Below, in pieces: positions 1-52,308 of a stretch of 52,308 nucleotides of DNA; position 1 is the stretch's first letter; every line of letters starts with the position of its first letter. Below the pieces are notes generated by a model. The model was not told the origin of the DNA. It ran no database searches and saw only the letters and a program-made list of their open reading frames with translations. Source of the stretch: a virus; IMG/VR virus record IMGVR_UViG_3300048690_000044, positions 1 through 52,308 of that record; one strand, given 5' to 3'. Both the position numbers and the translations under genes were made by a program.

Positions 1-273
1 CATAAATATAATTCTCATGCAGCAAAAAGAAGAGCTTCTAAATTAAATGCCACACCTAAATGGTTAACAACTGGAGATATTGATTCAATTCAGTATCTAT
101 ATAACTTAGCTAAACAATTAGAATTAAAATTTAACATATCTTATCATGTAGATCACATTGTGCCTCTTATCAGTGATAAAGTTTGTGGTCTACATGTGCC
201 GTGGAATCTTCAAGTTATTCCTGCAAAAGAAAATTTAACTAAATCAAATAAATTACAGGAAGATACAGTATGA
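1..273 (+). CDS. HNH homing endonuclease, C-terminal part (cut by window edge)
   Basis: Open from the first base in frame 1, so the N-terminus lies outside the window. The 90 visible residues hold a His-Asn-His core (YHVDHIVPL, then GLHVPWNLQV) and a KSNKL tail. They align almost throughout with the C-terminus of the complete HNH enzyme at 42987-43562 (shared AKRRASKL, ATPKWLT, CGLHVPWNLQV), so the two are paralogues. The stop overlaps the next start as ATGA. Free-standing HNH enzymes of this type cut unmarked phage relatives and spread by homing; here it lies inside the structural cluster just before a head-tail gene. Family certain; target unknown. Confidence 0.88.
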   Translation, partial: HKYNSHAAKRRASKLNATPKWLTTGDIDSIQYLYNLAKQLELKFNISYHVDHIVPLISDKVCGLHVPWNLQVIPAKENLTKSNKLQEDTV

Positions 274-674
274 CAATTCATGCAATAAGAATCGAACTTG
301 GCGACACATCACCTGAATTTCCAATTATGAGTGATGAAGAATATAATTATTTTTTGAGTAAACATGATTGGAATATTCGCAGAGCTGCAATGGATGCTGC
401 TAAATCAATAATGCTCAAGCTTTCAATGCGTACTGATGAGACAGTTGATATTTTTTCAATTAAAGGTTCTAGTGCTGCTAAAAATTATATGTCAGCTTTG
501 CAATTATTTATCAAGAATCCTGATCTAAATGCTCTTTATGACAAAGTGCAAGGTTATGCTGGTGGTATCTCAAAAGCAGATATGCAAGCCAATGATGCTA
601 ACTTAGATAACAACATCGTAAAAGACCCACAAGCTGAAACTTTTACTTACCGCCCTAGTTCATTCGGTATTTAA
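270..674 (+). CDS. Putative head-tail adaptor/connector protein
   Basis: 134 residues, overlapping the preceding endonuclease stop by 4 bp. Mostly helical N-terminal half followed by a low-complexity C-terminus, a size and position usual for the small adaptor ring that docks under the portal in siphoviruses. It opens a five-gene run (adaptor, closure, tail completion, terminator, tube) with short spacing. No catalytic motif is seen. The function is inferred from gene order only. Confidence 0.55.
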   Translation: MTIHAIRIELGDTSPEFPIMSDEEYNYFLSKHDWNIRRAAMDAAKSIMLKLSMRTDETVDIFSIKGSSAAKNYMSALQLFIKNPDLNALYDKVQGYAGGISKADMQANDANLDNNIVKDPQAETFTYRPSSFGI

Positions 675-688
675 CCTAGAGGAATATT

Positions 689-1045
689 ATGGATAAGTAC
701 TTAGCAATAGTTCTAAAATCAATCAATACTCACGGTAAAGCTTGCAACTATTTTGTAGTTACTGAAGGTTCTTATAATATTGAAACAGGTAGTACAACCA
801 ACACAGAAACATCATATTCTGTTAAGATGTATAAAAAGCACATTAGAGCAAGTCAGTATAATTTCCCAAATATGATTGGTAGAGATTCTGCTTTGTTTTA
901 CCTAGCTAATAATAAACTAAGTTTTGTACCTAAAGTAAAAGATAAAATCTCTATTGATGATGTTGTATATACTGTAGAGTCGATTACAGAGCATTCTGCA
1001 GATGGTCTTGTTATTTTATACAAGATACTAACTGTAAAAGGTTAA
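689..1045 (+). CDS. Putative head closure (stopper) protein
   Basis: 118 residues with a GAGG Shine-Dalgarno before ATG. Predicted beta-rich, with a segment reading KVKDKISIDDVVYTVESI that resembles the SH3-like barrels of head-closure proteins. It lies second in the head-to-tail joining series, the usual position of the stopper in lambda- and HK97-like phages. The assignment rests on order, size and fold impression, not on a diagnostic motif. Confidence 0.5.
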   Translation: MDKYLAIVLKSINTHGKACNYFVVTEGSYNIETGSTTNTETSYSVKMYKKHIRASQYNFPNMIGRDSALFYLANNKLSFVPKVKDKISIDDVVYTVESITEHSADGLVILYKILTVKG

Positions 1046-1047
1046 TC

Positions 1048-1539
1048 ATGCAAGTTACATGCGATACTTCAAAATTAGAACAAAGCTTAAAGAAGTTCCA
1101 TGAAGAAGCTGTTCGTAAAATGCAAGGTATGGTGCAAAAGTTTTCATACATAGTTGCATGGACAGCTATTGATAATACACCTCTTGGTGACTCCATCAAG
1201 TGGTTGAATCTGTATGAAAAGCGATTTGAAGAAATAGGTCTGGAACCAATCGAAGGTTTTGCAAAAGGTTCTTGGCGTGTGTCAATGGACGGTACATTAG
1301 AAATGCAAACCTTATATGGTACAGATTCTGATGAAATGGCAGCATCATTAATTAAACAAGACTTGAACCAATACAAACTTGGTCAAACTGTAATGATCAG
1401 TAACTTTGGTCCTTATATTGTAGAGTTAGAGAAAAACTTTGACAAATATGGTAAAGGTCAACCCATCATACAACCAACATTAGCTTCTATTTATAGAACA
1501 TATCAGTTGAGTTTAGATGACTATTATAAGGCAAGCTAA
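1048..1539 (+). CDS. Putative tail completion / HK97 gp10-like protein
   Basis: 163 residues. The N-terminal helix (LEQSLKKFHEEAVRKMQGMV) followed by a conserved-looking NTPLGDSIKW and a central GSWRVS segment fits the HK97 gp10/lambda gpZ type tail-completion family, in which an N-terminal helix precedes a beta fold. It follows the head-closure candidate by 2 bp, and its stop overlaps the next start (TAATGG), implying translational coupling. Family placement is moderate. Confidence 0.58.
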   Translation: MQVTCDTSKLEQSLKKFHEEAVRKMQGMVQKFSYIVAWTAIDNTPLGDSIKWLNLYEKRFEEIGLEPIEGFAKGSWRVSMDGTLEMQTLYGTDSDEMAASLIKQDLNQYKLGQTVMISNFGPYIVELEKNFDKYGKGQPIIQPTLASIYRTYQLSLDDYYKAS

Positions 1540-1946
1540 TGGCAATTATAGAAATTAAAAGAGCAGCCGAACGTAAACTAAATGCATTAACTCCTGTTGT
1601 ATCTACTGCATGGGAAGGTGTTACTTTTGAACCTCCTGTTGGATTATACCAACGAGTTCAGTTTACGATTCAAACTCCAGATGATCCTGTGCTTGGTACA
1701 GGTTTTCACAGAGAGCGCATGACACTACAAGTATTTGTTGTAGGTGCTGCAAACAAAGGAACTTCAGAAGTCATAAATCGTGCTGAACTGATTCGTAATC
1801 ATTTTGCAAAAGGTTTAGTATTACAAGAAGGTAACGTAAAGATTCATGTGTTAAAAACGCCACAAATTGCTGGTAACACTGTTGTATCTGAAAGAGTAAT
1901 CTGTCCAGTTCTAATTGAATTAGTAGCTGAAGTTTATTCTTATTGA
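1539..1946 (+). CDS. Tail terminator-like protein (DUF4128-like)
   Basis: 135 residues. The text ALTPVVSTAWEGVTFEPP, then YQRVQFTIQTPDDPVLGTGFHRER and a hydrophobic strand before the C-terminus, matches the layout of DUF4128/gpU-like proteins, which cap the tail tube to set its length and bind the head connector. Position directly before the tail tube gene supports this. Start overlaps the previous stop by one base. Confidence 0.65.
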   Translation: MAIIEIKRAAERKLNALTPVVSTAWEGVTFEPPVGLYQRVQFTIQTPDDPVLGTGFHRERMTLQVFVVGAANKGTSEVINRAELIRNHFAKGLVLQEGNVKIHVLKTPQIAGNTVVSERVICPVLIELVAEVYSY

Positions 1947-1972
1947 ATCATGGTTGCTGAACCTAAATCAGT

Positions 1973-1986
1973 ACATTTGCAAATGT
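1973..1986. repeat. 14-bp perfect palindrome in tail-tube leader
   Basis: ACATTTGCAAATGT is a perfect palindrome 25 bp before the tail tube ATG (SD AAGG near 1995-2000). It could be an operator or a short mRNA hairpin tuning expression of the most abundant tail protein; it may also be chance in AT-rich DNA. Confidence 0.3.
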
Positions 1987-2010
1987 GAAATTTAAATTAA
2001 GGAAATTATT

Positions 2011-3219
2011 ATGGCAATCTCAAAAGGTACATCAAAAGTTGTAGCTTACAAAAAAGAAAGCGCATGGGGTACTCTAGCTGGTAATACATCTGGTAAGCTA
2101 CTTCGCCGTGTAACTGCTAGTTTTAACCTAGTAAAAGAAGCTTATGAATCCGGTGAGATTCGTACTGATCGTCAAATCGCTGATTACCGTCACGGTGTAC
2201 GTTCTGCTGAAGGTAGCTTGAATGGTGAACTATCACCTGCATCATATGCTGATTTCATGGGTTCTATTGTAGGTCGTGATTTTACTACTGCTCCTGTATC
2301 TGGTACAGCTTCTGTTACAATCGCTGCTACTGGTGCTCTTTATACAGTAACTCGTGCTACTGGTGATTTCTTAACCGATGGTTTTAAAGTTGGTCAAGTT
2401 GTTCGTTTAACTGCCGCTGGTCTAGATGCTGCTAACGTAGCTAAGAACTTGCTAATCGCTGCTGCTACCGCTACTGTTCTAACTGTTAAAGTTGTAAACG
2501 GTTCGGCATTAGTCGCAGAAGGTCCAATCGCTTCTGTAACAGTAACTGCTGTTGGTAAAACAACTTTGGTTCCTACTTCTGCTCACACTGATCAATCATA
2601 TACTGTAGAAGAATTTTATAGTGATATCGCTCAGTCAGAAGTTTACACTGGTATGAAATTAAACAGTATGGCTGTGCAGTTACCTGCTACTGGTCTAACA
2701 ACTGTTGACTTTGGTTTCGCTGGTAAAGACCTAACACAAACTGGCACAACTCAATACTTCACTTCACCTACTGCACAGAACTCCAACGGTATTTTCGCTG
2801 CTGTAAACGGTGTCATGCTTGTTGACGGTCTACCTGTTGCTCTAGTAACTTCTGCTGACTTCTCAGTCGAACGTGCTACTGAAAATGCAACTGCTGTAGG
2901 CTCTAACTCTGTAGCTGAGATTTTCACTGGTCGTATTCGTGTTACTGGTAACATGAGCGTTTACTTCCAAGATGCTGCCTTCCGTACTTACTTCGATGCC
3001 GAGACTCCTGTTTCAGTCGTATTGACTCTAACTACAGATAGTGCTGCTAACTCTGAGTTTGTAACATTCACAATGCCTAAAGTTAAACTAGGTAGCTTCA
3101 CAAAAGATGACGGTGAATTAGGTATCATCGCTTCAGCAAGTTTCCAAGCTTTGTTCAACGATGTAACAACTGCTGGTCTACCTGCTACTACACTTCAAAT
3201 CCAAGATTCTGCAGCTTAA
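2011..3219 (+). CDS. Major tail (tube) protein
   Basis: 402 residues. The N-terminus (KVVAYKKESAWGTLAG, then ESGEIRTDRQIADYRHG) is characteristic of the phage tail tube protein family 2 in which a small beta fold assembles hexameric rings. Residues about 90-190 form an Ala/Thr/Val-rich insert (repeated TAVTA-type text) that reads like an Ig-like decoration domain. Codon choice is biased to GCT/GGT/ACT/GTA codons, as expected of the most highly expressed structural gene. A strong rho-independent terminator follows within 30 bp, so it ends the head-tail joining transcript. Confidence 0.9.
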   Translation: MAISKGTSKVVAYKKESAWGTLAGNTSGKLLRRVTASFNLVKEAYESGEIRTDRQIADYRHGVRSAEGSLNGELSPASYADFMGSIVGRDFTTAPVSGTASVTIAATGALYTVTRATGDFLTDGFKVGQVVRLTAAGLDAANVAKNLLIAAATATVLTVKVVNGSALVAEGPIASVTVTAVGKTTLVPTSAHTDQSYTVEEFYSDIAQSEVYTGMKLNSMAVQLPATGLTTVDFGFAGKDLTQTGTTQYFTSPTAQNSNGIFAAVNGVMLVDGLPVALVTSADFSVERATENATAVGSNSVAEIFTGRIRVTGNMSVYFQDAAFRTYFDAETPVSVVLTLTTDSAANSEFVTFTMPKVKLGSFTKDDGELGIIASASFQALFNDVTTAGLPATTLQIQDSAA

Positions 3220-3245
3220 TAACCTGTTATTATAACTTGATGATT

Positions 3246-3276
3246 ACCCCTTGGTCAAAAGCCGAGGGGTTTTTCT
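3246..3276 (+). terminator. Rho-independent terminator after tail tube gene
   Basis: ACCCCTTGG pairs with CCGAGGGGT (one G-U pair) around a 7-nt loop and is followed by TTTTTC. It separates the tail tube transcript from the chaperone/tape measure operon. Confidence 0.9.
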
Positions 3277-3290
3277 TTTGTTTACACCTC

Positions 3291-3319
3291 TTGCTTTATC
3301 TTAGAAATTGTGCTATAAT
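3291..3319 (+). promoter_or_regulatory. Sigma70-like promoter for tail chaperone operon
   Basis: TTGCTT, 17 bp, then TATAAT with an extended -10 (TGC directly before). It lies right after the terminator and about 30 bp before the chaperone ATG (SD AAAGGA), so the chaperone/tape-measure operon has its own start site. Confidence 0.8.
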
Positions 3320-3350
3320 CATTACTTCATTAACATAGAAAGGAACTATT

Positions 3351-3764
3351 ATGACATTCGATTTAGCAAAACATAATTACACAGAGATTGCAGAAGTAGG
3401 TTACAAATTTGAACTAAAGCTTCCCGGTACTGGTGAAGGTACTGGCGTATTTATTACTGTTCGTGGTGATCAATCCAAAACAGTTAAAGCTTTTGGTCGC
3501 AAAAAGTACAGCGAATTTAAACTTCGTGAGCAACAAGCTAAACGCAGAGGTAAAGAAGCAGAAGACATGACACTAGATGAAGCTGAAGAACTCAGTATTG
3601 AATCTGCAGTTATTCGTGTTATCGCTTGGGAAAACATTACTGAAAATGGTAAAGAAGTTCCATTCACAAAAGAAAATGCAGAACGTATCTTCAAAGAATA
3701 CTCTTGGATTAAAGACCAAGTTATGGAGGAAGCAGGTCAACTGTTAAACTTTCGATCAGAGTGA
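3351..3764 (+). CDS. Tail assembly chaperone, short form (gpG-like)
   Basis: 137 residues, Lys/Glu-rich and helical after a beta start (FELKLPGTGEGTGVFITVRG). Its place between the tail tube and the tape measure is diagnostic for the tail assembly chaperone, which coats the tape measure during tail polymerisation. It ends at a TGA at 3762-3764. The next reading frame has no good start and overlaps it, so a longer G-T product by ribosomal frameshift is expected (see the following entry). It is preceded by its own promoter. Confidence 0.82.
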   Translation: MTFDLAKHNYTEIAEVGYKFELKLPGTGEGTGVFITVRGDQSKTVKAFGRKKYSEFKLREQQAKRRGKEAEDMTLDEAEELSIESAVIRVIAWENITENGKEVPFTKENAERIFKEYSWIKDQVMEEAGQLLNFRSE

Positions 3765-4143
3765 AATAGAAGACGCTGTAGCTTTTGCAAAACAAGAATT
3801 TGAACTTAGTAGAAAATCAGGTAGTTCAGGAACTTTGAGAGATCAGCTTAATTCAGTATGGAGACAAACAGGTGTTAAACCTGCAGAACTAGAAGACATT
3901 AAAGATTTACCTGAAAGTTGTTTACAAGTTTGGAAATGGTTTATTGATCTAAACAACTCCAGATCATCAAATGGTTTTGGAGTTAATCCGATATCCTATT
4001 CAGATATTAAATCTTATTTTGATCTTATAGGTATTGAACTTGAAGAATGGGAATTGTACTTGATTAAAAGATTAGATCAAGAATCAATGTCCTCTTACGC
4101 AAAAGAAGCAGAGTTAGAGCGAAAGAAATCCTCTAAGAAATAA
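3748..4143 (+). CDS. Tail chaperone T extension, made by predicted +1 frameshift
   Basis: This frame is open from 3748 to 4143 and lacks an ATG. The only in-frame start codon near its beginning is TTG 3835, with AGGA just 2 nt before it, too close to work. The upstream gene reads AAC TTT CGA near its end. A P-site Phe tRNA on TTT can re-pair on TTC after a +1 slip, with the rarely used Arg codon CGA waiting in the A site. Joining 3351-3752 to 3754-4143 gives a 263-residue G-T fusion. The T part (WKWFIDLNNSRSSNG, YSDIKSYFDLIGI) resembles the T domain that links the tape measure to tube subunits. Confidence 0.72.
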   Translation, partial: TFDQSEIEDAVAFAKQEFELSRKSGSSGTLRDQLNSVWRQTGVKPAELEDIKDLPESCLQVWKWFIDLNNSRSSNGFGVNPISYSDIKSYFDLIGIELEEWELYLIKRLDQESMSSYAKEAELERKKSSKK

Positions 4144-4148
4144 TAGGT

Positions 4149-4215
4149 GCTTTGGTTTACTTCGGTAAATCAGAGCTTCTATATTTGTAAATCTGCATGG
4201 TTTATAAATATAGAA
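4149..4215 (+). promoter_or_regulatory. Two strong hairpins in tape measure leader
   Basis: First hairpin: 4149-4160 pairs fully (with two G-U pairs) with 4165-4176 around a TTCG tetraloop. Second: TTCTATATTT(4177-4186) and TAAA pair with TTTA and AAATATAGAA(4206-4215), with one internal mismatch and a 9-nt loop. There is no T-run suited to termination. It fills most of the 97-bp gap before the tape measure; an mRNA processing or translation-control site is the likely role. Confidence 0.6.
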
Positions 4216-4240
4216 TTCCGTTATAACAGGAGAAAGTGCT

Positions 4241-7200
4241 ATGGATTTAGCAGAATTAAAGTTCGTAGTTGATACGAAGCAATTAGAAGAGGCAGCTAAA
4301 AAAGTTGCTGAGTTAGGTACTGCGGTATCTAAAGTAAATAAGCCGATGCAAGATTTAAATAAAGAATCTGCAAAGACTAACAAAGAATTATCTAAGTCTC
4401 AGGAAGCTGCTGCAAAAGCTGCAATTGCTCAACTGAAATTAGAACAAGCACAAAATAAATCTACAGACGCAATTGGTAAATCAGCATCTGTATTAGAGCG
4501 TCAAAACCTTATCCTTGAATACATGGCTCAAGGTAACTCAAAAGGTCAAGCGTCAATCTTGGCTACAGCAAAAGCTGCTGGTGCTTTAGATGATGAAATG
4601 CTGCAGTTAAACAACACGTTGAAAACACAACGTACTCTAATCGGTGGTGATCCATTTGATAAGAGCATTGGTTTGATGCAAAAGCTTCAGAACGAATATA
4701 AGACAACTAATGAAGTTAGCAATTTATTCAATAAGAATTTAGGTCTAACTGAAAAACAAATGATAGACCTTGCTCGTGAAAAAGAGCGTTTGATTGCTTT
4801 GTATAGCATCGAAGGTAAAAGTCTAAATGGTCTTTCTGCTGAGTATGATCAATTGATTCGTAAGAGCGTAGAGATCAACCAAGCTAATGATGCTCGTACC
4901 AATAGTATGAAGGCTCAGATTAAAGCACAAAATGATACAGCAAAAGCCAATGATTATCTTGCCTCTGAGATGGATAGAGTTAATCGATTAACTGAATCTA
5001 ATGGTGCAGTCACAAATGGTGTTAACAACAAGCTAATTAAGTTTGAACAAGCATTAAAGCAATCTGGTCAAACCGCTGCTCAACAAGTTGTTGCTTTAGA
5101 AAAGTACAAAGCAAGTTTAATGTCGATTCAAAAAGCAGGTGGTGATCGTCAAGTTGACTATCTCTCCAGAGCTTTAGGTCCACAGATTACCGATATTTTC
5201 GTAGGTCTTACCACAGGTCAATCACCAATGATGGTGTTGTTGCAACAAGGTGGTCAGTTACGAGATCAGTTTGCGTTAGCTGGTGTTGCTGGTAAAGACA
5301 TGGGTGATATGCTTACTAAAGCTACTCTAGGTATGGTTAGTAGCGTTAAAGATGTCGGAATTGCCGTTGGTAGTGCCTTGGGTGGTGCGTTCTTAGCTGC
5401 AGGTAAAAATGTTCTAACATTTGTAGGTAATGTCACAGGTGCAAACTTAGCACTTGACGCATTAAGAAAGTATATTGTTTCTACAGGTGAAGCCAGTTTT
5501 GGTTTCATTGGTAATTTAAATAAAGTTGCTGCAGTTCTTTCAATGATGGCTGGTGTAATCGTTGCAAGTGCAATCGCTGCTTTTGTTGCATACGGTGTTG
5601 CTCTAAAACAAGTTATTGCAGAAGAGTCAGCACTATCAAAAGCTATTAACCTTACCGGAGGTTCTTTAGGTCTTACTACAAATTCTGCAATGGCACTATC
5701 AAAAGAATTGGCTGGTTCTAAAGGTAACATTGGTTCATACGTTACTGCAATTACTGAAATTGCTAAAGCTGGTGGTATTACTTCTGATAATTTAAGAACA
5801 GTAGCTACTACAATTGTTGAAGTTAGTAAGATTACTGGTATAAGTGCTGAAACTCTTGCAAAGAACTTTAGTAAGATTTCAGAAAAACCATTAGAAGGTT
5901 TAATTCCTTTTGCTAAAGAATTAGGTACAATCAATGTTTCTGTACTTAGACATATTCAAGAATTAGAACGTGCAGGTAAGTATACTGAAGCTGCTAAAGT
6001 GTCAACTGAAGCATATGCCAAAGCATTAAAAGATGTAGCTGGTGTTATCAAAGAAGACATGGGAGCTATTGAAACTATTTTCTCTGGTATTGGTAGCACT
6101 GCTAAATCAATGTGGGATGCTATTCTCAATGTTGGTCGTAAAGGTACTTTAGAAGATCAAATGAAAGAAGCAGTTTCATCTTTGATGGAAGCTCAAAAAG
6201 GTAAATCTTGGTATTCTAGATTTGGTAGAACAAATGAAGAAGAAGTAAAATACTACGAAGAGATCGTACAAAGTCTTGGTAAACAAATTAATGCACAAAA
6301 AGAATTAGGTGCTGAGAAAGCTAAAAATTCTGCCGATGTTACTAAGTTGGAAAAAGGTCTTAAGGACGAAGAAGCTAAACGTAAAAAAGCTGAATCTGAT
6401 GCTAAAAAAGCAGCGAATGATTTTGCACAAGCTTTAGAAACAGCTAATAAGTTTTATCAAACACAAGTTGGAGCCGTTGAAGATTTAACAAAGTCTGAAA
6501 TAGCTTTGAATAAAGTAAGAGAAAGCGATGTTTATAAATCCTTTACTGCTGAACAGAAGAAACAAATTGATGCTATTTACGGATCAGCAAAAGCTAATGA
6601 AGTACTAGTTCAATCTGAAAAAGATGCAAAAGATGCTTTAGAACTTAAGAACAAACTACTTGGTAAAGCTGATGGTCTTGGTAAAGAGTATTATAACACT
6701 ATTGATCTAATTAACAAGTATGCTAAAGAAGGTAGATTCGGTGCAGATGAAGTTCTACAACTTAAAGCTGCTCTTGAAGCCACAACACCAGAAGCAAAAC
6801 GTCTAGCTGCTGCACAGGCTGAAAGTGCTAAAGCAATGGCTGGCATTGCCGCTGATCGTGCTAACGTTGCTGCTGAATACGGTGGTGATTTTAAAACCAA
6901 TGATGAAAAAGCTGCAATTAAGAATCTATCAGATTACCGCAAGAAAACTGCACAAGCTGATGCTGAGTATCAGAAACAACTTTCTGATGCAGGTGTTAAC
7001 ATTGGGTGGGAAGAATGGGCAATGTATCAGCAACAAGCCGATGCTAAGAAAGCTCTAGCTGAAGAAACTTATAACAGAGAACAGTATTTGCTAAGTGATG
7101 GTTACAAACGTAATCAGGCTTATGCTACTGCATTCGAAGACTTGTTCAAAGGTATGGGTGATGCACTCGTAGATTTTGCACTAACAGGTAAGACATCATT

Positions 7201-7738
7201 CTCTGAAATGGTTAATTCCATGATCGTAGGATTGATTAAACTTGAGATGCAAATGGCAATGACCAACATGTATAAATCTATGGGTGGCTCTCAAGGTATC
7301 ATCTCTACTATTACTTCTGCATTTACAGGTACACCAGTTGCTTCTGCTAAAGGTAATGTGTTTGACTCAGGTAACATGCAAGCATTCGCCAAAGGTGGTG
7401 CATTCACAAACGGTATTGTAAGCTCACCAACAAGTTTTAACATGGGTCTAATGGGTGAGGCTGGACCAGAAGCTATTATGCCTTTACGCAGGGGTTCTGA
7501 CGGTTCCTTGGGTGTTGCTGCTTCAGGTGGTTCATCTGGCGGTAACGTTTCTGTACAAGTTATCAACAACAGTTCTTCACAAGCTACTACTAGTGAAACA
7601 ACTGATTCTAAAGGCAACCGTAAGATTGAAGTATTAATTGGTGATATGACTGCTGGTGAAATTTCACGCAGCGGTAGTGCTTCACAAAAATCTATCAAGT
7701 CTACATTCGGTATTCAACCTCAACTAATTCGGAGATAA
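4241..7738 (+). CDS. Tail length tape measure protein
   Basis: 1165 residues. The N-terminal 350 residues are Lys/Gln/Ala-rich coiled coil (KQLEEAAKKVAELGTAVSKV). Residues about 375-460 contain hydrophobic helices (GALGGAFLAAG, MMAGVIVASAIAAFVAYGVAL), as in tape measures that insert in the host inner membrane. Residues about 690-960 are again coiled coil, and the C-terminus is Gly/Ser-rich (FAKGGAFTNGIVSSPTSFNMG, GEAGPEAIMPL), the FxxGG..GEAGPEAI pattern typical of lambda/HK97 tape measures. At about 0.15 nm per residue this would specify a tail of roughly 170 nm. SD AGGAG precedes ATG. Confidence 0.95.
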   Translation: MDLAELKFVVDTKQLEEAAKKVAELGTAVSKVNKPMQDLNKESAKTNKELSKSQEAAAKAAIAQLKLEQAQNKSTDAIGKSASVLERQNLILEYMAQGNSKGQASILATAKAAGALDDEMLQLNNTLKTQRTLIGGDPFDKSIGLMQKLQNEYKTTNEVSNLFNKNLGLTEKQMIDLAREKERLIALYSIEGKSLNGLSAEYDQLIRKSVEINQANDARTNSMKAQIKAQNDTAKANDYLASEMDRVNRLTESNGAVTNGVNNKLIKFEQALKQSGQTAAQQVVALEKYKASLMSIQKAGGDRQVDYLSRALGPQITDIFVGLTTGQSPMMVLLQQGGQLRDQFALAGVAGKDMGDMLTKATLGMVSSVKDVGIAVGSALGGAFLAAGKNVLTFVGNVTGANLALDALRKYIVSTGEASFGFIGNLNKVAAVLSMMAGVIVASAIAAFVAYGVALKQVIAEESALSKAINLTGGSLGLTTNSAMALSKELAGSKGNIGSYVTAITEIAKAGGITSDNLRTVATTIVEVSKITGISAETLAKNFSKISEKPLEGLIPFAKELGTINVSVLRHIQELERAGKYTEAAKVSTEAYAKALKDVAGVIKEDMGAIETIFSGIGSTAKSMWDAILNVGRKGTLEDQMKEAVSSLMEAQKGKSWYSRFGRTNEEEVKYYEEIVQSLGKQINAQKELGAEKAKNSADVTKLEKGLKDEEAKRKKAESDAKKAANDFAQALETANKFYQTQVGAVEDLTKSEIALNKVRESDVYKSFTAEQKKQIDAIYGSAKANEVLVQSEKDAKDALELKNKLLGKADGLGKEYYNTIDLINKYAKEGRFGADEVLQLKAALEATTPEAKRLAAAQAESAKAMAGIAADRANVAAEYGGDFKTNDEKAAIKNLSDYRKKTAQADAEYQKQLSDAGVNIGWEEWAMYQQQADAKKALAEETYNREQYLLSDGYKRNQAYATAFEDLFKGMGDALVDFALTGKTSFSEMVNSMIVGLIKLEMQMAMTNMYKSMGGSQGIISTITSAFTGTPVASAKGNVFDSGNMQAFAKGGAFTNGIVSSPTSFNMGLMGEAGPEAIMPLRRGSDGSLGVAASGGSSGGNVSVQVINNSSSQATTSETTDSKGNRKIEVLIGDMTAGEISRSGSASQKSIKSTFGIQPQLIRR

Positions 7739-7740
7739 TT

Positions 7741-8103
7741 ATGGCTTCTTATGTATGGCCTTCATCACTACCACAAACACCTTTGGCTAGTTACTCAGAG
7801 ACTTCTGGTGCAATTATCCTAAGAACACAGCCTGATGCTGGTCCTGCAAAGATGCGTAGAAGAGGTAAACGTCCTGATACTCTTAGTGTTCAATTCGACA
7901 TGTCAAGTGCTCAAGTTGAAACACTAAGGGAATTCGCAATGGATACCTTAAGAGGTACAGTTCGTTTTGACTTCACGCACCCTAGAACATTGGAGACAGT
8001 AGAGGTTAGAATTGTACCACAACAAGATGGTGCTTTGTTTAGTCTGTCGTATCTTTTACCAGAATATTGGCAAGTCTCGTTACAATTGGAGGTACTACCT
8101 TGA
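7741..8103 (+). CDS. Minor tail protein (gpM-like position)
   Basis: 120 residues, starting 3 bp after the tape measure. Beta-rich text (VWPSSLPQTPLASYSE, RRRGKRPDTLSVQFDMSS, LRGTVRFDFTHPRTLETVEVR) fits small distal-tail proteins found between tape measure and gpL-type genes in lambda-like tails. Its stop overlaps the next start as TTGA, indicating coupled translation. Exact family name uncertain. Confidence 0.68.
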   Translation: MASYVWPSSLPQTPLASYSETSGAIILRTQPDAGPAKMRRRGKRPDTLSVQFDMSSAQVETLREFAMDTLRGTVRFDFTHPRTLETVEVRIVPQQDGALFSLSYLLPEYWQVSLQLEVLP

Positions 8104-8621
8104 GTCGATTAACATCAATGTCGCCTAATGCATTGAAAGCTGTTTTCTCTCCAGATTCAGACGATGATTTAATCATCTTGTTAACCATCTACAATCCTGA
8201 TAATGAAAGTGAAGTAATTTTCAGATTGGCAGATGGTTACACTAAACGAATCTCAGAGACAGCAGATGATGTAGTGTATGGTGTTACCAGTAATGGTGCT
8301 GATTATACTTTCCTTCCGATGCAAATTTCCTTACCATCTGAAGATGAAGCGCAAGCTCCAAGATGCTCAATTGTAATGTACGATGTAACTCGGTATTTAA
8401 CTCCGGTTATTCGAAGCATTACAGCACCTCCAAGAATTAAGCTAGAACTGGTGCTAAGTAAATCACCTGATGTAGTTGAAGTATCATTCTCTGATTTCTA
8501 TATCAATAATTTCAACTATAATGCAGACTCAGTTACTGCTGATTTAGCAATGATTGATTACGAAAGAGAACCTTTCCCTATGCATTCATTTACACCTAGA
8601 TATTTTCCCGGTATGTTTTAA
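8100..8621 (+). CDS. Minor tail protein (DUF1833/gpL-like)
   Basis: TTG at 8100 is chosen as start because GGAGG (8088-8092) lies 7 nt before it and the codon overlaps the previous stop (TTGA); the earlier in-frame TTG at 8067 has no ribosome site. The product has 173 residues, with strands such as DLIILLTIYNPDNES and CSIVMYDVTRYLTPVIRSI, and an NNFNYNADSVTADL motif. Proteins of this kind form part of the distal tail hub in lambda-type phages and sit before the NlpC/P60 gene, as here. Confidence 0.7.
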   Translation: MSRLTSMSPNALKAVFSPDSDDDLIILLTIYNPDNESEVIFRLADGYTKRISETADDVVYGVTSNGADYTFLPMQISLPSEDEAQAPRCSIVMYDVTRYLTPVIRSITAPPRIKLELVLSKSPDVVEVSFSDFYINNFNYNADSVTADLAMIDYEREPFPMHSFTPRYFPGMF

Positions 8622-8630
8622 AGGAACAAT

Positions 8631-11600
8631 ATGAATTTTGAGAAATACATTGGTATTCCTTACGTTGAAAAAGGCAGGGATGAAACTGGATTAGATTGCT
8701 ATGGTTTGGTGCGTCTAATTTACAAGAATGAATTAAAGATTGATCTTCCAAGTTTCAGTGCAGAATATACTCAAACAGATACTGCACGTATTGAAGAGTT
8801 AATTGCACAATACAAAGAAGGTTGGGAACAAACAGAAGAGCATGTGGTTGGTTCTATTGTATTGTTTCGAGTATTTGGTAACGAATCTCACGTTGGTGTT
8901 GTTATTAGTCCTACGCATTTCATTCATGTACGTGAAAATCAAGATACCGTTATTGAGGCCTTAAGTTCAACATCTTGGGCAAGACGTAGAGTTGGTTATT
9001 TTAATTACTCTGAAAAGAAATCTGTAGTTCTTAACGCAGTACCGCACCCTTTACGCACTGAGCGTTACACAATGCCAATTGTTCCGGGCACTACTCTTAA
9101 AGTACTAGCTGAAGGTTTAACAAAAGAGTATAATATTGCACCTGAACTAAAGAGTAAAGTATCTGTGATGGTTAACGGTATGGTTATCCCTCAAGAGAAA
9201 TGGCAAGACACTGTTTTAAAAGAAGGTGACACTGTAGAGTATCGTGCGGTTCCAACAGGTTCTGCAGGTCGTATGCTGGCTATGATTGCTATTGCTGTGA
9301 TCGCACCTTATGCTGCCACAGCAATGCTTCAATACGCTGCTGTAGGTGCTGCTGCTGCAGGTGCTACTATCTCTGCTGCTGTAGGTGGTGCTATTTATTT
9401 TGGCACTATTGCTGCTGTCAACTTAATCGGTGGTGCTCTAGTTAACGCTATTGCCCCTGTCAGACCACCAGTACAAGCTGATAGAAACGATCCCGGTTCT
9501 TCTGAGCGTCAGCTAATGGTCAACGGTGGTTCAAACCAACAAAGACCTTACGGTTCAATTCCTGTAGTATTAGGTAAAGTTCGTGTAACTCCACCATTAG
9601 GTAGCACTAACTTTTTAACATACGAAAATGAACGTGATAGTTATCTATCAATGCTACTCGTATGGGGGTATGGTCCAATGGTTATTGACGCTGATACTTT
9701 ACGTATTGGTGCAGTTCCATTAAACAGCTTTACCGATTATAATTATATTACAGCTAATCGTATTACAGAATTAACTGTAGATAAAGAACGGCAGTTTAAC
9801 TCCATCTACGGCAAAGATGTAACACAAGTTAATACACAAGTTGAATTAGTTTGTGATGGTAATCCTGAACTTTCACCTATAACAGTAAATGGTACATATG
9901 TTTACGATGGTGAATCAAATGTATCAAGACTTCAGCGTAATTTTTATAATCAAGGTTTTACTGTAGGTCAACAAGTAACAGTAACTTTTACAGTACCTTC
10001 TGGTATTAGCGGTTGGAATCTTACTGTTAACAATGCCTCCAACTTAGTGGTTACTAATATTAACTCAACAACTAAAAGGGTAGTTTTTAACATTAACTCT
10101 GTAGGTTTAATTTCAGGTACAAGTTTTATTTTTGATAAAGTAGGTGGAGATTATCCCGGAACATTTCAAATAGTAAGCGAAGGTTTAGCTCCCGGTCCTT
10201 GGTTTGAAGCTTCTACTGGCACTGAATATGATACAGAAGGCAATATTGTCCCTGTAACTTCAGCTACTCTAGCACTACATTTCCCACAAGGTTTACGCAA
10301 GATTTATATCAAAGGCGATCAGTCTGGTAATTCTGCTGCTACTGCTGTAAAGTTTAGACTGGAGTATTCAACTAACGGTGGCATCGACTGGTTATTACTA
10401 GAGGGCTTGACAATTGGTGGTGATACTGCTAAAAAAGATGGTTTTACAACTACTAAAACGTACAGCAATTTAAACCACAGTCAAATGCTTGTCAGAGTGC
10501 GTAGAGAAACTGGTGATAACATCGAAGATAATCCAGACCTACGTTATTACTTTCAAGCTATACTTCAGAATGTAACTTTCTTACGTAACAATAAACCTGC
10601 AGTTGATCCTGTTGGTGCTAAAATTGCAAAAAGTGCTTTTAAGATTAAAGCTACAGATCAACTTAATGGTTCACTTCAAGGTATCAGCGCAGTAGTTCAA
10701 ACATACTGTAAAATCTGGAATGGCAGTGCTTGGGTTGATGGTGCTACAAGTAATCCTGCTGCTTTAATGCGCTATGTATTAGAGCATCCTGCAAACCCTC
10801 GTAGAATTACTGACGCTGCATCTCAGATTAACCTTACACAATTACAGTACTTTTATAACTACTGTCAATCTCGTGGTTTTGAGTACAACAGCGTACTAGG
10901 TGAAGCTAGAAGTATTCTAGAGGTTATTCGTGACATTTGTGCTGCTGGTAGAGCTAGTCCTGCACTTGTAGATGGTAAATGGACAGTAGTAATTGATGAG
11001 GTTAAACCTAACGTTATTCAGCATTTCACACCACATAACTCGTGGGGTTTTGAAGGAACAAAAAGCTTACCAAAACGTCCAGATGGTTTACGTGTAACCT
11101 TCTTTGATCAAGACAAGGATTATCAGGAATCTGAAATTATTGTCTATGATATTGGTAAAGGTACAGCTAACGCAAGTTTGTTTGAAAGTATTACTCTTCC
11201 CGGTGTCACCAAACGTTCATTGGTCATTGATCATGCTCGTTGGCACATGGCACAAATTAAGTTACGTCCTGAAGTTTATACCATTAACTCTGACATTGAA
11301 TACTTAGTTTGTAACCGTGGTGATCGCGTCAAAGTAATGCACGATGTACCAATGTGGGGTTTAGGTAGTGGTCGTATTAAGGCTAGAATTTCCAATACTA
11401 AGTTACAACTAGATGAAGACCTACCAATGAAAGCTGGTGTTACATACACCATGCGATTCAGAAGTAAAACAGGTGATTCTATTGTACGTAACGTAGTGCC
11501 AAAAACAACAGATGGTTATTACACTGAAATTGATTTAACTTCTGGTGTAACTGCTGCACAAACTGATGTATTAGACTTGTTCTTATTTGGAGAGTTACAG

Positions 11601-13862
11601 CAAGAGGCACAAGACTTGATGGTAATCAGTATCGAACCTTCTGCTAATAATTCTGCAAGATTAACGCTTGTTGATTATGGTGTAACAAATGAATATAATA
11701 TTTTTACACAATATTTAACTTTGACTGCATCTACTGTATTTGAATCTCAAATTACATTACCACCTGCATTGCAAGTAGAAAACTTCGGTACAAAAACACC
11801 ACAGATTACTGCTTTCGTAAGTGATGAATCTGTAATGGAAAGAGTTTCCAAAGGTGTTTTCCGTTATAAGATCAATGTGTCTTTTGTAAATGCAGCACAA
11901 TTAACAACTACAGTAGAATCTGTAGAAGTTCAATATGATCTCTTAAATTCAACTGCAGATGTTAACTTCAGATCAGTTTTTGTTCCTTACCAAAATGGTT
12001 CAGCATCTATAATAGATGTAAATCAAGGGGAAACTTATAAAGTTAGAATGCGTTATGTTGCACGTAATGGTTTAGTTGGTGATTGGTCATCTTACAGTAA
12101 CCATACTGTTGTTGGTAAAACTAATCCACCATCGGATGTTACTCAGTTTAGTGTAAGTTCAGATAGATCAAGCGGTCAGTTACTTTTGAATTGGGCTGCA
12201 AATCCTGAACCAGATGTTTATACTTATGAAGTAAGAACTCAAGATGCAAATTGGGGTTCTAATGATACCTTCAGAGTTTTCTATGGTGATGTAAATAGAT
12301 GTTTTACAAAATTTACCAGCAATGGTTCTGCGTTGTTCTTTATAAGAGCAATTGATACATCTAATAACTATAGTACAAACACTACTCAAGTTGCATACAT
12401 TCCGCAAGTTGTACCTAATATTACAGAGATTAGACATTCTTATTCTGATACGGCTTTGACTAGTGCAACGGTTACTCTAGAATGGGATGACGTTACAAAC
12501 TCTGAATTTGGTATAGACTATTATGAGGTATCTTATAACGGTTCATTATCTACTGTAAAAGGTAACACTATTACTTTACCTGCTGATTGGCTTGGTGAGA
12601 GAGTGTTTACTGTAAAGACTGTCAACATTCATGGTAATAAATCTTCCGGTTTTTCTGATGATGTTTTTAAAGCTGCACCAAATCCTCCTGTTGACTTAAG
12701 AACACAGGTTGTTGATAATACTGTTATGCTTTATTGGACATTACCAGTTAGAACATCTTTACCTATTGACCACATCTTAATTAAGAAAGGTTCTTCTTGG
12801 AATACAGCAATTGTCCTTGGTGAAAAGAAGGGTGAATTCACTACTGTTAATGAAAGCACTGGTGGTAATTTTACTTATTGGTTAGCTGCTGTTGATACAG
12901 AAGGTGTAGAAAGTTCTCCTGTTTCTGTAACTACATTAGTTTCTGAACCTCCTGATTTCGTATTTCATGGTGAATTCAGCAGTGATTTCTCAGGTACTAA
13001 ATCTTCAGCTACATTCGATGGTACAGTTTTGGCTTTACCAGTTAATACAACTGAAACTTTTGCACAGCACTTTACAACCAGATCATGGAACACTCCACAA
13101 GATCAAGTTAATGCAGGTTTTCCAATTTTCATTCAACCTTCTGGTGGAACAGGTTTCTACGAAGAAGTTTTTGATTTCGGTCAACCACTTGCTTCAAGTA
13201 GAGTAATGTTAAACTTTACAGGAAATGTTATTGCTGGCTCACCAGTGGTTGTTTCAAAGATCAGTTTGTCTCTTGACAATTCAACTTATGTGGACTATAA
13301 TGGAGTTACTGATGTATTTGGATTAAACTTCAAATACGTAAAAATTAGGATTACCGTAACAGAAAACACTAATGTAGGTCTGTATGAAATTCAAAAACTT
13401 ACAGTTAGACTTGATGCTAAACTAAAGAATGATGCAGGTACTACTTCGGCTTTGTCAACAGATGCTTTAGGTACTATCGTAAACTTTAATAAAGAGTTTA
13501 TTGATGTACAAAGTATCACATTGTCACCTTCCGCAACAAGTCCAATTATTCCAGTCTATGATATCAAAGATACTTTTGTATCAGGTACATATTCTGTAAG
13601 TTCTGGTGTTTGTACAGTTACAATAAACAATCATGGAATGATCACTGGTCAAAACGTAAAATTATTTATTAATACAGGTTTTGGTATAGTTGAGATTTAT
13701 ACTGTAACAAGTTATACAACTAACACGTTTACTGTAAATATGCCAACTGCTAATACAAGTGGTAGCTGTTCAATGTATCCTCAATCTTTTAGAGTTTACT
13801 TATTCAACAATTCTGGTACAAGAGTAAGCGCAAACGCTTCTTGGTCTATTAAAGGATATTAA
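8631..13862 (+). CDS. Tail tip fusion: NlpC/P60 peptidase + gpI-like + gpJ-like host specificity protein
   Basis: 1743 residues. Residues 1-125 are an NlpC/P60 peptidase (Cys23 in GLDCYGLV, His87 in ESHVGVV, a second His near 96-99), the gpK-type enzyme that cleaves peptidoglycan. Residues about 130-270 resemble gpI: a ubiquitin-like MVNGMVIPQEKWQDTVLKEGDTVEY followed by an Ala-rich hydrophobic stretch. From about 280 it reads as gpJ: RQLMVNGGSNQQRPYGSIPVVLGK, WGYGPMVIDADTLRIG, ILEVIRDICAAGRASPALVDGKW. Fibronectin type III-like repeats lie at about 1160-1440 (NWAANPEPDVYTYEV), then a C-terminal beta region probably facing the receptor. In lambda these are three genes; here there is one uninterrupted frame. 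Confidence 0.92.
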   Translation: MNFEKYIGIPYVEKGRDETGLDCYGLVRLIYKNELKIDLPSFSAEYTQTDTARIEELIAQYKEGWEQTEEHVVGSIVLFRVFGNESHVGVVISPTHFIHVRENQDTVIEALSSTSWARRRVGYFNYSEKKSVVLNAVPHPLRTERYTMPIVPGTTLKVLAEGLTKEYNIAPELKSKVSVMVNGMVIPQEKWQDTVLKEGDTVEYRAVPTGSAGRMLAMIAIAVIAPYAATAMLQYAAVGAAAAGATISAAVGGAIYFGTIAAVNLIGGALVNAIAPVRPPVQADRNDPGSSERQLMVNGGSNQQRPYGSIPVVLGKVRVTPPLGSTNFLTYENERDSYLSMLLVWGYGPMVIDADTLRIGAVPLNSFTDYNYITANRITELTVDKERQFNSIYGKDVTQVNTQVELVCDGNPELSPITVNGTYVYDGESNVSRLQRNFYNQGFTVGQQVTVTFTVPSGISGWNLTVNNASNLVVTNINSTTKRVVFNINSVGLISGTSFIFDKVGGDYPGTFQIVSEGLAPGPWFEASTGTEYDTEGNIVPVTSATLALHFPQGLRKIYIKGDQSGNSAATAVKFRLEYSTNGGIDWLLLEGLTIGGDTAKKDGFTTTKTYSNLNHSQMLVRVRRETGDNIEDNPDLRYYFQAILQNVTFLRNNKPAVDPVGAKIAKSAFKIKATDQLNGSLQGISAVVQTYCKIWNGSAWVDGATSNPAALMRYVLEHPANPRRITDAASQINLTQLQYFYNYCQSRGFEYNSVLGEARSILEVIRDICAAGRASPALVDGKWTVVIDEVKPNVIQHFTPHNSWGFEGTKSLPKRPDGLRVTFFDQDKDYQESEIIVYDIGKGTANASLFESITLPGVTKRSLVIDHARWHMAQIKLRPEVYTINSDIEYLVCNRGDRVKVMHDVPMWGLGSGRIKARISNTKLQLDEDLPMKAGVTYTMRFRSKTGDSIVRNVVPKTTDGYYTEIDLTSGVTAAQTDVLDLFLFGELQQEAQDLMVISIEPSANNSARLTLVDYGVTNEYNIFTQYLTLTASTVFESQITLPPALQVENFGTKTPQITAFVSDESVMERVSKGVFRYKINVSFVNAAQLTTTVESVEVQYDLLNSTADVNFRSVFVPYQNGSASIIDVNQGETYKVRMRYVARNGLVGDWSSYSNHTVVGKTNPPSDVTQFSVSSDRSSGQLLLNWAANPEPDVYTYEVRTQDANWGSNDTFRVFYGDVNRCFTKFTSNGSALFFIRAIDTSNNYSTNTTQVAYIPQVVPNITEIRHSYSDTALTSATVTLEWDDVTNSEFGIDYYEVSYNGSLSTVKGNTITLPADWLGERVFTVKTVNIHGNKSSGFSDDVFKAAPNPPVDLRTQVVDNTVMLYWTLPVRTSLPIDHILIKKGSSWNTAIVLGEKKGEFTTVNESTGGNFTYWLAAVDTEGVESSPVSVTTLVSEPPDFVFHGEFSSDFSGTKSSATFDGTVLALPVNTTETFAQHFTTRSWNTPQDQVNAGFPIFIQPSGGTGFYEEVFDFGQPLASSRVMLNFTGNVIAGSPVVVSKISLSLDNSTYVDYNGVTDVFGLNFKYVKIRITVTENTNVGLYEIQKLTVRLDAKLKNDAGTTSALSTDALGTIVNFNKEFIDVQSITLSPSATSPIIPVYDIKDTFVSGTYSVSSGVCTVTINNHGMITGQNVKLFINTGFGIVEIYTVTSYTTNTFTVNMPTANTSGSCSMYPQSFRVYLFNNSGTRVSANASWSIKGY

Positions 13863-13865
13863 AAT

Positions 13866-14705
13866 ATGGCTAATCATTTACAGCCTACAATTACAAGTAC
13901 TTATGCTAACTTTGTAACTGAAATGGATGCGAGATTTGATGATCTAGCAGTGGGGCTTGACCCCGCTGTTACTACAGCAACTAACGTTCCTACAAATTCA
14001 ATCAGGTGGTCCGGTGCTTCTAATAAATGGCAAAAATACAACGGTTCAGCATGGAATGATTTAGCAGCTACTTATGCAATTGCTATCTCAGGTAATGCTG
14101 GTACTGTTACAAACGGTGTCTACACCAATGCAACTTATGCAAATCCTGCGTTTATTACTTCTTTAGCTGGTTCTAAAATAACTGGTGATATTGGTGGTAA
14201 TGCAGGAAGTGCTACTCAGTTAGCTACTAGTAGAAACATCAACGGTGTACCTTTTAATGGTAGTGCTGCTATTAGTGTTAACTTAAACAATGGTGTTACT
14301 TTTAACAATGCTGGTACTGGTTCAGGTTCAGGTGCTTCTTTTACTGGTGGATCAGCAGTTACTGTTAGTTATAACACCATTGGAGCACCTAGTACTTCTG
14401 GAGTAGGAGCTACAGGTAGTTGGGGTATTAGTATTAGCGGTAACGCTGCTACAGTGACTAACGGTGTTTATAATAATGGTGGTACTTATGGTATTAACAT
14501 TACTGGTAATGCAGCTACAGCTACCAACGCAACTAGTGCAACTAGTGCAAGCAGTGCAACTTCTGCTACTAATGCGACTAATTCTACAAGACTTATAACC
14601 ACAAATTGGATTGTAGAAGAATCTGCGGGTGTTTTACAAATTAAAACATCTGGTGGTACTTTAAAGTTTGCTATGGACACAGCAAATGGTTTTACTGTTT
14701 ATTAA
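13866..14705 (+). CDS. Tail fibre-like protein with Asn/Thr/Ala-rich repeats
   Basis: 279 residues, 3 bp after the tip protein. It contains repeated GNAGTVTNGVY / GNAATVTNGVYN / GNAATATNATS units separated by about 30-100 residues, a pattern common in side tail fibres, where each unit forms a turn of a trimeric shaft. Nucleotides about 14520-14580 encode a low-complexity Thr-Ser-Ala run (ATSATSASSATSATNAT). The C-terminus (LKFAMDTANGFTVY) resembles fibre tips. A likely adhesin or fibre shaft; receptor unknown. Confidence 0.78.
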   Translation: MANHLQPTITSTYANFVTEMDARFDDLAVGLDPAVTTATNVPTNSIRWSGASNKWQKYNGSAWNDLAATYAIAISGNAGTVTNGVYTNATYANPAFITSLAGSKITGDIGGNAGSATQLATSRNINGVPFNGSAAISVNLNNGVTFNNAGTGSGSGASFTGGSAVTVSYNTIGAPSTSGVGATGSWGISISGNAATVTNGVYNNGGTYGINITGNAATATNATSATSASSATSATNATNSTRLITTNWIVEESAGVLQIKTSGGTLKFAMDTANGFTVY

Positions 14706-14723
14706 ATTTAAAGGAGGTTACTC

Positions 14724-15044
14724 ATGGCAGTAACAGTTGGTGGAACGTCCATTACGTTCAACGATGGTACTACGCAGAGCACAGGTGTATTAAATGCTAT
14801 AGCTGCGGCTTCTGTTGGTGCTGTTGGTACTTATGCTTTTCTTGCAAGAAGTACAGGGGGTGTAACAGCGGGTACAACATACTCTGGATCAGAGATTCAG
14901 TATTCAGGGGTTTACAACGGTACATCTCTCTCTACAGGTAATAACGTTGTTTCTGGTGGTTTTAACGGTGTCGTTTCTGGAACTTGGAGAGCAATGGGTT
15001 CTGGTCCAACTTATACAGCTACATTGTTTCTTCGTGTTTCTTAA
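14724..15044 (+). CDS. Small tail fibre / receptor-binding tip protein
   Basis: 106 residues with an AAAGGAGG ribosome site. The text ITFNDGTTQSTG near the N-terminus is a familiar start of the C-terminal module of phage fibre proteins, and the body is Gly/Ser/Thr-rich, ending in a beta strand (TATLFLRVS). It may be a separate fibre tip that trimerises on the preceding fibre. Function inferred from motif and order. Confidence 0.6.
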   Translation: MAVTVGGTSITFNDGTTQSTGVLNAIAAASVGAVGTYAFLARSTGGVTAGTTYSGSEIQYSGVYNGTSLSTGNNVVSGGFNGVVSGTWRAMGSGPTYTATLFLRVS

Positions 15045-15055
15045 AAGGATAAAAT

Positions 15056-15316
15056 ATGCAAGCATTTTTAACATCCGTAAAAAACCCACGATGGGTGAAT
15101 GCAGATCAAACCGCAATTGACTGCGAAATTACAACCAGTCAGTTTGGTGAGGAAATATTACCATTTACAGCAAGCCTTTACGATACCGAAGCACATGGTC
15201 GAGCGATTTTTGCTGATATTCTTGCAGGTGAATACGGTTCAATTGCAGATTATGTCCCGCCAATCGAACCTGAAAATATCTTAAAAGAAACTATAGAAGA
15301 AACACCCTTGATTTAA
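15056..15316 (+). CDS. Hypothetical protein at tail fibre assembly position
   Basis: 86 residues. The segment ASLYDTEAHGRAIFADILAGEYGSIADYVPP resembles small proteins encoded right after fibre genes, often annotated as fibre assembly or fibre-associated proteins. Last gene of the tail operon; a promoter lies inside its final codons and a terminator follows. No catalytic motif seen. Confidence 0.5.
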   Translation: MQAFLTSVKNPRWVNADQTAIDCEITTSQFGEEILPFTASLYDTEAHGRAIFADILAGEYGSIADYVPPIEPENILKETIEETPLI

Positions 15317-15336
15317 CCAATTAGTTATGATATAAT
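15308..15336 (+). promoter_or_regulatory. Sigma70-like promoter at end of tail operon
   Basis: TTGATT, 17 bp, TATAAT. The 29-bp unit is almost identical to the minus-strand promoter at 20574-20602 (shared TTGATTTAACCAAT and TGATATAATAG). Its -35 lies within the last codons of the upstream gene. A terminator hairpin begins only 14 bp downstream. Confidence 0.75.
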
Positions 15337-15349
15337 AGTCTTAACTTTT

Positions 15350-15396
15350 GCCTGAAAGCTTTCTGTTTATTCAGACAGCTTTCAGGCTTTATTTTT
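15350..15396 (+). terminator. Strong terminator between tail and lysis genes
   Basis: GCCTGAAAGCT (15350-15360) pairs perfectly with AGCTTTCAGGC (15377-15387), with an inner CTG/CAG pairing, followed by TTTATTTTTA. Because a promoter starts just before it, a short RNA or an attenuated lysis transcript is possible. Confidence 0.9.
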
Positions 15397-15435
15397 ATTA
15401 CGATTAGAACAATCATATCAATCAAAGGTATTAGT

Positions 15436-15663
15436 ATGTCAGAGCAAATTGAACACCGTGTTATTAAATTAGAATTAAAAGTGGAAGATCACGCAGAAGA
15501 ACTAAAGAAACTGCAAGATATTTCTACAGATTTACGCAATTCTTTATCTGGTATTGAAAAAACGTTAAATCAAATCAAGTATCTAGCAATTGGTGCAGTA
15601 TTAGTTGTACTTACGCAATCAATGGGCATTACTAACGTACTCAAATTAATTATAGGATTATAA
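15436..15663 (+). CDS. XhlA-like coiled-coil membrane protein (holin accessory)
   Basis: 75 residues. Residues 1-45 are a charged amphipathic coiled coil (EHRVIKLELKVEDHAEELKKL), and residues about 47-75 are one hydrophobic segment (YLAIGAVLVVLTQSMGI, VLKLIIGL). This layout is that of haemolysin XhlA-type lysis proteins, which sit on the inner membrane and work with a holin. It stops 2 bp before the holin candidate in the lysis operon. Confidence 0.68.
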   Translation: MSEQIEHRVIKLELKVEDHAEELKKLQDISTDLRNSLSGIEKTLNQIKYLAIGAVLVVLTQSMGITNVLKLIIGL

Positions 15664-15664
15664 C

Positions 15665-16156
15665 ATGTTACCAATAGTTGCCAGTATTGTCAGTTCTCTT
15701 ATCGCTAATAACCTTCCACGTATGGCTCAAGCTGTAGTAGACAAAGGTTTAGATTACGTAGAAGAGAAAACAGGTGTAAAGCTGGAGCCTGATATGTCTG
15801 CTGAAAAGATCGCAGAATTAAAACTAGCAGCTTTTAAGCACGAAGAATTCCAAGAAGAGCAGCACAATAAGAATACAGCAAGTGCTCGTGAAATGAATGC
15901 TCGTGTGCAAGAATCTAGCGTTGCTTCTACCTTAGCTAAAAATGCAGCTTATATTCTAGATTTTATTATCGTAAGTGCTGCAGTTATTGTATCTTGGCTT
16001 GCATTCTTTAAAGGTGTACCTGCCGAGAACAAAGAGATTGTTTACATGGCGTTAGGTTCCCTGTGGACACTGACAGGTACTATCATTAACTTTCATCGTG
16101 GGTCTTCTCGCAATTCTCAATTAAAAGATGACACCATCAGTAAATTAACCAAGTAA
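15665..16156 (+). CDS. Holin, GTA-type 3TM family
   Basis: 163 residues. The N-terminal hydrophobic stretch (MLPIVASIVSSLIANNL) is followed by a charged middle and two membrane segments (AAYILDFIIVSAAVIVSWLAFF and IVYMALGSLWTLTGTIINF), ending HRGSSRNSQLKDDTI, the usual basic tail of GTA_holin_3TM proteins. It would form inner-membrane holes that release the endolysin encoded 9 bp downstream. Confidence 0.8.
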   Translation: MLPIVASIVSSLIANNLPRMAQAVVDKGLDYVEEKTGVKLEPDMSAEKIAELKLAAFKHEEFQEEQHNKNTASAREMNARVQESSVASTLAKNAAYILDFIIVSAAVIVSWLAFFKGVPAENKEIVYMALGSLWTLTGTIINFHRGSSRNSQLKDDTISKLTK

Positions 16157-16164
16157 GGTGCAAT

Positions 16165-16611
16165 ATGAAATTATCTCAGAATTTTACATTGGATGAATTT
16201 ACACAGTCAGCTTCTGCTAAACGACTTGGCATCTCTAATGAACCAACACCAGAGGTTATTGCCAATCTACAACTGCTTGTAACAAACGTTCTACAACCGC
16301 TTAGAATGGCTCTAGGGCGCTCAATTAAGGTTACTAGCGGCTACCGTAGCCCTGCAGTAAATAAAGCCGTTGGTGGCGTTAAAACAAGTCAGCATAGCGA
16401 AGGTAAAGCTGTAGATATCGTTGTGGACGGTGTAGCACCATACGATGTTGTTAAATTCCTAACGGATATGAACATTGAATTCGATCAAGCGATTCAAGAG
16501 TTCGGTGAATGGACACACATCAGTTATGACATCAATAGTAACCGTGAGCAAGTATTAACTGCTAAGAAAATTGATGGTAAGACTAGATATTTATCTGGTC
16601 TTTTCAAATAA
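16165..16611 (+). CDS. Endolysin, M15 family peptidase (L-alanyl-D-Glu / D,D type)
   Basis: 148 residues. Zn-ligand motifs of the M15 fold are visible: SGYRSPAVN, then SQHSEGKAVDI (His77, Asp84) and EWTHISYD (His118). There is no signal peptide, so export depends on the holin encoded just upstream. It cuts peptide cross-bridges or stems of peptidoglycan. It ends the rightward late operon at a terminator shared with the converging minus-strand genes. Confidence 0.92.
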   Translation: MKLSQNFTLDEFTQSASAKRLGISNEPTPEVIANLQLLVTNVLQPLRMALGRSIKVTSGYRSPAVNKAVGGVKTSQHSEGKAVDIVVDGVAPYDVVKFLTDMNIEFDQAIQEFGEWTHISYDINSNREQVLTAKKIDGKTRYLSGLFK

Positions 16612-16617
16612 AAGAAA

Positions 16618-16652
16618 ACCCGGATATCCTTTACAGGACTCCGGGTATTTTT
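16618..16652. terminator. Bidirectional terminator between lysis and nrd operons
   Basis: ACCCGGA (16618-16624) pairs with TCCGGGT (16640-16646), and an inner TCCT/AGGA pairing extends the stem. ATTTTTA follows on the plus strand; AAAGAAAA before it gives a T-run on the minus strand. It sits exactly where the two transcription directions converge. Confidence 0.9.
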
Positions 16653-16662
16653 ACGTCTATAG

Positions 16663-16905
16663 TTATCCTACAAACTCTTTTAATTGTTCAGCACTCATGT
16701 AACCTGATCTACGTTTCATCACTTGGTTGTCACTCATTAGAAGTACAGTTGGTACTCCACGAATGTCAAATTCAGTTGTAGCTGTAGGGTCTGCGTCAAT
16801 GTCTACTGTTTCTACAGGGATACCAAGATCAACACCTTGTAAAGTTTTACTAAGCATTTTGCATGGACCGCACCAATGAGCTTTAAATACTACTAATTTT
16901 TGCAT
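16663..16905 (-). CDS. Thioredoxin/glutaredoxin-like protein
   Basis: 80 residues with the classical WCGPC redox site (Cys12, Cys15) and the cis-Pro segment RGVPTVLL. Shorter than cellular thioredoxin (about 105 residues), like phage-encoded mini thioredoxins. It lies downstream of nrdB and nrdA in the same minus-strand operon, so it is the probable electron donor to the phage ribonucleotide reductase. Its ATG overlaps the end of the inserted endonuclease gene by 23 bp. Confidence 0.92.
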   Translation of the reverse strand: MQKLVVFKAHWCGPCKMLSKTLQGVDLGIPVETVDIDADPTATTEFDIRGVPTVLLMSDNQVMKRRSGYMSAEQLKEFVG

Positions 16906-17344
16906 TTGTTTCCTTTAAATAATTAATTGCGTTTTCTAAAATAATCGGATTATCTTTAGCCATACCAAGCATTGAGTTACAAGCTCTGCACAATAATCCT
17001 CTGACTAATCCACTTGAATGACAATGATCAACATATAGATATTTATGAGTATTGTCATCTTGATGTATACCACATATCTTACAGTTATAATTCTGTGCTT
17101 CCAAAAGTTGTAAGTATTGTTCTTTTGTTAGATCGTATTTATTTTCAATCATCCACCAACGATTAGAATCTGCTTTCTTATCTCGATTTTTCTCAAACCA
17201 TTTGTCATTGTAAACTTTTTGACAAGATTTACAAGCAGCTTTCTTACCATCTTTAGAATGTTTGTAATTTGAGAACTCACTGTAGAGTTTTAATTCTCCA
17301 CAGCGAGAACAGACCTTATTTAGCCCACACATCTTGCCAATCAC
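16883..17344 (-). CDS. Endonuclease VII-like HNH homing endonuclease with N-terminal zinc finger
   Basis: 153 residues if read from GTG 17344 (alternative ATG 17332). A zinc finger (Cys12, Cys15, Cys38, Cys41; VCSRCGELKLYSEF) precedes a recombination endonuclease VII fold: CKICGIHQD, YVDHCHSSGLVRGLLCRACN, then a C-terminal helix LENAINYLKE. It overlaps the end of nrdB by 29 bp and the thioredoxin start by 23 bp, so it is wedged between two genes of one pathway, as expected of a free-standing homing endonuclease. The same zinc finger occurs at 42987 and 52047. Confidence 0.88.
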   Translation of the reverse strand: MIGKMCGLNKVCSRCGELKLYSEFSNYKHSKDGKKAACKSCQKVYNDKWFEKNRDKKADSNRWWMIENKYDLTKEQYLQLLEAQNYNCKICGIHQDDNTHKYLYVDHCHSSGLVRGLLCRACNSMLGMAKDNPIILENAINYLKETNAKISSI

Positions 17345-18287
17345 CTGTCAAAGCGCCCTTAGCATAGTCAGTTACCCGTTGCTCAAAGAAGTTACTGTGT
17401 GTAGTACCAAGCATACCGTCAACCCAAGGTAAAGGATTCTTTTTGATTTTAAATATGCCTTTCAAACCAAGAGCAATCAATCTGCGATCTGCAATATAAC
17501 GAATATAAAGTTTAACTTCTTCTTTAGTTAATCCTTGCATTTCATTTACACCAAAGGCCAAGTCGATGAACTTATCTTCAAGATCAACCATCTTTTGTGC
17601 AATGGTATACAACTGAGATTTTAATTCATCGGTCCAAATGTGCTTGTTCTCTTTAACAAATTCTCTGAATAACTTAATCATGCTTTCAGTATGTAAAGAT
17701 TCATCAACTTGACTCCAAGCAATGATTTGACCCATTCCTTTCATCTTACCGAAACGAGCAAAGTTTAAAAGCATCACGAAAGAACTAAACAATTGCATAC
17801 CTTCTGTAAATGCACTAAATACAGCAACTTGTTGTGCTACTGAATTTTCATCTTGATTAATAAAAGATTCAATATAATCGTGCTTATCCTTCATCTCTTC
17901 ATACTGTAAAAATTCATTGTATGTAGTCTCTGGCATACCCAATGTTTCGATTAGATGTGAATAAGCTGCAACGTGAATAGCTTCTCGTGCTGCAAAGCTT
18001 GATAGCATCATTCGTACTTCGGGCGCAGGGAAATTTGGTAGATAGTTTGTTACATAAGCACCAGCTACATCAATATCACCTTGCGTAAAGAATCGAAAGA
18101 TGTGCGTAAGAAACTGCTTTTCACTTTCTGTAAGTTTATTCTTCCAATCGTTAACATCTTCGATCATTGGTACTTCAGTATGCAACCAATGCATCTTTTC
18201 CGACATTAAGAAAGCATCGTATGCCCAAGGGTAGCTAAACGGCTTAAAGTAACTGCGTTTATCTGTAAGTTTTAATTTTGTTTTCAT
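17316..18287 (-). CDS. nrdB: Ribonucleoside-diphosphate reductase beta subunit
   Basis: 323 residues. All di-iron and radical landmarks of class Ia are present: Asp71, the E-xx-H-xxx-Y run Glu102-His105-Tyr109 (REAIHVAAY), Glu162, and Glu196-xx-His199 (DESLHTES). The C-terminus is acidic/aromatic and ends GDWQDVWAK, suitable to dock in NrdA. It generates the tyrosyl radical that NrdA uses to reduce NDPs. It follows nrdA with a terminator hairpin between the two genes. An endonuclease gene has inserted over its last codons without shortening the protein. Confidence 0.96.
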   Translation of the reverse strand: MKTKLKLTDKRSYFKPFSYPWAYDAFLMSEKMHWLHTEVPMIEDVNDWKNKLTESEKQFLTHIFRFFTQGDIDVAGAYVTNYLPNFPAPEVRMMLSSFAAREAIHVAAYSHLIETLGMPETTYNEFLQYEEMKDKHDYIESFINQDENSVAQQVAVFSAFTEGMQLFSSFVMLLNFARFGKMKGMGQIIAWSQVDESLHTESMIKLFREFVKENKHIWTDELKSQLYTIAQKMVDLEDKFIDLAFGVNEMQGLTKEEVKLYIRYIADRRLIALGLKGIFKIKKNPLPWVDGMLGTTHSNFFEQRVTDYAKGALTGDWQDVWAK

Positions 18288-18309
18288 TTATATCCTTAAA
18301 ATAGAAAGA

Positions 18310-18325
18310 GACTGCCGAAGCAGCC
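18310..18325 (-). terminator. Hairpin with TTCG loop between nrdA and nrdB
   Basis: On the minus strand GGCTGC-TTCG-GCAGTC is followed by a T-rich stretch (TCTTTCTATTTT). It lies right after the -10 at 18329-18334, so it may act as attenuator of nrdB rather than as a full stop. Confidence 0.65.
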
Positions 18326-18328
18326 CCT

Positions 18329-18358
18329 ATTATACATCAACCTTCACATGCTAAACAA
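18329..18358 (-). promoter_or_regulatory. Candidate promoter for nrdB
   Basis: Minus strand TTGTTT, 18 bp, TATAAT, overlapping the end of nrdA. It would start transcription at the base of the TTCG hairpin that precedes nrdB. Confidence 0.5.
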
Positions 18359-20127
18359 GTTTCGTTGTTTACTAATGATGTCATGTCGATTTCATCCTCA
18401 ATTCTTCTTCGTTCAACCTTTTGACCAACCTTATCTGCTTTACGTAATTTAGAACTACGAACGTAGTACAAAGATTTCAGTCCTTGTTTCCAAGCTTGAA
18501 AGTGAACAGCATGCAAGTATTTCACACTAACATCAGGTCTAAAGAACAGATTTGTACTGATTGCTTGATCTACAAATTGTTGCCTATCGGATGTTTGTTC
18601 AATAATCCATCGTTGATCAATTTCAGCAGCAGTTTTAAATACATCTCTGGTGTATTGATTCATCCATTCTAGATTCTGTACTGAACCATCGTCTGCAATA
18701 ATACTTGCCCACGTATCATCATACCAAGAGTCTTCATGCTTTAAAGCTTCCTCTTTGATAATCTTATCTAAAAACCTGTTCTTATTCAAGAATGCACCAG
18801 AGGTAGTATCTTGACGGTATGCGTTTGCTGAGTAAGGCTCAATACTTGGTGAAGTGTTACCCATGATAATTGAACTAGATGCATTTGGTGCAACTGCCAT
18901 AACATGACTACAACGCTTCATTACATTCATAGTTGCTGCATCTGGACAAGGACCACGCAAGATTGCTAAATTTTCATTTGCAGCATCAAGTTGTGTTCTG
19001 ATATGCTTAAACATTCGCATGTTAGTACTCTTGGCTAATGCACCCTCAAAGACAATGTTGTTCTTTTGTAAGTAAGCATGATAACCTAACGCACCAACAC
19101 CTACGCTTCTTTCTTGAATTGCACTGAATCTTGCTCTTGCTATTTCATCAGGAGCATTCTGAATGAAGTACTCAATAACGTTGTCAAGCATCTCTAATAT
19201 GTCAGGAATAAACTGAGGATCGTTTTTCCAAGTATCAAAGTATTCCAAGTTTACTGAACTTAAGCAACAAACTGCAGTACGTTCTGCTGATGTAGCTAAT
19301 GAAATTTCACTGCACAAGTTAGAACCGTGATTTTTCAATCCTAGTTTCTTTTGATATTCAGGTAGTCCTTCATTTGCACGATCAATAAACCAAAGGTATG
19401 GTTCACCAGTTTGCATACGCAATTCTAGCAGTTTCATCCAAAGAGCCTTAGCAGAAACAACCTCAGTTACTTTACCGCTGTGTGGTTGAACCAGTTCCCA
19501 CGAATCATCTGCTGTTGGGTCAATCATGCATTTTTCAATAATCTGCATGAACTTGTCACTGATGTTCACGCCATGATTCAAATTCAATGTACGCATATTT
19601 TGATCACCAGTTGGTTTACGCATTTCTAAAAATTGAGTAATATCTGGATGACTGATATCTAAGTAAGCAGCATAAGAACCCCTGCGAGTTGTACCTTGTT
19701 TATACGCCAAACTAGATGCATCATATACTTTTAAGTGCGGCATTACACCTGCTGATTTATCATCACAACCACGAATACCTACATGTACTCCTACCCCACC
19801 ACCCATCATAGATAGCCAGTTTGTTTCAGATAGATTGTTAACCAAACCCTCAGATGTATCATCCAAGAAATTCAAGTAACAACTAATTGGTAGTCCACGC
19901 TTGTTTCTACCAAAAGATAGAATCGGTGTAGAGTATGATAACCAATGCTTAGAGGCATAGTCATAAAGACGTTGAGCATGTGCTTCGTCTGTGGCGAAAG
20001 ATTGTGATACAAAAGCAAATCTATCTTGAGGTGATTCCTCATCCTCTCGCATGTACGATTCTTTTAATCGTTTCAAACCAAGTTCATCGAACAATGAATC
20101 TCGGGTGTAATCTTTCTTAATTTGCAT
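18337..20127 (-). CDS. nrdA: Ribonucleoside-diphosphate reductase alpha subunit (no ATP cone)
   Basis: 596 residues, against about 760 in E. coli. Active-site residues are all visible: Cys83 (LPISCYLNF), the Asn270-Cys272-Glu274 triad (GSNLCSEIS), the partner Cys at 287/288 (TAVCCLSSVN), the radical-relay pair Tyr554-Tyr555 (SLYYVRS) and the C-terminal shuttle CLACEG (Cys591, Cys594). The missing length is mainly the N-terminal ATP-cone, so dATP feedback inhibition is probably absent, as seen in several phage reductases. The enzyme reduces ribonucleotides for phage DNA synthesis; thioredoxin and NrdB are encoded downstream. Confidence 0.95.
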   Translation of the reverse strand: MQIKKDYTRDSLFDELGLKRLKESYMREDEESPQDRFAFVSQSFATDEAHAQRLYDYASKHWLSYSTPILSFGRNKRGLPISCYLNFLDDTSEGLVNNLSETNWLSMMGGGVGVHVGIRGCDDKSAGVMPHLKVYDASSLAYKQGTTRRGSYAAYLDISHPDITQFLEMRKPTGDQNMRTLNLNHGVNISDKFMQIIEKCMIDPTADDSWELVQPHSGKVTEVVSAKALWMKLLELRMQTGEPYLWFIDRANEGLPEYQKKLGLKNHGSNLCSEISLATSAERTAVCCLSSVNLEYFDTWKNDPQFIPDILEMLDNVIEYFIQNAPDEIARARFSAIQERSVGVGALGYHAYLQKNNIVFEGALAKSTNMRMFKHIRTQLDAANENLAILRGPCPDAATMNVMKRCSHVMAVAPNASSSIIMGNTSPSIEPYSANAYRQDTTSGAFLNKNRFLDKIIKEEALKHEDSWYDDTWASIIADDGSVQNLEWMNQYTRDVFKTAAEIDQRWIIEQTSDRQQFVDQAISTNLFFRPDVSVKYLHAVHFQAWKQGLKSLYYVRSSKLRKADKVGQKVERRRIEDEIDMTSLVNNETCLACEG

Positions 20128-20541
20128 TTAGTCTTCCTCTGTTGTTGTTGTCGCATATTTATCTCTAGATTCTAACAATGCCTGTGCATCTTCAGTTTCG
20201 TATCTAGCACGATAAATGTCTTCTGTTAATTTACTTCCACTTGCTTTATCAATAGCAGGTCTACTTGCGCAACCACTAGTGATCCAAGTTTTATCTAATC
20301 GTTCCTCTCCCACCCATCGACTGCACACAACAATTTCATTGAAACGATTTCTATGCTGCAAACCATCTTGCCTTTGGTATGGTCGATCTACGTTCATTCC
20401 TAGCGAATAAAGAAAGTCTTTGAATTCTTCATCCCTATATTCAAACTCACTTGAGTAATTTGGCATTACTTTAACAATTTCTGATTCAGAAATAATACAT
20501 AATGCTACAATTGCATTGGGTCGAGTTGTGTTTTTATTCAT
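20128..20541 (-). CDS. Hypothetical protein upstream of nrdA
   Basis: 137 residues, first gene behind the promoter at 20574-20602 and directly abutting nrdA. No motif recognised; it contains CSRWVGEERLDKTWITSGCASRPA and an acidic C-terminus (TTTTEED). Co-transcription with nrdAB suggests a nucleotide-metabolism link, but nothing in the sequence shows it. Confidence 0.6.
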   Translation of the reverse strand: MNKNTTRPNAIVALCIISESEIVKVMPNYSSEFEYRDEEFKDFLYSLGMNVDRPYQRQDGLQHRNRFNEIVVCSRWVGEERLDKTWITSGCASRPAIDKASGSKLTEDIYRARYETEDAQALLESRDKYATTTTEED

Positions 20542-20573
20542 TGTTACTACCTTTCAGAACAAACGAGAGTCCT

Positions 20574-20602
20574 ATTATATCACTGCTTATTGGTTAAATC
20601 AA
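20574..20602 (-). promoter_or_regulatory. Sigma70-like promoter of nrd operon
   Basis: Minus strand TTGATT, 17 bp, TATAAT, lying at the 3' end of the small membrane gene. Nearly the same 29 bp occur on the plus strand at 15308-15336. Confidence 0.82.
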
Positions 20603-20738
20603 GGTTATCTTGATCTTCTGGTTCATCTTTAATACTATGTAGTTCACGGTGTTCATTTACTAATTTAATAGCAGCCGCATACATGACTACAATGATGCAT
20701 AGTAAAACTAATGCACTAATTATTTGCAGGAATATCAT
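20580..20738 (-). CDS. Small single-pass membrane protein
   Basis: 52 residues: an N-terminal membrane segment (LQIISALVLLCIIVVMYAAA) and a charged C-terminal tail (HRELHSIKDEPEDQDNLDL). Its ATG overlaps the stop of the DUF5664-like gene by 4 bp (ATGA), which supports translation by coupling. Function unknown. Confidence 0.62.
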   Translation of the reverse strand: MIFLQIISALVLLCIIVVMYAAAIKLVNEHRELHSIKDEPEDQDNLDLTNKQ

Positions 20739-21292
20739 TTATTTTCCTTTTGTTTAAGTTTAGGGTCTAGCATAAATTCAAGCAAGAACATTGCATTAAC
20801 GGCTACTGCAGCCATGTGAAGCATGTCCGGTACGCTACTATCAGTGTCATACAGTTCGCCTCTTCTATGGGCTTCTAAGTGCCTGTACAGAGCATCTAGA
20901 TATCTCTGTTCAGCACCTTGTACTTTCTTCCAGTTATCACGCTCTTTATATTTCTTAAGACCAACTGTAAGGTTTTTAGCAATCTGTTCTAAGGCATAGG
21001 ATGGAATCAAACTGTATTGCAACTTATCTTGATCATATTTAGTACCGGGAGATTGCTCTTGTACAACATCAGCATTGTTCCAATCTTTCATCTGCTGTGT
21101 ATCTGATCGCAAATCTGCTTTTGATGCTGGTACAAAATATGAATCAGTTTCAGAACAATTTACGATTAAATTTGATAATCTACAACCTCTGCTATCATTA
21201 CGAAATGCACAGGAATTACATCCTTGAACACCGTTCTTATCCGACACAACTCTATAGACCTTATTATCAACCATAATATCATTTAAACTCAT
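20735..21292 (-). CDS. DUF5664 / dATP-dGTP diphosphohydrolase-like protein
   Basis: 185 residues. The N-terminus has a Cys cluster (GCNSCAFRNDSRGC, then NCSETDSYFV); the C-terminal half reads GTKYDQDKLQYSLIPSYALEQIA, then YKERDNWKKV, YLDALYRHLEAHRRGE and DMLHMAAVAVNAMFLLEF. The His/Glu/Asp placement is that of the dATP/dGTP diphosphohydrolase N-terminal family (all-helical, MazG-related). It would remove unwanted dNTPs. It lies 2 bp from a MazG-like gene. Confidence 0.78.
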   Translation of the reverse strand: MSLNDIMVDNKVYRVVSDKNGVQGCNSCAFRNDSRGCRLSNLIVNCSETDSYFVPASKADLRSDTQQMKDWNNADVVQEQSPGTKYDQDKLQYSLIPSYALEQIAKNLTVGLKKYKERDNWKKVQGAEQRYLDALYRHLEAHRRGELYDTDSSVPDMLHMAAVAVNAMFLLEFMLDPKLKQKENK

Positions 21293-21294
21293 GC

Positions 21295-21798
21295 TCAGTC
21301 CTCCTTAAAACCATTCAATAGTAAATCTGCAGGAATACAGTTGCTAAGATCATTGCTTTCAAAATCAATTGGTTTCATGATCTTATCTTTTAGATTCTTA
21401 ATTACAAATAACTCATACTCAGAATTATATTCAACAATAACTTGTATACCATCTTCTTCATACATCTGTGCAGTTTGAATTGCAGTCAGTTCTTTTGCAG
21501 GATACTTGGTTAAGTTATTATAAGCGGTATCTCGCATTGCTTTATTCATGTCTACACCAAGGTATTCTAGCTTTTGTGCAAGACCCAATGCTGTTACCAG
21601 TACATCAACTACACCATCTACTACTTCTTTAGCATTGTTCTTATCAATACCTTTTTCTTTAATCTCTTTGGTTTCTTCTAAGATTAAGTTATATTGAAAC
21701 TCAATATCTTTTAAAGTAGTTAGTTTGTGCTTACCTGCGATTTCGTTGAACGCATTACAGTCCATTTGAAAATCTGAAATATTATAGTCGAAAATCAT
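21295..21798 (-). CDS. MazG-like nucleotide pyrophosphohydrolase
   Basis: 167 residues. LILEETKEIKEKG followed by AKEVVDGVVDVLVTALG is the EExxE ... ExxD metal-binding pattern of the all-alpha NTP pyrophosphatase (MazG/HisE) fold. Phage MazG proteins hydrolyse (d)NTPs or lower host alarmone. It pairs with the DUF5664-like hydrolase downstream and ends a block closed by the terminator on its upstream side. Confidence 0.85.
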   Translation of the reverse strand: MIFDYNISDFQMDCNAFNEIAGKHKLTTLKDIEFQYNLILEETKEIKEKGIDKNNAKEVVDGVVDVLVTALGLAQKLEYLGVDMNKAMRDTAYNNLTKYPAKELTAIQTAQMYEEDGIQVIVEYNSEYELFVIKNLKDKIMKPIDFESNDLSNCIPADLLLNGFKED

Positions 21799-21815
21799 GT
21801 TTCTCCTTTACTATG

Positions 21816-21841
21816 AAAAAATCCCCGGCTGTTAACCGGGG
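21816..21841 (-). terminator. Rho-independent terminator after HTH-exonuclease gene
   Basis: On the minus strand CCCCGG (complement of 21836-21841) pairs with CCGGGG (complement of 21823-21828) around a 7-nt loop, then ATTTTTTC. It closes the replication block that begins at the SSB promoter. Confidence 0.88.
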
Positions 21842-21881
21842 TGTGAACTCAAATTGTAAGTGCTAGTATAGCACAAGTTCT

Positions 21882-22841
21882 TTACATCAGCAAGCTTTTA
21901 CGCTTTTCTTTTGTAGTCTTCGGTGTACGATGCCGATGTACCGCACCGCATTCATTACAGCGCATTTCATCAAAAGCATTCAATCCTGTTTCGATTGTAC
22001 GACCTGTAGCTTCAACTTCTGAGCTACCGCATACACGGCAACGCACAAGATCATCATTGTAGTACAAAGCTGCATTGAAGTCTGAACCTGCACGACCTAG
22101 CTGACGAGTACGCAAATAAACATCATACAGCAAATCTACGTCTTGTTCGCAGTAAGTTACCATATCTTTCATGGCTTGCACATCACCTTCTTGAACTTTA
22201 CGCCACAGTGAAATACCACCAGTGCTTACTTTGCGACCTAACCCAAAGAACTCACCAATTGCATCCAAACGATTACTTGGTAGCTTCAAATACTTCTTAA
22301 CTAGTTGTAAAGTATCTAGTACTTTTACTTGTGGCAATGGAGGAAAACCATTATAGATTGCTCTTGCTTGTACTACTTTGTGATCAAAACCTAAGCTGTT
22401 GTGTGCAAGCACAGCATCTGCTTCTTCGTATAGTTCAAACAACTTCGCAATAATCCGTGAATCATCTTTATTGATTACTTCTTCTGGTGTAAGGTAGATA
22501 CTTTGTGTATTGTTACTACCCAACCAGCGCCAGCAAGCACATAAAATCCAACCACCGTTATCTAAGATATTATCCTGTGATAAGTTAACTTTGAATCGAC
22601 CAAAGGTGAGAGCAGTAGCTGCTGCAGTTTCGGTATCGAATACTAAAATCTTTGGACCTTCTGTTTGCTTAAATACTACTTCATCTGGATCATAGAAAGG
22701 TTTAGGATCAGCAATCCAACGATTCCAAATGTCGTTAACAGTAGATTTACCAATACCTAGTTCTTCTGCAACATATCGGCTACTCATACCAGCACCTGTC
22801 ATTCTCACGACTTGTTCCACGATCTTATCTGAATGTTTCAT
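21882..22841 (-). CDS. HTH-DnaQ-like 3'-5' exonuclease-zinc ribbon fusion
   Basis: 319 residues. Residues 1-45 form a resolvase/recombinase-type helix-turn-helix (SSRYVAEELGIGKSTVNDIW). Residues about 64-245 are a DEDD exonuclease: Asp69 and Glu71 (VFDTET), Asp153 (AHNSLGFDHK), Tyr230 with Asp234 (YCEQDVDLLY), the DEDDy layout of DnaQ/PolB proofreading domains. Residues 268-298 are a four-Cys zinc ribbon (CRVCG, CNECG), and the tail is basic. The polymerase at 28673 has its own exonuclease, so this is a separate nuclease, with DNA-binding ends possibly giving site or structure preference. Confidence 0.85.
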   Translation of the reverse strand: MKHSDKIVEQVVRMTGAGMSSRYVAEELGIGKSTVNDIWNRWIADPKPFYDPDEVVFKQTEGPKILVFDTETAAATALTFGRFKVNLSQDNILDNGGWILCACWRWLGSNNTQSIYLTPEEVINKDDSRIIAKLFELYEEADAVLAHNSLGFDHKVVQARAIYNGFPPLPQVKVLDTLQLVKKYLKLPSNRLDAIGEFFGLGRKVSTGGISLWRKVQEGDVQAMKDMVTYCEQDVDLLYDVYLRTRQLGRAGSDFNAALYYNDDLVRCRVCGSSEVEATGRTIETGLNAFDEMRCNECGAVHRHRTPKTTKEKRKSLLM

Positions 22842-23020
22842 TCTACATTTCCTTCCGTTACGGTTGCATCATGTTTATAAACCCAATTTAAAGCATTGAA
22901 TTGTCCACCTTCTCTTGTCCAGTAAGCTTTATCTTCAATAAAAGTTACTTCGAATTCTTCACCGATACGTTTATTGTACCAAAGAAGAGCATCATTGCAG
23001 TCAATTATTTTGATCTTCAT
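22838..23020 (-). CDS. Small hypothetical protein
   Basis: 60 residues, predicted beta-rich (RIGEEFEVTFIEDKAYWTREGG), overlapping the downstream exonuclease start by 4 bp and the upstream endonuclease end by 20 bp. The tight packing argues it is translated. No family recognised. Confidence 0.6.
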   Translation of the reverse strand: MKIKIIDCNDALLWYNKRIGEEFEVTFIEDKAYWTREGGQFNALNWVYKHDATVTEGNVE

Positions 23021-23522
23021 GTGAATCCTTTATCTCTTGTATTAAAGTGCGAATTGTATCATAACTGAATTGCTTTGTCAATACAGCTTTTTGAAATAAC
23101 TTCTTTCGTTCTGCACCGTTTTTACCTCTGCTTTGGTTTAGTGCTACTAACAGGTTATCTTTTTGTGCTTCTTTTAGCTTATTGAATTCGGTGTTAATCT
23201 TTTTAATCCAACCATTGTGACGATAACGACCATCAGGTTTCTTCTCAAGATAATCAGCGCACTCTCTAAGTAAAGTAGGTAGATCATTAGGATACCACCA
23301 AGCGATTAGTCTAATGTAAGCATTCTCAGCTTTACCAGCAAAAGCATTTACCTGACGATGTAAAACACCTCGTACAAGTTGTGTTTCATCATGAGCATGA
23401 TCAAGTACATGTTGTTTAGTTGGAATATCTAAACCAGTTACAGCGCATTTATTATTTTGCTCTTTAGTTAGCTGTTCACGCACTTTCTTTACATCTGCAG
23501 TATTGTATAAATCAGTTGTCAT
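23001..23522 (-). CDS. Recombination endonuclease VII (Holliday junction resolvase-like)
   Basis: 173 residues. CAVTGLDIPTKQHVLDHAHDETQLVRGVLHRQVNAFAGKAEN matches the endonuclease VII beta-beta-alpha metal site (His-Asp-His, then a late Asn), with the second Cys of each zinc pair replaced. The C-terminal half is helical and basic. It sits in the replication operon, not at a gene border, so it is more likely the phage's own branched-DNA resolvase needed for packaging than a homing enzyme. Confidence 0.85.
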   Translation of the reverse strand: MTTDLYNTADVKKVREQLTKEQNNKCAVTGLDIPTKQHVLDHAHDETQLVRGVLHRQVNAFAGKAENAYIRLIAWWYPNDLPTLLRECADYLEKKPDGRYRHNGWIKKINTEFNKLKEAQKDNLLVALNQSRGKNGAERKKLFQKAVLTKQFSYDTIRTLIQEIKDSHEDQNN

Positions 23523-23685
23523 TGGAGTGCAACCTTTGCTCTAATCTATGTATTTCATTAGCAGCTTCTTCAAGTAAATCAGAGATTCTATCTGGTTTAC
23601 CTTCTTGTACTGACTTCCTAGACTCAATATTTCTGCGAATCTCTGCACGTTTTCTTAATCGGTAAAGTAAGGATTCTTCACTCAT
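23512..23685 (-). CDS. Small coiled-coil hypothetical protein
   Basis: 57 residues, basic N-terminal half (YRLRKRAEIRRNIESRKS) and acidic helical C-terminal half (LLEEAANEIHRLEQRL). Starts with an ATGA overlap on the exonuclease stop and overlaps the endonuclease VII start. Similar short coiled coils are common in phage replication blocks; no role can be read from it. Confidence 0.68.
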   Translation of the reverse strand: MSEESLLYRLRKRAEIRRNIESRKSVQEGKPDRISDLLEEAANEIHRLEQRLHSNDN

Positions 23686-24656
23686 AGCATAATACCTCTT
23701 TCATCCATAAAATCATACACATCACTAGGATCATTCCAACTTCTTTTCATGTAAGCGCACTTCCAATACATTTTTAGCATCATCTGCCAATCTGCAATGT
23801 GTTCCTTGCCATGACAATCTTTATATTCAAATTTATCAGGATACAGTCGTTTGAATTCAGCAAACATAATCTGCATAATCTCTTGTTCTGTAGTAGCATT
23901 CTCTAAAGCCTTCATTGCTTTAGAAGGTCCATACTTTACTTGAGACAACTGATAACCTTGGTAAGTATCTGCAGTATCTCCAGCCAGTACTTGAAATGCT
24001 AAGAACTTTAGACCATCACCTTTGATTGTAGTTTTAACTTTACGCAAGTGCCCAACTGTTGGAATAAGGTGAATCTTAGGCTCTTCATCTGTCCAGTTAA
24101 ACAGGTGAATTCCTTGGCACTGGTAGCTATCCTTATCTACACTTGCTAACACCGCTTCCTGATCGTTATAGAGGGCTTCATACGAACGTATTGTTACTAC
24201 ATCATCTACTTCTAGACCGTTATCAACAACTTTTGCTTTGTATTTGCGTCTTAGATGATTTCTAACTGCAGTTAAATGCACAGGTTTAATCGTGTCTTGT
24301 CTGTTGTCTTTATATGGTGTAGGTAACGCTAGATCATGTCTGAAGGTTTTACCACTACCAATGTAAATTTCAAGTTCATCACACCATGTTGATTCTAGAA
24401 GTTTTTCAATGCTCTTGTTGACAGTACCTACCGCAAATGAAATATCTACAGGATGTTGATGGTCTGTAATTACATAAGCTTCAGGTTTAAACTCAATCTC
24501 TTTGTCTGCTAAAAACTTCTTGAACTCAGTTCTTGTACCAAATTCTTTTTCTCTACCTGACTTTAAATGCTTTGCAATAATCGTGCGAGTTTCAGCAGCA
24601 GCAGCATGTTTGTATGCAACTAAGTCACCGTCTACGATTAAGAGTCTTTTACTCAT
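23682..24656 (-). CDS. 5'-3' exonuclease (FEN/PIN fold)
   Basis: 324 residues. The N-terminus LLIVDGDLVAYKHAAA carries the first metal Asp; GLEVDDVVTI, ASVDKDSYQ and GDTADTYQGYQLSQ supply the later acidic residues and the helix-three-turn-helix DNA-binding segment of FEN-type nucleases (as in T7 gp6 and Pol I N-domains). It removes RNA primers and 5' flaps or degrades host DNA. Followed upstream by a terminator that separates it from the SSB block. Confidence 0.9.
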   Translation of the reverse strand: MSKRLLIVDGDLVAYKHAAAAETRTIIAKHLKSGREKEFGTRTEFKKFLADKEIEFKPEAYVITDHQHPVDISFAVGTVNKSIEKLLESTWCDELEIYIGSGKTFRHDLALPTPYKDNRQDTIKPVHLTAVRNHLRRKYKAKVVDNGLEVDDVVTIRSYEALYNDQEAVLASVDKDSYQCQGIHLFNWTDEEPKIHLIPTVGHLRKVKTTIKGDGLKFLAFQVLAGDTADTYQGYQLSQVKYGPSKAMKALENATTEQEIMQIMFAEFKRLYPDKFEYKDCHGKEHIADWQMMLKMYWKCAYMKRSWNDPSDVYDFMDERGIML

Positions 24657-24669
24657 AGGCTCTCCTTAA

Positions 24670-24698
24670 AGAAAAACCCGAGGGTGTTAGCCTCGGGT
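24670..24698 (-). terminator. Rho-independent terminator
   Basis: ACCCGAGG (24676-24683 as read on plus) pairs with CCTCGGGT (24691-24698), 7-nt loop; the minus strand runs into TTTTTC. It follows the 72-residue gene and precedes the FEN-like exonuclease. Confidence 0.88.
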
Positions 24699-24704
24699 AA
24701 AATA

Positions 24705-24923
24705 TTAGCTGCGGCTAATGTCAATAGCTTTCAGAATTTCGTCTGATTTAGCTTTTAGTTCATCAACCTTGTTCTTAACGATTGCTTTTGCTACTGCACT
24801 AACAATTGCTGGATCAAGACCCGATTCTTTAGCGTCATCTTTGATTTCTTTAGCTTCTTCAGCTAGTGACTGTTCTTGAGTATAAATACGAACTAGTTTT
24901 GCGATTGCTTCTTTTTGATTCAT
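24705..24923 (-). CDS. Small helical coiled-coil protein
   Basis: 72 residues, almost entirely helical and highly charged (QEQSLAEEAKEIKDDAKESG, VDELKAKSDEILKAI). The arrangement recalls small DNA-associated coiled-coil proteins such as the GapR/DUF2312 type, but the match is only impressionistic. It lies in the SSB operon. Confidence 0.6.
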   Translation of the reverse strand: MNQKEAIAKLVRIYTQEQSLAEEAKEIKDDAKESGLDPAIVSAVAKAIVKNKVDELKAKSDEILKAIDISRS

Positions 24924-24924
24924 A

Positions 24925-25134
24925 TTAATCCTTCTTAGTAAAAACTGCTTTGCTGAAAATTGTCAAGTTCAATAGAACTACCGCTGCCCACTGATAAAAA
25001 CCAAATGGAATTGCTAGAACTGGAAACAATGTGTTTAGTGACCAGATAATAGCAATGGGTCCAAAGATGATCAGTAACACAGCAAAAGTAAGCATGAAAA
25101 TAATTGTCATAATATCCTTAGTTTGTTTTGTCAT
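24925..25134 (-). CDS. Small two-pass membrane protein
   Basis: 69 residues with two hydrophobic segments (IMTIIFMLTFAVLLIIFGPI and WAAVVLLNLTIFSKAVF) and a basic tail (TKKD). Sits between SSB and a coiled-coil gene with 1-13 bp spacing. Function unknown. Confidence 0.62.
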   Translation of the reverse strand: MTKQTKDIMTIIFMLTFAVLLIIFGPIAIIWSLNTLFPVLAIPFGFYQWAAVVLLNLTIFSKAVFTKKD

Positions 25135-25147
25135 GTTAATCCTTTAA

Positions 25148-25783
25148 TTAAAATGGAATGTCATCGTCATCATCAGGGGTTGCTGCAGGTTTAGCTTTTG
25201 GTTTAGCTGCAGCCTTAGCTTTTGGTGCTGGTGCTGGTTCTTCAGCTTCATCATCAAATTCGCTACCAGCTTCGTATCCTGCACCCTCTTCGGCTACATA
25301 TTCAATCATTGAAGTAACTAGTACATTCTTTAGATAGAAAGATGTAGTGCCGTTAGTGCGCTCAAACTTATCAATGCTGATTGAACCGTAAGAACCATTT
25401 GCAGGTAGCTTACTGTTAGTAACATCAACTAGTGCTTTACCGACTTTCTCAAAGACTTTTGGCTTGTACAAATCAGGTACAGGTTTACCAGTTTTACCTA
25501 GCTCTGTAGACTTGCGTAATGTTACAACCCAAATATTCTTACCTGCATCTTCTGGAGGTGCTACTTTATAGATACCTTCAAATTCACTGGTTTTAACCTT
25601 CTTGATTGAAGTCTTGGCATCTACTTGTTTAGCGAATGCTTCGTATTCATCTAGTACATCTTCATCAGTAATGGCTACCGAAGCTTTCCATTCATCTGGC
25701 TTTGGTGCATCACCTGCTTTAACATAACCTTTGACTGGTTTGTGTAGTTGTACATAGAGAAGCATACCTGTTAGTTTTTGCAT
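25148..25783 (-). CDS. Single-stranded DNA-binding protein
   Basis: 211 residues. Central beta-rich OB-like body (GYVKAGDAPKPDEWKASVAI, NIWVVTLRKSTELGKTGKPVPD) followed by an Ala/Pro/Lys linker and an acidic end DDDDDIPF, the classic SSB tail that docks replication partners. First gene behind a near-consensus promoter at 25847-25875, as befits a highly expressed replication protein. SD AAAGGAA. Confidence 0.9.
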   Translation of the reverse strand: MQKLTGMLLYVQLHKPVKGYVKAGDAPKPDEWKASVAITDEDVLDEYEAFAKQVDAKTSIKKVKTSEFEGIYKVAPPEDAGKNIWVVTLRKSTELGKTGKPVPDLYKPKVFEKVGKALVDVTNSKLPANGSYGSISIDKFERTNGTTSFYLKNVLVTSMIEYVAEEGAGYEAGSEFDDEAEEPAPAPKAKAAAKPKAKPAATPDDDDDIPF

Positions 25784-25846
25784 AATATTTCCTTTCGACT
25801 ATTAATAAAAGACTCTACTTATGACGGAAGTAGTAACCGAAGTGCA

Positions 25847-25875
25847 ATTATAGCAAACTGCAAATGCTTTGTCAA
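25847..25875 (-). promoter_or_regulatory. Consensus sigma70 promoter of SSB operon
   Basis: Minus strand TTGACA, exactly 17 bp, TATAAT, with extended -10 TGC. The leader downstream can fold CTACTT/AAGTAG. It starts just after the tRNA-like gene. Confidence 0.92.
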
Positions 25876-25894
25876 TAGTTAATTGACTTTATTT

Positions 25895-25985
25895 TGGTGG
25901 ACAACAACGGGAATCTAACCCGCTTTCTCCTCCTATGCTATTAGGAAGTTTCATACCAGCATCAGGTAATTGACACATCATGTCC
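25895..25985 (-). tRNA. Aberrant tRNA-like gene (91 nt), anticodon unclear
   Basis: Placed 5 nt after the tRNA-Ile2 gene on the same strand, beginning GGACA and ending TGTCC-ACCA, with a 5-bp acceptor and an encoded CCA. A T-stem GCGGG/CCCGT with loop TTAGATT is present, but position 56 is A instead of the invariant C. No D-loop GG can be found. A 20-nt CTTCCTA/TAGGAGG hairpin stands where an anticodon or long variable arm should be, and no 7-nt loop with U33 fits. Either a decayed class II tRNA or a non-translating tRNA mimic. Confidence 0.5.
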
Positions 25986-25990
25986 GTTTT

Positions 25991-26065
25991 TGGTGGGTCA
26001 GACTGGACTTGAACCAGCACTATCTCGATTATGAGTCGAGGGCTTCACCTTTAAGCTACTGACCC
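25991..26065 (-). tRNA. tRNA-Ile2 (CAT anticodon; reads ATA after lysidine modification)
   Basis: 75 nt including encoded CCA. Acceptor GGGTCAG/CTGACCC with discriminator A, anticodon arm CTCGA-CTCATAA-TCGAG, T arm with GGTTCAAGTCC. Anticodon CAT alone could mean Met, but the ACTCATAATCG core and the T arm GCTGGTTCAAGTCCAG follow bacterial tRNA-Ile2 rather than elongator Met. ATA codons are favoured in this AT-rich genome, so the gene would ease their translation. Confidence 0.85.
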
Positions 26066-26077
26066 GCTGGTCATTAA

Positions 26078-26392
26078 TTATTCGTAAACAATAACTGTTT
26101 TCTTTTCAGGTGTTACAAACTTATAACCTTGGTAATCTGTACCATAGTGTGATGCATACCAACCGTAGAACTTAACAAAGCAATCTTCACCGCTTTTGCT
26201 AAACTTCCATACGCACCAGTAGTCAGAACCTTGATCTTCACCACCGTAGCAATCTACTGCTGTGTAATTGATCAAATTATTGTCAAGTGCCTTTTCAATT
26301 TCACCATAACAGTTACTTTCATCCATCATATATCCTAGTGAATTATCAGTTACACTATCAAATATAACCTGTAAAGCTTCTTTAAGACTCAT
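26078..26392 (-). CDS. Phage conserved protein, tandem paralogue A
   Basis: 104 residues from ATG 26392 (SD AAGGAG); the earlier in-frame TTG at 26416 lies in the neighbouring gene. It shares with the upstream gene the string YGGEDQGSDYW, then KF.GWYAS and a C-terminal V.P..KT..V.E. This Gly/Asp/Tyr-rich module is common in phages and of unknown function. The two genes are clearly a tandem duplication. Confidence 0.75.
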   Translation of the reverse strand: MSLKEALQVIFDSVTDNSLGYMMDESNCYGEIEKALDNNLINYTAVDCYGGEDQGSDYWCVWKFSKSGEDCFVKFYGWYASHYGTDYQGYKFVTPEKKTVIVYE

Positions 26393-26402
26393 ATAACTCT
26401 CC

Positions 26403-26756
26403 TTATTTCTTTTCAAATACAGTGATAGTTTTCTCTACGGGTTTGACCTCATAGAACTCTTCGTAGGTTGAACCATCGTAAGATGCATACCAACCATTAA
26501 ACTTAATGAATACAACCTGCATACCATCTGAGAATGAATACACACTCCAGTAGTCAGAACCTTGGTCTTCACCACCATAGCGATCTACGAGTTCGAAGTT
26601 GATTTTAGCTTCTCTGAGTTGCTTTCTAAAGTCTTTAACACTCTTAGTGTCCCAATCGTATTCAGAAGTAAACTCACAATCGAAAAATTCAGTTTTAACT
26701 TCAGTATCAGCTTCTACAAGTAGTGCATTGACTCTATCAATTAATTTATCAGACAT
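26403..26756 (-). CDS. Phage conserved protein, tandem paralogue B
   Basis: 117 residues, same family as the next gene downstream (YGGEDQGSDYW, VFIKFNGWYASYDGST, VKPVEKTITVFE) but with a different N-terminal half. Starts 1 bp after the nucleotidyltransferase-like gene stop. Predicted beta-rich binding domain; function unknown. Confidence 0.75.
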   Translation of the reverse strand: MSDKLIDRVNALLVEADTEVKTEFFDCEFTSEYDWDTKSVKDFRKQLREAKINFELVDRYGGEDQGSDYWSVYSFSDGMQVVFIKFNGWYASYDGSTYEEFYEVKPVEKTITVFEKK

Positions 26757-26757
26757 A

Positions 26758-27570
26758 TTACTCCTTTAGTAAAATTTGTTTAACATTTTCAAACTTAGCA
26801 GCATCAAACATATCCAAGACTTCTGTATAGTTATCAATTGCATAATCACGAAACCAACCTGAACATAGTGTAGTACAAATCTTATTTACTGATTTATAAA
26901 ACGCTAGTTTAGTTGGTGCTTTCCAATCGCTAGGCACTAAAAACCTTTCGGTTGAAATAACATAAGCTTCTTCTGCAATGCATCTGAGTTTGTCTGCATG
27001 GCTTAGATTGTACCACAGATTTTTATCACACCACGCTAACTTTGAATCTTTTTGCAGTTTTTTATACAAGGGTTCTTCATGGTAAGCAAACAATTCGTGC
27101 AAGTAGTCATGATTATACTTCTTAGTTACTGCATCATCAAAGAAACCTTCTACTGTTTGCATCAAGTTCGGATTACCTTGTGGATATGCTGACATAGTAA
27201 GCTTGATGCGTTTATTCAGTACATCTTCATCCTTATCAGTAAAGAAGGGACGAAATGCTTTTAAGTACATATTGTATTGTGTCATGTGCTTTTCAAACTT
27301 ACGATCACGCCATAGGTGACTGCGCTTTACAATTGCAAGACCAACAGGGTTGACTACGTAAACTCTTTGACCTGCAATTTCAATCCAGTGCGTACTTGCA
27401 TAGTTTAACAGATCGTAATTAGCGACTTGATTAAACGTATGGTGCTCAATACGCTTTGTTGTATCAGTAATTTTATGTTCACTGATAACGTCCCAATCTG
27501 AATCTGGCTTTGCTTTAAAGATGTTACTCCAGTATTGCAATGCTTGTGAACCAATCAATAGATTTTTCAT
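26758..27570 (-). CDS. Nucleotidyltransferase-fold protein (putative)
   Basis: 270 residues. The N-terminus LLIGSQALQYW followed by SDWDVI is the GS ... DxD signature of the polymerase beta-type nucleotidyltransferase superfamily. The rest is helical with several aromatic clusters. Such proteins recur in large siphophages without assigned role; RNA or protein nucleotidylation is possible. The gene follows a structured leader (27583-27697), with AAGGAG and ATG directly after it, so its expression is probably RNA-regulated. Confidence 0.7.
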   Translation of the reverse strand: MKNLLIGSQALQYWSNIFKAKPDSDWDVISEHKITDTTKRIEHHTFNQVANYDLLNYASTHWIEIAGQRVYVVNPVGLAIVKRSHLWRDRKFEKHMTQYNMYLKAFRPFFTDKDEDVLNKRIKLTMSAYPQGNPNLMQTVEGFFDDAVTKKYNHDYLHELFAYHEEPLYKKLQKDSKLAWCDKNLWYNLSHADKLRCIAEEAYVISTERFLVPSDWKAPTKLAFYKSVNKICTTLCSGWFRDYAIDNYTEVLDMFDAAKFENVKQILLKE

Positions 27571-27582
27571 TCCTACTCCTTA

Positions 27583-27697
27583 GTTATAGTTCAGTACATT
27601 CCGTATCTTAGAGTAGAGTCCTGCAATTACGCCGACTTTTCGTCCCAAATAGTAAACCACGTTCGTTTACCCAACCTGAAATATACTGAACTATAAC
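27583..27697 (-). ncRNA. Structured 5' leader closed by a 14-bp perfect helix
   Basis: The 14-mers at 27583-27596 and 27684-27697 (GTTATAGTTCAGTA and its exact complement) enclose 87 nt. Inside, a GTAAAC/GTTTAC hairpin (27652-27657 with 27665-27670) and a small GGAC/GTC stem are visible. On the minus strand the 3' strand of the long helix ends 3 nt before AAGGAG and 14 nt before the ATG of the nucleotidyltransferase-like gene. There is no open frame. It looks like a riboswitch- or protein-controlled leader. Confidence 0.65.
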
Positions 27698-27890
27698 CTC
27701 TGGTCCCTAAACCAGTATTATAGTGTCTTATTACATCCGGACGACAATCCTTTGGTCTAGAAATCCGTATACGAAGTCCACCATCACTCGTATATTTTAC
27801 CCATATGTGGCAAGATTTATGCTCATATGGCGCTGAAGTGTGCTGTTAACTCTAGGGATATGAGCAACAAGCATAGCGGGACTAATTATT
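27698..27890 (-). other. Non-coding stretch with inverted repeats between leader and tRNA-Arg
   Basis: No gene is seen. The minus strand holds several stem pairs: CTGGT/ACCAG (27700-27715), TATACG/CGTATA (27768-27794), CCATATG/CATATGG (27801-27830 region) and a 9-bp TGCTCATAT/ATATGAGCA (27820-27866). A possible weak promoter (TTGTCG, 19 bp, TATAAT; 27717-27747) would start transcription just before the structured leader. Likely a structured spacer RNA between tRNA-Arg and the leader. Confidence 0.45.
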
Positions 27891-27965
27891 TGGTACGGCG
27901 TAGTGGAATCGAACCACTATTGAATGCTTAGAAGGCACTTGCACTATCCGTTGTACTAACGCCGT
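27891..27965 (-). tRNA. tRNA-Arg (TCT)
   Basis: 75 nt with encoded CCA. Acceptor ACGGCGT/ACGCCGT, anticodon arm AGTGC-CTTCTAA-GCATT (one G-U pair) giving anticodon TCT, T arm TAGTGGTTCGATTCCACTA. It reads AGA/AGG, codons that are rare in many gammaproteobacterial hosts but frequent in this AT-rich phage. Confidence 0.95.
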
Positions 27966-27992
27966 TTAAATATGGTCAAGATTTACCTATGT

Positions 27993-28022
27993 ATTCTAAC
28001 AGAAATCAATCCATTGAGTCAA
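27993..28022 (-). promoter_or_regulatory. Promoter of tRNA-Arg
   Basis: Minus strand TTGACT, 18 bp, TAGAAT, about 20 bp before the tRNA start. The -35 sits in a symmetric ATTGA-N-TCAAT. Confidence 0.65.
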
Positions 28023-28050
28023 TAGGTCTATGCTTTGCAACTCGTTTATC

Positions 28051-28101
28051 TTGATGCTGTTACAGCTTCCGAGTGTAGCTAAGGTGCGACCTTAGCATCA
28101 A
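28051..28101 (-). ncRNA. Compact three-stem RNA element behind a strong promoter
   Basis: On the minus strand an outer helix TTGATGCT/AGCATCAA (28094-28101 with 28051-28058) encloses AAGGT-CGC-ACCTT and AGCT-loop-AGCT hairpins placed side by side. An alternative 8-bp hairpin GCTAAGGT/ACCTTAGC would break the outer helix, so two exclusive folds exist. It begins at about the start site of the promoter at 28107-28136 and precedes tRNA-Arg. Confidence 0.5.
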
Positions 28102-28106
28102 CCTCA

Positions 28107-28136
28107 ATTATACATCAATTTCCAACTCCATGTCAA
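28107..28136 (-). promoter_or_regulatory. Near-consensus promoter for RNA element and tRNA-Arg
   Basis: Minus strand TTGACA, 18 bp, TATAAT, located in the last codons and stop of the 58-residue gene. Confidence 0.8.
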
Positions 28137-28284
28137 CATTTCGCAAAATATTTTCTTTGATATTTAACCTAGCTAATTCGTTAAGATCGGACTGAGGCAT
28201 ACTCATACTAGATCGAAGTATACCATATTTATCAAACTGTTGCAACGTCTGATACTCTTTATCGTACTTGTACTGGTAACTCAT
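28108..28284 (-). CDS. Small hypothetical protein
   Basis: 58 residues from ATG 28284 (SD AAGGA); a TTG five codons earlier is less likely. Text such as YKYDKEYQTLQQFDKYGILR and a C-terminal RNVDMELEIDV; no family recognised. Its end contains the promoter for the downstream RNA genes. Confidence 0.58.
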   Translation of the reverse strand: MSYQYKYDKEYQTLQQFDKYGILRSSMSMPQSDLNELARLNIKENILRNVDMELEIDV

Positions 28285-28462
28285 AGTTCCATCCTTCAAT
28301 ATCGTGTGTTTTAAAAGTAGCTTTTGACATGCTAATTACATGCTTAGGTAGCTGCTTATGAGTACCAGCAAACCATTCATCTTCAAAGCAGCATTGTATC
28401 TTAGCAAGGTCATGTTCGTATATTGTATCATACACCCAAAACGGTAAAGCACCCCAACTCAT
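28259..28462 (-). CDS. Small hypothetical protein
   Basis: 67 residues, overlapping both neighbours (4 bp with the upstream gene as ATGA, 26 bp with the downstream gene). It contains a Trp/Cys-rich stretch (AKIQCCFEDEWFAGTHKQLP). No recognised domain; translation is supported by coupling. Confidence 0.58.
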   Translation of the reverse strand: MSWGALPFWVYDTIYEHDLAKIQCCFEDEWFAGTHKQLPKHVISMSKATFKTHDIEGWNYELPVQVR

Positions 28463-28671
28463 AATTTCTCAGTAAAATTACGTTTAAGTTCAATTGCAGC
28501 ATGTTTGTAATAGTTATGAGCACCTTGTGCCTTTGCATCCATCATTAGAAGCTTAAAACAGCACTCATCAACTATCATCTCAGCAAACTTTTCTAATTTA
28601 GTTGGTAAACCCTCTGGATTATACGTTGGTAATCCAACTTTACTAGCAATTTCTTTAATTCGTTCATTCAT
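28459..28671 (-). CDS. Small phage protein (FAEMIV family)
   Basis: 70 residues. Pattern MNERIKEIASKVG..., KFAEMIVDECCFKL, then YYKHAAIELKRNF. The protein at 46084-46293 has the same plan (MNEVLTQIAKKA, DFAELIVKETIAKM, YYKAINDTLKHFG), so the two are distant paralogues placed in opposite arms. Such FAELIV-type small proteins recur in tailed phages; function unknown. Confidence 0.7.
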   Translation of the reverse strand: MNERIKEIASKVGLPTYNPEGLPTKLEKFAEMIVDECCFKLLMMDAKAQGAHNYYKHAAIELKRNFTEKL

Positions 28672-28672
28672 G

Positions 28673-30859
28673 TTAAACCTTTCCGATAACTAGCTTTTCA
28701 GCTTCTTGTACATAGTATTCAAAGTCGATATCACCATCAAAGTCTTGCATGTTGTTACAAGTCTTGACATTCCAAGCGGTATCAATACCAAGTCTACGAT
28801 CTGACTTATCTTCATTGTCTTCCAATGCTGGCATCAACTTGATTAGTTTACCACCTGACTTAGAAGGGTAGTACCTGCAGATGTTTTGTTGTTGCTCTAC
28901 TCTTGCATCTTCAAATTCTAGCACAAGTTTTGAACTGCGAGGAACTTTTGTGCGTAGCATGAAATCAAAGATGTTTCCAGCTTCAAAGTGCTCTTTGATA
29001 AATTCTCTTACGTCTTTACCATGTAGCATAGCAGCTTCTGCAGCCATTGGAATCACTAGACTACCTTGGTTTTGATGCCATCCCAAATCTTCGTATTGAT
29101 ATGCACCTTTGCGCTTAACCTTACCATTTGTGTACAACGCAATATAATTATTTACGTCTCTAATATACATGTTCTTGTAATCCACAAACTCTAGCTCAAG
29201 CTTTACATCCTTTTGCCATTGATCGCAAATCGCATTATACTGCTCTTCACTGTCTCGTGTCATAGCTACAGTCAAACCATCGGTGTTTAGCTGCACTAAT
29301 TTTAGCTTTGGAATCTGTAACAAACGATCCGCAAGCATCAACAAAGACAACTGACCGTTGATGGTAATTGACATTGTAAACTTCGGGTCATAGAACACAG
29401 AGTATTTATCGTTGCTTTTACCATAAGTACCGTTGAGTGCAAGTTTGAGCATTGCATTCTCAGGAGTATTCTTTGCATATGACTTACGCTGTTCATACAT
29501 GTCTTGATAAATCACACAGAACTCTGCACCTAAATGCTCAGGATAAATCTTATTTGAGATAGCGATGTTTGGATACATTGAGCTAACATCAGCATCACGA
29601 AGCATGTAGGTTTTACCTGCACTAGCAATTCGTTCAGATAATGAAGCATGTACACCACCTACACCAAAATCAATGCGATAACCGTCTACAAGGACGTTTA
29701 GTGTCTCAGCAATACGGTAGCATCCCCAATAGGATTTCTTGGGTACTCTGACCTTCTTAGGCTTCTTACCAAGGTCTGGACAACCATCTGCATCCAATAC
29801 GTACTCAGTTACATGCTGACCGTTTGCATCAAACAGATATTCTGTAGCTTTGAGTTCTTCTACTTCAATCCAACCCATAGGATGTTGATTCTTGAAGTCA
29901 TCATTATCTCGTTCAGTTGGAGCACCTTTAAACTTCTTACGCTTTACAGTAAGGTTTGCATACTTTGCAACTTCACCAAGATTATGCTCTTCAATATCTG
30001 AAAACACACCCTTAGTCTCAGTGATTACCTGCTTAGAAAACCAATCATAAACAGCTTGGAATTCTGGACGATCAAACTTATAGTATTTGAACAAACAGTC
30101 TTTAATTGCAATCTTGTCTCGCTTGGTTTGCATCATGACTTTCTTACCGTCTTTGAACGTGTGCAGCTTAACACCTGAATCCTCAAGCTTCATTTGAAAG
30201 TATTCTGCACCAATCTTAGTGTCATCAGCATTGGTAAAGTCACGACCAAGTTTGATACTCAGATTATCCCTGAATTCAATTTGTGTAAGAGACTTAAGAT
30301 AAAATGCAAGCGTACATCGCACATCGTGCATGTTGTATGTTTTGAGTCTGTCAATCTCATCACCTGTTAATTCTGCATCTACAGCATAAGGCAAGTCTTC
30401 GATGTTATCCATACGCATGTTGAATTCTAGCATCTTAAGACCAGTGGCTTTTGCTTTGTTATTAAAGTGATGAATGCGATACAGGTCAACTTGCTTGATA
30501 ACTTGTTCATCAGTTTTGATGCTATGACCAAATCCGTTATCCTTGAAGGAGTCAATCTGTTTTTGTGCAAGCTTGTATACAGCAGCAGCAACTTGCTTAC
30601 CACTCTTAGCTTCCCAAGACCTACGATTGGTCAAAACTTCATGCAAGATTGGATAGTCGAATCCTACGTTGTTAAAGCCTACCAAACGACCTGTAGTGGC
30701 TTCAATGTGATCTACACAAGCGTAGATACGGTCAAGTTCATTTGTACGCTCAGAAACCTCAAATACTCGTGGAAACTTACCATCTGCACGAATGACAGCA
30801 AACGTAAAAGCTGACTTATATGTCTCAAGGTCATAAATCCAGTCTTTTGTCAAATCCAT
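28673..30859 (-). CDS. Family B DNA polymerase with 3'-5' exonuclease
   Basis: 728 residues. Exonuclease motifs: YDLET (residues 9-13), GFNNVGFDYP (about 57-66), YNMHDV (about 180-187). Polymerase motifs: A as DVSSMYPNIAI (about 422-432), B as KLALNGTYGK (about 470-480), C as QLNTDGLTV (about 522-530). Motif C has NTDG where family B usually has DTDS, so one metal-binding Asp is replaced by Asn. Compact, with no obvious protein-primed insertions and no extra C-terminal domain. It would be the replicative polymerase, together with the primase-helicase and SSB. Confidence 0.93.
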   Translation of the reverse strand: MDLTKDWIYDLETYKSAFTFAVIRADGKFPRVFEVSERTNELDRIYACVDHIEATTGRLVGFNNVGFDYPILHEVLTNRRSWEAKSGKQVAAAVYKLAQKQIDSFKDNGFGHSIKTDEQVIKQVDLYRIHHFNNKAKATGLKMLEFNMRMDNIEDLPYAVDAELTGDEIDRLKTYNMHDVRCTLAFYLKSLTQIEFRDNLSIKLGRDFTNADDTKIGAEYFQMKLEDSGVKLHTFKDGKKVMMQTKRDKIAIKDCLFKYYKFDRPEFQAVYDWFSKQVITETKGVFSDIEEHNLGEVAKYANLTVKRKKFKGAPTERDNDDFKNQHPMGWIEVEELKATEYLFDANGQHVTEYVLDADGCPDLGKKPKKVRVPKKSYWGCYRIAETLNVLVDGYRIDFGVGGVHASLSERIASAGKTYMLRDADVSSMYPNIAISNKIYPEHLGAEFCVIYQDMYEQRKSYAKNTPENAMLKLALNGTYGKSNDKYSVFYDPKFTMSITINGQLSLLMLADRLLQIPKLKLVQLNTDGLTVAMTRDSEEQYNAICDQWQKDVKLELEFVDYKNMYIRDVNNYIALYTNGKVKRKGAYQYEDLGWHQNQGSLVIPMAAEAAMLHGKDVREFIKEHFEAGNIFDFMLRTKVPRSSKLVLEFEDARVEQQQNICRYYPSKSGGKLIKLMPALEDNEDKSDRRLGIDTAWNVKTCNNMQDFDGDIDFEYYVQEAEKLVIGKV

Positions 30860-30881
30860 TTATAGTTCTCCAATAAAGAAA

Positions 30882-30907
30882 ACCTAGAGTCTATCACAAC
30901 TCTAGGT
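30882..30907 (-). terminator. Terminator after primase-helicase
   Basis: ACCTAGAGT (30882-30890) pairs perfectly with ACTCTAGGT (30899-30907); the minus strand then reads TTTTCTTT. It overlaps the promoter of the polymerase gene. Confidence 0.88.
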
Positions 30908-30916
30908 CTACGTCAA
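30888..30916 (-). promoter_or_regulatory. Candidate polymerase promoter overlapping the terminator
   Basis: Minus strand TTGACG, 17 bp, TAGACT; the spacer and -10 are made by the terminator stem itself. Transcription would start about 20 bp before the polymerase ATG. Confidence 0.55.
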
Positions 30917-30919
30917 GCT

Positions 30920-32653
30920 TTAATTGTTATTGTTCAACCAGTCATCCAAGTTGTGCAATGTGTGAGTGTCGTTATCGTAGTAAACGTTACCAGCAGGTCC
31001 TGTCAATCCACAAATGCGATTCTTACTTAGTACAACCTTGGTAGTGTTTCGTTCAGTTGCATCTTCTGCGTACTTATTTCTACTTAACAAAATGTTAGCT
31101 GAAGCTGACTTAATGATAGTAGAGCTACCTTGAATTTCTTCTTCACCGAATGTAGCACCTTGTGATGAATTCTGAGCACCAGAAGCTGACTTACGAACGT
31201 GATTAATAAAGATCAAAGTAACGTTATGACTCTTGATGATACCTTTGGCCCACTTCATGAATAACGCTTGGTCTTCATTGGATAGTCCATCTAAGATATC
31301 TTGCAAAGGATCAAGTACGATAATTCTGCAACCGCATGATACCACAAGCTCTTCTACTGTATCTTGAATCTCTTCGATTGTACCATCACGGTTATCGAGT
31401 AGATAGAAACGATGTTGACCATCTTCATTGTAGAAAAGCTCATTTGCCTTCTCACGTACTTTATCAGACTCCAACAAGTCTTTCTTAGCTTCATCATCTT
31501 GAATCAACGAGATTTTACGACTAAGGTGTCTACCCAATAGTGTTTCACCATATTGACCAGAATCCAACTCCATTGAAACAATACCAATTTTATGCGGTGA
31601 GTTAAAAATCCAGTGATAAACCATTTCGTTAACAAAGGATGTTTTACCAAGACCAGTACCTGCAGCAATGTTGATGATGTGTCCCAAAGGTAAACCACCG
31701 ACAAGCATTTCGTTGAGTGTATTCATGAAGTGCGGAAATGGTACTTTTGGTACAGCAGCTTGCGCTAGGATTTTATCGTACAGTTCACCACTACCCAATA
31801 CACCAACAGGAGTATATCGTTTAGCTTCATAGAAGTTACGAATAAATTCATCTTCCTTACCTTCTTCAAGATAAGTATTAGGGTCTTTGTATCGCATGTG
31901 CATGATCTTGACCTTACCCTTTGGTAAAGCCTTGACTACGTTTTCAGTTGCTTCTTTACCAGCTTTATCATTGTCATAGCAAACAACAATTTGATCAAAG
32001 CTATCAAAGAAACGATACTGCGCTGCAATTTGTTTATGTGAGTTAGCACCTGTAGTTGGACTAACGACAGCCATCTCATAATCACCACCACGAGATTTAT
32101 TGTAGTCAGCAAACATCTGATATGCAGATAGTGCATCAAGTTCACCTTCGGTAATCAACACATACTTGCCACCACGATTAAACTTAAACTGCATGAACAG
32201 TTCGCAGTCAGCACCAGTACGACCTTTAGAATAAAAGTTCTTTGGTACTTCACGGATTTTGTATCCTACGATTTGACCATCTTGTGTAGTTGGGTAGTAT
32301 TGCTCTTCTACTTCTTCATTATCATCATAAGAATATCGAACTCCAAATGGTTTTGTAGTTTCATCTTTGAGTCCACGAAAACCTTTACCTGACACACCAG
32401 TTGCGAATTTAATATCTGAATTCTCATCGGGTGTCATAGCGGGTTTACTACTTGGTTTAACTTCCATACTTTTTTCTTCCTTTGATGTTGATGATCTTAC
32501 TTTGGATTTCTTCTTGGAATTTTGTTCCTTGAATTCATCCGAAGGTACAGTATGCTCACAGACAAAGCAGTGCGTGGACTTATCCTCATACACTGCTCTG
32601 CCATCAGATGAACCACACTCGTCACAATTGATGTGTTTGATAAATGCTGCCAA
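30920..32653 (-). CDS. T7 gp4-like primase-helicase
   Basis: 577 residues from TTG 32653 (SD AGGGG). Residues 10-32 form the primase zinc ribbon (CDECG ... HCFVC), like the T7 CPNCGSSDG box. A TOPRIM core lies near 175-250 (LITEGELDALSAYQ, VVCYDNDKAGKEA). The RecA-like helicase has Walker A AAGTGLGKTS (about 328-337), Walker B RIIVLDPLQD (about 440-450) and the sensor GSSTIIKSASANILLSRN. One protein thus makes primers and unwinds DNA as a hexamer ahead of the family B polymerase. Confidence 0.95.
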   Translation of the reverse strand: MAAFIKHINCDECGSSDGRAVYEDKSTHCFVCEHTVPSDEFKEQNSKKKSKVRSSTSKEEKSMEVKPSSKPAMTPDENSDIKFATGVSGKGFRGLKDETTKPFGVRYSYDDNEEVEEQYYPTTQDGQIVGYKIREVPKNFYSKGRTGADCELFMQFKFNRGGKYVLITEGELDALSAYQMFADYNKSRGGDYEMAVVSPTTGANSHKQIAAQYRFFDSFDQIVVCYDNDKAGKEATENVVKALPKGKVKIMHMRYKDPNTYLEEGKEDEFIRNFYEAKRYTPVGVLGSGELYDKILAQAAVPKVPFPHFMNTLNEMLVGGLPLGHIINIAAGTGLGKTSFVNEMVYHWIFNSPHKIGIVSMELDSGQYGETLLGRHLSRKISLIQDDEAKKDLLESDKVREKANELFYNEDGQHRFYLLDNRDGTIEEIQDTVEELVVSCGCRIIVLDPLQDILDGLSNEDQALFMKWAKGIIKSHNVTLIFINHVRKSASGAQNSSQGATFGEEEIQGSSTIIKSASANILLSRNKYAEDATERNTTKVVLSKNRICGLTGPAGNVYYDNDTHTLHNLDDWLNNNN

Positions 32654-32662
32654 TTCTACCCC

Positions 32663-33682
32663 TTATTCATTTTTGAGCAACCAACTGTTACTCACACACT
32701 TGAATGATCGATCATGCACAGTGTTACTCTTAAACACAATACCTTCACGGTTACTGCCGTTGATTAAAGACTTACCTTCTGCGTATTCCAAGATACTTTG
32801 AATCGTTTGTTCTTTAATCTCAGTGGCTTCTACAATGACAGGCACATGCTTTAACCCAAGCTTTTCACACGCTGCTTTAAGTTGTACAGGCAAGATGTAT
32901 TGCCCTGTATGAGTATTGTACATGTCGTAAACGTAGAAGTCAAGCTGTACTTTGTACTGATTACCTTGAATACCTTCACCGATCATTTCACCTTGAATTG
33001 CCATACCTAGCATAGAATTCCTACGCATGATATCTTCAATTTGAAACTTACGTGCTACTTTCCAGAATGAATTTGCTTCGTCTTCTTTCAAGTCTAAGTT
33101 ACGTGAGCATACATGAAATACACCTTCGTCATCAAGATAGAATGTGCAAGATGAACCATCAAGTTTTTCTGTGATTGACCACGTATCAAGCTGATATTGC
33201 TCAAAAGATCGTGTCAAGTTTTGGATACGCTCTTGATCAGTCTTTGGTACAAGCGCAGGGAAATTACCTCGTGCCATACCAGCGAGTTGAGCATTCATTG
33301 GGCGTTCCCATTTGAGAATACCCAAGTGTTCTGTCAGGTCTAAACCTTCACTGATAAGAATACCTGCACCTTTGATGGTATCTTCTGGAATAGGTAACAG
33401 TAGTCCTTGTGAGATTTGACCACGTAGTTTTACTGTACGTAGACGTTCACCTTTAACACCTTCAAATTCACGAGGTTCTTTACCTTTGGATAGGAATGGT
33501 GCAAGTTCTGTTGGAACCCAAGAATCAATTTCGAGGTACACGGCGAGTGAATCAACTGCAAATTCACCCTTCTTTACTACGACTTTCCAACCATCGACTA
33601 CAGCGACTTCAATAGCGTCTGCACCTTCGATGGGTTCAATTGCTGCGATTTTACGAATAGTTGCTAATTTACGTTCTGTCAT
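32663..33682 (-). CDS. RNA ligase, Rnl5/DRB0094-like with N-terminal OB domain
   Basis: 339 residues from ATG 33682, which has AAGGAG in front; the upstream in-frame TTG at 33709 has no ribosome site. An N-terminal OB-like region (about 1-130; KLRGQISQGLLLPIPED) precedes the adenylyltransferase core: motif I TEKLDGSS (Lys173), IQGEMIGEGIQGN, YVYDMYNTHTG, EGIVFKSN and a final SFKCVSN Lys. Family members seal nicks with a 3'-OH RNA strand. It lies between primase-helicase and DNA ligase. Confidence 0.9.
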   Translation of the reverse strand: MTERKLATIRKIAAIEPIEGADAIEVAVVDGWKVVVKKGEFAVDSLAVYLEIDSWVPTELAPFLSKGKEPREFEGVKGERLRTVKLRGQISQGLLLPIPEDTIKGAGILISEGLDLTEHLGILKWERPMNAQLAGMARGNFPALVPKTDQERIQNLTRSFEQYQLDTWSITEKLDGSSCTFYLDDEGVFHVCSRNLDLKEDEANSFWKVARKFQIEDIMRRNSMLGMAIQGEMIGEGIQGNQYKVQLDFYVYDMYNTHTGQYILPVQLKAACEKLGLKHVPVIVEATEIKEQTIQSILEYAEGKSLINGSNREGIVFKSNTVHDRSFKCVSNSWLLKNE

Positions 33683-33748
33683 TTGTTTCTCCTTTTCTGT
33701 TTCCGTCAAAATATCATAAATCGTCTTTATGCCGGATATCGACTGTAA

Positions 33749-34312
33749 TTAATTCCCATGTCTCTGTGTGTAACCTGCACCAAGAGAGTTTAACAATTCT
33801 AACTGTTCTTTTCTCCAGTTGCAAGCCTTTTGAAAAGCTTTTTCTTTATTTAATGTGAAATTAAACTTTTTACGTACAAGTTTACCATCTAAACCAGATA
33901 CAAATGCTTCATAGTAAGTGTATTCACCACTGTTTGCAGATGTTAAGCATACACCAACAACACCTGTTTTATTTCTTGGTGAAATTTTAACATTTCTTGC
34001 ATTATCTACAAAGTCTACTTCACGTAAATTATCTATTTTGTTATTGAAAGGATTACCATCAATATGATCAATAATTTTAGTTACTTTTCTTCCTGTATGT
34101 ATTTCCCACACAAGATTATGAGCATAATAGGTTTTCTTATTAAAGCAAATTCTTATACATTTTGGATCACCATTTTTCCTAAATGTAAAAGAACCAACAT
34201 CGTCAAGCTCTGACCATACTATCCTACCATTCCATAAAACTCTATTTTTAATAGCAATTAAATTAGTTATAGAACTTTCATTGTATTCAATATATTCAAA
34301 TATCTCGTTCAT
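33749..34312 (-). CDS. HNH homing endonuclease with AP2-type DNA-binding domain
   Basis: 187 residues. An HNH core (YYAHNLVWEIHTGRK, KIIDHIDGNPFNNKIDNLREV) is followed by an AP2-like beta-sheet and helix (NKTGVVGVCLTS, YYEAFVSGLDGKLVRKKF, EKAFQKACNWRKEQ). The start lies inside the last codons of the DNA ligase gene (17-bp overlap), a typical insertion just beyond a conserved coding end. It sits between ligase genes. Confidence 0.92.
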   Translation of the reverse strand: MNEIFEYIEYNESSITNLIAIKNRVLWNGRIVWSELDDVGSFTFRKNGDPKCIRICFNKKTYYAHNLVWEIHTGRKVTKIIDHIDGNPFNNKIDNLREVDFVDNARNVKISPRNKTGVVGVCLTSANSGEYTYYEAFVSGLDGKLVRKKFNFTLNKEKAFQKACNWRKEQLELLNSLGAGYTQRHGN

Positions 34313-35201
34313 CTCTTAATCCTAAAAATATCGGGAATCTAGGAGTTTTGTATCCTGTTCCAACATCAAAATACTTAACTTTTGCAAGTTGACCTGACAA
34401 TGTTTCTCTACGTTCCCACAAATCAGCACGAATAGCATCAGTCATACCGCTGCCACAACTGAATGTATCGCCTTTAGAGGTGCGTAGAATTAACGATCCC
34501 ATTGTGTCTAGGGCTACCATACCATCTTTAGCTGTAGAACGTGCTGTGCGCCCTAATTCATTTGTCTTTGCTTCATTGGTATTGGTGTACTTAGGCTCCC
34601 AACCAATGATTTCAAATTCATTGTCTACAAAGCGTTTGACCTTCTGCAGTTCTGGATTCTTAGTCCCAGAGCGACCGCACTTATATTTAGCATCAGTATC
34701 ACGAATCATAACACCTTCTGCACCTTGAGCAAGCATTTCAGCTTCAAATTCATCAAGCTGTTCATCGCATGATATGGAATAGTGCTGCAATACTTCTACT
34801 CGCAATGGCAAACGATCATCACGATCTAGATTAACCAAACGTGCATAACGCTCAAGCCAAGTAGCTGTAGGATGCCAACGATCAAATACCCAAAAGGTAA
34901 ACTCAGGTTCACCCTCAATACGCATGACTCCAGAAGTGCTTTGGTTAAATACATCGGGTGCATTCTTATTGCCAACGATAAGTTCACCATCCATACCTTC
35001 CAAGATGTGTGCCCAATAGTTAACATAAGCTTGAATGCTCAAGTTTGGAATACGCTTAAGACTACGTGAGTAAGCTACACCACCGAAGACAATGCAGCGA
35101 ATACCGTCAAGCTTTTCAGACATGTACATGTTTGTTGGTTGTGTTTTAACCTTGGTTTGCTCGATTGCAAGTTGTGGCTTAAAGCCTTCTGGAATTGTCA
35201 T
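34296..35201 (-). CDS. ATP-dependent DNA ligase
   Basis: 301 residues. Nucleotidyltransferase motifs: I as SEKLDGIRC (Lys30), III as FTFWVFD, IV as EGVMIR, V as ELQKVKRF, then a C-terminal OB domain ending PRFPIFLGLRDERDI. Similar in size to small T7-type ligases. Seals Okazaki fragments. Its 3' end is overlapped by the HNH-AP2 gene. Confidence 0.94.
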   Translation of the reverse strand: MTIPEGFKPQLAIEQTKVKTQPTNMYMSEKLDGIRCIVFGGVAYSRSLKRIPNLSIQAYVNYWAHILEGMDGELIVGNKNAPDVFNQSTSGVMRIEGEPEFTFWVFDRWHPTATWLERYARLVNLDRDDRLPLRVEVLQHYSISCDEQLDEFEAEMLAQGAEGVMIRDTDAKYKCGRSGTKNPELQKVKRFVDNEFEIIGWEPKYTNTNEAKTNELGRTARSTAKDGMVALDTMGSLILRTSKGDTFSCGSGMTDAIRADLWERRETLSGQLAKVKYFDVGTGYKTPRFPIFLGLRDERDI

Positions 35202-35335
35202 CGTTGCACCACCTGTAAGATCATGTTAATACCTTGGATAACCATCTGTTGCTCCATTGGATTCAACTGATGCCATGTACGCTTGTCACCGAACTTTGCA
35301 GCTACTGCAGACCAAAATTTTTCTACGTCAGACAT
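35198..35335 (-). CDS. Small hypothetical protein before DNA ligase
   Basis: 45 residues (VEKFWSAVAAKFGDKRTWHQL, NPMEQQMVIQGINMILQVV). Stop overlaps the ligase start (ATGA) and its start overlaps the previous gene by 8 bp. Compact helical protein; function unknown, translation likely by coupling. Confidence 0.68.
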   Translation of the reverse strand: MSDVEKFWSAVAAKFGDKRTWHQLNPMEQQMVIQGINMILQVVQR

Positions 35336-35738
35336 GATTTTCCTTTCGATAAGCTAACTCTTGTTTCATCAAGTCTTCTACGTAAGTTCCCTTGATGTGC
35401 GTTTGAGTCTCAAGTATAGCAGCAATATGATCATCTTCCATATCGCACAAGCAAATATATTTTCCGTATGGTAGAAGCTCACCGTACTTACCGTAGGACT
35501 TCCACACAAAAGCTTCACGAATAGTCTCAAAAGGATCACTTAGGTATACATCCATTGCTGTAGCAGGTGTTGTATTTACGCTACGGCGCAAGTAATCATT
35601 ACCACCGTCTACTACATAAGTTTCACCAGAAAACTTATCTGTATATTCTTTGTAGTCATGTCTGTGGTAACTACGCAGGTAAGTACCATCGGGTGTCATG
35701 ATAGCGTTGCAAATAATAGTTTCACTCTTCGGTTTCAT
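35328..35738 (-). CDS. Hypothetical protein
   Basis: 136 residues from ATG 35738, preceded by GGAG 8 nt upstream; a GTG three codons earlier is possible. It contains NAIMTPDGTYLRSYHRHDYKEY and TYVVDGGNDYLRRSVN, text seen in conserved phage proteins without known role. Predicted alpha/beta. Confidence 0.65.
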   Translation of the reverse strand: MKPKSETIICNAIMTPDGTYLRSYHRHDYKEYTDKFSGETYVVDGGNDYLRRSVNTTPATAMDVYLSDPFETIREAFVWKSYGKYGELLPYGKYICLCDMEDDHIAAILETQTHIKGTYVEDLMKQELAYRKENHV

Positions 35739-35883
35739 CTTCGTCACTCCATACTTCTACAATTTCAGGATCATGTGCTGTTCGATCAAAGAATTGTAAT
35801 GCATATTTGATAGCTTCAGCTTCACTGCACACATCATCAATTACCAGTGTTTCTTCAACTTTGACAGTTACAAAATATTCCAT
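35722..35883 (-). CDS. Small acidic protein
   Basis: 53 residues, ending in a strongly acidic tail (EVWSDEDETEE), with GGAGG before ATG. Overlaps the next gene by 17 bp. Beta-alpha-beta pattern; no family recognised. Confidence 0.65.
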   Translation of the reverse strand: MEYFVTVKVEETLVIDDVCSEAEAIKYALQFFDRTAHDPEIVEVWSDEDETEE

Positions 35884-35904
35884 AGTTCCTCCAAACTTTA
35901 AATA

Positions 35905-35928
35905 ATAAAAGGAGAGCCGAAGCCCTCC
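35905..35928 (-). terminator. TTCG-loop terminator after SPFH gene
   Basis: On the minus strand GGAGGGC-TTCG-GCTCTCC (one G-U pair) is followed by TTTTATTATTT, 5 bp beyond the SPFH stop. Confidence 0.85.
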
Positions 35929-35933
35929 CTGTG

Positions 35934-36734
35934 TTACTTACCAATCGAAACCATTCCCTTGAAATCCATTGGCACAACAATAGTCTGTACACGACCTGCT
36001 GCAATACCTTCTGCAATCTTCATTTGGGCTTGGGCTTGCATATAAGCGATAGATTGACCAGAGTTAGAACTCAGTGCAGCCATACGCTCAGATTCTTTCT
36101 TAGCGATATCAACTTCAGTTTGCTTAATCTTTAGTTCGTTTTGAGCACGAACATAGTTGGTAGCAGACTGCAGGATTTCAGCGTTAGGTAGAATATTACG
36201 AACTTGCACTACAGTCAATGATACAGCATTATCCAGCTTTTCAGCTTTAAGTTGTTCATGTACGGTATCACGAATTTGCTCTTCGATCTTAGCACGATTG
36301 TCTGCAACTTCAAGCGATTTATAACCACGTACAACCTTATAAGCTGCGTTGTTAACAAGAGTGCTCATGTACGAATGCATCAGATAAATATCACCCTTGT
36401 GCTCAGAATGAAAGCTGCGACTCTTGGTAGAGTACAGTTCAGCAACTGAAGTAGGATTCAAACCGTAGACAACTGTAATATCAAAGTCTGCAAGAGCACT
36501 ATTGTCTGCAGTCATTGGTGTTTTATTGTCAAGTGTAACAGAGATATCTTTAGTTGGGAATGTAAGCACAGAACCGACCATTGTTTGATTCCATGAACCG
36601 GGTGGTAGCTCGGAGCCTTCAATCTGTTTTGATGCATTGACCCGTACACCAACTTCACCAGTCTCAATGCGAGTGCAACCTACAGAAGCCAACGCAACTG
36701 CAACAGCAAGAATAATACCTTTAATAAATTTCAT
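35934..36734 (-). CDS. SPFH/band-7 (prohibitin-like) lipoprotein
   Basis: 266 residues. The signal peptide ends in lipobox ASVGC (Cys20). Then TGEVGVRVN, SVTLDNKTPMTADNSALADFDITVVYGLNP and a long charged helix (RAQNELKIKQTEVDIAKKESERMAA) with a GQSIAYMQAQAQMKIAEGIAAGR tail: the SPFH domain plus coiled coil of prohibitin/HflK-type proteins. It would sit in the cell envelope as a lipid-anchored ring. Phage SPFH proteins may modulate host membrane proteases or exclude superinfection; unproven here. Confidence 0.88.
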   Translation of the reverse strand: MKFIKGIILAVAVALASVGCTRIETGEVGVRVNASKQIEGSELPPGSWNQTMVGSVLTFPTKDISVTLDNKTPMTADNSALADFDITVVYGLNPTSVAELYSTKSRSFHSEHKGDIYLMHSYMSTLVNNAAYKVVRGYKSLEVADNRAKIEEQIRDTVHEQLKAEKLDNAVSLTVVQVRNILPNAEILQSATNYVRAQNELKIKQTEVDIAKKESERMAALSSNSGQSIAYMQAQAQMKIAEGIAAGRVQTIVVPMDFKGMVSIGK

Positions 36735-36748
36735 AAATACTCCTTTGA

Positions 36749-36877
36749 TTAAAACAAAATAACAATGCCAGCCAGAATTGACGAAGCAATGAACCCGAAG
36801 AACAGCAAGTATAGCACAGTTTTAACTGCTTTCCACTTTGAAGATGCATCTGACTCCTTAAAAAAAGAAAAATACAC
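36749..36877 (-). CDS. Possible small membrane protein (GTG start)
   Basis: 42 residues in the frame +1 to the preceding 22-codon gene, with a membrane helix (VLYLLFFGFIASSILAGIVILF). Only GTG 36877 is available and it lacks a clear ribosome site. It may instead be joined to the 22-residue gene by slippage on the run CTTTTTTT. Confidence 0.35.
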   Translation of the reverse strand: MYFSFFKESDASSKWKAVKTVLYLLFFGFIASSILAGIVILF

Positions 36878-36926
36878 CAGCTACAATCAGCGTCACTAAT
36901 GATAGCACAAAAATTAGTTTGATCAT
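36858..36926 (-). CDS. 22-residue membrane peptide
   Basis: MIKLIFVLSLVTLIVAGVFF plus two Phe: one hydrophobic helix. Its ATG overlaps the stop of the zinc-finger protein (ATGA). Very short; kept because of tight coupling and hydrophobicity. Confidence 0.4.
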   Translation of the reverse strand: MIKLIFVLSLVTLIVAGVFFFF

Positions 36927-37090
36927 TTATTAGACTCCTTATATTCAGCATCCCAACGAATTACGCACTCGATACAAGCCCATTCACCACCCTCTTCCGG
37001 TGTCGGATAGTTTTCTTGCGTGAAAACTTTACGGCAGAAATCACAACACTCTGGAATACCACCCCGCAATTGTGCAATTAAATCAATCAT
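36923..37090 (-). CDS. Small zinc-finger protein
   Basis: 55 residues with CCDFC and CIEC pairs (Cys15, Cys16 and Cys19; Cys40 and Cys43) forming a likely treble-clef or ribbon. ATGA overlap with the previous gene. Similar mini zinc fingers in phages often bind nucleic acid or host polymerase, but the target cannot be read here. Confidence 0.7.
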   Translation of the reverse strand: MIDLIAQLRGGIPECCDFCRKVFTQENYPTPEEGGEWACIECVIRWDAEYKESNK

Positions 37091-37353
37091 GAATTTTTCT
37101 GCTTGAGTTGAATTTCAATTTCTCGGGCAAACTTAAACACAGCAAACCGATCTTGCGGTCGCAGTGTTTGGTAATGGCCTGTTGTTTCGTATGCTCTGAC
37201 AATTTCGTCATCGTCTAGTCCAAGCCATTGCTTTGCTTCCAACCGATCATTACGAGCACGTAACAAACGATTCTCCTGCTCTAGTTCATCAATAGCTTCA
37301 TTACGACCAGTCTGATAACCTTCATTATAACCAACTGAATACTCTTCATTCAT
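37087..37353 (-). CDS. Coiled-coil hypothetical protein
   Basis: 88 residues from ATG 37353 with AAAAGGAG in front (nine upstream codons rejected). GYNEGYQTGRNEAIDELEQE is followed by a Leu/Arg-rich coiled coil (NRLLRARNDRLEAKQWLGL) and an acidic patch. Its stop overlaps the zinc-finger gene start. Confidence 0.68.
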   Translation of the reverse strand: MNEEYSVGYNEGYQTGRNEAIDELEQENRLLRARNDRLEAKQWLGLDDDEIVRAYETTGHYQTLRPQDRFAVFKFAREIEIQLKQKNS

Positions 37354-37376
37354 AGTTTCTCCTTTTGCAGCTTTAT

Positions 37377-37550
37377 TCAAAGCTTTTCCATCTTAATATT
37401 ACGAAGGGAAGGACTCTTACGCATCTGCATCAAATGCCAGCTTGCACTTTTATCATCACAAGCGTAAGAACGATTTGAGATTGTACCATCGTTCTTAACT
37501 TCTTGCCATGTTAGACGAATGTTTTTAATGTCTTTTGCTTTTAGCTTCAA
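37377..37550 (-). CDS. Small basic hypothetical protein (TTG start)
   Basis: 57 residues starting with TTG at 37550, overlapping the previous stop (TTGA) with AGGAG 7 nt before. Basic (pattern KLKAKDIKNIRLTWQEVKND), C-terminal MRKSPSLRNIKMEKL. Unknown function. Confidence 0.6.
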   Translation of the reverse strand: MKLKAKDIKNIRLTWQEVKNDGTISNRSYACDDKSASWHLMQMRKSPSLRNIKMEKL

Positions 37551-37702
37551 GGTAGTTCTCCTAGTTCTTTCAACAATTTATTTAACACAAGTGACAACTG
37601 ATAGTCTCTTTCGCTCTTAGGTTCATAGTGACCACCACAACATAAGATATATGCACTTTGAATTCGTGCGATAGCTTCTTGGTAATTATCATTCAAAATC
37701 AT
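37547..37702 (-). CDS. Small hypothetical protein
   Basis: 51 residues (DNYQEAIARIQSAYILCCGG, then YQLSLVLNKLLKELGELP), overlapping both neighbours. Helical with a Cys pair; unknown function. Confidence 0.6.
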   Translation of the reverse strand: MILNDNYQEAIARIQSAYILCCGGHYEPKSERDYQLSLVLNKLLKELGELP

Positions 37703-38069
37703 GTGTTGCGTTCTCTGGTCTAACTGCAGTGAATCGGTTCTTGATCATGTGCCAAGCTTCATAGTTGATTTGCATTGTAGCAGACAAATCACGAAAAGCT
37801 AAATTTTTAATTTTAATTACATCATATTTTTGACCAACAGTGTTGAGTTGCCAATGTGTACTATTCTCTGCACAATCCAATGCTTCCTCGTGTGAATACT
37901 CAGGTACTCTTTGCATTTTACACAAAGAAAACTTTGTCTGTTTAATGTAGTAATGATAGTAATTCTTTTTAGTTTGCTCTTTAGCTTTCTCCAAAGATAG
38001 CAAATATTCGTCACAAAGCTCAAACACAACTTGTGCAGGAACTTCGGTTTTAACTTCTGCTTTACTCAT
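37689..38069 (-). CDS. Hypothetical protein
   Basis: 126 residues, rich in Lys and Tyr (EKAKEQTKKNYYHYYIKQTK). Second gene of the leftward early operon, ATGA overlap with the first. No recognised family. Confidence 0.65.
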   Translation of the reverse strand: MSKAEVKTEVPAQVVFELCDEYLLSLEKAKEQTKKNYYHYYIKQTKFSLCKMQRVPEYSHEEALDCAENSTHWQLNTVGQKYDVIKIKNLAFRDLSATMQINYEAWHMIKNRFTAVRPENATHDFE

Positions 38070-38314
38070 GATCCCATCCCTTCAGATGCAATTGGTTTAT
38101 AAATTGTGTTCATAGTCTCAAGTGTACCATCAAAATACTGCTGTAGAATCCTTGATGTACGAACATTGTAACAAGTACCTAATCGTGGATGATCTATTAC
38201 AATAGGTAAACTTGCTACAGGTACTGCAGGGTTGCCATCCCAATGCCAAACCTTTGCTACACCTGCGTAGTACACTACAGGTTTATCTTGTGATGTTGTA
38301 TTCATTTCATTCAT
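38066..38314 (-). CDS. Hypothetical protein, first gene of leftward operon
   Basis: 82 residues with AAGGAG before ATG. Beta-type text (VVYYAGVAKVWHWDGNPAVP, HPRLGTCYNVRTSRI). It is the promoter-proximal gene on the minus side of the divergent region, so an early regulatory or host-directed role is plausible, but nothing shows it directly. Confidence 0.65.
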   Translation of the reverse strand: MNEMNTTSQDKPVVYYAGVAKVWHWDGNPAVPVASLPIVIDHPRLGTCYNVRTSRILQQYFDGTLETMNTIYKPIASEGMGS

Positions 38315-38342
38315 AATTTACTCCTTTACCTTATGTTTAAAC

Positions 38343-38380
38343 TTATACTTAACTACAGTTATAACTTAAGTTATACTTAA
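38343..38380. repeat. Three direct repeats with a 16-bp palindrome in divergent region
   Basis: TTATACTTAA (38343-38352), TTATAACTTAA (38359-38369) and TTATACTTAA (38371-38380); the middle two junctions form the perfect palindrome TATAACTTAAGTTATA (38360-38375). Located between the leftward promoter and its first gene. Operator or origin iterons are possible. Confidence 0.6.
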
Positions 38381-38455
38381 ATTGAAACTGAGTTTTTGAA
38401 ACTTGAGCTTGTCAACTCTCGCTTGTCCCTCTGCTGCCCCTGACCCCTGAACCGA

Positions 38456-38484
38456 ATTCTACACACATCGACAACTCTTGTCAA
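38456..38484 (-). promoter_or_regulatory. Leftward early promoter
   Basis: Minus strand TTGACA, 17 bp, TAGAAT. It drives the minus-strand early operon; the transcript would have a leader of about 130 nt containing the direct repeats. Confidence 0.8.
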
Positions 38485-38516
38485 TACCCTAGCTGCAAAA
38501 TATTTTAAATTATTTG

Positions 38517-38545
38517 TTGCATTGTGATAAAAGTTCTGCTACAGT
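38517..38545 (+). promoter_or_regulatory. Rightward early promoter
   Basis: TTGCAT, 17 bp, TACAGT with extended -10 TGC; then CCTTCAATCAACAACCG and GAAAGGA before ATG 38579. The downstream CTTCAA..CAACA resembles other early promoters of this arm. Confidence 0.75.
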
Positions 38546-38578
38546 AGAGCCTTCAATCAACAACCGAAAGGAAACAAC

Positions 38579-39004
38579 ATGCTACTCAAGAACGAATTCT
38601 ACCACATGATCAACCATCTAGGTCTAGAAGATGGTGAACTAGCGTTAGCTGAAATCGTGTGGGAGAAAGCTGAACGTGCTATGCAAGGTAAACCTGTACA
38701 AGAAGCTAAGTTGCTTAAGAGTACAGTGTTTGAGCGCAACAGTGATCCTTATGCTTTGACACAAGCTGAACTGCAGTCTCTTACTGTAGGTCTAGCGCAG
38801 GTACTTACACACGAGCAAGAGGTGCTGCAAAAACTGAAAGAGCGAATTGATCATTGCTGGCGTAAGAGCGAACCCAATAACGCAGATACAGAAGTTTGGT
38901 TCAATCAAATGAATGAGCATCGTAACTTTCAGCGCAAGATCAAGAAAGATCATGCTGTACTATCTCGTATTCAATACAAACTTAAACGCCAACAAGGTAA
39001 ATAA
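38579..39004 (+). CDS. Hypothetical protein, first gene of rightward operon
   Basis: 141 residues, helical and charged (EDGELALAEIVWEKAERAMQ, SLTVGLAQVLTHEQEVLQKLKERID). Promoter-proximal in the right early arm. Coiled-coil C-terminus. No family recognised. Confidence 0.65.
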   Translation: MLLKNEFYHMINHLGLEDGELALAEIVWEKAERAMQGKPVQEAKLLKSTVFERNSDPYALTQAELQSLTVGLAQVLTHEQEVLQKLKERIDHCWRKSEPNNADTEVWFNQMNEHRNFQRKIKKDHAVLSRIQYKLKRQQGK

Positions 39005-39005
39005 A

Positions 39006-39353
39006 TTGACACGCAAACGCTATGAAATCATTGCTACAGCCTTCGATAAGAAAGGTCGTGTACTAGGTACTGGAGTTAACGACTACAACCGCAGTCACCC
39101 ACTCATGAAGCACTTTGCTGTACAAGCTGGAGAGTCAGAGCAAAAAGATAAGGTCCATGCAGAATTATCTGCGGTACTTGCATCAGGTCGTAAAAATATT
39201 CATAGCGTTTTTGTTCAGCGGTTCCATAACAATGGTACAATGGCTACTGCTAAACCGTGTCCAACTTGCCAAGCTATGCTCAAAGGCTTTGGTGTTAAAG
39301 TTGTTCGTTATACAACTGAAGAAGGAATCAAGGAGTATGAAATAAATGGCTGA
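39006..39353 (+). CDS. Cytidine deaminase-fold protein (substrate unknown)
   Basis: 115 residues if TTG 39006 is the start (AAGG 8 nt before); the longer frame from 38913 runs through the previous gene. Zinc site: HAE (His51, Glu53; KVHAELSAVLA) and PCPTC (Cys85, Cys88). Short, lacking the extensions of dCMP deaminase, closer in look to small CDA-fold enzymes used in tRNA, nucleoside or toxin deaminases. Its stop overlaps the following dCMP deaminase gene by 8 bp. Confidence 0.82.
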   Translation: MTRKRYEIIATAFDKKGRVLGTGVNDYNRSHPLMKHFAVQAGESEQKDKVHAELSAVLASGRKNIHSVFVQRFHNNGTMATAKPCPTCQAMLKGFGVKVVRYTTEEGIKEYEING

Positions 39354-39786
39354 TCAAAAATCTCTAGATGCAACCTACATGGGAACTGCTATATTGCACA
39401 GTAAGCTCTCCAAGGCTCGTAGAGCGCAAGTAGGAGCGATTCTAGTGACTAGGCAAGGTGTTACCCTTACTGGCTACAATGGGACTGCTGTAGGTCGCCC
39501 TAACGAATGCGAAGAAGAAATTTGGAACGGGCATGATCAGGGTACATGCTTAGTTACTAAACCAGAAGTCATCCATGCAGAACTTAACTGCATCATGAAA
39601 GCTGCTCGTGAAGGCGTAAGCTGTGTAGATGCTACAGTTTATGTTACACTAGCACCTTGTGTACAGTGCGCTGCTATGATGCTTCAAGCTGGAGTTAAGC
39701 GTGTGGTGTATTTGCAACAGTACAGAGATGATTCTGGTGTTAAACTACTGCAGGAATCAAATGTAATGGTAGAAGCTTATGCTTAG
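39346..39786 (+). CDS. dCMP deaminase
   Basis: 146 residues. VIHAELNCIM (His77, Glu79) and LAPCVQCAAMM (Cys105, Cys108) form the zinc centre; TGYNGTAVGRPNECEE fits the substrate loop of dCMP deaminases. Converts dCMP to dUMP, feeding ThyX encoded 2.2 kb downstream in the same direction. Confidence 0.92.
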   Translation: MADQKSLDATYMGTAILHSKLSKARRAQVGAILVTRQGVTLTGYNGTAVGRPNECEEEIWNGHDQGTCLVTKPEVIHAELNCIMKAAREGVSCVDATVYVTLAPCVQCAAMMLQAGVKRVVYLQQYRDDSGVKLLQESNVMVEAYA

Positions 39787-39991
39787 ATGGTCCGGTACTG
39801 CGTTTTATATGATCAGCATGATCTTAACAACGTTGAATGTGTTTCCATTAAATTTACTATTCGGTTTCATCGGTGGATTTTTATGGTGTCTAGCTGGTTG
39901 GTTTAGCTATAAAGATAAAGCCTTGATTCTAGTCGAGGGTGCTTCTGCAGCTATTTACTTATTCGGTTTAATTAATTGGAGTTTAAAATGA
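39779..39991 (+). CDS. Small two-pass membrane protein
   Basis: 70 residues, hydrophobic almost throughout (FYMISMILTTLNVFPLNLLF, GGFLWCLAGWF, LILVEGASAAIYLFGLINW). Overlaps the deaminase by 8 bp and the kinase by 4 bp. Unknown role in the envelope. Confidence 0.68.
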   Translation: MLRWSGTAFYMISMILTTLNVFPLNLLFGFIGGFLWCLAGWFSYKDKALILVEGASAAIYLFGLINWSLK

Positions 39992-40497
39992 ACGATCAAA
40001 TTAAAGCTGGCGCTGATATCCATGCTGGTGACGGTGGTTACAGCGAAGGTACATTAGAAGGTTATGAACAATTTTCTAAAGCTCGAAATGCATCCAGAGG
40101 TAAACCTACTTTGTATTTAGTTAGAGGCTGTCCCGGTTCGGGTAAATCAACCTTTGCACAATGCCTACTGGATGAATTTGTAGTACAACGCATCTATGAA
40201 GCTGATCAATACTTTGTACAAAATGGTGAATACCAATTTGATCCTACGCACCTTGAACAAGCGCACAATGACTGCAAGCGCAAAACTTGGCTTGCTCTCT
40301 ACGAAGGCATGTCAGTAGCTGTATCAAATACATCTTGCGCTGAGTGGGAAGTCGAAACTTATGCTACAATTGCACGAGAGACTGAAGCTAACTTTGTGAG
40401 TATCATTGTTGAGAATCGGCACGAAGGTAAGAACATTCACGGTTGCCCTGATGCTAAAGTCGAACAAATGAAAAGGAAATTTGATGTGCGACTATAA
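39988..40497 (+). CDS. Polynucleotide kinase-like P-loop kinase
   Basis: 169 residues from ATG 39988 (SD TGGAG; the earlier TTG is rejected). P-loop GCPGSGKST (47-55) preceded by strand TLYLVR, then EADQYF and a lid-like EAHND..RKTWLALYEG, the layout of the T4 Pnkp 5'-kinase domain. There is no phosphatase domain in the chain. RNA ligase and phosphoesterase genes follow directly, suggesting 5' end healing of broken RNA. Confidence 0.85.
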   Translation: MNDQIKAGADIHAGDGGYSEGTLEGYEQFSKARNASRGKPTLYLVRGCPGSGKSTFAQCLLDEFVVQRIYEADQYFVQNGEYQFDPTHLEQAHNDCKRKTWLALYEGMSVAVSNTSCAEWEVETYATIARETEANFVSIIVENRHEGKNIHGCPDAKVEQMKRKFDVRL

Positions 40498-40509
40498 AGG
40501 AGTTATGAA

Positions 40510-41403
40510 ATGTTAAGTTATGATGAACAAATCAATCTAGTTAATCGTGCATTGGTTACTATGAAAACCGATGGCGAATACACTACGTTTAAATACGCTC
40601 GTAAAGCAATGTATGAATATCTTTGGGAAAAAGTACCTGCTTTGTGTGAATCTCGTGGACATGTATATTCTAATATTACAAAAGAATTAGTACAAGCTGC
40701 TCCACGTAAGAGCTTCAATTATCTTGAACATTGTTATTGGAAAGATGTTCTTTTAGATACTCCAGTTGAAATGTACAAGAAAATCAATGGTTATATGGCC
40801 TGTGCTACATTACACAATGACAAACTTGTAGTTAGCACTACAGGTACTACAACAAGTGATTACGCTATGTGGGCTAAAGAGCTAATCCAACGTGATTACA
40901 AGTTGTTGGACGAAATGATTGATGACAAAGCTACGGTTCTTTTTGAAGTTGTAGTACCACAAGACCCTCATATTGTACAAGAGCGCAAAGGTTTACATCT
41001 GCTTGGTATACGTGAGAAAGATACAGGAGATTTTTACCCTCTGAGTACACCTATAAGATGCACTTTAGAGCAAGCATTGGAAATTGCAAAGCATGATCAT
41101 GGTGAAGGTTTTATGCTGTATCCTTTTCTAAATAAAGGTGAAAATATTGGTTACTATGATTACAACAATTGCTGTAAACTAAAGACTCCATACTACATCG
41201 GTAAGAAAAAGTTGATGCGTATGACAGCAAAGAATGTTGAAATCATGTATACTCAGACAGCTAGTGCATTTAATTCTTTTCATTTACCAGAGATGTGGCA
41301 TAATGCATCTAATTATATTGTGCAAAGCGTTCATAAAGATACATGGTTATCTATGAATGATCAACAACGCAGGGTAGTTCTTGAAGATTTTATGGGAGTT
41401 TAA
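40510..41403 (+). CDS. RNA ligase, T4 Rnl1-like
   Basis: 297 residues. Motif I KINGYMACAT with Lys91, then VVSTTGTTTSDYAMWAKELI (compare the T4 Rnl1 KGS..SEQALMANG segment); motif III FEVVVPQDPHIVQERKGLHL, motif IV EGFMLYP, motif V CKLKTPYYIGKK. Family members repair tRNA anticodon breaks made by host anticodon nucleases. Flanked by a kinase and a calcineurin-like phosphoesterase with 12- and 0-bp gaps. Confidence 0.88.
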   Translation: MLSYDEQINLVNRALVTMKTDGEYTTFKYARKAMYEYLWEKVPALCESRGHVYSNITKELVQAAPRKSFNYLEHCYWKDVLLDTPVEMYKKINGYMACATLHNDKLVVSTTGTTTSDYAMWAKELIQRDYKLLDEMIDDKATVLFEVVVPQDPHIVQERKGLHLLGIREKDTGDFYPLSTPIRCTLEQALEIAKHDHGEGFMLYPFLNKGENIGYYDYNNCCKLKTPYYIGKKKLMRMTAKNVEIMYTQTASAFNSFHLPEMWHNASNYIVQSVHKDTWLSMNDQQRRVVLEDFMGV

Positions 41404-41976
41404 ATGAAAATATTTACAAGTGATTTGCACTTTGGTCACAAACGAATTGTAGAATTTACAAATCGTGCTGTTGATTGCGGTTCACAAGATAATCACACAC
41501 GATGGTTAATCGACCTTTGGAACATTGAAGTATCTGCGGGTGATATTGTTTATCATCTAGGAGATTTCTCATTCTTTAAAAATTATAATGAAGTAGCTGA
41601 TGTTGTATTACAACTCAAGGGTTCTAAGATTTTCATCAAGGGCAATCATGACAAGCGAGAGCATCTAGATCAACTTGTAAAAGACCAACTGATCGCAGCA
41701 TGGTATGATTACAAAGAGATTAAACTAGGTGATACACCTGTAGTATTATTTCACTTTCCTATTGCATCGTGGCATCGGCAAGGTTATGGTGCATATCACT
41801 TACATGGTCATTGTCATGGAAACTTTAAAGATTACCGAGGTAAAATGCTTGACGTAGGTATTGATTCGGTATATAATCTGTATGGTAAGCATGGATTTCT
41901 TGATGAACATCAGATCATTGAGTTCATGAAAGAAAAAGAACTGTACATTGCAGATCATCACAAAGAAAGGCTATAA
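41404..41976 (+). CDS. Calcineurin-like metallophosphoesterase
   Basis: 190 residues. The full metal set is visible: DLH (Asp7, His9), GDF (Asp54), GNHD (81-83), His117 in LFHFPI and HGHCHG (His134, His136). Starts immediately after the RNA ligase stop. In bacterial Pnkp the 2',3'-phosphatase belongs to this family, so a 3' end-healing role beside kinase and ligase is likely; general phosphodiesterase activity is the alternative. Confidence 0.88.
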   Translation: MKIFTSDLHFGHKRIVEFTNRAVDCGSQDNHTRWLIDLWNIEVSAGDIVYHLGDFSFFKNYNEVADVVLQLKGSKIFIKGNHDKREHLDQLVKDQLIAAWYDYKEIKLGDTPVVLFHFPIASWHRQGYGAYHLHGHCHGNFKDYRGKMLDVGIDSVYNLYGKHGFLDEHQIIEFMKEKELYIADHHKERL

Positions 41977-42645
41977 ATGCAAAAGATTGAAGATTACACC
42001 ACAGCAAAGCTAATTGCTTACTCACAAGCCACCGAAGAGTTTAAAGGGCAGTTCAAGACGATTAAAGACCTTGTAGCGTACTGCGCTAGGGTAAGCAATC
42101 CAAGCAACCAACTCAACATGGAAACCTCTGATAAGCTTATTGGTTATCTATTGAAACACAAGCACTTTAGTCCGTTTGAAATGGCAAGCATTACTATTGA
42201 AGTTGAAACAACTCGTGATATTGCTCGTCAACTACTACGTCATCGCAGCTTTACATTTCAGGAGTTTAGCCAACGCTATGCAGACCCTACAAAAGACTTG
42301 ACGTTTGTAACTCGTGAAGCACGACTACAAGACCCCAAGAATCGTCAGAACTCTGTTATTACTGATAATTTAGCATTGCAGTCAATGTGGGAGAACTACC
42401 AAAATAAAGTTATTCAGACTGCACAAGATGCATATGCTTTTGCTATTACCAATGGTATCGCCAAAGAGCAAGCTCGTGCTGTACTGCCAGAAGGTTGTAC
42501 AATGTCTCGTTTATATGTACAAGGAACTGTGCGTAGTTTCATTCATTATATTGAAGTGCGTAAAACTAATGGTACACAATTAGAGCACGTTGTACTAGCA
42601 CAAAAAGCTGCAGAAGCTATCTCAAAGGTTTTCAATGTTGAATGA
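41977..42645 (+). CDS. thyX: Flavin-dependent thymidylate synthase
   Basis: 222 residues. ThyX motif RHRSFTFQEFSQRY (88-101; usual pattern RHRxxSxxxxSxR, with Thr at the first Ser), HFSPFEMASI near 63-72 and PEGCTMSRLYVQGTVRSFIHY near the C-terminus. Uses methylenetetrahydrofolate, FAD and NADPH to turn dUMP into dTMP; complements the dCMP deaminase. Overlaps the next gene by 11 bp. Confidence 0.95.
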   Translation: MQKIEDYTTAKLIAYSQATEEFKGQFKTIKDLVAYCARVSNPSNQLNMETSDKLIGYLLKHKHFSPFEMASITIEVETTRDIARQLLRHRSFTFQEFSQRYADPTKDLTFVTREARLQDPKNRQNSVITDNLALQSMWENYQNKVIQTAQDAYAFAITNGIAKEQARAVLPEGCTMSRLYVQGTVRSFIHYIEVRKTNGTQLEHVVLAQKAAEAISKVFNVE

Positions 42646-42859
42646 ACACGACATAAACGATTGGGAAATGATCACTACACCTTTGAAGTTAGAACAACTA
42701 AAAGAAGGTGAAATGTTTAGTTTCTTAGGTGATAATAAGATGTACAAACTTTATTGCGTCCTTACTGATATTGCACTCGCCGGAACAGAAGAAATTTGGG
42801 ATAGTTTGGTGTTTCCTAGAACTATGAATGTATTTAAATGGGTTAAAAATAATGCTTGA
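42635..42859 (+). CDS. Small hypothetical protein
   Basis: 74 residues overlapping the end of thyX. Beta-type text (LKEGEMFSFLGDNKMYKLYCV). The promoter of the downstream endonuclease cassette starts inside its last codons. No family recognised. Confidence 0.6.
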   Translation: MLNEHDINDWEMITTPLKLEQLKEGEMFSFLGDNKMYKLYCVLTDIALAGTEEIWDSLVFPRTMNVFKWVKNNA

Positions 42860-42884
42860 TTTTATTCTAAATATCTGCTATAAT
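42856..42884 (+). promoter_or_regulatory. Promoter of endonuclease cassette A
   Basis: TTGATT, 17 bp, TATAAT with extended -10 TGC. The 16 bp from TGCTATAATTATAAAG onward are identical in cassette B at 51942. Confidence 0.82.
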
Positions 42885-42957
42885 TATAAAGCAATAGTTG
42901 AAAATTAATTACTTTCAACGATAAGAGCAGCTTCCCGTGGCTGCTTTTTGCTTTATA
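42885..42957 (+). ncRNA. Three-stem RNA, copy A, before HNH gene
   Basis: TATAAAGCAA (42885-42894) pairs perfectly with TTGCTTTATA (42948-42957) and encloses two hairpins: GTTGAAA/TTTCAAC (42897-42903 with 42913-42919) and AGCAGC/GCTGCT (42926-42931 with 42940-42945, loop TTCCCGTG), the latter followed by TTTTTG as in a terminator. Copy B at 51950-52024 keeps the structure with compensatory changes in the first hairpin. It probably controls the downstream endonuclease, or is a small RNA in its own right. Confidence 0.75.
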
Positions 42958-42986
42958 TTTTACGGGTGTTTGACGGGAAATTATTT

Positions 42987-43562
42987 ATGTATAAAAAATG
43001 CAGTACATGTAAAGATGAAAAACTAATATGTGAGTTTGGTAAGAATAAATCAACCAAGGATGGTTATCATAATCAATGTAAGATGTGTAGAAAAGATTAC
43101 ACTTCTAAAAACATAGAGAATATATTAAAGAAAAGTAAAGAACACTATCATCTTAATAGAGAAAAATGTTTAAATAAATCTAACAGTTATAATAAACTTA
43201 ATAAAGTAAATACCGCCAAAAGAACTAAAAAGTATAGAGAAAATAACAAAAATAAGTTAAATCTTCTACGCAGAGAATATACCATAACTAACAGAAGTAA
43301 ACTTTATGCCTTGAATGCCAAGAGAAGAGCTTCTAAACTGAAGGCAACACCAAAATGGTTAACAATTGAAGAGTTGCGACAAATTGAAGAACTCTATGAA
43401 ATATCACAAGCTTTCAAACTTTACACTGGTCAAGATTACCATGTAGATCACATTATACCGTTGCAAGGTGAAAATGTGTGTGGTTTACATGTCCCGTGGA
43501 ATCTACAAGTTCTTGAAGCTTCGGAAAACTTGAGTAAATCTAACAAACTTTTAGAACAATAA
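42987..43562 (+). CDS. HNH homing endonuclease with N-terminal zinc finger
   Basis: 191 residues from ATG 42987 (upstream TTG codons lie in the RNA element). Zinc finger Cys5, Cys8, Cys31, Cys34 (CSTCKDEK, QCKMC), a long basic linker (KEHYHLNREKCLNKSNSYNK), then the HNH core DYHVDHIIPLQGENVCGLHV with WNLQVLEASENLSKSNKL. The C-terminus is a paralogue of the partial gene at 1-273, and the zinc finger matches those at 16883-17344 and 52047. Closed by its own terminator, so it is a self-contained transcription cassette. Confidence 0.92.
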   Translation: MYKKCSTCKDEKLICEFGKNKSTKDGYHNQCKMCRKDYTSKNIENILKKSKEHYHLNREKCLNKSNSYNKLNKVNTAKRTKKYRENNKNKLNLLRREYTITNRSKLYALNAKRRASKLKATPKWLTIEELRQIEELYEISQAFKLYTGQDYHVDHIIPLQGENVCGLHVPWNLQVLEASENLSKSNKLLEQ

Positions 43563-43568
43563 GCACAA

Positions 43569-43600
43569 ACCCTAAGTTAATCTTAGGGTGTTTTTTTTTT
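43569..43600 (+). terminator. Terminator of HNH cassette
   Basis: ACCCTAAG (43569-43576) pairs perfectly with CTTAGGGT (43582-43589), 5-nt loop, followed by G and ten T. Confidence 0.93.
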
Positions 43601-43611
43601 GCTAACTTGTA

Positions 43612-43638
43612 TTGCAATAAGAATGTTTGTGGTATAAT
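43612..43638 (+). promoter_or_regulatory. Candidate promoter of HU-like gene
   Basis: TATAAT (43633-43638) with extended -10 TGG; the best -35 TTGCAA is only 15 bp away, so the extended -10 probably matters most. Confidence 0.6.
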
Positions 43639-43668
43639 TATAAACTTAACTTAAACAGAAAGGAATTT

Positions 43669-43998
43669 ATGGGTGATAAACAAAAACGTAAATCAAAAAG
43701 CTACAGACAACTGATTCAAATGGTAGCTAAGTCTTCAGGATATCATTTATATGAAGTAGAAGATATACTGCAGCATTTAGTAGGTAATATTCAAGTAGTA
43801 CTTGCTGCTGATATGCCTGTAAAGATCAGTGGTCTTGGTACAATGCGTGTAAAAAAGATGAAAATTAAAGGCATTCCCGGTAAACATGCAGAGAATACGT
43901 GCTACACTGCGTTCAGGTTATCAGTTACTTCTGATACCGGATTGCAAAATCACCTAAAGGAACATCATGTCGAATCAACAGACCCCTTCAACTACTAA
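43669..43998 (+). CDS. HU/IHF-like DNA-binding protein
   Basis: 109 residues from ATG 43669 with AAAGGA (14 earlier in-frame codons include the promoter region and are rejected). Helical start (YRQLIQMVAKSSGYHLYEVEDILQHLVGNI) and VKISGLGTMRVKK follow the HU fold (two helices, then the VxIxGLGxF strand); the arm region KIKGIPGKHAENTCY replaces the usual RNPQTG. Likely bends phage DNA; a distant, single-copy family member. Confidence 0.78.
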   Translation: MGDKQKRKSKSYRQLIQMVAKSSGYHLYEVEDILQHLVGNIQVVLAADMPVKISGLGTMRVKKMKIKGIPGKHAENTCYTAFRLSVTSDTGLQNHLKEHHVESTDPFNY

Positions 43999-44119
43999 TT
44001 GGCCTTTTGCGTTTGTCAATGGTGAGCGTACTAAAGAAAGTCAAGAGTTACTTGATAGTAAGCACTACAAGACTAAGGAAGTATTCGACACCAACGATTA
44101 TGAGGAATCACCATTTTGA
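43967..44119 (+). CDS. Small protein with SSB-like acidic C-terminus
   Basis: 50 residues, SD AAAGGA before ATG 43967, overlapping the HU-like gene by 32 bp. It ends DTNDYEESPF, resembling the acidic-aromatic tail of SSB (the phage SSB ends DDDDDIPF). The stop overlaps the next TTG start. Function unknown; a replication-partner docking peptide is one idea. Confidence 0.6.
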   Translation: MSNQQTPSTTNWPFAFVNGERTKESQELLDSKHYKTKEVFDTNDYEESPF

Positions 44120-44565
44120 ACGAAGCAATTAAAAACTTCAGACTAATCAGTATTGACAAAATCTTAAGTGACAAAAAGCTACCTAATTGGGTGCTGAAAG
44201 CTGCTTTTGAAGTTAAACATTCTGGTTTTCTACCAGCAGGTGAATACTTTGAAAAGCTAGATGATGTTGAAATTTATGAAATGTCAAGTGCATTGGAATA
44301 CATTCACACTGCTAACTTTCAGCAATTCAATATTTTGTCAGAGCAAGCTGAACAAGATTTAAGTAGTCTAAGTTTGCTTTGCTTTATCTTGGCATTAGGT
44401 GAAGGTGAACTGGAAGTTAATCCTGACAGTCTATCTTCTATGCTACAATATCTGTTCTTAATTGTTAACATTGAAAGTATGCACCGAGAAGGTAAACTAG
44501 AAGTCATTCGTGAGCACTATTCGTTATTCGGTGGTGACAAACCCGTAGTTAGAGCAAAGGATTAA
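44116..44565 (+). CDS. Hypothetical protein (TTG start)
   Basis: 149 residues starting TTG 44116 (TTGA overlap; GAGG 10 nt before). Mostly helical with a Leu-rich middle (SLSLLCFILALGEGELEVNP). No family recognised; lies in an early operon with HU-like and conserved small genes. Confidence 0.62.
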   Translation: MNEAIKNFRLISIDKILSDKKLPNWVLKAAFEVKHSGFLPAGEYFEKLDDVEIYEMSSALEYIHTANFQQFNILSEQAEQDLSSLSLLCFILALGEGELEVNPDSLSSMLQYLFLIVNIESMHREGKLEVIREHYSLFGGDKPVVRAKD

Positions 44566-44567
44566 AC

Positions 44568-45044
44568 ATGCAAGTTAAATTAGGTAGGTTTCCAAAGGGT
44601 GACGGTGATCGTAAAATCAGTGTAAAGATCGACAAGTGGGATAGCTGGAACGCTGATCATAGTCTTGCGCTGATCGCTGTACCCTTGCTAATTCAACTCA
44701 AAGAGACAAAGCAAGGTTCACCCAATGTAGATGATACAGATGTACCTGAGCATTTGAGAAGTACTGCAGCACCTGCTAAAGAAAACGAATGGGATACAGA
44801 CGATAATTGGCATCTGCGATGGGATTACGTCATGACCGAAATGATTTATACAATGCAAGAAATTGCTAATCATAATCAAGGTGAAGAAATCTTTTGGGAT
44901 AATTCAGAAGTTGATGAAACAAAAGGTGTTATGGAGCAAGTACACGCAATGAAACTTGACCGTGAAGGACTTGATGTTTATCAAAAGAGAATTCAAAAAG
45001 GTTGTGAACTGTTTGGTAAATATTTTCAATCATTGTGGGATTAA
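44568..45044 (+). CDS. Conserved phage protein of unknown function
   Basis: 158 residues. KISVKIDKWDSWNADHSLALIAVPLLIQLKETKQGSP, VDDTDVPEHLRS and EIFWDNSE are patterns that recur in many large tailed phages without assigned function; the Asp/His/Trp layout suggests a metal or nucleotide site, but this is not established. Confidence 0.75.
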   Translation: MQVKLGRFPKGDGDRKISVKIDKWDSWNADHSLALIAVPLLIQLKETKQGSPNVDDTDVPEHLRSTAAPAKENEWDTDDNWHLRWDYVMTEMIYTMQEIANHNQGEEIFWDNSEVDETKGVMEQVHAMKLDREGLDVYQKRIQKGCELFGKYFQSLWD

Positions 45045-45047
45045 CTG

Positions 45048-45185
45048 ATGAATGAGTCAAAATTTGATGTACAATCAAGGTTCTCTGAGGGTGATCTAGA
45101 GTATGTGACAGAAGAAGACAGCTATCAGGTTTTGCAATCCTTTGATAGCTGGCATGAATATAACCATGAAAGGAATGAAGAATGA
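45048..45185 (+). CDS. Small acidic hypothetical protein
   Basis: 45 residues (SRFSEGDLEYVTEEDSYQVL, then FDSWHEYNHERNEE). Starts 3 bp after the previous stop, and its stop overlaps the next start (ATGA). Unknown. Confidence 0.6.
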   Translation: MNESKFDVQSRFSEGDLEYVTEEDSYQVLQSFDSWHEYNHERNEE

Positions 45186-45382
45186 TAGAACAAGAATTTC
45201 GCCAACAACTAGATGAATTGGTAACTACAGGTATTCGTGAATTGGGTGCTGGTACAGTGTACGGGCATTTGTCTACAGTAAAGCAGTTTACAGAAGTGGT
45301 GTATGATAGTAATATTGTGAATTATCTACAAAGTTTGCAGAATCAACCAAAAGAAGGAACAGAAAAAAGTGACACTAAATGA
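45182..45382 (+). CDS. Small hypothetical protein
   Basis: 66 residues (EQEFRQQLDELVTTGIREL, TVYGHLSTVKQFTEVVYD), helical. Coupled by ATGA to the previous gene; overlaps the next by 14 bp. Unknown. Confidence 0.6.
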   Translation: MIEQEFRQQLDELVTTGIRELGAGTVYGHLSTVKQFTEVVYDSNIVNYLQSLQNQPKEGTEKSDTK

Positions 45383-45539
45383 TTTTCACGAAGGTATTCA
45401 GCGTTTATTTTTTGAAGCAAATCAGTCAAATTTAGATATTGGTGATATCTACCAGATACTAAATGGTCAGAGCATTATTGCTGAAACAATCTTAAAATTA
45501 TCAATTGAAAATGCTTATAAAGAAAGGTTTGATTTATGA
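45369..45539 (+). CDS. Small hypothetical protein (GTG start)
   Basis: 56 residues from GTG 45369 with AGAAGGA 10 nt upstream (LNDFHEGIQRLFFEANQSNL). Its stop overlaps the following ATG. Unknown. Confidence 0.55.
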   Translation: MTLNDFHEGIQRLFFEANQSNLDIGDIYQILNGQSIIAETILKLSIENAYKERFDL

Positions 45540-45667
45540 AATATGTAGTAAAATGGAATAACGGTTACTGGAAAGTGTTTAACACACAAGAGTACCGTGA
45601 TGAATCATTACATGGTCTAAAGACTGATGCAGACAAAGCTTGTTTGCGAATGAATCAGCAGCGATAA
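45536..45667 (+). CDS. Small hypothetical protein
   Basis: 43 residues (YVVKWNNGYWKVFNTQEYRD), beta hairpin-like, ATGA-coupled to the previous gene. A terminator follows 11 bp after its stop. Confidence 0.6.
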   Translation: MKYVVKWNNGYWKVFNTQEYRDESLHGLKTDADKACLRMNQQR

Positions 45668-45678
45668 TTAAGCTTATA

Positions 45679-45705
45679 CCCGAGTAATTCTCGGGGTTTC
45701 TTTTG
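45679..45705 (+). terminator. Rho-independent terminator
   Basis: CCCGAG (45679-45684) pairs with CTCGGG (45690-45695) around a 5-nt loop, then GTTTCTTTTG. Ends the HU-like gene transcript. Confidence 0.88.
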
Positions 45706-45726
45706 TTTACATCTAGGAGAATTAAA

Positions 45727-45891
45727 ATGCACAGTGATAAAGAAGTTCTAATTATTCGCAATACTACAGTCAATCGTTTGTACGATGTAGTCATGGTAAA
45801 TTATTTTGAAGAGACTGTAGAATTCATCGTAAAAGGTGTACAATACGATCATGCTGTAGCAATGATGCTAGAGCTAGAAGAAACTAACTAA
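45727..45891 (+). CDS. Small hypothetical protein
   Basis: 54 residues from ATG 45727 (AGGAG 6 nt before; the upstream TTG is rejected). Beta-rich (SDKEVLIIRNTTVNRLYDVV). Unknown. Confidence 0.6.
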   Translation: MHSDKEVLIIRNTTVNRLYDVVMVNYFEETVEFIVKGVQYDHAVAMMLELEETN

Positions 45892-45910
45892 ACTTACTCA
45901 AGGAAAGATC

Positions 45911-46087
45911 ATGGCACAAGGTTCATATTTGCGAGATCACGACCTCTTCGAGATCGTTCTGCAGAACAACAAACGTAATAAGCGCAAGTTTGATGATGGA
46001 GGTTATGAAGAGAATGTTAAGCCTACCAAAAAACCTAAGAAGGATTTTAGTAAGCAGCGTGAGCAAAAGCGTGGAGAGTTGCTATGA
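45911..46087 (+). CDS. Small basic protein
   Basis: 58 residues, Lys/Arg-rich C-terminal half (VKPTKKPKKDFSKQREQKRG). AAGGAAA before ATG; ATGA overlap with the next gene. Possibly nucleic acid or ribosome binding; unproven. Confidence 0.6.
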   Translation: MAQGSYLRDHDLFEIVLQNNKRNKRKFDDGGYEENVKPTKKPKKDFSKQREQKRGELL

Positions 46088-46293
46088 ACGAAGTACTTAC
46101 ACAAATTGCAAAGAAAGCTATGGTTGAGCATTGTATCGGTCATGTGCGTTTGCAGGATTTCGCTGAGTTGATTGTCAAAGAAACCATTGCTAAGATGTCT
46201 CAGCAGTTAGATGCACATGGTGACAATCAGGCAAACAATCCTACATATTACAAAGCTATTAACGATACACTCAAACATTTTGGAGTAAAATAA
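46084..46293 (+). CDS. Small phage protein (FAELIV family), paralogue of 28459 gene
   Basis: 69 residues with DFAELIVKETIAKMSQQLD and YYKAINDTLKHFG; same plan as the 70-residue protein encoded at 28459-28671. Function unknown. Confidence 0.68.
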   Translation: MNEVLTQIAKKAMVEHCIGHVRLQDFAELIVKETIAKMSQQLDAHGDNQANNPTYYKAINDTLKHFGVK

Positions 46294-46427
46294 TGCTAAT
46301 AGTACTATCAATTGCCCTAATAATTGTAAGTATACTATTCATAATTGTAATACTCAGTGGTATAGATGAACTGTTATTAAAAGGTCATTTTGCACGTAAA
46401 CTTCGTAATTATTTGGAGATTGAATAA
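46293..46427 (+). CDS. 44-residue membrane protein
   Basis: N-terminal membrane helix (VLSIALIIVSILFIIVILSG), then a short basic cytoplasmic tail. Start and stop overlap both neighbours by one base. Unknown. Confidence 0.55.
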   Translation: MLIVLSIALIIVSILFIIVILSGIDELLLKGHFARKLRNYLEIE

Positions 46428-46585
46428 TGAGTAATCTATGGTTTAACATTCGTTTCGGTACACGGCATTTTCAAATGAGTAATAACTGGAAATTTTCTTT
46501 TTCAGTTAACCCTTATTTTATTGAAAATCCTCCAGCTAAATTCTTTGAGGCATATTGCTTATTTGGAAAGCAGATTGGACTATGA
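46427..46585 (+). CDS. Small hypothetical protein
   Basis: 52 residues, aromatic-rich (NLWFNIRFGTRHFQMSNNWK, FFEAYCLFGKQIGL), ATGA-coupled to the SleB-like gene. Unknown. Confidence 0.55.
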   Translation: MSNLWFNIRFGTRHFQMSNNWKFSFSVNPYFIENPPAKFFEAYCLFGKQIGL

Positions 46586-47127
46586 AAGACGTAATCAAAC
46601 GATGGTCAGCATACATTACAATCTTTATTGTTGCTATGTTTCTCACAGATCAATATCGAGAGTATCGTCAGCTACAGGAGATTGAAGCTGTACGTCAAGA
46701 TTTGATCAGGCAAGAGAAGGAAGCTGAAAAGAATTGCCTTAAGAATGCTTTGTGGTATGAAGCAGGTAATCAATCGTTATATGGTATTGAAGCTGTAGCT
46801 ACAGTGATTCATAACCGTAAAATGCATCCTGATTATCCTAGCACATATTGTGGTGTTATCAATCAACGCAGTCAATTTAGCTATACGCTGCTAGGGAAAC
46901 CTGATGTTGAAATCATCAAAGCTAACTTCAGACCAATGGAAGTAAAAGCTTATGCTAAAGTTGAAGAAGTAGCTGAAAAAGTTATGTCAGAAGAGTTTAA
47001 ACCTGTGCTAGATTCTTCAGTTCGTTTCTATACAACAAAGCAGATTAAAAACTACTGGACTAAGACCAAGAAAGTAGCTGCTAGAATTGGTGATCATGTG
47101 TTTTATAAAGATAAAGAAAAGAAATAA
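46582..47127 (+). CDS. SleB-like cell wall hydrolase with N-terminal membrane anchor
   Basis: 181 residues from ATG 46582. Residues 8-21 are a short hydrophobic segment (WSAYITIFIVAMFL), a possible signal anchor. From 52 the Hydrolase_2/SleB pattern is clear: NALWYEAGNQSLYGIEAVATVIHNR with the catalytic Glu near 60, then STYCGVINQRSQFSYT. It cleaves glycan strands of peptidoglycan. Encoded among early genes, away from the M15 endolysin and holin. Confidence 0.87.
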   Translation: MKDVIKRWSAYITIFIVAMFLTDQYREYRQLQEIEAVRQDLIRQEKEAEKNCLKNALWYEAGNQSLYGIEAVATVIHNRKMHPDYPSTYCGVINQRSQFSYTLLGKPDVEIIKANFRPMEVKAYAKVEEVAEKVMSEEFKPVLDSSVRFYTTKQIKNYWTKTKKVAARIGDHVFYKDKEKK

Positions 47128-47136
47128 CCTTTATTT

Positions 47137-47167
47137 CCCTGTGGGTTTACACCTGCAGGGATTTTTT
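47137..47167 (+). terminator. Terminator after SleB-like gene
   Basis: CCCTGTGGGT (47137-47146) pairs with ACCTGCAGGG (47151-47160), two G-U pairs, TTAC loop, then ATTTTTTG. An early promoter begins immediately after. Confidence 0.88.
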
Positions 47168-47171
47168 GTTG

Positions 47172-47177
47172 TATAAT
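47172..47177 (+). promoter_or_regulatory. Early promoter -10 (TATAAT), with CTAGGCTTCAACA start region
   Basis: TATAATCTA followed by GGCTTCAACACAAGGAG and ATG 47204. No good -35. Same start-region motif as at 48902 and 50769. Confidence 0.65.
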
Positions 47178-47203
47178 CTAGGCTTCAACACAAGGAGTTC
47201 CAC

Positions 47204-47596
47204 ATGAAAGTCGCTGTCTACTTTAACTTGCACAAGAAAACCTTCAGTGTCAAAGCTTTGGAAGGTGCGAACAAAGGTCGTGTGATTAATCATTCTGACA
47301 ATGTTACACTTACTGATGCTATGTTTAAAGTATCAGAAGCTGGTCGCCAACGAGTTCTCAAAGAAAAGCGCAAGAACGTTCATGCTTATGTCATTGGTCA
47401 GTTGCAATCTTTAGATGCACTGCATGTAGTAGGAGAGAAGATCACGTACAATCCTTATTTGTACAATACATTCGTTACTTCGTTCAATAAAACTCCAGTA
47501 ACTAATGCCAAAGAAGTATTTATGTACTGTTCTGAAAAAGATCAAATATTTTCGCACGATGAGCAAAAGTTTGCTATAATTCACTCCAGACGTTAA
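47204..47596 (+). CDS. Hypothetical early protein
   Basis: 130 residues. KVAVYFNLHKKTFSVKAL, VSEAGRQRVLKEKRKNVHAYVIGQL and ITYNPYLYNTFV are patterns I associate with conserved phage proteins of unknown role. Own promoter and short leader; the next promoter lies at the end of its coding region. Confidence 0.7.
   Translation: MKVAVYFNLHKKTFSVKALEGANKGRVINHSDNVTLTDAMFKVSEAGRQRVLKEKRKNVHAYVIGQLQSLDALHVVGEKITYNPYLYNTFVTSFNKTPVTNAKEVFMYCSEKDQIFSHDEQKFAIIHSRR
47575..47580 (+). promoter_or_regulatory. Early promoter -10 (TGC TATAAT)
   Basis: Extended -10 TGCTATAAT with a weak TTCGCA 18 bp upstream, inside the end of the preceding gene; ATG 47617 follows. Confidence 0.6.
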
Positions 47597-47616
47597 CTAC
47601 TCAAAGGATTTCAAAC

Positions 47617-47781
47617 ATGCGAAAATTCACCGATGTACTTGAAGAGTATCTTGATCTACGTGAACAATTAAATAGTGATTACTATGATAACCGTTCGATT
47701 TGGTCCAGAAGTTATGCTCGGGAATCTATTGAAGAACTTAAGATTGAACTTGATGAATTTTTCAAAGGTGTTGAACAATGA
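47617..47781 (+). CDS. Small hypothetical protein
   Basis: 54 residues, helical and acidic (FTDVLEEYLDLREQLNSDYY, SIEELKIELDEFFKG). SD AAAGGA; stop overlaps the next ATG. Unknown. Confidence 0.62.
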   Translation: MRKFTDVLEEYLDLREQLNSDYYDNRSIWSRSYARESIEELKIELDEFFKGVEQ

Positions 47782-48086
47782 AGACATACAAATTCTACGC
47801 TGATCCCGGTCATGGTTGGCTTGCAGTTAAGATCACTGAGTTGATGGAACTTGGTATCGTCACACAGATTAGCAACTACAGTTACATGCGTGGTGCTACA
47901 GCATATCTTGAAGAAGATTGTGATGCTTCTTTGTTCTTTGAAGCTTATAAAGATAAGACCGGTTGCTATCCTGAACATACCTACAAACATACAAACAATC
48001 GTAGTCCTATTCGTAACTACGAGGGTTACAATCGAAATAAAGCTGTAGATTACGCTTTGAACGCATTGAAATCTGCTACAATCTAA
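47778..48086 (+). CDS. Conserved phage early protein
   Basis: 102 residues. KFYADPGHGWLAVKITELMEL and ISNYSYMRGATAYLEEDCDASLF form a pattern often seen in early regions of tailed phages; function unknown. The end of the gene contains the next early promoter. Confidence 0.72.
   Translation: MKTYKFYADPGHGWLAVKITELMELGIVTQISNYSYMRGATAYLEEDCDASLFFEAYKDKTGCYPEHTYKHTNNRSPIRNYEGYNRNKAVDYALNALKSATI
48077..48082 (+). promoter_or_regulatory. Early promoter -10 (TGC TACAAT)
   Basis: TGCTACAATCTAACTTCAATAACAGGAG leads to ATG 48108; overlaps the stop of the previous gene. Confidence 0.62.
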
Positions 48087-48107
48087 CTTCAATAACAGGA
48101 GTATCCC

Positions 48108-48362
48108 ATGATGACATTTGAAGGTTTTAATACTGGTGAGTTCCAAGAGAAAGACTATGGTAAGTATTTCACTTATCGTAAGACCACAAACGTTTGGGCT
48201 ATTGAACATGGTTTCATGCACGAAGTTGATGTACTAGATGGTGTACGTTTTGCACGAGTAATGAAGACTGTAGCTTATGTTTGCATTGATGAAGATGAAT
48301 ATGGTAAACCTGTGCATCAAATCTGGCAGATCAAGAATCACAAGTTGTACTTCAAAGAATAA
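48108..48362 (+). CDS. Hypothetical early protein
   Basis: 84 residues, beta-rich (YFTYRKTTNVWAIEHGFMHE, FARVMKTVAYVCIDEDEYGK), behind its own promoter with AGGAG. Unknown function. Confidence 0.65.
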   Translation: MMTFEGFNTGEFQEKDYGKYFTYRKTTNVWAIEHGFMHEVDVLDGVRFARVMKTVAYVCIDEDEYGKPVHQIWQIKNHKLYFKE

Positions 48363-48406
48363 CCCTTTGTTTTAGTCAACTTCTCGTTTGATCAAAAATT
48401 CTCTGC

Positions 48407-48412
48407 TATAAT
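48407..48412 (+). promoter_or_regulatory. Early promoter -10 (TGC TATAAT)
   Basis: Extended -10 TGCTATAAT, then TCATTCATCGACAACACAACTGGAG before ATG 48444. No standard -35 at 17 bp. Confidence 0.62.
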
Positions 48413-48443
48413 TCATTCATCGACAACACAACTGGAGTTTTAT

Positions 48444-48887
48444 ATGAAGACAATCCAATCTTTTACTCGTGGTGCAACTGCAGGTGGTCTAGAGAAAAAC
48501 GACTGCACAGTTCGTGCATTGGCAAATGCAGGTGGCATTGACTATTTTGATGCTCATAATCTTTTGAGTAAACACGGTCGTAAGAAGCACTGCGGTGCAA
48601 AGTTTGGTACAATGCACAAAGCTTATGCTGAAGCTGGTTTTGTAGTTGAATCTGTACATGGTACTACAGGTCAAGCTCGATTTGTAGCTCGTTTTACCAA
48701 GCGTGAAGCTAAAGAGGGTATTACACTGGGTAAGTTGCTACCTAAGCTTGCCTTTGGTGAGTACATCGTGAACGTCACAGGTCATGCACTTGCTGTAGTC
48801 AATGGTAAGGTCATTGATACTTTTGATAATCCGGCAGGTAAGCGAGTTGTTACGGTGTTTAAAAAAGTTGAAAAGTTCGGTGAATAA
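48444..48887 (+). CDS. Putative papain-like cysteine protease-fold protein
   Basis: 147 residues. EKNDCTVRALANAGG (Cys21) starts a helix, as in papain-fold enzymes, and YIVNVTGHALAVVNGKVIDTFDNP supplies His114 on a strand and Asp125/Asp128/Asn129 after it, the Cys-His-Asp/Asn order of the fold. The middle has GRKKHCGAKFGTM. It may process or modify a host protein; activity is inferred from motif order only. Has its own early promoter. Confidence 0.65.
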   Translation: MKTIQSFTRGATAGGLEKNDCTVRALANAGGIDYFDAHNLLSKHGRKKHCGAKFGTMHKAYAEAGFVVESVHGTTGQARFVARFTKREAKEGITLGKLLPKLAFGEYIVNVTGHALAVVNGKVIDTFDNPAGKRVVTVFKKVEKFGE

Positions 48888-48901
48888 TTAAAAATCTCTG
48901 G

Positions 48902-48907
48902 TATAAT
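48902..48907 (+). promoter_or_regulatory. Early promoter -10 (TGG TATAAT)
   Basis: TGGTATAATCTAATCTTCAACAAACG then AAAGGA and ATG 48939. The CTAATCTTCAACAA run is identical at 50769. Confidence 0.68.
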
Positions 48908-48938
48908 CTAATCTTCAACAAACGTAAAGGAAATCACA

Positions 48939-49202
48939 ATGTCAAGCTCTAAAGTTTTCGCCAACATGATCGACCAATCCAATGGTAAGATGGTTACTGT
49001 TACTTTCATCAAACAAGATGGTAGCACACGAATTCTCAATGACCGTCTTGGTGTTAAAAAGTATCTCAAAGGTGGCAAACTTAACGTTAACACCAACGAA
49101 TACATCAGCATCTATGATGTGCAAAACAAAGGTTATCGCAGTGTTAACCGCAATACAATCGTAGCTTTGCGTATGCAAGGTATTGAAGCTGTAGCTGTAT
49201 AA
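48939..49202 (+). CDS. Small beta-rich early protein
   Basis: 87 residues (KMVTVTFIKQDGSTRILNDR, GVKKYLKGGKLNVNTNEYIS, NKGYRSVNRNTI). Reads as a small SH3-like barrel; similar proteins recur among phage early genes. Unknown function. Confidence 0.66.
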   Translation: MSSSKVFANMIDQSNGKMVTVTFIKQDGSTRILNDRLGVKKYLKGGKLNVNTNEYISIYDVQNKGYRSVNRNTIVALRMQGIEAVAV

Positions 49203-49212
49203 GGAGTAAAGC

Positions 49213-49551
49213 ATGAAAGAATATACAGTCGCTGAAATCTTGCATATCGCTGCAGACAAGTATCTTGCAGTAAAAGAGTCAGAATATTGGACTAGAGGTG
49301 GCAGCAAAGAAAAGTTCTCCTGCTGTGCAGTTGATGAAGCGGTATCTCGGCTTTATGGTTACTTTGATATGGAAATTTACGAAAGAGAAGACCTCATTAA
49401 ACGCATTCATGAAGGTTTAAAAAACATGGGTTGTCCTACGGGTTCAGTAGATGCTTTTGATGATAATGGTGAATTTATTGAAGAAAATCAACAAGCACGA
49501 TATGCATGGTTGAAATTTGCTGCTACAATGGCAGAAGAGCAAGGTGTATGA
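49213..49551 (+). CDS. Hypothetical early protein
   Basis: 112 residues (VAEILHIAADKYLAVKESEY, KFSCCAVDEAVSRLYG, GLKNMGCPTGS). SD AAGGAG. The CCAV..AV segment is reminiscent of other small phage proteins; no function can be given. ATGA overlap with next gene. Confidence 0.66.
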   Translation: MKEYTVAEILHIAADKYLAVKESEYWTRGGSKEKFSCCAVDEAVSRLYGYFDMEIYEREDLIKRIHEGLKNMGCPTGSVDAFDDNGEFIEENQQARYAWLKFAATMAEEQGV

Positions 49552-49682
49552 GCAAGAAGAATAAAAAGATTAAGCTCAAACAAAGGAACTATCTCGTTGC
49601 TATTGTCATGCGTAAAGCTGTACAAAAGCACAAAGATCGTAAACGTGAAGCTAAAAACAAAGGATATGATGAAAAAAGTTAA
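49548..49682 (+). CDS. Small highly basic protein
   Basis: 44 residues, about 40 percent Lys/Arg (KKNKKIKLKQRNYLVAIVMR, KAVQKHKDRKREAKNKG). Coupled by ATGA. Likely nucleic-acid binding by charge; unknown role. Confidence 0.55.
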   Translation: MSKKNKKIKLKQRNYLVAIVMRKAVQKHKDRKREAKNKGYDEKS

Positions 49683-49806
49683 TCTATTTTTGATGGTATT
49701 GTTTGGTATCAATATTGGTATTGGTATTATGTCGGGTAATCTTGCAGCTATCTGTGGGTGGACTGCTGCATTGATTGCACAGATTCAACTTTGCAATTTG
49801 GAGTGA
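49669..49806 (+). CDS. Small membrane protein
   Basis: 45 residues from the second of two adjacent ATGs (49666 or 49669; AAAGG lies just before). Hydrophobic (NLFLMVLFGINIGIGIMSG, AAICGWTAALIAQIQL). Overlaps the basic protein gene. Unknown. Confidence 0.52.
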   Translation: MKKVNLFLMVLFGINIGIGIMSGNLAAICGWTAALIAQIQLCNLE

Positions 49807-49810
49807 TAAT

Positions 49811-50020
49811 ATGAAAAAATATGGAGCAAAAGACGAACTAGACTATCTGCAATTGATTGAAGAAGTTGCACTAATCGACAAAGCTGCAGCAGAATACATG
49901 CAAGGTCCAATGCGTGAAATTACTGGTTTTGCTGCATCAGATGATCTTTGGGATGTAATTGTTTGGGAACTTACTCCACAAGGTCATGATTACTGGTATA
50001 ATATTGCGAGTCAACTATGA
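49811..50020 (+). CDS. Small hypothetical protein
   Basis: 69 residues from ATG 49811 with GGAG 8 nt before. Helical, ends WELTPQGHDYWYNIASQL, a pattern seen in small phage proteins. ATGA overlap with the next gene. Confidence 0.6.
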   Translation: MKKYGAKDELDYLQLIEEVALIDKAAAEYMQGPMREITGFAASDDLWDVIVWELTPQGHDYWYNIASQL

Positions 50021-50226
50021 ACAGAATTACATATAACAGTTTCAATGGTAAATTCTTCTATGAAATGACAAAATCTGAGTTAGAATATTGCATGAAGATT
50101 ATCAAAGATCAAATTGATGCTTATTCTCCAAGTATTTCAGGTATTTGTATTCCTGATCAGGAAAGACACCAAGAACATATAACTGCATGGCAAAACTGCA
50201 GTTATAATTTAAACAAGTTACTTTAA
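50017..50226 (+). CDS. Small hypothetical protein
   Basis: 69 residues (FFYEMTKSELEYCMKIIKDQ, CIPDQERHQEHITAWQNC). Helical with three Cys. Unknown. Confidence 0.58.
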   Translation: MNRITYNSFNGKFFYEMTKSELEYCMKIIKDQIDAYSPSISGICIPDQERHQEHITAWQNCSYNLNKLL

Positions 50227-50236
50227 GGAGAAAATC

Positions 50237-50470
50237 ATGGATGTTATTTTAGCTAAAGAAAACGCTGATGGTAGTGCAGTATTTACCTTTGATATGACAG
50301 CAGAAGAGATTCGTATGATGGTCCTTCTAGGGATTAAAACAGCCCTTCTAGCGGGTATTGAAGATGCAAAGCTCTGGAATGCTGATTCTGACCTTGCAGA
50401 ACTACAGAATAAGAATCGCAATGGTTCTGATGTACCATACGATATTGCAACAGAAGAAGTCTACGCATAA
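50237..50470 (+). CDS. Small hypothetical protein
   Basis: 77 residues, AAGGAG before ATG. ADGSAVFTFDMTAEEIRMMV followed by an Ala/Leu-rich helix and acidic C-terminus. Unknown. Confidence 0.62.
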   Translation: MDVILAKENADGSAVFTFDMTAEEIRMMVLLGIKTALLAGIEDAKLWNADSDLAELQNKNRNGSDVPYDIATEEVYA

Positions 50471-50480
50471 GGAGTAAAGC

Positions 50481-50768
50481 ATGAAAGCTTACAAACACCT
50501 CGTTAAGTATGCACTCGCTAAAGGTCACACTTGCAGCGTATGGGATGGTGAAGAGTGGCAGGTCAGTCACAGTACAAAGTACCAAAAGATCGTTGAAGCG
50601 ATTGAATCCGTAGAAGAAGCAAATGTAGTCATTCGACTTGCTACTGGTGGTGAACGCATTGGATGGGCACAAGTGATTCCTTACGGTCTAGAAGATGATG
50701 AAACAGTGGTGGACTATATTTGCAGTGAATTTATGGAAAATTGGTCGGAAGAGTACGAAAAACTGTGA
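50481..50768 (+). CDS. Small hypothetical protein
   Basis: 95 residues, AAGGAG before ATG. KHLVKYALAKGHTCSVWDGE and VVIRLATGGERIGWAQVIP form an alpha-beta pattern common to phage early proteins of unknown function. The next promoter starts at its stop. Confidence 0.65.
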   Translation: MKAYKHLVKYALAKGHTCSVWDGEEWQVSHSTKYQKIVEAIESVEEANVVIRLATGGERIGWAQVIPYGLEDDETVVDYICSEFMENWSEEYEKL

Positions 50769-50774
50769 TACAAT
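50769..50774 (+). promoter_or_regulatory. Early promoter -10 (TGA TACAAT)
   Basis: TGATACAATCTAATCTTCAACAACCGGAG before ATG 50801; the CTAATCTTCAACAA part equals that at 48902. Confidence 0.66.
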
Positions 50775-50800
50775 CTAATCTTCAACAACCGGAGTAAATC

Positions 50801-50998
50801 ATGAAACTTTATCGAGCATGGGTCAATCAACCAAGTACTTTACAACCTTTACACAAATTGCATGGTAAATATTGCATTGTTCATGATACTGGTGAAAACT
50901 CAGTTACTCTTTATTTTACTGAAGGTGATTTGCATTCGACAACTGCTTTACGTCAGTGCATCTCAAGGGTTTATCTTTCTGCAGCGGAGACAGTATGA
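50801..50998 (+). CDS. Small hypothetical protein
   Basis: 65 residues (LYRAWVNQPSTLQPLHKLHG, GENSVTLYFTEGDLHSTTAL), beta-rich; text of this kind is frequent in phage early genes. Overlaps the next gene by 4 bp. Confidence 0.62.
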   Translation: MKLYRAWVNQPSTLQPLHKLHGKYCIVHDTGENSVTLYFTEGDLHSTTALRQCISRVYLSAAETV

Positions 50999-51252
50999 AG
51001 TGCAAGTTCAACGAAGGTTCTAACTTTGATCGTCAAGGTCAATGGATTATTGCAAAGTATCTTGACCTTGATAGTGCTTTTGTAACTGGTACTGTGCAAG
51101 AAACTCGTGTAAAATATGGTGGCACTGTGCAGCATACAATCATCAGCGATTCTCCTACATATGTCAACAATGAGTTGCGTAATGCAGGTAGTACATTCTT
51201 GGTGTATGAGCATTATGTAACAGAAGCTCAATTCTTGAAGGTGACACCATGA
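50995..51252 (+). CDS. Small hypothetical protein
   Basis: 85 residues from ATG 50995 (ATGA overlap). Beta-rich (QGQWIIAKYLDLDSAFVTGT, YGGTVQHTIISDSP). Unknown. Confidence 0.6.
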   Translation: MKCKFNEGSNFDRQGQWIIAKYLDLDSAFVTGTVQETRVKYGGTVQHTIISDSPTYVNNELRNAGSTFLVYEHYVTEAQFLKVTP

Positions 51253-51449
51253 TGGATCAATTCAACGACTACGTTAAGCTTGAAGCTATTTGTACATACC
51301 TGAAAAGCTTTGGATATAAAGCTATGGTTCACAATAACAGCATGTCTGTGCATGTAATGGATAAAGAAATAATTCTTGTGTTTACTACATGGGAAGTTGC
51401 AAGAGAATTTATCAGGGTGCAAGCACAACGAGGCTTAATTAAGGTATAA
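51249..51449 (+). CDS. Small hypothetical protein
   Basis: 66 residues; start ATGATG with ATGA overlap on the previous stop. YVKLEAICTYLKSFGYKAMV, then WEVAREFIRVQAQRGL. Unknown. The next promoter overlaps its stop. Confidence 0.6.
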   Translation: MMDQFNDYVKLEAICTYLKSFGYKAMVHNNSMSVHVMDKEIILVFTTWEVAREFIRVQAQRGLIKV

Positions 51450-51450
51450 T
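51445..51450 (+). promoter_or_regulatory. Early promoter -10 (TATAAT) with CTAGTCATACCAACA
   Basis: TATAATCTAGTC lies at the end of the preceding gene; CAACACAACAGGGG precedes ATG 51481. Confidence 0.6.
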
Positions 51451-51480
51451 CTAGTCATACCAACACAACAGGGGTTTCAA

Positions 51481-51903
51481 ATGGCGTATGTTTCACAAGA
51501 AGTTATCACCAAAGCTCGTGCTGCATTGAAATCACTCAATAAAGAATATGGTGTAAAGAGCACACTAAGTGGTAAAGGTGATAGTACTTTGTTCTTGACT
51601 ATTGCAGAAGGCAGCATTGATTTCATCGGTAACTACTGCGAGAATGTAACTGCTAAACGCAGACAGCATGATACACAGCAAGTTATTGCTTGGGTTACGA
51701 AAGAACAAAACATCAGTGTAAATCAGTATTATCTTGATAGTTCATTCTCAGGTATTGCATTGGAGTATTTGGAGAAAGCTAAAGCTATCATGCACGTTGA
51801 TCATTTTGACCATTCAGACATTCAATCTGACTATTTTAATTGTGCTTACTATGTGAACATTAGTGTTGGTCGTTGGAATAAACCATATAAATTAGTAAAG
51901 TAA
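51481..51903 (+). CDS. LPD29-like phage early protein
   Basis: 140 residues. YVSQEVITKARAALKSLNKEYGVK, later SDIQSDYFNCAYYVNISVGRWNKPY, matches the pattern of the large-polyvalent-protein-associated domain 29 family, found alone in phages and as a module in giant polyvalent mobile-element proteins. Biochemical role unknown. Last gene before cassette B. Confidence 0.75.
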   Translation: MAYVSQEVITKARAALKSLNKEYGVKSTLSGKGDSTLFLTIAEGSIDFIGNYCENVTAKRRQHDTQQVIAWVTKEQNISVNQYYLDSSFSGIALEYLEKAKAIMHVDHFDHSDIQSDYFNCAYYVNISVGRWNKPYKLVK

Positions 51904-51920
51904 ACTGACTAATATAGTCC

Positions 51921-51949
51921 TTGCATTATGCAAAGATAAATGCTATAAT
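51921..51949 (+). promoter_or_regulatory. Promoter of endonuclease cassette B
   Basis: TTGCAT, 17 bp, TATAAT with extended -10 TGC; same spacing and -10 region as cassette A. Confidence 0.82.
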
Positions 51950-52024
51950 TATAAAGCAATAGTTAAAGAAGTCATGAGCTTTAACGACAAGAGCAGCTTT
52001 CCGTGGCTGCTTTTTGCTTTTATA
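51950..52024 (+). ncRNA. Three-stem RNA, copy B, before GIY-YIG gene
   Basis: AAAGCAA (51953-51959) pairs with TTGCTTT (52014-52020) and encloses GTTAAAG/CTTTAAC (51962-51968 with 51979-51985) and AGCAGC/GCTGCT (51992-51997 with 52006-52011, loop TTTCCGTG), followed by TTTTTG. Versus copy A, both strands of the first hairpin changed together while the loop diverged. Confidence 0.75.
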
Positions 52025-52046
52025 ACACGGATATTTATCGGAGAAT

Positions 52047-52308
52047 ATGATGCAAATTAAGAAGTGCAGTTGCTGCAGAATAGAAAAACCTTTTATAGAG
52101 TTTCATAAGAATAAATCAAATAAGTTTGGTTTGGCTAATTATTGTATTGAATGCAAAAAGTTAAGCAGAAAAAGCAAAACCAAGGTTAAAACAAAAAATC
52201 GTAAATTTGAAGAAACATATGATAAATGGATTGTATATGAATTTTATGATGACAATAACATTTGTATATACGTTGGACAATCTAAAGTATTTGCTAAAAG
52301 ATTTATTC
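52047..52308 (+). CDS. GIY-YIG homing endonuclease with N-terminal zinc finger (partial)
   Basis: 87 residues before the window ends, from ATGATG at 52047/52050 (CGGAG before). Zinc finger Cys7, Cys10, Cys33, Cys36 (CSCCRIEK, CIEC), basic linker, then WIVYEFYDDNNICIYVGQS and AKRF, the start of a GIY-YIG nuclease fold (IVY..IYVG, catalytic Arg of KRF). Its leader and zinc finger match the HNH cassette at 42856-43562 although the nuclease domain is different. Confidence 0.85.
   Translation, partial: MMQIKKCSCCRIEKPFIEFHKNKSNKFGLANYCIECKKLSRKSKTKVKTKNRKFEETYDKWIVYEFYDDNNICIYVGQSKVFAKRFI

Follow-up and report, generated by a model that had tools for sequence, protein, structure and literature searches.

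What does a folded RNA do that, behind a promoter of its own, precedes two different endonuclease genes of one virus? The DNA analysed here (the window) comprises positions 1-52,308 of the virus record IMGVR_UViG_3300048690_000044 (IMG/VR; 52,308 nt). The two cassettes, A and B, of a preliminary description were found at the positions given there, and the observation proved to be larger than first described.

Two promoter-RNA-nuclease cassettes

Both cassettes follow the same order: a promoter, a closing helix (P1) where transcription is predicted to start, a P2 hairpin, a P3 hairpin and a nuclease ORF. Promoter B and the two elements downstream of ORF A were read from the sequence.

42856-42884, + strand: promoter A, sigma-70-type, TTGATT, 17 nt, TG-n-TATAAT (-10 at 42879-42884), from a promoter scan
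42888-42954, + strand: structured RNA A (fold z -4.7 against shuffles; training row of model R1, 125.9 bits; covariation on alignment A6)
42888-42894 with 42948-42954, + strand: P1 of A, AAAGCAA/TTGCTTT
42897-42903 with 42913-42919, + strand: P2 of A, GTTGAAA/TTTCAAC
42920-42925, + strand: P2-P3 linker of A, GATAAG
42926-42931 with 42940-42945, + strand: P3 of A, AGCAGC/GCTGCT, loop TTCCCGTG
42932-42938, + strand: P3 loop of A, UUCCCGU, presumed antisense segment from its complementarity to two downstream repeats
42962-42966, + strand: repeat 1 of A, ACGGG, complementary to the P3 loop at 5 of 7
42973-42979, + strand: repeat 2 of A, ACGGGAA, within the ribosome-binding site, 7/7 bp with the P3 loop
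42987-43562, + strand: ORF A, zinc-finger plus HNH-type endonuclease, 191 aa, ATG at 42987 (PHROG 1035 'endonuclease VII', 3e-18)
43569-43600, + strand: terminator-like ACCCTAAG..CTTAGGGT plus T-run, 3' of ORF A
43610-43638, + strand: promoter-like stretch ending in TATAAT, ahead of an HU-like gene (start 43669)
51921-51949, + strand: promoter B, TTGCAT, 17 nt, TATAAT
51953-52020, + strand: structured RNA B (sequence, fold with z -2.7 against shuffles, R1)
51953-51959 with 52014-52020, + strand: P1 of B
51962-51968 with 51979-51985, + strand: P2 of B, GTTAAAG/CTTTAAC
51992-51997 with 52006-52011, + strand: P3 of B, loop TTTCCGTG
51998-52004, + strand: P3 loop of B, UUUCCGU
52027-52031, + strand: repeat 1 of B, ACGGA
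52039-52044, + strand: repeat 2 of B, CGGAGA, within the ribosome-binding site
52050-52308, + strand: ORF B, zinc-finger plus GIY-YIG endonuclease, ending at the window edge (alternative ATG 52047)

Promoter A matches the consensus at 10 of 12 positions, carries a TG ahead of the -10 and lies approximately at the left edge of an inserted element, since similarity among copies starts at the -35 (by eye); the TGA stop of a short ORF 5' of the cassette sits within this -35. A promoter is found at the equivalent place in the 12 near copies described below, and in the distant relative L061 it reads TTGATA-17-TAAAAT. When the fold is extended through the leader past the ORF start, z weakens to -1.6 (A) and -0.75 (B), and the lowest-energy structure of the longer B fold is without P1. 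Two occurrences of the P3 core pattern lie in the window, against none in 100 shuffles with up to three mismatches allowed, and a search of the window with the covariance model R3 returns copies A and B only. At the Rfam gathering score, the window yields tRNA only. Its tRNA genes, Met(CAT) and Arg(TCT), lie at 25991-26065 and 27891-27965.

A covarying RNA class in many phages

With A and B counted, pattern scans recovered 12 near copies, of which 11 are distinct. Four of the seven P2 pairs show compensatory change among them, P3 and most of P1 are constant, and the P2 covariation noted earlier between A and B is genuine. The second hairpin had been described as nearly invariant, which holds for the 12 near copies but not for distant relatives, in which the P3 stem varies.

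A covariance model built from the 12 near copies, with distant relatives excluded (R1), identifies two such relatives directly upstream of endonuclease ORFs, L061 (E 1.6e-4 in 706,101 bases) and L188 (E 4.1e-5 within its record), in which most stem letters have changed and the loop match is retained. Both share the P2 loop AGUAAUUAA with the near copy L001, and patterns based on P2 then yielded many phages. Model R2 matches 24 of 27 pattern loci at E < 0.001, including L195 and L197, which hold the training copies L061 and L188, and fails on the remaining three; R3 at E up to 0.01 matches 31 of 57 new loci and fails on 26. A named isolate, Sporosarcina phage Lietuvens (MT104122), carries a member at 3188-3279 (R3 E 4e-7).

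The final alignment (A6) contains 72 matches in 64 distinct rows, takes in the 29 training rows of R3 and is fitted to the model; among its rows are a reverse-strand one (L264 plus strand) and the weak L286. Its helices are paired in 95.0% of cells, compared with 60.0% when shuffled and 46-55% when slid. The covariation score is 0.862 against 0.230 shuffled (reached by none of 500 shuffles) and at most 0.179 slid, while double changes occur in 19 of 20 pairs, hardly above the shuffled mean of 16.9, so that the weight rests on the other measures. The RNA is real and present in many phages. Building a covariance model, as the preliminary description proposed, has thus uncovered further copies upstream of endonuclease ORFs, and the model searches together with the A6 covariation give strong support to its central idea, an RNA under selection that covaries and accompanies homing-type endonucleases.

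It is important to point out that the search patterns fixed ATAG/GATAR and the P2 loop, so the conservation of these letters in A6 is partly imposed, while the P1 and P3 stems and the repeats lay outside the patterns. The conserved junction letters are AUAG and GAYAAG, the latter absent from every search pattern. Second copies on the same contigs (L290:9486, L313:2464, L334:7228, L338:635 and L327:3580) keep AUAG and mostly GAYAAG, with very different P2 hairpins that lack the AGUAAUUAA loop; its second form is kept in L217:6509 and L325:4871. The row at L264:1279-1375 (- strand) is without AUAG and the P2-loop letters, yet retains all three helices together with a loop match and is accompanied by a DUF4379 ORF. 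Some distant loci (e.g. L217:1200, L325:48 and L316:739) have no TATAAT upstream of P1; an AT-rich ...TTTTA or TATTA, perhaps a phage-specific promoter, adjoins P1 instead.

Among the best 80 of 594 HNH relatives, L061 is the sole significant match of R1, and R3 lists L061 followed by L082 (E 0.051) and L129 (0.21), with L119, L060, L110 and L133 weakest (E 1.1-2.4). L133 was rejected as a member, as it resembles an ordinary terminator; L082, initially regarded as a chance match, may belong to the class. R1 found no member in 32 bacterial loci, the single match in that run (L140) being viral. Phage sequences searched by blastn with cassette A and three distant leaders yielded weak, short matches only, and R2 returned nothing below E 0.04 in 12 phage records obtained by blastn of distant leaders. 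In 18 named phage records, R3 matched Lietuvens alone below 0.02; because 10 of the 18 had been chosen for encoding a relative of the L205 or the L188 nuclease, similar nucleases often occur without the leader RNA. At the gathering score, Rfam models detect tRNAs plus one int-alpA, and nothing else, in the window and 17 related loci, and at E up to 10 all scores on A and L203 are far under the cutoff. Among the publications listed by searches of open-licence PMC text, none dealt with this RNA.

One leader, several nuclease families

By eye, the ORF that follows a near copy encodes a finger-HNH protein in nine of 12 cases and a finger-GIY-YIG protein in two; the L047 locus holds the finger only. 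For the class as a whole, 44 ORFs were listed from the 72 matches and 40 were run against Pfam, of which 25 (6, 7, 6 and 6 in batches of 10) passed the cutoff for HNH_2, HNH_3, GIY-YIG, HNH_repeat or DUF4379. DUF4379 is a zinc finger and not a nuclease per se; the DUF4379 proteins of L203 and L313 match PHROG homing endonucleases. Among the other 15 ORFs, L187, L184 and L283 have PHROG endonuclease VII matches, L325:4981, L290:9600 and L334:7350 show zinc ribbons only, below the Pfam cutoff, and L338:729 has a weak DEAD helicase match in Pfam; Pfam matches are absent from L217:6619, L186, L182, L218, L295, L302, L303 (where the ORF start is probably misplaced) and L315.

In a separate Pfam run, L205, L203 and L217:1341 (DUF4379), L200 (GIY-YIG) and L207 (DUF559) scored over the cutoff, and L220, L061 and window A under it; Pfam on ORF A gave zero matches. 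The ORF B fragment scores below the cutoff for PF01541 (E 0.011), and its full-length relative in L005 above it (2.2e-7). A single RNA module is common to HNH, GIY-YIG and treble-clef/DUF4379 proteins. In the window itself, the ORFs at 42987-43562 (HNH) and 52050-52308 (GIY-YIG) have in common the leader RNA as well as a CxxC..CxxC finger at the N-terminus, as though a unit of promoter, RNA and finger had been transferred to catalytic domains unrelated to each other.

The P3 loop matches its own leader

Downstream of P3 lie repeats to which its loop is complementary, and one of them falls on the ribosome-binding site. In A, UUCCCGU is the exact complement of the ACGGGAA at the ribosome-binding site, and its CCCGU part complements the ACGGG further upstream; a C to U change in the loop of B relative to A is accompanied by a G to A change in repeat 2. 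The leader of about 25 nt described before the ATG is present, but it is not filler, as it holds these two repeats. In alignment A3, the paired fraction of cells is 98.2% for repeat 1 and 94.8% for repeat 2, figures that alone are weak because most of those pairs never vary.

A permutation test is more informative. In 46 non-redundant leaders, the loop taken from the alignment was scored against its own and the others' downstream sequence, leaving out the L264 reverse-strand row, L286, rows that lacked a start codon or had little sequence downstream, and rows more than 80% alike. Own pairings score 14.1 versus 10.1 permuted (sd 0.33) in the ribosome-binding-site zone (last 25 nt) and 13.2 versus 8.9 (sd 0.32) in the upstream zone, values reached in 0 of 20,000 permutations each; since the two zones overlap by 6 nt, some rows count a single match twice. 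A loop scores best, or ties for best, with its own leader in only 24 (ribosome-binding-site zone) and 19 (upstream zone) of 46 cases, as expected given that the targets resemble Shine-Dalgarno sequences and some leaders are related. The automated loop was too short in several rows (e.g. L332, L309, L277 and L327:3580; also L297). A hand-curated test of 14 leaders, also when cut to 11, likewise gave 0 of 20,000 permutations, with loops picked after the sequences had been seen; for single leaders, the shuffle p was at most 0.05 in eight of 14 (ribosome-binding-site zone) and seven of 14 (upstream zone).

Individual leaders illustrate the range. Clear matches are the L207 loop CCUCUGUA to UACAGAG and UACAGAGG, the L315 loop CUUCGCA to two copies of UGCGAAG, and the L198 loop UUCCUUUC to GAAAGGGA and GAAAGGAA. 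Weak cases by eye are L061, with 4 bp at repeat 2, and L188, with 4 bp at repeat 1. L309 and L297 look free of a Shine-Dalgarno sequence and still show, by eye, two loop-complementary repeats (UAAACGC or UAACUGC), one of which adjoins the ATG; the L309 promoter is TAnnTTTG-like, the Bacteroidetes type. The copy at L218:1096-1189 (- strand) shows no clear match between loop and repeats in the hand-curated test, and no nuclease-like ORF was found after it; it is possibly a relic left after nuclease loss.

Relation to int-alpA, C4 and T4-type control

The preliminary description knew of no named RNA family of this form. That view has to be revised, as Rfam contains a sibling, int-alpA (RF02996), and a family of the same layout, C4 (RF01695), even though the window copies escape both models. 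The int-alpA RNA sits between the int and alpA genes and is entered in Rfam as an sRNA. Like the window class, it consists of P1, CUAG, P2, CGAAAAG and P3, followed by a downstream stretch matching the P3 loop, and the general layout P1-UAG-P2-GAnAAG-P3 is present in the window class. The two differ in P2, which has 4 bp in the int-alpA consensus and 7 bp with a 9-10 nt loop in the window class, and in location, as the window copies precede endonuclease ORFs.

Over the Rfam cutoff, int-alpA occurs in four of 22 records (G005, G010, G015 and G038), never at a window-type copy, and 18 of 22 have no match, including the window; sub-threshold matches occur in seven of 14 control genomes. The diverged leader L060 passes the int-alpA cutoff (39.0 versus 35.8 bits), and its HNH ORF is 52% identical to that of A. 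Because Rfam's C4 and int-alpA models miss the window copies but this diverged leader passes int-alpA, we call the window type a sibling class of int-alpA. R3, trained without int-alpA, recovers two of six int-alpA loci at E < 0.01 (L347, 0.0013, and L348, 0.0051, in 22 kb), finds L349 weakly (0.084) and misses L350, L351 and L352. By eye, the int-alpA sites L347, L349 and L351 lie just ahead of GIY-YIG-like or HNH-like ORFs and have loop-complementary repeats, a placement that suggests a function for the motif.

The C4 family (c4 of phages P1 and P7, and CI of P4) resembles the window class in having a closing helix, two hairpins and a second loop complementary to a downstream ribosome-binding site. 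As read from the P4 and P1 sequences, UAUCCUGUGAAG faces UUCACAGGA ahead of the next ATG in P4, and UUUCACUAACG faces GUUAGUGA in P1. RF01695 (cutoff 45) gives 68.8 for P1 and 74.9 for P4 and exceeds the cutoff in none of 22 records, the window included, with a sub-threshold 13.1 bits in G005 away from the element. R3 finds nothing in P1 and P4, and the kinship to C4 accordingly rests on layout. The c4 RNA is processed by RNase P, and both P1 c4 and P4 CI are reported to act in trans. C4 targets are antirepressor and immunity genes, whereas those of the window class are nucleases. In passages of PMC12197685, c4 is described as pairing around the ribosome-binding site and blocking ant translation; in passages of PMC4825925, CI pairs with seqA and seqC, leading to termination, with one target upstream and the other downstream of CI. 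Both targets are downstream in the window class, unlike P4 CI.

A further parallel comes from the T4-type homing endonucleases I-TevI, SegB and MobE, for which parts of PMC2988022 describe RNA structure over the ribosome-binding site that limits translation, the site lying within a structure that late transcripts avoid. In both cases, translation of a phage homing endonuclease is limited by RNA structure at the ribosome-binding site (as predicted for the window class). In the window class, by contrast, the complementary loop belongs to a distinct folded RNA that has a promoter to itself, and one class serves several nuclease families.

A proposed antisense leader and its alternatives

Structure, covariation and complementarity of the loop to its own leader, including the ribosome-binding site, are directly supported across the leaders of different nucleases. 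Together they make it probable that the cassette encodes an antisense leader RNA of the c4/CI type whose loop pairing represses translation of the nuclease, in cis or in trans, and repression is the most likely outcome. The cassette's promoter would start transcription at the base of P1, and P1, P2 and P3 would form a three-way junction presenting the P3 loop. This loop could pair with repeat 1 and repeat 2, the latter covering the ribosome-binding site and thereby keeping nuclease translation low. The structured part of about 70 nt may regulate the transcript that carries it (cis) or, if released by cleavage or termination downstream of P1, other transcripts (trans); trans action, processing and a use in curbing nuclease production after the element has become established are envisaged by us. 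The earlier suggestion of a small or guide-like RNA fits in the antisense sense of c4/CI as far as the small RNA is concerned, and nothing was found for a guide-like role.

A cis-acting bistable switch or riboswitch, in which the junction (AUAG, GAYAAG and the P2 loop) senses a signal and the P3 loop pairs either with repeat 1, leaving the ribosome-binding site free, or with repeat 2, masking it, appears unlikely. The two competing repeats are of similar strength in many leaders, which could mean on/off control, and the junction letters are conserved, GAYAAG outside all search patterns. The five second copies without the AGUAAUUAA loop argue that this loop is not essential, even though L217:6509 and L325:4871 keep the second form, and P2-loop conservation was partly set by the search patterns. 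Nor are c4/CI RNAs known to require a ligand.

The preliminary description suggested, among other options, an attenuator or terminator that keeps the nuclease silent. Silencing fits, but through loop pairing to the ribosome-binding site, as no terminator is conserved (L061, L200 and L203). That P3 and a T-run stop transcription, with regulated read-through, is decidedly improbable for the class. A terminator scan did identify a candidate at 42923-42948 in A (two sites in all, one per strand, against a shuffle mean of 0.0), and TTTTGCTTT follows P3 in the 12 near copies, most of it inside two of the three patterns that found them. The U-tract after the hairpin, present in A and, by eye, in the near copies, is absent from L061 (UUUCUACUUUU), L200 (CCCUUCUUGUG) and L203 (ACGUUUCCCUA), which retain P1, P2, P3 and the loop match; its place is taken by the P1 3' strand. 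The terminator is a local feature of the near copies. A purely DNA-level element, with inverted repeats serving mobility or protein binding, would suit the left edge at the promoter and the absence of element A from phage DC31, but it leaves unexplained the G-U pairs among the compensatory changes, the loop-repeat matches and the promoter before P1 in many members, and is strongly disfavoured by the A6 covariation and the 46-leader loop test.

If the antisense leader reading is correct, control of the c4/CI type reaches beyond phage immunity to selfish nucleases, and int-alpA, an Rfam motif listed simply as sRNA, gains a possible function that can be tested. With a loop-to-ribosome-binding-site layout like that of the P1 and P4 immunity RNAs, selfish DNA-cutting genes seem to carry their own silencer, which could explain why strong-promoter cassettes spare their phage. 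From every loop/repeat pair, the exact compensatory mutants can be predicted, as can cross-talk specific to each type. A bolder extension, possible although we lean against it, is that the widespread phage RNA class (window type, int-alpA and the layout-equivalent c4/CI) constitutes a trans-acting, sequence-specific immunity for free-standing homing endonucleases of unrelated folds; residents would shut down further copies of their own type, whether newly arriving or in excess, drive would be limited to naive genomes, and loop/repeat pairs would diverge to escape each other.

Insertion of element A

The window phage is related to Limnohabitans phage DC31 (81.4% identity across 59% of a 13.8-kb query). 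DC31 is without element A: it aligns to the window up to ~42788 and resumes at ~43670, and R1 finds zero copies over the whole DC31 record. Downstream flanks were examined for 11 copies; a terminator-like hairpin ACCCTnnn..nnnAGGGT is present in seven (L002, L003, L004, L006, L007, L022 and L032), a different hairpin in L001 and L005 and none in L061, and the L047 flank is incomplete. In the window, the TATAAT stretch at 43610-43669 may restore expression of the HU-like gene, which in DC31 overlaps its upstream neighbour.
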